From positions 1-20,593 of IMG/VR virus record IMGVR_UViG_3300042691_014324: a DNA stretch of 20,593 nucleotides. One strand, 5' to 3'. The translations under genes were made by a program, and so were the position numbers. The stretch's first letter is position 1. Each line of letters begins with the position of its first letter. Below, in pieces: positions 1 through 20,593 of this stretch. This DNA is from a virus. The notes under the pieces were generated by a model that saw nothing but the letters and a program-made list of their open reading frames with translations, was not told the origin of the DNA and made no database searches.

Positions 1-26
1 GCGGCAACACATGGATGGGCAGGTGA
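1..26 (+). CDS. 3' end of upstream gene (possibly terminase large subunit)
   Basis: A reading frame open from the window edge ends at TGA 24-26, giving the C-terminal residues GNTWMGR. Its stop lies two bases before the ATG at 29, which is typical spacing for this operon. Seven residues are too few to identify a family. In P22-like genomes the gene directly before the portal is the large terminase subunit, so that is the positional guess. Confidence 0.4.
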
Positions 27-28
27 TC

Positions 29-2203
29 ATGGCTTACGACGCCGAAAAGCCCGCCCGCAAAGCCAAGGTCCCGAAGGGCTACAAGGACGAGGGCGAGTTC
101 TGCGCCGAGGTCCGCGAGCTATTCCAGAACGCGGTGGACTATGATCGGGAGAACCGTGATCAGGCGGATGAGGACCTCCGGTTCCTCTCGGGCTCCCAGT
201 GGGACGACGACGCAAAGAAGGCACGGGCCGGAAAGCCCATGCTCACGATCAACGACTTGCCGCAGAAGATTGCGCAGGTGGTGGGCGACATGCGGATCAA
301 CCGCCCGGCCATTCGGGTTCGCCCCGCCGAGGACGCGGACAAGGACCTGGCGGTGGTTCGCGAGGGGCTGATCCGCGCCATCGAGCGGGACAACGACGCG
401 CAGGGTGTTTACATCGCGGCGGGCGAGAACCAAGTCGCGTGCGGCATCGGCAACTTCAGGGTGGGGCTCAAGTACGCCGACGACACGCAATTCGAGCGCG
501 ACATTGACGTGCGGAACATCCCCGACGCCTTTGCGGTGGTGTGGGACCCGTTCTCGGTCGAGCGCACCGGCAAGGACGCCGAATGGTGCTTCGTCGAAGA
601 GGCGATGCCCAAGAAGGCGTTCGAGAAGCGGTGGAAGGATGAACTGCCTTCGGAGCTAGAGGTCCCCAAGGCCGACGCGAACGGCTGGTACACGCGCGAT
701 GAAGTCCGCGTGGTCGAGTTCTGGCGCATGAAGTCGGAGCCGACGACCTATGCGCGGCTCGAGACGGGTTCGACGGTCGAAGTGGATATGACCGACCCGA
801 TGATGCCCGCCATGATCGTTCGGACATCGAAGGGCCAGAAGCTGCGCCCGCTGCCCGCGCCCGTTGCGCTGGACGACAACGGCGAGCCGATGATCCGCAA
901 GGGCGTTCGGAAGTACGCCTGCATGTATCTGATGACGGGTCACGCGATCCTGTCCGGCCCGCATGAGTTGCCCATTCCCCGCCTGCCGATCTTCCGGGCG
1001 CGCGGTTGGGAGATCAACGTCCGCGCCAAGCGGGTGCGGTTCGGGCTGGTGCGGTTCGCCCGCGATAGCTACCGCCTGCGGAACTACTGGCGGTCGAAGT
1101 CGGCGGAGATGCTGGCGCTTGCGGGCAACGGCAAGTGGATTCTGAACGAGCGCATGGAGGGCGACCAAGACGCCTTCCGCGACGGCTACAAGAACGACGA
1201 CACGGTGCTGATCTACTCGGGCGAGGTTCCGCCGCAGTTCGTCGGCCCGCCCGCTCTGAACAGTGCCGTGCTGCAAGAGAGCCAGATTCTCACGCAGGAC
1301 ATCAAGGACACGACCGGGCTTCACGATGCCTCACTCGGCATTGCGTCCAACGAGACCAGCGGGAAGGCCATTCTCGCCCGCCAGCGCGAAGGCGACGTGG
1401 CGAGCTATATCTACCACGACAACCTCCAGGCCGCGATTGCCGAGGCCGGGCGGGTCATCAACGCGCTGATCCCGATTGCCTACGACACCGCGCGCACGAT
1501 CCGCGTCATCGGTGAAGACGAGGCGGTGAAGGTCAAGCGCATCAACGACCCGATGAACCCGGAGAGCATCGACATCAACCGTGGCCGCTATGACGTGGTG
1601 GTCGAGACCGGCCCGAACTACAGCACCAAGCGCGTCGAGGCCGCCGAGAGTATGATGCAGTTCATGCAGGCGGTTCCTGGCGCGGCTCAGATGGCGGGCG
1701 ACCTGATCGCGCGCAACATGGACTGGCCTGGCGCGGACGTGATCGCGGAGCGGCTCAAGAAGGCGCTTCCGCCCGGCATGGCCGAGGAAAAGGACGAAGA
1801 CCTATCGACCGAGGAGATGCAACAGCGTCAACAGGCGATGCAGGCGCAGCAGGCCGAACAGCAGCAGCAGCAGGCGATGCAGATGCAGGCCGCGCAACTG
1901 GCGCTCGCCGAAAAGGACGCCCAGGTCAAGAAAACCCAGGCCGAGGCGATCAAGGCGATGCGCGAGGCGGAAGCCGTGGGCGAAGACAGCCCCATGGAAA
2001 GCCCGCTCGATCAGCAGTTGAAGATGGCGCAGCTTCGCAAGGCCCAGGCCGACGCAATCAAGGCCGAGGTCGAGGCTCAACGGTCACAAGTGGCGCTCCA
2101 GGGCGACATCATGGATTTGGAACGCAAGCCGCTGGAGGCGATGACCGCCGAAGTGGACCTTGCCGAACGTCTCAACCCGCCGGTCCCCGAAGCGGACGGC
2201 TAA
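29..2203 (+). CDS. Portal protein (P22 gp1-like)
   Basis: This is the probable dodecameric portal at the unique capsid vertex, through which DNA is packaged and ejected. The 724-residue product is close to the length of P22 gp1 (725). The N-terminal half has the look of P22-type portals: an acidic/basic helical start, then 'MLTINDLPQKIAQVVGDMR' and 'RPAIRVRP', and an 'ETSGKAILARQREGD' segment near residue 450. Residues about 590-700 are Gln-rich and helical, with a (CAG)5 run near 1859 and repeated KTQAEAIKA/KAQADAIKA blocks. This matches the long C-terminal helical barrel of P22-type portals. I chose ATG 29 over ATG 11 because an AGGTG sequence sits just before it and the preceding frame stops at 26. 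Family assignment is by sequence pattern, length and position before scaffold and coat. Confidence 0.88.
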   Translation: MAYDAEKPARKAKVPKGYKDEGEFCAEVRELFQNAVDYDRENRDQADEDLRFLSGSQWDDDAKKARAGKPMLTINDLPQKIAQVVGDMRINRPAIRVRPAEDADKDLAVVREGLIRAIERDNDAQGVYIAAGENQVACGIGNFRVGLKYADDTQFERDIDVRNIPDAFAVVWDPFSVERTGKDAEWCFVEEAMPKKAFEKRWKDELPSELEVPKADANGWYTRDEVRVVEFWRMKSEPTTYARLETGSTVEVDMTDPMMPAMIVRTSKGQKLRPLPAPVALDDNGEPMIRKGVRKYACMYLMTGHAILSGPHELPIPRLPIFRARGWEINVRAKRVRFGLVRFARDSYRLRNYWRSKSAEMLALAGNGKWILNERMEGDQDAFRDGYKNDDTVLIYSGEVPPQFVGPPALNSAVLQESQILTQDIKDTTGLHDASLGIASNETSGKAILARQREGDVASYIYHDNLQAAIAEAGRVINALIPIAYDTARTIRVIGEDEAVKVKRINDPMNPESIDINRGRYDVVVETGPNYSTKRVEAAESMMQFMQAVPGAAQMAGDLIARNMDWPGADVIAERLKKALPPGMAEEKDEDLSTEEMQQRQQAMQAQQAEQQQQQAMQMQAAQLALAEKDAQVKKTQAEAIKAMREAEAVGEDSPMESPLDQQLKMAQLRKAQADAIKAEVEAQRSQVALQGDIMDLERKPLEAMTAEVDLAERLNPPVPEADG

Positions 2204-2212
2204 GGTTTCGCG

Positions 2213-2234
2213 CCGGGGGCTCGTCCCGCCCCGG
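2213..2234 (+). other. GC-rich hairpin between portal and scaffold genes
   Basis: CCGGGG (2213-2218) can pair with CCCCGG (2229-2234) across a ten-base loop. No T-run follows, so it does not look like an intrinsic terminator. It could protect the 3' end of the message or tune expression of the scaffold gene. In such GC-rich DNA it could also be chance. Confidence 0.25.
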
Positions 2235-2268
2235 ATAAACGCGCCTCGGGACATCCGCGAAAGCGCCA

Positions 2269-3099
2269 ATGTCAGAAGCCAACACCGCGCCGGAAGGCGT
2301 GACCGAAGACGTGTCCGTTGCCGATCAGGTGACCGACCAGACCCCCGCTCAGGGTGATGAGCATCTCGGGGACGATGCCCCCGCCGAGACCGAAGGCCAG
2401 GCCCCCGCGCCGAAGCCGAAAAAGTCGGTCCAAGAACGCATCGACGAACTGACGGCGGCCCGCCGAGAGGCAGAACGCGACCGGGACTTTTACCGGGAGC
2501 AAGCCTTGCGACAGGCTGACGCGCCGACCAACGCCCCCCGCTCGCAAGCGGAGTACGTTGACGAAGACCCGGCCCCCAGCCCCGACTTTTACGAGTACGG
2601 GGAGAACGACGCGCGGTTCATCCGGGCGCACGCCACCTGGGAAGCGAGACGCGAGGTCTCGCGCCAATTCGAGGAACGCGCTGCACGTCAGGCCGAAGAG
2701 GCCGAACGGCAACGGTTCAACGAACGCGCGATGTCCTACGCCGACGCGACACCGGACTTCTTCGACGTTGTGGGACAGGACTTCGGACGTGCTGCGGCTG
2801 TGATGACCCCGGTCATGCAGCAAGCCGCCCGAACGGCAGAGGAAGCGCCCGCCGTGGCGTATCACCTCGCAAAACACCCGGCTGAAGCGCGCCGCATCGC
2901 GGCCCTGAACCCCTTCGCTCAAGCCGTTGAGATCGGAAAACTCGCAGCCCGGTTCGGAGCGCAGCCCGCGCCCAAGCCGACCCCCCAACACGCCACCAAC
3001 GCCCCGGAACCGCCCCCGCAAGTCAGGGGGCCTGGAGGCCGCTTCAAGGTCGGACCCGACACGGACGACTTTGCGACCTTCGAGAAAACCTACGGCTGA
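2269..3099 (+). CDS. Scaffolding protein
   Basis: This 276-residue protein most likely templates procapsid assembly and then leaves the shell. It lies exactly between portal and coat, as in P22. It has the usual composition: an acidic, disordered N-terminus (residues 1-50, rich in D, E, A and P), a predicted coiled coil at about 52-80 (VQERIDELTAARREAERDRD), a second charged helical stretch at 115-150, and a helical region at 175-230. A Pro-rich linker follows, then a short C-terminal tail with GGRFKVGP. In P22 the C-terminus is the coat-binding end. Scaffolds diverge quickly, so the call rests on position, size and composition rather than on conserved residues. The start ATG has a weak upstream GCGAAAG, and a 65-base spacer separates it from the portal gene. 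Confidence 0.82.
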   Translation: MSEANTAPEGVTEDVSVADQVTDQTPAQGDEHLGDDAPAETEGQAPAPKPKKSVQERIDELTAARREAERDRDFYREQALRQADAPTNAPRSQAEYVDEDPAPSPDFYEYGENDARFIRAHATWEARREVSRQFEERAARQAEEAERQRFNERAMSYADATPDFFDVVGQDFGRAAAVMTPVMQQAARTAEEAPAVAYHLAKHPAEARRIAALNPFAQAVEIGKLAARFGAQPAPKPTPQHATNAPEPPPQVRGPGGRFKVGPDTDDFATFEKTYG

Positions 3100-3102
3100 G
3101 GT

Positions 3103-3122
3103 GGCTCCTTCCGTAAGGAACC
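3103..3122 (+). promoter_or_regulatory. Hairpin covering the coat-gene ribosome binding site
   Basis: GGCTCCTT (3103-3110) and AAGGAACC (3115-3122) form an eight-pair stem with one C/A mismatch and the loop CCGT. The right arm contains the AAGGA Shine-Dalgarno sequence (3115-3119) of the coat gene, which starts at GTG 3129. Folding would hide the binding site. Ribosomes finishing the scaffold gene at 3099 could melt it and so couple the two genes. The structure is seen directly; the regulatory role is inferred. Confidence 0.45.
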
Positions 3123-3128
3123 CCAAAG

Positions 3129-4430
3129 GTGTCTAACTCCCTCCTTTCCCCCAAGGTCTACGCCAACGTCGGCCTTAAGCTCCTGAAGAACAACCTCGTC
3201 GCGGCCAAGCTGGTCTCTGGCGAGTACAAGGACATGGTGGTCAAGCCGATCCAGCGGAACGGCCAGGCCAACGGCACGACCGTCTATGTCAAGCGTCCGC
3301 CCGAGTTCACCGTCCGCGATGGTGCGGTTGCCTCGGTGCAAGACGTGGTTGAAGGCGAAATCGCCGTGACCATCGACAAGCAGAAGGGCATCGATGTCGA
3401 GTTCACCTCGCTTGAGGAGACCTTGACCGTTGACAGCCTCCTGAAGTCGAAGGTGATGGCGTCGGCCATGAGCCGTCTCGCCAACCAGATCGACGGCGAT
3501 ATCCATGCCGTGACCAAGCAATTTTATTCTTGGGTCGGCACGCCCGGTCAGGCGATCAACAGCTATGCGGACCTGACCAAGGCTCCGCAGCGCCTCGACG
3601 AGCAAGCGGTGGAAACCGATGGTCGCGTCGGCTTCATGCACCCCTCGGATGCGTGGGCCATGCTCGGCAGCCTGTCGGGCCTGACCGCTCAGACCAAGGA
3701 AGCCACTGACGCGCTCACCCGCGCCAAGCTCCCGGTGCTGGGCAACATCGACTGGTATTCAACCCAGAACGCGGCGACGGTCACGACCGGCACGCGCGAC
3801 GGGAACGCGGTCATCGACGGCGCGAACCAGGATGTGGCCTACTCGGAAGTCGCTTCGGGCAACTGGACGCAGACGCTGTCGATTGACAACGTCGGCAACG
3901 CCAAGACCGTCACGGCGGGCGAGGTGTTCACGATTGCGGACGTTTACGCGGTCAACCCGATCACCAAGGAGCGTCTGGACTACCTCCAGCAGTTCACGGT
4001 GATTACGGGCGGCACCTCGACGGCGACCGCCACGGGCAACGACCAGAACCTCGACCTCACGATCACCCCGCCGATCATTTCGTCGGGTGCGTTCCAGACG
4101 GTTTCCTGCCGAGGCACGTCCTCGACGGCGCCGGATGACAACGCCGCGATCCAGTGGATGGGTTCCGACACCGAGGCCGACACGGACAACACCACGTACA
4201 AGTTTGCGACCGTCTTCCGCCCGGAAGCCATCGCGCTTGTGTCTGCAAAGCTGATCATGCCGTACTCGGGTGAGTCGGAATATGCGACCGACCCCGAAAC
4301 CGGCCTGACGCTGCGCTACTGGCGTTCGTCCGACTCCACCAACGACACGCACATGCACCGCTTCGACGTGGTGTACGGCGTGAAGAACGTGGACAAGCGT
4401 CGCGGCGTCCGCCTCTCCGGCACGGCCTAA
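3129..4430 (+). CDS. Major capsid (coat) protein, P22 gp5 type
   Basis: This 433-residue protein is the probable shell subunit, an HK97-fold coat of the P22 gp5 family (P22 gp5 is 430 residues). Features that match: the N-terminal helix segment 'LLKNNLVAAKLV', an early beta region 'TVYVKRPPEFTVRDG', an acidic 'DVEFTSLEETLTVDSLL' helix, and the 'DGRVGFMHPSDAWAML' segment in the middle. An inserted domain spans about residues 230-330 (VTAGEVFTIADVYAVNP, then LQQFTVITGG), corresponding to the I-domain insertion of P22-type coats. The start is GTG with AAGGA nine bases upstream, and no ATG in frame gives a sensible alternative. It follows the scaffold by 29 bases and is followed by a terminator-like hairpin, as expected for the most heavily made protein. 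Confidence 0.9.
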   Translation: MSNSLLSPKVYANVGLKLLKNNLVAAKLVSGEYKDMVVKPIQRNGQANGTTVYVKRPPEFTVRDGAVASVQDVVEGEIAVTIDKQKGIDVEFTSLEETLTVDSLLKSKVMASAMSRLANQIDGDIHAVTKQFYSWVGTPGQAINSYADLTKAPQRLDEQAVETDGRVGFMHPSDAWAMLGSLSGLTAQTKEATDALTRAKLPVLGNIDWYSTQNAATVTTGTRDGNAVIDGANQDVAYSEVASGNWTQTLSIDNVGNAKTVTAGEVFTIADVYAVNPITKERLDYLQQFTVITGGTSTATATGNDQNLDLTITPPIISSGAFQTVSCRGTSSTAPDDNAAIQWMGSDTEADTDNTTYKFATVFRPEAIALVSAKLIMPYSGESEYATDPETGLTLRYWRSSDSTNDTHMHRFDVVYGVKNVDKRRGVRLSGTA

Positions 4431-4445
4431 ACTTCCCCCCAACTC

Positions 4446-4478
4446 GGGCGGTCCTTAGCGGGGCCGCCCACCTCTTTT
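4446..4478 (+). terminator. Intrinsic-terminator-like hairpin after the coat gene
   Basis: GGGCGGTCC (4446-4454) pairs with GGGCCGCCC (4461-4469) over nine positions, one of them a T-G wobble, around the loop TTAGCG. The 3' flank is ACCTCTTTT, a short T-run ending at 4478. The T-run is brief and begins a few bases after the stem, so termination is probably partial. The next gene's Shine-Dalgarno (GAAAGGA) begins at 4479. A leaky terminator here would lower expression of the distal genes relative to coat. Confidence 0.6.
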
Positions 4479-4492
4479 GAAAGGACAGTCTC

Positions 4493-4729
4493 ATGACTGC
4501 TGAAGTTGTTGGCCGCGCCCCTGCGGACGGCCTCAAGGTGGGTCAAGCCACCTCCCACCTGATCGGCTTTTACGGCACGACGGCGATCAGCCAACGCGCC
4601 GGCGCCGCCCAGGCCACCTCGCTCGTCGCAACCGCCTCTTCGGCGGACGTGACCACCGACCTGAAGGCAGCGGTGATCGAGATCATGAACACCTTGACCA
4701 ATCTCGGTTTGTGGAAGGGCTCGGCCTAA
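4493..4729 (+). CDS. Small head-fibre-like / decoration protein
   Basis: This is a 78-residue protein with the layout seen in many small phage proteins annotated as head fibre proteins (the phi29 gp8.5-like family). It has a 'TSHLIGFYGTTAISQRAGAAQA' block (residues about 20-41), a Thr/Ser/Ala-rich stretch, and a C-terminal helix 'DLKAAVIEIMNTLTNLGLWKGSA'. In this family the C-terminal helical part is thought to trimerise and sit on the capsid surface. It directly follows the coat gene and has a good Shine-Dalgarno (GAAAGGA). The stop overlaps the next start (TAATG). Family recognition is by pattern only; a role as capsid decoration is likely but not certain. Confidence 0.6.
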   Translation: MTAEVVGRAPADGLKVGQATSHLIGFYGTTAISQRAGAAQATSLVATASSADVTTDLKAAVIEIMNTLTNLGLWKGSA

Positions 4730-5235
4730 TGCGGAAGGTTCTTCACGTCGGTTGCGGACGTTCTCCGCTTCCGGCGTGGATGACCGACTGCGACGAAACC
4801 CGGCTGGACATCGACCCTGGTGTCCAGCCGGATGTCGTGGCCTCGATGCTCGACATGGGCGAGATCGGTGGCTTCGACATGGTTTATTCCAGCCACTCGC
4901 TGGAACACGTCTACCCGCACGAGGTCCCGGTGGCCCTTGCGGAGATGTATCGGGTCCTTAAGCCGGGCGGGGTGGTGGTGGCGGTTGTCCCCAACCTCGA
5001 CGGCGTGAAGCCCGACGACGAGGTGCTTTATGTGTCGGACGGCGGCCATCACGTCACCGGGCGCGATATGTTTTGGGGGATGCGCAGCCTCCTAATGGAA
5101 GAGCCGCACATGGCCCACCATACGGGTTTTGTGCCAGCGACACTGGCGAGTGCGCTTGAGGCGGTGGGCTTTCAGGGTGTCCATCCTCGCGCGCTACCGT
5201 TCTGGAACCTTCTCTGCGTGGGCGTGAAGCCTTGA
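4729..5235 (+). CDS. Class I SAM-dependent methyltransferase
   Basis: This 168-residue Rossmann-type methyltransferase resembles the Methyltransf_11 group. Motif I is VLHVGCG (residues 4-10) for SAM binding, an acidic RLDIDP (25-30) ends strand 2, DMVYSSHSLEHV (50-61) covers motif II, and MYRVLKPGG (73-81) is the usual post-motif turn. It is compact and has no separate target-recognition domain. That argues against a DNA methylase and for a small molecule, sugar or protein substrate. The chosen start is ATG 4729, overlapping the previous stop, with GGAAGGG upstream; an upstream GTG at 4711 would add six residues. It is translationally coupled to a glycosyltransferase downstream, so methylation of a sugar or of a virion protein is the natural guess. 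The substrate is unknown. Confidence 0.82.
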   Translation: MRKVLHVGCGRSPLPAWMTDCDETRLDIDPGVQPDVVASMLDMGEIGGFDMVYSSHSLEHVYPHEVPVALAEMYRVLKPGGVVVAVVPNLDGVKPDDEVLYVSDGGHHVTGRDMFWGMRSLLMEEPHMAHHTGFVPATLASALEAVGFQGVHPRALPFWNLLCVGVKP

Positions 5236-5918
5236 AGCTGGTCATCTGTACCCCGACCATCAAGCGCCCGTTCGACGCCTATCTGGCGGCCCTGGAGGCC
5301 GAGGTCCCGCACTTGAACACCGCCGGGTTTGAACACTACGCGGTCAACGAGGTCGGGTCGGCCTACATCTCACACGCCCGGTCCTCGATGCTTCGGAAGG
5401 CGTTGGATGTGCAGCCGGACGCCATCGTGTTCATCGACCACGACATGAGTTGGGAACCGGGCGAACTGGTCAAGCTGGTGCAGACGCCGGGTGACGTTGT
5501 CTGCGGGACGTATCGCTTCAAGACCGACAAGGTCGAGTACATGGGAACCTGGCACACGGATGACGAAGGTTATCCGGTCCAGCGTGAAGACGGATGCATC
5601 AAGGGCCAATGGGTCCCGGCGGGGTTCCTGAAGGTCACGCCGCACGCCGTCAACGAAATGATGAAGGCTTACCCGGAGCTAAACTACGGGCCGCTTTACC
5701 GCCTCTCGCACGACCTATTTAGTCACGGCGCTTTCGAGGGCGTCTGGTATGGCGAGGACTACGCCTTTTCGCGCCGATGGAACGCGCGGGGCGGGGACAT
5801 CTGGATCAACCCGAGGCTTGAACTGACGCACCACGGCGCGGACGGGACGGCCTATTCGGGCAGCTTTCACACCTACCTCAGACGCCAGCCCGGCGGGGAC
5901 CTCGCGGAGGCCGCATGA
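5232..5918 (+). CDS. GT-A type glycosyltransferase (family 2-like)
   Basis: This 228-residue protein probably transfers a sugar from a nucleotide donor. The N-terminus KLVICTPTIKRPF is a typical first strand and donor-base pocket. VFIDHDMSW (residues 66-74) contains the D69-x-D71 metal-binding motif. GQWVPAGFLKVTPHAV (125-140) is the acceptor-side turn, GEDYAFSRR (174-182) carries the acidic ED pair expected near the catalytic base, and THHG (199-202) fits a metal-ligand histidine. There is no membrane segment, so it should act in the cytoplasm. The start is TTG overlapping the previous TGA (TTGA), and the end overlaps the next ATG. Its place in a structural operon next to a methyltransferase suggests modification of a virion component. 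Host-surface modification is the alternative. Confidence 0.8.
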   Translation: MKLVICTPTIKRPFDAYLAALEAEVPHLNTAGFEHYAVNEVGSAYISHARSSMLRKALDVQPDAIVFIDHDMSWEPGELVKLVQTPGDVVCGTYRFKTDKVEYMGTWHTDDEGYPVQREDGCIKGQWVPAGFLKVTPHAVNEMMKAYPELNYGPLYRLSHDLFSHGAFEGVWYGEDYAFSRRWNARGGDIWINPRLELTHHGADGTAYSGSFHTYLRRQPGGDLAEAA

Positions 5919-6502
5919 CCACGCTGAGAACGATCCTGACGCGGGCCATGCGGATGACGCGGGCTCGTCCGGTCGGGGATGACCCTGACGGGCCAGAGAT
6001 GACGGCGGCGCTTGAGGAAGCGCAGTCGATGTTTCTGGTGTTCCCGATCCGCCGTCTGACCGACGTGCTGATCACGACCGACTACACGGCGGAAGAAAAC
6101 GAGCGGATCACATGGACGAGCGGGTCTCCCACGGTGACCTTCCCCACGACCATCACCGAGGACGGAACCGACCGCACGCCCTATAACGGCGCGATTGTCG
6201 AGACCTCGGGAACGTCGGGTTCAACCCGCAAGATTTACATCACCGAACTTAAGACGTGGATGACGCTGACGAGCCTGACGCTCGACACCGAACAACCCTT
6301 CGGTCCGACGCATGACGGCGACGTGGCGGCGATGATAGCGGCGCGGATCGCCGGGACGGTGCTTCAGACCGAAGCCCCGCAAGACGTTCTAGCCCTCGCC
6401 AACGCGGCCCGCACGAACATCCGCAATGCCTTCTGGCAGAAATACACCCCCACCTTCGACCGTGCGCTTCTGCGGCCCGAAGACCTGAATATGGAGACCT
6501 GA
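5915..6502 (+). CDS. Head-tail adaptor, P22 gp4-like (tail accessory factor)
   Basis: This 195-residue protein probably binds below the portal ring and seals packaged DNA. The N-terminal helical 'MTTLRTILTRAMRMTRAR', then 'PEMTAALEEAQSMFLVFPIRRL' (residues about 27-48), resembles the start of gp4-like adaptors, where an AL-E-A-x-x-M helix precedes the beta region. The middle is beta-rich, and the C-terminal helix (ALANAARTNIRNAFWQKY) ends the fold. P22 gp4 is somewhat shorter (166 residues). Position supports the call: in P22 gp4 follows coat and precedes gp10, which lies about 1.3 kb further on here. It starts at ATG 5915, overlapping the glycosyltransferase stop (ATGA). Confidence 0.7.
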   Translation: MTTLRTILTRAMRMTRARPVGDDPDGPEMTAALEEAQSMFLVFPIRRLTDVLITTDYTAEENERITWTSGSPTVTFPTTITEDGTDRTPYNGAIVETSGTSGSTRKIYITELKTWMTLTSLTLDTEQPFGPTHDGDVAAMIAARIAGTVLQTEAPQDVLALANAARTNIRNAFWQKYTPTFDRALLRPEDLNMET

Positions 6503-6503
6503 A

Positions 6504-6764
6504 GTGTCTGACATGACGCGCCCCGGCGCATCCCTGGCGACCGTCACGGCGTCCGATACCATCGACATCGCCAAGCTCAACGGCAACTATCCGCGCGCCC
6601 TTTGGGTAGGTGCGGCTGGTAACATCGCCCTTGTCGCGCCCGACAACACGACCAAGATTCTGGAGGCCGTGCCGGCGGGGACGTTGCTGCCGATCCAGTT
6701 CAAGCGGGTCAACAGCACGTCCACGACGAGCCAGACCGCAACCTCGATGATTGCGATCTACTAG
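6504..6764 (+). CDS. Spike base protein (RCAP_Rcc01079-like)
   Basis: This 86-residue protein fits the small 'spike base protein' family named after Rhodobacter capsulatus Rcc01079, part of the head-spike set of the RcGTA gene transfer agent. Diagnostic segments: 'YPRALWVGAAGNIALVAPD' (residues about 29-47), 'AVPAGTLLPIQFKRVNST' (55-72) and the C-terminal 'SMIAIY'. The pattern (aromatic-R-A-hydrophobic-V-G, then P-A-G-T-LL-P-x-x-x-x-R-V) is well kept. It should serve as a beta-rich platform anchoring a fibre or spike. The start is GTG 6504 with GGAGA upstream; ATG 6513 is an alternative. Assignment is from recalled family pattern. Confidence 0.72.
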   Translation: MSDMTRPGASLATVTASDTIDIAKLNGNYPRALWVGAAGNIALVAPDNTTKILEAVPAGTLLPIQFKRVNSTSTTSQTATSMIAIY

Positions 6765-6771
6765 GCCCACC

Positions 6772-7215
6772 GTGTCGCCGTTTCCGCACACGCGCGAGCG
6801 CCGCGTTCTGCGGATCAACGCTCGATATGAAGCGTTCCTCGCGGCGGGTTTTCCGCTTGCGGACTATCCCGGCGAGACGTTGCAGTGCCGCAACGAACTG
6901 GACCGCACGAACTGGATGGAGCTACGCGACCTCTGCCGCGAAGCCATCGCAGCCGAGAAAGCCTACTACGCCGCCAACGGACTGCCTGACCCGGTTGCGG
7001 GCTGGGGCGCGGGGCTGATTACGGCGCCCGGCATCCGCTGCACGTCGAACGCCTACATCCGGCCCACGGTGGCCGCGACCCTGACGATCCTGGCCGCCTT
7101 GAGCGCGTGGGCGTTCGCGGCCCAGGCCAACTGGTGGCGGTTGAAAGACGACGCCCGCTCGCTCCCGACAAGGGAAGCGGTCGAGGCTCTGGACCTAGAG
7201 GCTGGGTGGCCGTGA
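6772..7215 (+). CDS. Conserved phage protein, DUF4376-like
   Basis: This 147-residue protein begins with 'RINARYEAFLAAGFPLADY' and a segment where a Trp/Arg-rich helix pair (NELDRTNWMELRDLCREA) is followed by 'RPTVAATLTILAALSAWAFAAQ' and 'DDARSLPTREAVEALDLEAGWP'. This order matches proteins carrying DUF4376, which are common near tail-fibre genes. The hydrophobic 'TLTILAALSAWAFAA' stretch could be taken for a membrane segment, but in this family it is more likely a packed helix. I chose GTG 6772, just after the previous stop, over TTG 6751, which would overlap it by 14 bases. Function is unknown; tail-fibre assembly or a structural role is possible. Confidence 0.55.
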   Translation: MSPFPHTRERRVLRINARYEAFLAAGFPLADYPGETLQCRNELDRTNWMELRDLCREAIAAEKAYYAANGLPDPVAGWGAGLITAPGIRCTSNAYIRPTVAATLTILAALSAWAFAAQANWWRLKDDARSLPTREAVEALDLEAGWP

Positions 7216-7424
7216 AGCGTTACGCCGAGAATGTCTTGGCGGGGGTGTCTCACCTCATCAACGCAATCACTGGCGGGGATGCGCGGGTTTCCCTCTCCGC
7301 GCGGGTGGGCGCCTCTGCGTACCATGGGAGCCGCTTTGCGGCGGTTGTGGCGAAGGTGATCGACGCGATGCTTTTCAGCCGTAACCATTGCCTTGAACAC
7401 GCGCGCCAAGAGGGGCTGATCTAG
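7212..7424 (+). CDS. Small conserved phage protein
   Basis: This is a 70-residue protein starting at GTG 7212, which overlaps the previous stop (GTGA). The same frame is open further upstream, but that part is a shadow of the preceding gene. The sequence 'NVLAGVSHLINAITGGDARVSLSARVG', then 'AKVIDAMLF' and 'NHCLEHARQE', matches a recurring small phage protein. That protein has an N-L-L/I-N-x-x-x-GG start, an S-x-R-(A/V) turn, an ID-x-x-F helix, and an HC pair followed by an acidic helix. These are usually annotated as hypothetical and occur among structural or lysis genes. Function is unknown. The next gene starts at GTG on its TAG stop (TAGTG). Confidence 0.6.
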   Translation: MKRYAENVLAGVSHLINAITGGDARVSLSARVGASAYHGSRFAAVVAKVIDAMLFSRNHCLEHARQEGLI

Positions 7425-7771
7425 TGCAGAACCTCTTCGCTCAAGCCCCGCAGGCCAAGCCGCCGGCTACGAATATGTTCAAGCCGCTAAGGCCGGGCAA
7501 CATCGACCTGAACGCCCGCCCGATAGTCGAGAACCCCGACGAGACGTTTAGCACGGTGCGGTCGATCACGGTTGGCTTTGACGACGGCGAGTATGTGCTG
7601 CCGACCGTTAGCGATGATGGCCGCATCATGACCACGGACGAGGCTATCGACGCCTTCCGCAAGAGCGGGCGACACCTGGGGGTGTTTGCAACGCCCGACG
7701 AGGCTGAAGCCTTCGCAAAGTCTCTCAGCAACGAACAGGCGCAACAGTACGCGCCGCTTCGGGGCCGATAA
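7424..7771 (+). CDS. Conserved phage virion-associated domain protein
   Basis: This 115-residue protein has a disordered N-terminus (residues 1-25) and a compact domain: PGNIDLNARPIVENPDETF, STVRSITVGFDDGEYVLPTV, SDDGRIMTTDEAIDAFRKSG, RHLGVFATPDEAEAFAKSLS. The same domain (GNIDL-x-x-RP, STVRS, LIPTVSDDG, G-x-HLG-x-F-x-T) is widespread in phage structural proteins. It occurs alone or fused to large internal virion or transglycosylase proteins. Its function has not been established as far as I know. It lies just before the gp10-like tail gene with a TAATG overlap, so a small virion or assembly role is reasonable. It starts at GTG on the previous TAG. Confidence 0.65.
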   Translation: MQNLFAQAPQAKPPATNMFKPLRPGNIDLNARPIVENPDETFSTVRSITVGFDDGEYVLPTVSDDGRIMTTDEAIDAFRKSGRHLGVFATPDEAEAFAKSLSNEQAQQYAPLRGR

Positions 7772-9171
7772 TGCCGCCCCTTCCCCTGAAGCTGGGGGCG
7801 TTCGACCGCACGGACCTTCCGGAAGTGGCGTGCGTCAACATGCTCGCGGAGCCGAACCCGACATCGGAAACCTTTCCGATGATGCTCATTGCCCGCTTCG
7901 GCCTGGCGACGTTCGCCACGGTCGGGACGGCCCCGATCCGGGGGGTGTTCCAGCGGGACGGCATCTTCGACGGTGACGCCATCATCCTGGCGCAAGAGAC
8001 GCTACACCGTCTCAGCGCCGATGGCGTGGTCACGGCCTTCACCGGCACGGTCGCGGGTGATGACCTCGTGGTCATCGACGCGGGGCTCGATAACAACGGC
8101 GATAGCGTGGTGCGGATCGCCACCGGGTCGGCCATGTACAAGGCGACCGGAACCAACGTGGTCGCGGAGACGTTCCCAGATTCCGGCAACGCCGGGGCGA
8201 CTTCGGTGGCGTTCCTCTCGGGGTACTGGATCGGGACCGAGGTCGGGACCGACTTTGCGTATTACATCGAGCCGGGTGGTTCGACATGGACCCCGCTGGA
8301 GTTCGCGGCGGCTGAGTACCGGCCCGACAAGCTCAAGGGCGTCGTCGTCGTCGGTGAAATCGCCTGGCTGATGGGCGACAGCACGCTTGAAGGCTGGCGT
8401 GCGACGGGGGATGCGGCTTCGCCTCTGGCGCCGGCGGGCGGGCTCAAGTTCGACGTTGGGACCAAAACAATCCACGCGGCGGTGAATTGCCGGGGCGTGC
8501 TGATCTTCGTGGACAACGACGGGTCGGTGCGGATGATGGCCGGTGCGGACCCGGCGGTGATCAGCGGCTATGACCTCGCCCAGCAAATCCGCGAGACTTC
8601 GGCGGCGGACATCCGCGCCAGTTTCTTCACGAAGGACCAGCACCCGCTTTACATCCTGACGCTGGGCGAAAGCGCGACCTGGGCCTATGACCTCGGGACG
8701 CGCGTCTGGACCCGCATGGAGTCGGACGGCGAGACCTACTGGAAGGCCGACCTCTTCGCCAACATCGGTGACACGGTGATTGCGCGGGATGCGACATCAT
8801 CGGTGATCTACACCCTGGACCCCGACCTCGCGACGGACGCGGGCGAGACGTTCACCTGCTACTTCTCCGCGTTTATCCCGGCGCTCGAAAGGCCGGTCCC
8901 GGTCGCCAATGTGATGCTTGACTGCGAGGTGGGGGGGAGCCCGCGCTCGGGGCAGGGGAGTGACCCGCTGATCGGCCTGCAATGGTCGCGCAACGGCGGG
9001 AAGACGTACAGCGGCCTGCGGTTCCGTGGGCTGGGCGCAACGGGTGAATATCGCACGCGGGTCCGGTGGAACGCGCTAGGCCAGGCTGACGCGCCGTGGG
9101 GCATGTGGCTCCGTTGGCAGGTGTCGGACCCGGTGCGGCGGCGCTTCTCGGGCGCGATGGTGAACGTGTGA
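7771..9171 (+). CDS. Tail hub / DNA stabilization protein, P22 gp10-like
   Basis: This 466-residue protein is close in length to P22 gp10 (472). It is expected to form the hexameric hub beneath the gp4 ring and hold the spikes. The N-terminus (PLKLGAFDRTDLPEVACVNMLAEPNPTS) matches the start of the gp10 family, in which a short basic/hydrophobic segment is followed by 'CVNM-x-x-E-x-NP'. The rest is beta-rich with blade-like repeats (FVDNDGSVRMMAG, YDLAQQIRE, WAYDLGTRVWTRMES), and 'LQWSRNGGKTYSGLRFRGLG' with 'WNALGQADAPW' near the C-terminus. The terminal region with 'R-x-RWN-x-LGQA' is shared by gp10-like proteins. The start ATG overlaps the previous stop (TAATG). Confidence 0.82.
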   Translation: MPPLPLKLGAFDRTDLPEVACVNMLAEPNPTSETFPMMLIARFGLATFATVGTAPIRGVFQRDGIFDGDAIILAQETLHRLSADGVVTAFTGTVAGDDLVVIDAGLDNNGDSVVRIATGSAMYKATGTNVVAETFPDSGNAGATSVAFLSGYWIGTEVGTDFAYYIEPGGSTWTPLEFAAAEYRPDKLKGVVVVGEIAWLMGDSTLEGWRATGDAASPLAPAGGLKFDVGTKTIHAAVNCRGVLIFVDNDGSVRMMAGADPAVISGYDLAQQIRETSAADIRASFFTKDQHPLYILTLGESATWAYDLGTRVWTRMESDGETYWKADLFANIGDTVIARDATSSVIYTLDPDLATDAGETFTCYFSAFIPALERPVPVANVMLDCEVGGSPRSGQGSDPLIGLQWSRNGGKTYSGLRFRGLGATGEYRTRVRWNALGQADAPWGMWLRWQVSDPVRRRFSGAMVNV

Positions 9172-9416
9172 ACCTGCGAGGCATCCCGCTGTTCGACGCC
9201 GAGGGGCGCGGGACGCGGTTTCTCGAAAGCCAATGGTTCAAGCGTGACGCGGAGCAGCCTTTCATGTTCGCCGCGCCGCTTGTGGATAAGACCGGGCGGC
9301 CAACCGCCTACCTACTGAAACTCTGGCCCGTAGCCTTTCCGACCAAATCGCCGCTCCCGCCCATCGTGGGTGTGAACGGCTACGGCTCGGACGGCTTCTG
9401 GGACGTGTTCGACTAA
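9168..9416 (+). CDS. Small protein of unknown function after tail hub gene
   Basis: This is an 82-residue protein starting at GTG 9168, which overlaps the TGA of the gp10-like gene. The frame is open further upstream within the hub gene, but no good start lies there. The sequence (MNLRGIPLFDAEGRGTRFLESQWFKRD, then PTAYLLKLWPVAFP and GYGSDGFWDVFD) has Phe/Trp/Tyr-rich beta-like segments and no membrane helix. I do not recognise the family. In P22 the next gene would be the tail needle gp26, but this protein is too short and lacks the long coiled coil, so it is not a needle. A small tail-hub accessory is likely. Confidence 0.6.
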   Translation: MNLRGIPLFDAEGRGTRFLESQWFKRDAEQPFMFAAPLVDKTGRPTAYLLKLWPVAFPTKSPLPPIVGVNGYGSDGFWDVFD

Positions 9417-9426
9417 GGATTCCGCC

Positions 9427-10857
9427 ATGGTGTTTCCGCTCGCAGCCGCCGTCGCCGGAGCCGTTGGCATCGGCAAGGCTGTTTATGGTGCGTCTCAGGC
9501 CAAGAAGGCGTCCAAGGCGCAACTGCGCGCCCAGCAAGAGGCCGAAGCGCGCCGGATGGAGGCGCAGCGTGTGGCGCTTGAGAAGGTCGAGGGCATCTAC
9601 CGCCCGGCCCAGGCGGCGGGTGGTCAGGGCCTCGACGCGCTTCTGAAAGAGTTCGGCCTCGCGCCCGGTGGGGCCAAGGCATCCGCCCCGCAAGGCCCGA
9701 TGAGCTATGACGCGGCGGGCAACATCGTGCGCGGCCCGGCTCCGATGGCGCCGAACTACGGTGGCGGTCAGGTCGCGCAAGGCGGCGGCGCGGGCAAGGT
9801 TCCCGGCGGCTTCGCGGGTGGCGTTCCCGAGCCGGACGCCTATGGAAACAGCTATGGAAACGTCAATTCCATAGCGCCAGGCGGCGGCTATCTCGACGCC
9901 AACCCCGACGTGGCGCAGTTCGCCCGCGATGCGGTGGCCCAAGGCTTTACACCCGAAGGCTGGTCCGGTGGCGTGATCGACAGCCCCGAAGAGGCGGCGC
10001 AGTACCACTACGAGACCTACGGCCAGCAGGAAGGCCGCCAGATGCCCATGGGGCCGGGTCAGCAAGGTCCGATAGACTACACCACCGCAGAACGTCCAAA
10101 CGCCCCCACGGCCCCGCAATTCGAGCGGCCCGACGCGGTGCGGTTCGGCGACTACGGCCAAGCGCCGAACATGGACTCCTTCTTCTCCAACTTCCAAGCC
10201 GACCCCGGCTATCAGTTCCGGCTCAACGAGGGCTTGCGTGGCGTCAACGCGGCGTCGGCGGCGATGGGCAAGCTGCGGTCGGGCGATGCGGCCAAGGCGC
10301 TCCAGCAGCGCGGCGACGGCCTCGCGTCTCAGGAGTACGGCAACTGGTTCCAGCGCCAGATGCAGAAGTTCCAGGCGTCACGCGGGGCCTTTGAGGGTGA
10401 CCGCGCGTTCGCCGGCCAACGCTACCAGTTCGACACGAACCGGCAGGATCAGAACTTCGGCGATGACCGGGGCTATGGGACCGGGCTTTGGCAGTTCGGC
10501 GTCAATCGCGGTGACCAGCTTTTCAACGACGCGCGGGACTACCAGACGGGCCGCGAAGACCGGCGCGTGGACAACCTGTTCAACCTGACCAACATCGGCA
10601 CGAACGCGAACGCCAACGTGAGCCGTGCGGCGCAGGGCTTTGCCAACGAGCAAGGCGACAGCGCCGGGCGCATCGGCGATGCAATCGGCGCTAACGCCAT
10701 CAACCGTGGCGTTGCGAACAACAGTGTCGCGGGCGCCATCGGAAGCGCGGCGACCAACCTGTTCACGGCGTGGGGCGGCGGCTCGGGCGGCGGTGGCGGC
10801 ATGTCTCCCGCCGTGACCGGCAACGCTTGGCGCACGCAAATCCGGGGGAACTGGTAG
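9427..10857 (+). CDS. Probable internal virion / DNA ejection protein (first of four)
   Basis: This 476-residue protein starts with a hydrophobic Ala/Gly segment (VFPLAAAVAGAVGIGKAVYG), followed by a Lys/Gln/Glu coiled coil (residues 24-60). Next comes a Gly/Pro-rich disordered stretch (80-155), then a small module with 'YLDANPDVAQFARDAVAQGF' and 'AAQYHYETYGQQEGRQ' (about 154-202). That motif (NPDV ... H/Y-Y-x-x-YG-x-x-EGR) recurs in secreted and surface proteins. The region at about 255-330 (FQADPGYQFRLNEGLRGVN, GKLRSGDAAKAL) is a familiar phage ejection/tail-protein block. It is followed by degenerate 20-22-residue Asn/Arg/Asp-rich repeats (313-378) and a Gly-rich tail. Size, Ala/Gly content and position after the tail hub match P22 gp7/gp20-type ejection proteins. 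The exact P22 counterpart is uncertain. Confidence 0.7.
   Translation: MVFPLAAAVAGAVGIGKAVYGASQAKKASKAQLRAQQEAEARRMEAQRVALEKVEGIYRPAQAAGGQGLDALLKEFGLAPGGAKASAPQGPMSYDAAGNIVRGPAPMAPNYGGGQVAQGGGAGKVPGGFAGGVPEPDAYGNSYGNVNSIAPGGGYLDANPDVAQFARDAVAQGFTPEGWSGGVIDSPEEAAQYHYETYGQQEGRQMPMGPGQQGPIDYTTAERPNAPTAPQFERPDAVRFGDYGQAPNMDSFFSNFQADPGYQFRLNEGLRGVNAASAAMGKLRSGDAAKALQQRGDGLASQEYGNWFQRQMQKFQASRGAFEGDRAFAGQRYQFDTNRQDQNFGDDRGYGTGLWQFGVNRGDQLFNDARDYQTGREDRRVDNLFNLTNIGTNANANVSRAAQGFANEQGDSAGRIGDAIGANAINRGVANNSVAGAIGSAATNLFTAWGGGSGGGGGMSPAVTGNAWRTQIRGNW
9841..9875. repeat. Inverted repeat with a direct repeat inside the ejection-protein gene
   Basis: GCTATGGAA (9851-9859) and TTCCATAGC (9867-9875) form a perfect nine-base inverted repeat with a seven-base spacer. 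TATGGAAAC also occurs twice in tandem (9841-9849 and 9853-9861). The stretch is AT-rich compared with its surroundings, encodes a YGNSYGNVNS segment, and lies just before the NPDV/YG-EGR module. It may be a recombination joint where that module was added, or an mRNA hairpin. Confidence 0.5.
10429..10560 (+). repeat. 22-residue tandem repeats encoded in the ejection protein
   Basis: Two adjacent 66-base units (10429-10494 and 10495-10560) encode related 22-residue blocks: F-x-x-NR-x-DQ-x-F-x-D-x-R-x-Y followed by a Gly/Thr-rich end. A more diverged copy beginning with FQASRGAFEGDRAF precedes them. The repeat is visible in the protein (NRQDQNFGDDRGY against NRGDQLFNDARDY) more than in the DNA. 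Confidence 0.6.
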
Positions 10858-11685
10858 ATGCCTCGAAACTACTTCTCCCAGGGCGCCGCGTCGGAAATCA
10901 TCGGCGCGGGCAACGACGCCTTCGACCGCCAGACCGCGCTCTATGACGACGTGAACGCCCGCTACACGGCCACACGCGCCGGGCGTCGGATGGCGCAGGG
11001 CGACCGCATGGGGGCCTCGCGAGAGTTCGCCAACGCCGGGCTTCTGGACGAAGCGCGCGTTCTGGAGTCCGATCAGGTCGCGGCGGATACCCGGATGCGT
11101 CAGGACCGCGAGCGGGAAGCGGCGGCGGCTAAGGCGAAGCGGGACGAGGAAGCGGCGGCCAAGAAGGCTCGCGCTGAAGCCATGGTCAAAATACTCGGCC
11201 ACCTCGGGAAAATTAACCCGCCCGAAAACGACCCGCGCGTCCGCGAAATCACGGAGACAACGGGCGTATCCTATCAAGCCGCTCTGGGCGTCATTCGCGC
11301 ATCCGAGTTCAAGCGCGCATTGCCAATCCTCGGAAGCCTTGGAACGCCGCCCGAGGCGCTGCAACAGCTTCAAGGGCTGGGCGAGGGAGACTTTACCGAC
11401 CAGGCGTTGCTGGCTGCGACCGGCGAGGCGCAGAAGATGTACGACCAGTATTTCAACACCTCCGCTGGTGTGGTCGGGGTCAAGCAGCGCACCGGCGAAG
11501 CGGCTCTCATCTACGACGCGCCCGACAAGCCGATCATCCTTGGGCCGGAACGCGACGCTTACGACAGAGATGGCAACCTGATCGTCAAGGGGCGCAACAA
11601 GGTCTTCGCGCCGCCGGGCCGGGGGCGTGGCGGTTCCGATCTGCCGCCGCCGCCTGGGCGCTGGCGCGCCGTTGGCGCTCAGTAG
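10858..11685 (+). CDS. Probable internal virion protein (second of four)
   Basis: This 275-residue protein starts at the ATG immediately after the previous stop. The N-terminal region (GAASEIIGAGNDAFDRQTALYDDVNARY) is helical. It is followed by a highly charged Ala/Arg/Glu/Lys coiled coil at about residues 60-112 (REREAAAAKAKRDEEAAAKK), a helical middle, and a C-terminal beta segment (SAGVVGVKQRTGEAALIYD). It ends in a Pro/Arg-rich tail. Proteins of this composition in this place are usually ejection or internal core proteins. The 'RRMAQGDRMGASREFANAGLLDEA' block (about 42-66) resembles a TPR-like turn seen in such proteins. I do not recognise a named family. Confidence 0.6.
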   Translation: MPRNYFSQGAASEIIGAGNDAFDRQTALYDDVNARYTATRAGRRMAQGDRMGASREFANAGLLDEARVLESDQVAADTRMRQDREREAAAAKAKRDEEAAAKKARAEAMVKILGHLGKINPPENDPRVREITETTGVSYQAALGVIRASEFKRALPILGSLGTPPEALQQLQGLGEGDFTDQALLAATGEAQKMYDQYFNTSAGVVGVKQRTGEAALIYDAPDKPIILGPERDAYDRDGNLIVKGRNKVFAPPGRGRGGSDLPPPPGRWRAVGAQ

Positions 11686-11696
11686 GGAGATAGCAC

Positions 11697-12488
11697 ATGC
11701 CCGCTGGATACGAAGTCGAAGACCCTGACACCGGCCAACGCGCATGGTGGGACGGCAAAAAGCTGACACCGCTTGACGCCAACGGGATGCCCGCGTCCGC
11801 GCAAGGGGGCGGAAAGCTGACTGGCGAGGAGCGCACGGCGGGCTTTTTGGGTCGCCGTGTCGCGGACTCCGCTCGCAATCTCGCCGATATCTCCCGCCGC
11901 AACCCTCGCGCGGATCGCCCCGGCGTGATCGAGGCCGGTGCGACCGCGATCAATCAACCCGGAATTGCCAATCTCTTTCGAAGTTCAGACCGCCAAAAGG
12001 TCTCGGTCAACGAGATTGATCTCTTGGACGCCGCGCTGACCCTTGGGACGGGCGCGGCTTACACGAAAGAGCAGCTTGAGGGGCAACGCTACACCTACTT
12101 CCCCGCGTTCACAGACAAGCCGGAAACGGTCCTAGAGAAGCGCCGCAAGCTCTTGAACCTTCTGGAAGCGGCCAAAATCAAGGCGGGTGGCGCGGCCCCC
12201 CCGATGATTGATGAGGCCATCTTGGCCGCGCAAGAGCAGTACGGGATGAAGCCCGGAAGCCCGGCCAACCCCACCATGTTGACGAGTCAAAACCGGGCGT
12301 CCATTAAGCCTGGAGACCGTTTCCGCGCGGGCGACGGTAGAGTTTACACGCACACGCCCGGCGCTGGCTACCGCCCCGGCGGCGCTCCCGCAAAGCCTGC
12401 TCAGGGTGGACGCGGCAACCTTCCCCCCGGCGTGACGGCGGCTGAATGGTCGGCCATGACCCCGCAAGAAAGGGCGCTCTTCAAGTGA
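11697..12488 (+). CDS. Probable structural/internal virion protein (third of four)
   Basis: This is a 263-residue protein with AGGGAG seven bases before its ATG. Early segments (PAGYEVEDPDTGQRAWWDGKK) resemble a small beta domain. The core 'LDAALTLGTGAAYTKEQLEGQ' then 'TYFPAFTDKPETVLEKRRKLLNLLEAAKIKAG' (about residues 108-165) is a block that recurs in phage internal or tail proteins: TGAAYTxEQLEGxRxxYFP, then PETVxxKxxRLxxLIEAAxxKAG. The C-terminal third is Pro/Gly-rich, with 'KPGDRFRAGDGRVYTHTPGAGY' and a terminal 'SAMTPQERALFK'. Function is not known with confidence. Position between ejection-type proteins suggests a virion component. Confidence 0.6.
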   Translation: MPAGYEVEDPDTGQRAWWDGKKLTPLDANGMPASAQGGGKLTGEERTAGFLGRRVADSARNLADISRRNPRADRPGVIEAGATAINQPGIANLFRSSDRQKVSVNEIDLLDAALTLGTGAAYTKEQLEGQRYTYFPAFTDKPETVLEKRRKLLNLLEAAKIKAGGAAPPMIDEAILAAQEQYGMKPGSPANPTMLTSQNRASIKPGDRFRAGDGRVYTHTPGAGYRPGGAPAKPAQGGRGNLPPGVTAAEWSAMTPQERALFK

Positions 12489-14035
12489 GCATGACCCTTG
12501 AACAACAGCGCGCCATTGCGCTCGCCAGAGCCCGCGTCCGCGCGGGGAAGTCGGGGGGCGGCCCTGTGGAGGCCGTCACCGGCTTCATGGCGAACTTCAA
12601 TCGCGGGTCCGGCATCGGTGACGAACTGGCGGCGGCTGGCGGTGTTGTTACCGGCCTATTCACCGGGCGCCACAAGCTGACGGACAACGCCGCTGAGGCG
12701 TACCGCCGCGAGCTTGGGTATCAGCGCGGCGCGGAAGACCAATACGCGACGACCAACCCGAACGCGGCGGCGCTCGCGCGTGGAACCGGCATGGCGGCGA
12801 CCGTAGCTGTCCCGGCCGGCAATACGGCGAACCTGTTTAATCAGGGCGTTCGCGTGGCAGGCCGACAGGTGCCGCAAGTGCTGGCCAACGCGGCGCGCGG
12901 TAGCGGCATCGCGGCGACACAGGCGGGCATCTATGCCGCTACGGATCGGGGAACGCTGGCCGAACGTGGCGAGGCCATGGGCCGCGCGATGATCGACCCT
13001 CTGACGCTGGCGTTCGGGGCAGGCGGCGGCGCGCTCGCCACGCAACGCCGTGGAAAACCCCAGGCCGCGCCTGCTTATCCCACGGTTGCGGAGTTGGGGC
13101 AGAAGAAGCGCGACCTTTACACGCAAGCCAACGCCAGCGGCTTCACGTTTGCTGACAATGATATTCGGGGGCTTGCCCAAAGGGTTACGGCTGAGTTCCA
13201 AAAGCGCGCCGGCAGCGGTCCTGAAGGCAAGATGGCGCTCCCCATCAGCAACACCCTTCGCGCCCGCCTAGATGAAATGGCGAACACCGGGAATGTCACG
13301 CTTGAGCAGTTGGACAACCTGCGGGCCGACGCTTACGAAATGGCCGTGGCGCAAGGTGGGGCCGAGTCCGTTATCGGACGGTTCCTCCGCAGCGAGATCG
13401 ACCAGCTAATGGACGGCTACAACGTCCCGCTGATCAAGGAAGCCCGCCAGGCCAACACGCAATGGATGAAGGCCAGGGAAATTGCGAACCGCCAACGCTC
13501 TGGCGAGCTAGGCGCGGCGTCGGCCAATAGCGGGCAAAACGTCGTCAACGCCCAACGCGCCAAAATCCGCCCGACGATTGACCCGCTCCACAGTAGCGAA
13601 ATCACCAACTGGACCCCGGATGAGGCCGCCGCCGTAGAGCGCGTGGTCATGGGTAGCCCCGAAGGGAACAAGCTGCGCGACCGCAGCAACTTCCTTCGTA
13701 ACCCTATCGTCGGAAGCGGCGCCGCTGCGGTCGGCGCGGCCATGGGCATCGGCGGCGGGCCGGTAGGGTCCGCAACGCTCGGCATCGGGATCCCCGCATT
13801 TATGCAATTTGCGGGGCAGCACTACCGCAAGCGGGCGGAAGACGTGACCCGCAGGGAAATCGAAGAGCTTATGCGCTTGATCGCGGAAGGGCGTCTTCAG
13901 GCCCCGGTCGTGCGCGCCCCGGCCCCCCCACCCTTAGTGTCGGGTCCGGAGGCGGTAAGGCTTTCAAGGGCGGCGGGAGTGCAAGGCGGCGCGGCGGCTT
14001 CCGAAGCCCAGCCAAACTACTTCGCACGGCCCTAG
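12485..14035 (+). CDS. Large Ala/Gly-rich internal virion (ejection) protein (fourth of four)
   Basis: This is a 516-residue protein. The start is taken as GTG 12485, overlapping the previous TGA (GTGA), because AAAGGG lies at better spacing to it than to ATG 12491. The N-terminal segment (GFMANFNRGSGIGDELAAAGGVVTGLFTG) and 'TTNPNAAALARGTGMAATVAVPAG' carry Gly/Ala-rich helices of the kind that could insert in membranes. A charged helical middle follows (residues about 210-400), with DLYTQANASGF and LDNLRADAYEM. Near residues 405-445 there is another Gly/Ala-rich hydrophobic stretch (GSGAAAVGAAMGIGGG), then a basic helix and a disordered Pro-rich end. Length and composition resemble P22 gp16, the largest ejection protein, but I see no clear sequence proof of homology. 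Confidence 0.62.
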   Translation: MSMTLEQQRAIALARARVRAGKSGGGPVEAVTGFMANFNRGSGIGDELAAAGGVVTGLFTGRHKLTDNAAEAYRRELGYQRGAEDQYATTNPNAAALARGTGMAATVAVPAGNTANLFNQGVRVAGRQVPQVLANAARGSGIAATQAGIYAATDRGTLAERGEAMGRAMIDPLTLAFGAGGGALATQRRGKPQAAPAYPTVAELGQKKRDLYTQANASGFTFADNDIRGLAQRVTAEFQKRAGSGPEGKMALPISNTLRARLDEMANTGNVTLEQLDNLRADAYEMAVAQGGAESVIGRFLRSEIDQLMDGYNVPLIKEARQANTQWMKAREIANRQRSGELGAASANSGQNVVNAQRAKIRPTIDPLHSSEITNWTPDEAAAVERVVMGSPEGNKLRDRSNFLRNPIVGSGAAAVGAAMGIGGGPVGSATLGIGIPAFMQFAGQHYRKRAEDVTRREIEELMRLIAEGRLQAPVVRAPAPPPLVSGPEAVRLSRAAGVQGGAAASEAQPNYFARP

Positions 14036-14150
14036 CGCACCACTTCCAGGCCAGCACGCCAGCCCACACAAACAGGAAGCCGCCGGGAAGCACGGTGCTT
14101 TCCTTGGCCAGCCGTTCGGCGAGTTCCCAGCGGATCGGGGGCTCTGTCAC
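13869..14150 (-). CDS. Candidate minus-strand small membrane protein
   Basis: This is a 93-residue frame opposite to all its neighbours. GTG at 14150-14148 is preceded by AGGGGG at ideal spacing. Residues 1-38 lie in the only real gap between + strand genes. Their codons use G or C in third position in 31 of 38 cases (hand count), as real genes here do. The N-terminus is charged and helical (TEPPIRWELAERLAKES) and is followed by one probable membrane helix, VLPGGFLFVWAGVLAWKW (about 19-36), then basic residues. The rest (about 44-93) is Pro/Arg-rich and antisense to the end of the preceding gene, so this tail may be fortuitous. P22 carries the membrane exclusion gene sieA, on the opposite strand, in the same place, between the last ejection gene and the tailspike. 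A similar moron role is a guess. A decayed gene fragment is the main alternative. Confidence 0.42.
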   Translation of the reverse strand: MTEPPIRWELAERLAKESTVLPGGFLFVWAGVLAWKWCARAVRSSLAGLRKPPRRLALPPPLKALPPPDPTLRVGGPGRARPGPEDALPRSSA

Positions 14151-14156
14151 GCCCCC
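14137..14156. other. GC hairpin over the start of the minus-strand ORF
   Basis: GGGGGC (14137-14142) pairs perfectly with GCCCCC (14151-14156) across an eight-base loop. On the minus strand one arm is the ribosome binding site and the loop contains the GTG start of the candidate membrane protein. On the + strand no T-run follows, so it is a poor terminator. It may regulate the minus-strand gene or arise by chance from the Shine-Dalgarno and Pro codons. Confidence 0.35.
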
Positions 14157-14176
14157 TCATACCACAAGAGGCTTAG

Positions 14177-15214
14177 ATGGCCCAACTTCTCGACTCCCGA
14201 TTTCTCCTGACCGATGCGTCTAACGTCGTTCAGAACGCGGCCAAACTGAGAATCTATGATGCCGGCACGTCCAATTTAACGTCCGTGTTCTCAGACGCTG
14301 GCCTGACAACGCCGCTCACCAACCCCGTTGTGGCGTCATCCTCGGGCATCTTGCCCCAGGTGTTCGCCGCTGAAGGGACGGTGGTGGACCTGCAATGGCT
14401 CACCTCGGCTGACGTGAGCATATCGGGCCGGTCCTACGAGGATGTGACCTTCGTTGGGGCCGATACGGGCGACATCACCCGCACGGTGACGGGGAACGCC
14501 CGCTTCAAGCTCACCGGCTCCGGCGGGGCGAATCTCTGGCAAGTGGGCGACGCATCGCCGGACAACCTGGGCGGGACCCTAACGATAGAAGGCTGGGCGG
14601 GCAGTCAAGGCGACACGCTCACGCTGGATTTCGCCACCGTCAACGCCTCGGGCCGCATCAAGGAACAATCGAAAAAGATCGAAGGCACGGTCTACACCGA
14701 GGCCACGCAGGTCACGGCGCAGACGTCGGTTGACATCACCCTGCCGAACGATCCGACCGGATGCCGGGCTTGGGAAATCCACATCTGGGATTACTCGCAA
14801 AGCGGGAACGCCACGCTTCAAGCGCGCCTCAGCTACGACAGCGGCGGAACGTACAAGTCCGGCGCGGGTGATTATGACAGCTATTGGTTCCAATCCACGA
14901 CCGGCGGGTCGGTTTCACCAACCGGCCTGACGACAGGCGCGGAAGGGCAGCTTTCCAGTAACCTCAACGGCGCGGCGAATCAGCTAGGCGGCGGCGTCAT
15001 TCGCGTCATCACGCCGGACAGCGGGACCACGTTCACAAAGTTGGACGCCGACCTCTCGGGCATCATCAACACCGGGGCCGGGTCGATATTCCGCGCAACG
15101 ATGTTCGGTAAGGGCTCCTACGGGCGCGCGACGCACCTTCGCCTGCTGATGAGCGCCAACAACTTCACGTTCAAATATCGCGTCGTCCCGCTTCGCGGCT
15201 TCGGAGAGACCTGA
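14177..15214 (+). CDS. Tail fibre/spike protein with adaptor-type N-terminus
   Basis: This is a 345-residue protein with AAGAGG before its ATG. Residues 1-100 (LDSRFLLTDASNVVQNAAKL, then AGTSNLTSVFSDAGLTTPLTNPVVASSSG) match the N-terminal module common in phage tail fibres and spikes. In that module a short beta domain with 'Y-x-AGT-x-x-x-x-x-x-SDA-x-LTTP-x-x-NPV' anchors the fibre to the virion. The remainder is beta-rich (SVDITLPNDPTGCRAWEIHI, TLQARLSYDSGGTYKSGAG) and looks like a jelly-roll or carbohydrate-binding-like domain, with no beta-helix repeats. It is overlapped by the next gene (TGATGG, ATG at 15214). It may be the base or adaptor to which the following beta-helix proteins attach. 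Confidence 0.7.
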   Translation: MAQLLDSRFLLTDASNVVQNAAKLRIYDAGTSNLTSVFSDAGLTTPLTNPVVASSSGILPQVFAAEGTVVDLQWLTSADVSISGRSYEDVTFVGADTGDITRTVTGNARFKLTGSGGANLWQVGDASPDNLGGTLTIEGWAGSQGDTLTLDFATVNASGRIKEQSKKIEGTVYTEATQVTAQTSVDITLPNDPTGCRAWEIHIWDYSQSGNATLQARLSYDSGGTYKSGAGDYDSYWFQSTTGGSVSPTGLTTGAEGQLSSNLNGAANQLGGGVIRVITPDSGTTFTKLDADLSGIINTGAGSIFRATMFGKGSYGRATHLRLLMSANNFTFKYRVVPLRGFGET

Positions 15215-17409
15215 TGGCAATGTCACTCGGCATCGGGATCGGGCTTCCGTTCGGGGGCGCGCCTGCGTCTGCGGTGATTGCGGCCCCGTTCGCTTCGGTC
15301 AACGGTCCGACCTCGGACCCGTTCGGCGGGGCCAAATACGAGGGATGGTCGGCCGATTATTCCGCGCAACCCACGGTTTCCAGCCCCGTCGCCTTCACCG
15401 TCTCGCGGCCCGGCTACAGTGGAACCGATAGCTCAAGCGCCGACACCACGGCGACCACCACTTATCTTGACACCATGTATGTCACGACGACGGTTCGTCA
15501 GCCGTGGCCCAATCAGGCGAGTCAATCCGCGCTGACGGCGGCTCTCAGCGAGTACATTTACTCCACCGACACGCCATCGGGATCGGTGACGAACAACTGC
15601 ACCCTGACCAGCCCCAAGCCCGTCGCCAAGTGGGCGCTGCCGGGGCGGCGCGTGGTCGGCAACAGCGTACGCCTGGAGGTGGTCGCGTTCCACCGGGATG
15701 CTCGAAACGGCAAGCCCGTAAGCCACGTCGTTTTCACCGCAACGGACGGCTCAAACACGGTCACGGCCACGGTCGCCACCCCCGCAATCCTGGCGTACAC
15801 AAACGACCGAAACCCGGTGATCGGCTACGGCGTCACGCTCGACACCACGTCGCTTAACGACAACGCCTCATTCACGGTTGACGCGGTTGTCTATCCGTGG
15901 ATCGGCAACTCGACCGCCAGCCAGCGCCGCAGCGTAGACGGCACGTCGGGCCAGCTCTGGGAGTTTTCAACCCAGACATACCTCAAGAACACCTCCCGCG
16001 CCGCAAGCCCGCCGTTTGCCTACATCACCGCCGCCGGCAACGACGGAACGGGCGTGGTCAGCACGACCGCCGCCACCGCGAAGGCGACGCCGTTCCTGAC
16101 GCTGAAGGGCGCGCTTGAGGGCTTGAAGGCTCAGGTAACGACGACGGACGGTTGTCAGGTCCGCATCTCCAACCATACGGTGACATGGGGGCCGACAGCG
16201 GCGGCGGCGGGGACCTATCAGACGGTCGGGGAAGTCATCATCACGCGGGACCCCGATGTCGCGCGGGCCTCATGCGTGCTGTCGTTTGGCGATGCCACAT
16301 CTTCCCACCGCCATTCGTGGATGCGCTTTACGGACCTGACGATTGATCGGGCGGGCGGGACGAGCGCGCCGACCTTCGTCGCGCCCGCCCAGGTCACGTT
16401 TGACAACTGCGACTTCAATAACAGTTCGCGGGCGTCTCAGATCACCTCGTCGGCCACTGGCGTCACGCAATGGATCGGCATTGCGTTCACGAACGGAACC
16501 GCGCAACTCCTCTCGGCGGGGACCACGCCGGTCGGAATTATTCGCGGCTGTACGGGGTCGGGGCTGACGCCGGAAATCGGCTGCGTCATCGGCAACACCC
16601 TGACGGGGAACCTAAGCGGCGTCAGCGCCACGGCCACCAGAAGCTCGAACGCGGTTGTGGCGTTCAACAAGTTCCAAGCCATCGGCGGCGCGACCATCCC
16701 GTTCTCGTGGGGCGGCTCGGCAAATGTGGCGGACGTGGCCATCGTCCAAAATCTGTTCGAGTACACTTCGGCCACGGGCAACGCTGTTTTGCGGCCTTCC
16801 GGGGACGACGCGACAGGCAACCTGACTCACTTTGTTGTTCACAACAACACGTTTGCGGGCGCTGGCGTAAACGGTCGCCTGAATATGTTCTATGACGAGA
16901 CGGACCTCGTTCGCCGGAATCACACGCTCGTCAGTTTCAAGGGCAACGTGTGCGGCTCGGGCTATTATATCAAGACGGATTGGTTCCACGGCGCCAGCGA
17001 CGGGAACCCGGAGGGCTACAACGCCGGAAGCCCGTCTCAGGCCATCGGCAACTGGTCAATCTACTACGGCACAGGCTGCGCCGCCAACTTCTCCAACTAC
17101 GCGACCGCCGCGCCGACCACCGAAGCGCAGGTTTACGCGGGCGACAACTCGCTAATCGGCACTTCGACCAGCACGGCCCAGGTCACGAACGGAACGGGCC
17201 TAAGCAACCTGTTCACGAACAACCAGGCGGTGACGTTTGACGGCGTGGTCACATATACGGCGGGCGCGGGGTCGGGCGGCTACCTCCTTGCGGATAACGT
17301 GGCGAACACGGCGCGCGGCATCATGGAATCGCGGCTCTTGCCCTTTACGCTGGACGGCGTGGCCCGCTTGACGGCGAGCGACCACCCCGGCGCGTTCTCG
17401 GCGGCCTAG
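15214..17409 (+). CDS. Tailspike-like protein with right-handed beta-helix
   Basis: This is a 731-residue protein. A short Gly-rich N-terminus (SLGIGIGLPFGGAP) of the type seen on alphaproteobacterial phage and GTA spike proteins is followed by beta-rich domains (residues about 40-265). Next is the classic beta-helix cap 'YITAAGNDGTGVVSTTAATA' with PFLTLKGAL (about 270-300). Parallel beta-helix coils run to about residue 600, with the Asn-turn signature visible in TFDNCDFNN, IGNTLTGN, AFNKFQAIG, VQNLFEYT, HNNTFAGAG and FKGNVCGSG. The C-terminal part is Thr/Ala/Gly-rich. Such proteins bind or cleave surface polysaccharide during adsorption. No catalytic residues can be assigned by eye. It starts at ATG 15214; ATG 15220 is possible. 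Confidence 0.78.
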   Translation: MAMSLGIGIGLPFGGAPASAVIAAPFASVNGPTSDPFGGAKYEGWSADYSAQPTVSSPVAFTVSRPGYSGTDSSSADTTATTTYLDTMYVTTTVRQPWPNQASQSALTAALSEYIYSTDTPSGSVTNNCTLTSPKPVAKWALPGRRVVGNSVRLEVVAFHRDARNGKPVSHVVFTATDGSNTVTATVATPAILAYTNDRNPVIGYGVTLDTTSLNDNASFTVDAVVYPWIGNSTASQRRSVDGTSGQLWEFSTQTYLKNTSRAASPPFAYITAAGNDGTGVVSTTAATAKATPFLTLKGALEGLKAQVTTTDGCQVRISNHTVTWGPTAAAAGTYQTVGEVIITRDPDVARASCVLSFGDATSSHRHSWMRFTDLTIDRAGGTSAPTFVAPAQVTFDNCDFNNSSRASQITSSATGVTQWIGIAFTNGTAQLLSAGTTPVGIIRGCTGSGLTPEIGCVIGNTLTGNLSGVSATATRSSNAVVAFNKFQAIGGATIPFSWGGSANVADVAIVQNLFEYTSATGNAVLRPSGDDATGNLTHFVVHNNTFAGAGVNGRLNMFYDETDLVRRNHTLVSFKGNVCGSGYYIKTDWFHGASDGNPEGYNAGSPSQAIGNWSIYYGTGCAANFSNYATAAPTTEAQVYAGDNSLIGTSTSTAQVTNGTGLSNLFTNNQAVTFDGVVTYTAGAGSGGYLLADNVANTARGIMESRLLPFTLDGVARLTASDHPGAFSAA

Positions 17410-17411
17410 CT

Positions 17412-18275
17412 GTGACCGTTCCCTACCCAACCCCCACCCCCGGCCAAACCCTGACGCTCTCGGGCGTCTATGACGGCCCCTGGCGGCCCAAGGCGGCCAG
17501 CCTGAAGGGCGTGACCATCGACGCCCGCAAGGCAGAAATCCGGGGCCTGTTCTATCCCGGCGCGGGGGGCGAGGGGCTGACCATCATCGGCGGGACGTGG
17601 ACGGGCCTGCGCCTTGACCGCGTGGCCGGCCTGACGATCAAGGACGTCGATCTGGTCGGGCCTGGCGCCGAAGACGCCCGTCTGGCGGACGGCTACGGCG
17701 TGTTCGTGAATGGCGGCTCGGGCGTGATGATCTCGGGCCTGCGGGCGTCGGGCTACAAATCCGGCGTGGTGATCAGCCGCGTGGACGGGTTCGAGGTGAC
17801 GGGCTGCGGCCTGTCTCGGATGCGGTCGGACGGCGTTCAGATCGCCGAGAGCCGCAACGGCCGGATCGCGGGCAATGTGATCCACGGCACCCGCATCCTG
17901 GGCGACGAGCACCCGGACGGCATCCAGATCTGGAGCCGGCCGACCAGCCCGCCCACCGCCGACATCGTCATCGAGGACAACCTGATCGTCGGTGAGACGC
18001 AGGGCATAAGCGGCTTCAACCACGTTCGCGCCGAGGTGAACGACGGCGGGTTCGACCGCATCACGATCCGGCGGAATCGCGTGGTCGGCGGCTATCCGCA
18101 CGGCATCGCGCTGGTGGAAGGCCGCGACTGCATCGTGACCGACAACGCGGTCTCGACCTATCCGGGCTCGCGCTGGCGGGCCTCGATCAACCTCGTGCGC
18201 TGCGAGCGGACGGTGCGGGACGGGAACACCGTGGCGGCCGGGGCCGGCAAGCCAAGCGCGGATGATCCGTCATGA
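17412..18275 (+). CDS. Second right-handed beta-helix protein (pectate-lyase-like fold)
   Basis: This is a 287-residue protein made almost entirely of parallel beta-helix coils from about residue 30 to 275: GLTIIGGTWTGLRLDRV, GVMISGLRASGYKSGVVI, FEVTGCGLSRMRSDGVQI, GRIAGNVIHGT, DIVIEDNLIVG, RITIRRNRVVGGYPHGIAL. A cluster of acidic and His residues, GDEHPDGIQIW (residues 164-174), lies on one face and could be a sugar-binding or catalytic site, as in polysaccharide lyases or hydrolases. There is no signal peptide. It starts at GTG 17412, two bases after the previous stop. Codon use stands out: G or C in third position in about 163 of the first 180 codons, against about 76% in the gene before and 75% in the gene after (hand counts of 120 and 60 codons). 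This suggests recent transfer, perhaps from a host chromosome. Confidence 0.8.
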   Translation: MTVPYPTPTPGQTLTLSGVYDGPWRPKAASLKGVTIDARKAEIRGLFYPGAGGEGLTIIGGTWTGLRLDRVAGLTIKDVDLVGPGAEDARLADGYGVFVNGGSGVMISGLRASGYKSGVVISRVDGFEVTGCGLSRMRSDGVQIAESRNGRIAGNVIHGTRILGDEHPDGIQIWSRPTSPPTADIVIEDNLIVGETQGISGFNHVRAEVNDGGFDRITIRRNRVVGGYPHGIALVEGRDCIVTDNAVSTYPGSRWRASINLVRCERTVRDGNTVAAGAGKPSADDPS

Positions 18276-18619
18276 CCGTCCAAGCCTCGCACAACGACAT
18301 CATGCGCGAAGTCGGTGCGACATCGCAGCAGGTCGAGAACCTCGAAATCCGCGCCGACCGAACCGACGACCGGCTAGGGGCTATTCAGGCCAAGGTTGAT
18401 GACAACGGACGGCTTACCGCCGAGGCGTTCGACCTCCTGAAAGAGATACGCACCGACATCACGGCGATTAAAGCCAAGGTGCTGGCCTACGACCTCCTCA
18501 AAGCCCGGATCCTCGGCGGGGTGTCGGTTGCCGTCACGTTGGGCGGTGCGTTTATCGCCGCGCTCTGGTGGGCGTTGGGTGAGAAGATTTCCCACATCTT
18601 CAAGGGACCAACAGTGTAG
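18272..18619 (+). CDS. Holin-like coiled-coil membrane protein (DUF1515-like)
   Basis: This is a 115-residue protein with an amphipathic coiled coil from about residue 13 to 70 (VENLEIRADRTDDRLGAIQA), a single strong membrane helix at about 80-102 (ILGGVSVAVTLGGAFIAALWWAL), and a short basic tail. The N-terminal 'HDI-x-REVGA' type start and the layout resemble DUF1515-like and other small phage membrane proteins next to endolysins. It could be the holin or a regulator of lysis. A single membrane helix after a long cytoplasmic coiled coil is not a classical holin layout, so the function is inferred from context. It starts at ATG overlapping the previous stop (ATGA). Confidence 0.6.
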   Translation: MTVQASHNDIMREVGATSQQVENLEIRADRTDDRLGAIQAKVDDNGRLTAEAFDLLKEIRTDITAIKAKVLAYDLLKARILGGVSVAVTLGGAFIAALWWALGEKISHIFKGPTV

Positions 18620-18627
18620 GAGCGACC

Positions 18628-19725
18628 ATGCCTCCGCCTAGGCGATCTGTTGAACAGCTTACGCTCATGCGTGAGCTAATCGAGGCGAAGCTAAGGGAGG
18701 GATATCGACCAACCGGCGTCAGTGGTTCCGGGCCTGCGGCTATCGCGGCGGCCTCGAAAGACGCCGTTTCGCTGGGGCTCTACCAAACCCCGGCGGCTTT
18801 CATAGCGTCCGCAAACGCGGCGATTGACGAGATCGGCCCGGATTGGTCGCTATACCGCCCCGCGCGGTACCACCAGCCGGTACCGCTTTCCGTCGTGCAT
18901 AGCGCCCCGGCGCCCGTCCCTATGGACCCGTCCGGGACGCCCAGGCGCATCCTGGCGATTGGCGACCTGCACCAGGACCCGCGCCACCCCGATCGCCTAG
19001 CGGTCATGACGTGGCTAGGCCGGATGGCGTCCGAACACCGCCCCGACCGGATCATTCAGATTGGGGACTGGTCCACCTTCGATAGCGTCAACACGCACGA
19101 CGATAACGCCACCATGGCGTCACGCGTGAAGCCGACGATCCGGCAGGACTTGGAGAACCTGACGCAATCCCACCAGGCGTTCCGGCGCGGGATGGCCGAC
19201 GACTATAAGCCGAAACTCGACGTGGTGCTAGGCAATCACGAAAACCGGCTTGAAAGGTTCGAGAACGCCAACCCGGAAAGCCACGGAACCTATACGCTGG
19301 CGCGGGATGAGACGTTCGCGCAGTTCGGATGGCGCGTGCGGCCCTACGGCGAACTCATGTACGTCGAGGGCGTCGGCTTCACGCATCACCCCGTCAACGG
19401 TGCGGGGCGGGCGTTCGGCGGCAAGACGGGACCGCAGCGCGCGGCGAACGAAAGCACGGTCCCCGTTGTCAGCGGCCACACGCACCGCCGGCAAGTTCAC
19501 GAAAGCCCGAAGATCGGCCCCGTCGACGTGATCAGCATGGTCGAAATCGGCTGCGCGTTGCCCTGGGGCGTGGTGGAAAGCTACGCGCGGGTTTCCATGA
19601 CGGGCTGGTGGTGGGGAGCCGCATTAATGACGGTTCAGGGCGGCACAATCTGCGACCTGAACTTCACTTCGATGCTCACGATCCGCGACCGCTATTCGGA
19701 CGCGGGCGGTGATGTTGTGTCCTAG
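18628..19725 (+). CDS. Metallophosphoesterase with N-terminal HTH-like region
   Basis: This is a 365-residue calcineurin-like phosphoesterase. The metal-ligand motifs are complete and in order: GDLHQD (D113, H115), GDW (D147), GNHEN (N203, H204), a His pair FTHH (253-254) and SGHTH (H284, H286). The N-terminal region of about 80 residues (TLMRELIEAKLREGYRPTGVSG, then AAIAAASKDAVSLGLY and PDWSLYRP) resembles the HTH-like extension that precedes this domain in some phage proteins. That points to nucleic-acid association. The reaction would be metal-dependent hydrolysis of a phosphomonoester or phosphodiester; the substrate is unknown. TAGGAGCG provides a good Shine-Dalgarno. Its place between a holin-like gene and the endolysin is odd for a nuclease or phosphatase. 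Confidence 0.85.
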   Translation: MPPPRRSVEQLTLMRELIEAKLREGYRPTGVSGSGPAAIAAASKDAVSLGLYQTPAAFIASANAAIDEIGPDWSLYRPARYHQPVPLSVVHSAPAPVPMDPSGTPRRILAIGDLHQDPRHPDRLAVMTWLGRMASEHRPDRIIQIGDWSTFDSVNTHDDNATMASRVKPTIRQDLENLTQSHQAFRRGMADDYKPKLDVVLGNHENRLERFENANPESHGTYTLARDETFAQFGWRVRPYGELMYVEGVGFTHHPVNGAGRAFGGKTGPQRAANESTVPVVSGHTHRRQVHESPKIGPVDVISMVEIGCALPWGVVESYARVSMTGWWWGAALMTVQGGTICDLNFTSMLTIRDRYSDAGGDVVS

Positions 19726-19740
19726 AACCGCGAGGCGCGC

Positions 19741-20475
19741 ATGAGACCGATTCCGCCGCAGGCGCTGGCTATTGTCAAAGAGTTCGAGGGCTTGAAGCTC
19801 GTCGGCTACCTCTGCCCGGCGGGGGTGCCAACGGCGGGGTGGGGGCATACCGGCGACGATGTGCGCGTCGGCGTCCGCTACACCCGCGACAGGGCCGAGG
19901 CGTGGCTTCGCGCCGACCTGCAACACGCCGCCAACCGCCTGGCGGGCGTGGTCAAGCCCGACGTGCTGGCGGACCTTTCCGACCCGAAATATGCGGTTTT
20001 GCTATCCTTCGTCTTTAATTTGGGCGCCAAATCTAGCTGGACGATCTGGAAGCGGGTTAACGCGCGGAAGTTCGACCTTGTTCCGCCCGAGCTTATGCGG
20101 TTCGTGAACGCGGGCGGGAAGCGGCTTCCGGGCCTTGTGCGCCGTCGCGGAGCCGAAGCCGCGCTATGGGAAGAGGGCGAGGATGATGAGCCCGAAACGC
20201 CCCCGTCGTCAACCACGCGCATGATTGGGATGACGCCCCCGACGCCCGCGACCGAAAAGCCGTTGACGGTCAGCAAGACCATGTGGACGGGCGCGGGTGT
20301 GGCGGCCTCCGGCGTCGTGGCCGGCGCCCAACAGGTCCAGGCGTTGGTCGCGCCGCAGATGGCCTATTCGGAGCATCTGCAAACCCTGGGCGCTATCGTT
20401 GCGGGCCTGGTCGTCGCGGGCGGTATCGCGGTGATGGTGTTCAAATGGCTCGAGCAGCGCGGAAGGCGGCAGTGA
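19741..20475 (+). CDS. GH24 lysozyme-type endolysin with C-terminal membrane segment
   Basis: This 244-residue endolysin is predicted to cut the glycan strands of peptidoglycan. The catalytic triad fits the E-8-(D/C)-5-T pattern of phage lysozymes: E16 (KEFEGL), C25 (YLCPAG) and T31 (VPTAGWGHT). Cysteine stands where T4 lysozyme has aspartate, a known variant in phage lysozymes. The domain runs to about residue 145 (FVFNLGAKSSW, RFVNAGGKRLPGLVRRRGAEAALW). A Pro/Thr-rich linker (148-175) leads to a C-terminal region with a weak hydrophobic stretch (181-203) and a clear membrane helix (about 214-236, LGAIVAGLVVAGGIAVMVFKW) ending in basic residues. There is no N-terminal signal, so export would need a holin or the C-terminal helix. 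GAGG lies upstream of the ATG. Confidence 0.88.
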   Translation: MRPIPPQALAIVKEFEGLKLVGYLCPAGVPTAGWGHTGDDVRVGVRYTRDRAEAWLRADLQHAANRLAGVVKPDVLADLSDPKYAVLLSFVFNLGAKSSWTIWKRVNARKFDLVPPELMRFVNAGGKRLPGLVRRRGAEAALWEEGEDDEPETPPSSTTRMIGMTPPTPATEKPLTVSKTMWTGAGVAASGVVAGAQQVQALVAPQMAYSEHLQTLGAIVAGLVVAGGIAVMVFKWLEQRGRRQ

Positions 20476-20593
20476 ATGTGGGCGCTGGCGCACATAGCCG
20501 AGGGCGTCGTCTGCGGCGTTGCGGTGGCGTGGTTGTGCTGGCGCTCGCCGTGGTCGGGAGGTCGCAATGGTCAACGAACTGATCGCCGCGCTG
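20476..20593 (+). CDS. Possible small membrane protein, cut by the window end
   Basis: The frame from ATG 20476, directly after the endolysin stop, stays open to the edge and encodes MWALAHIAEGVVCGVAVAWLCWRS followed by a basic stretch. The first 22 residues could form a membrane helix. Small membrane genes such as holins or spanin subunits often follow the endolysin. No clear Shine-Dalgarno is seen beyond GGAAGG at 20461-20466, which is within range. It overlaps the better-signalled start at 20567. Confidence 0.35.
   Translation, partial: MWALAHIAEGVVCGVAVAWLCWRSPWSGGRNGQRTDRRA
20567..20593 (+). CDS. Start of a downstream gene, cut by the window end
   Basis: ATG 20567 has a strong Shine-Dalgarno, GGGAGG at 20556-20561, five bases upstream. 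Only nine codons are visible (MVNELIAAL), so the product cannot be named. By context it belongs to the lysis end of the operon. It is in a different frame from the ATG 20476 ORF. The two could be overlapping genes, as spanin pairs often are, or only this one may be real. Confidence 0.45.

What the first reader, a model, noticed from the sequence alone, without database searches (positions are those of the whole stretch)
13869..14150. Minus-strand membrane-protein ORF in the place where P22 carries sieA
Seen: the only sizeable + strand gap in the window holds a minus-strand frame with a strong AGGGGG ribosome binding site, high GC3 in the non-overlapping part (31 of 38 codons by hand) and one clear membrane helix. 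Known: in P22 the region between the last ejection gene (16) and the tailspike gene (9) is an accessory spot with opposite-strand genes, including the membrane superinfection-exclusion gene sieA. Inference: this may be a small undescribed moron, perhaps blocking DNA entry by related phages. The Pro/Arg-rich C-terminal half overlaps the preceding gene and may be accidental, or the whole may be a decaying fragment.
Basis: partly seen in the sequence, partly recalled or inferred. Interest (0 to 1): 0.65.

Follow-up and report, generated by a model that had tools for sequence, protein, structure and literature searches.

The report
Hidden antisense membrane gene in podophages
The small backwards-reading frame is a real gene for a one-helix membrane protein; it belongs to a rapidly swapped set of such genes that related short-tailed phages keep at the spot where phage P22 keeps its superinfection-exclusion gene, so it probably helps an infected or lysogenic cell keep out related phages.

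Summary
The minus-strand ORF at 13869-14150 is a genuine, unannotated protein-coding gene.

Related frames occur on the same strand, directly after the last ejection gene, in other IMG/VR phages and in Caulobacterales prophages. The non-overlapping part is under purifying selection (pN<pS in 15 of 15 pairs; best pair dN 0.03, dS 0.91).

Other relatives fill the slot with unrelated small membrane ORFs. Three phages sharing 300 bp of near-identical upstream DNA switch to non-homologous ORFs exactly at the start codon. Non-homologous ORFs share a promoter-like TGnTA element, with TA at exactly -12 in 14 of 21 leaders (4% of control genes), as in leaderless mRNAs.

P22 sieA has the same position, strand and its own promoter, but no sequence similarity was found. 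Best reading: a SieA-like superinfection-exclusion cassette acting at the inner membrane. That it is a gene is shown; exclusion is inferred (about 0.55).

The parts
13869..14150 (-). Antisense small membrane protein gene, 93 codons, GTG start (type A slot protein)
14040..14093 (-). Predicted membrane helix, about residues 20-37
   Evidence: hydropathy; low-confidence model, helix 20-50
13947..13979 (-). Codons for the conserved LPPPLKALPPP motif, inside the 3' end of the + strand ejection gene; dual-coding, minus frame constrained
13869..13946 (-). C-terminal tail of the minus frame, not shared with relatives
14156..14164 (-). TGGTATGAG, extended -10-like element just before the start codon (TA at -11 here, -12 in most relatives)
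12446..14035 (+). Last ejection-type gene (529 aa), convergent with and overlapped by the minus gene; ejection role by position and by weak match of its homologue L018 to an annotated DNA ejection protein
14177..15214 (+). Tail gene (345 aa) starting divergently from the minus gene; distant N-terminal relatives are annotated tail spikes

Best explanation
It is a phage accessory (moron) gene for a small inner-membrane protein, held in a cassette slot convergent with the last ejection gene. A promoter-like element on the minus strand places the likely transcript start at or near the start codon, so the gene could be expressed when the late + strand operon is silent, as in a lysogen or soon after infection. 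The protein would sit in the inner membrane with a short acidic N-terminus outside and a basic, Pro-rich tail inside. There it would interfere with the ejection-protein conduit of incoming related phages and block DNA entry, as SieA does for P22. Shown here: a real gene, its conservation, the antisense constraint, cassette swapping and the fixed-position promoter-like signal. Inferred: membrane insertion, topology, expression in lysogens, and exclusion.
For: Homologues in the same antisense slot; purifying selection; minus-frame constraint in the overlap; unrelated small membrane ORFs in the same slot and strand; swap exactly at the start codon; shared TGnTA with TA at -12, the published leaderless signal (PMC3160421) in a host group with many leaderless mRNAs (PMC4117421); integrase in two relatives and prophages in Caulobacterales; P22 sieA at the same place and strand, an inner-membrane protein whose escape mutations map to the C-terminal regions of ejection proteins gp16 and gp20 (PMC10883804).
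Against: No sequence similarity to SieA and the ejection gene is not detectably related to P22 gp16. No transcript, membrane or exclusion data. SieA has 164 residues, this protein 93 with one helix. No defence-library match. Some slot occupants may be exported rather than membrane-bound (Microcystis phage). The motif could partly be a ribosome-binding site.
Confidence: 0.55

Rival explanations
1. A moron membrane protein that changes host physiology or the envelope (receptor masking, stress, motility) rather than blocking the DNA conduit.
For: Small single-helix membrane protein with its own promoter-like element and high turnover; no direct link to the conduit has been shown.
Against: The persistent position next to the ejection gene in many phages, as for sieA, is unexplained by a general host effect.
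Confidence: 0.25
2. A lysis-related protein (holin, antiholin or spanin).
For: Small membrane protein; in L011 the slot gene lies next to lysis genes.
Against: It is antisense to the late genes and 5.6 kb from the endolysin in the window; L011 has separate holin-like, endolysin and spanin-like genes; occupants turn over at the slot regardless of the lysis genes.
Confidence: 0.06
3. A regulatory antisense transcript over the end of the ejection gene, with the small ORF a side product or a second function.
For: The transcript would overlap the 3' end of the ejection gene; P22 has an antisense RNA, sar, nearby.
Against: Protein-level constraint is clear: dN far below dS and the minus amino acids kept in the overlap while its third positions vary.
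Confidence: 0.06
4. Chance open frame or decaying fragment.
For: 39 minus-strand ORFs of at least 90 aa occur in this GC-rich window.
Against: Purifying selection in every pair, frozen + third positions, fixed spacing of the promoter-like element, intact frames in the relatives found.
Confidence: 0.02

Closest known systems
P22 SieA superinfection exclusion (PHROG 7745; PMC10883804)
   Same: Between the last ejection gene and the tail gene, opposite strand, own promoter, membrane protein, several mutually dissimilar types at one place.
   Different: No detectable sequence similarity; one helix in 93 aa instead of a 164-aa protein with several predicted membrane segments; its 3' end overlaps the ejection gene (in P22 it stops 22 bp away); promoter-like element sits directly at the start codon; exclusion untested.
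HK97 gp15 superinfection exclusion (recalled; discussed in PMC10883804)
   Same: Predicted small inner-membrane protein of a temperate phage of a Gram-negative host.
   Different: Acts on long-tailed phages; no sequence comparison was made here.
Bacterial leaderless genes with TANNNT at about -12 (PMC3160421)
   Same: TA at -12 from the start codon, high-GC genomes, Caulobacter-type hosts.
   Different: The last T of the hexamer is not always present, the window's copy is at -11, and no transcript start has been mapped.

Membership tests
P22 SieA family | Gene lies between the homologues of genes 16 and 9 | tested here: met
   By position: between the last ejection-type gene and the tail gene; the ejection gene itself is not detectably homologous to gp16
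P22 SieA family | Opposite strand with its own promoter | tested here: met
   Strand met; promoter-like element at fixed position, transcription itself not tested
P22 SieA family | Sequence similarity to SieA (PHROG 7745) | tested here: not met
   hhalign of types A and B with SieA: no match; no PHROG hit for the window protein
P22 SieA family | Inner-membrane localisation | not testable with these tools
   Hydropathy and charge pattern agree
P22 SieA family | Blocks DNA injection of related podophages | not testable with these tools
   Needs an experiment
Holin/spanin | Part of the lysis cassette, co-oriented with the endolysin | tested here: not met
   Antisense and 5.6 kb from the endolysin in the window; L011 has a separate full lysis set
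Leaderless gene | TANNNT-like -10 element with first T at about -12 | tested here: inconclusive
   TA at -12 in 14 of 21 slot leaders against 4% of controls; window at -11; transcript start not mapped

The most novel reading that the evidence does not exclude
The boundary between the ejection genes and the tail gene of P22-type podophages is a general, largely unannotated exclusion locus. Antisense small membrane or exported proteins are expressed there from a conserved near-leaderless promoter in phages of alpha- and betaproteobacteria and cyanobacteria, with sieA as one occupant. Because the gene overlaps the end of the ejection gene, swapping the cassette also exchanges the C-terminus of the ejection protein, which may be its target.
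Probability: 0.35. Interest if true: 0.75.

Novelty: new variant of a known kind. Interest (0 to 1): 0.6.

Why it matters
Exclusion genes are hard to find because they are short, fast-changing and often antisense to annotated genes. A slot that can be recognised by position plus a fixed promoter-like signal gives a way to list candidate exclusion proteins in many podophages and test them. It is also a clear case of selected antisense dual coding, and it raises a testable idea of why excluder and ejection-protein tail might be inherited together.

Tried and rejected
Pfam, PHROGs, NCBIfam, PADLOC and PDB searches of the slot proteins gave nothing or only weak hits judged to be chance. tblastn of the first 45 residues in GenBank phages: none. 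The genome-contig scan with the three-sequence alignment A1: none; a DNA pattern for PPPLKALPPP then found the Caulobacter prophage (the other three genome hits, L036, L038 and L039, look like chance). A wide ejection-protein alignment was too diverse to scan with. In Caulobacterales genomes only two matches of the small-protein profile lay at the slot (G001, G326); the other weak ones (E 7e-4 to 0.008) were not followed. Folding gave one confident helix and a disordered tail, so no fold search was made. A sigma-70 scan found no full promoter. Shine-Dalgarno as sole explanation of the leader motif is disfavoured because the TG and TA are fixed in spacing, but it is not excluded. A conserved DNA site as the cause of the overlap conservation is disfavoured because the positions free in the minus code do vary.

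Full report
Observation. The frame 13869-14150 (-), GTG start, 93 codons, is present as described. Its length is not remarkable: 39 minus-strand ORFs of 90 aa or more exist in the window. The window is a virus record of 20,593 bases with a P22-like order: portal, scaffold, coat, head closure, ejection, tail genes, lysozyme.

Is it a gene? The 93-residue frame retrieved relatives in three IMG/VR contigs and a small alignment a fourth; two of these contigs carry near copies of one phage. A DNA pattern for PPPLKALPPP retrieved seven viral contigs and the prophage of Caulobacter sp. 602-1. The relatives lie directly after the ejection gene on the opposite strand. In most the next gene is the tail gene; in L011 it is a lysis-type gene and in L072 an HNH endonuclease gene stands between. 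In 39 non-overlapping codons of six phages, pN is below pS in all 15 pairs; L018 against L012 has dN 0.03 and dS 0.91, the window against L011 dN 0.27 and dS 1.33.

The overlap. The 3' part runs over the end of the ejection gene. In the LPPPLKALPPP block, minus second positions face + third positions. Across seven phages all 10 + third positions are invariant, even where the + amino acid changes (R/T/A, A/V/T), against 9 of 401 in the rest of the gene (Fisher p about 3e-15; 5 of 5 against 2 of 37 when only columns with an invariant + residue are counted). Minus third positions vary in 6 of 11. So the minus reading is the constrained one. The last ~25 residues in the window are not shared, and some relatives lack the motif (L072, L071, L027).

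The slot. Relatives of the neighbouring genes show other occupants on the same strand: type B (L022, L024, L025), an RGDY/PGEDE type (L037, L069, L045, and the shorter L071), and single ORFs in L007, L046, L031 and L033. Types A and B are not detectably related. L013, L022 and L007 share the 300 bp upstream of the start at 84-100% identity per 50-bp bin and drop to 26-46% at the start codon, the mark of cassette exchange. L013 and L022 also have ejection proteins without convincing similarity to each other. In phages of other hosts, unannotated antisense ORFs were seen in the slots of Rhodoferax phage P26218 and Pseudanabaena phages Pam1 and Pan3, and an annotated one in a Microcystis phage. 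These are single examples, and the Pam1 and Pan3 ORFs are tentative. Not every podophage has one: L028 and Pseudoalteromonas H6/1 have no gap.

Expression signal. The leaders of non-homologous slot ORFs share TGnTA just before the start. TA is at exactly -12 in 14 of 21, or 12 of 19 after removing two near-identical leaders, against 4% of 150 control genes. In L045 the motif was found blind, just before an internal ATG. A few starts are uncertain (L045, L027, L072). TANNNT at about -12 is the published signal of bacterial leaderless genes (PMC3160421), and Caulobacter crescentus has 375 leaderless mRNAs (PMC4117421). The window's copy is one base closer (TA at -11). No -35 was found and no transcript was tested; a Shine-Dalgarno role for the G-rich leader is not excluded.

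Protein. Hydropathy and a low-confidence model (pLDDT 66) give a short helix 7-17, a helix 20-50 and a disordered tail. Type A net charges are 0 to -3 before and +3 to +8 after the hydrophobic stretch, which points to N-out/C-in by the positive-inside rule (inference). In 340 control antisense ORFs only 14% reach a hydropathy of 1.5, while 14 of 16 slot ORFs do. No library knows the family.

What it works like. P22 sieA sits right after gene 16 on the minus strand with its own promoter. [quoted passage not shown] The slot here matches in position, strand, membrane character and diversity of types, but not in sequence. I therefore say that it works like SieA with moderate confidence, and do not file it as a SieA member.

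Life style. Integrase genes occur in two relatives and others are prophages in Caulobacterales genomes, so at least part of the group is temperate. Among 398 Caulobacterales genomes only three carried the ejection gene, so the group is not common there.

Noticed in passing
L074 4254-4517 (-), L078 2802-2906 (-), L080 9721-9882 (-): Unannotated antisense ORFs with hydrophobic stretches in the ejection/tail slot of Pseudanabaena phages Pam1 and Pan3 and Rhodoferax phage P26218; in Pan3 TA is at -12 and in P26218 at -13.
   Followed up: partly
L079 4661-4990 (-): A Microcystis phage carries an annotated antisense hypothetical protein in the slot that begins like a signal peptide (MKKLICAAALVALPSPALA), so some occupants may be exported rather than membrane-bound.
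   Followed up: partly
L074, L078 and L079 slots; L012 and L037 slots: The slot of the cyanophages holds what looks like a + strand intrinsic terminator (GC hairpin then T run) just before the tail gene; weaker GC-rich hairpins stand at the same place in L012 and L037. Seen by eye only.
   Followed up: no
L072 6669-7160 (+): An HNH endonuclease gene (PHROG 99, Pfam HNH_3) is inserted between the slot gene and the tail gene.
   Followed up: partly
window 12446-14035: The ejection-type protein matches phrog_21712, which is labelled 'major head protein'; the label is probably wrong, since the coat gene is at 3129-4430.
   Followed up: no
window 4711-5235: A weak methyltransferase-like gene sits inside the structural cluster just after the coat gene.
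   Followed up: no
window 19741-20475: The phage lysozyme has a strongly hydrophobic stretch near its C-terminus (19-residue hydropathy 2.52 at residue 216); a similar gene in L060 has it too.
   Followed up: no
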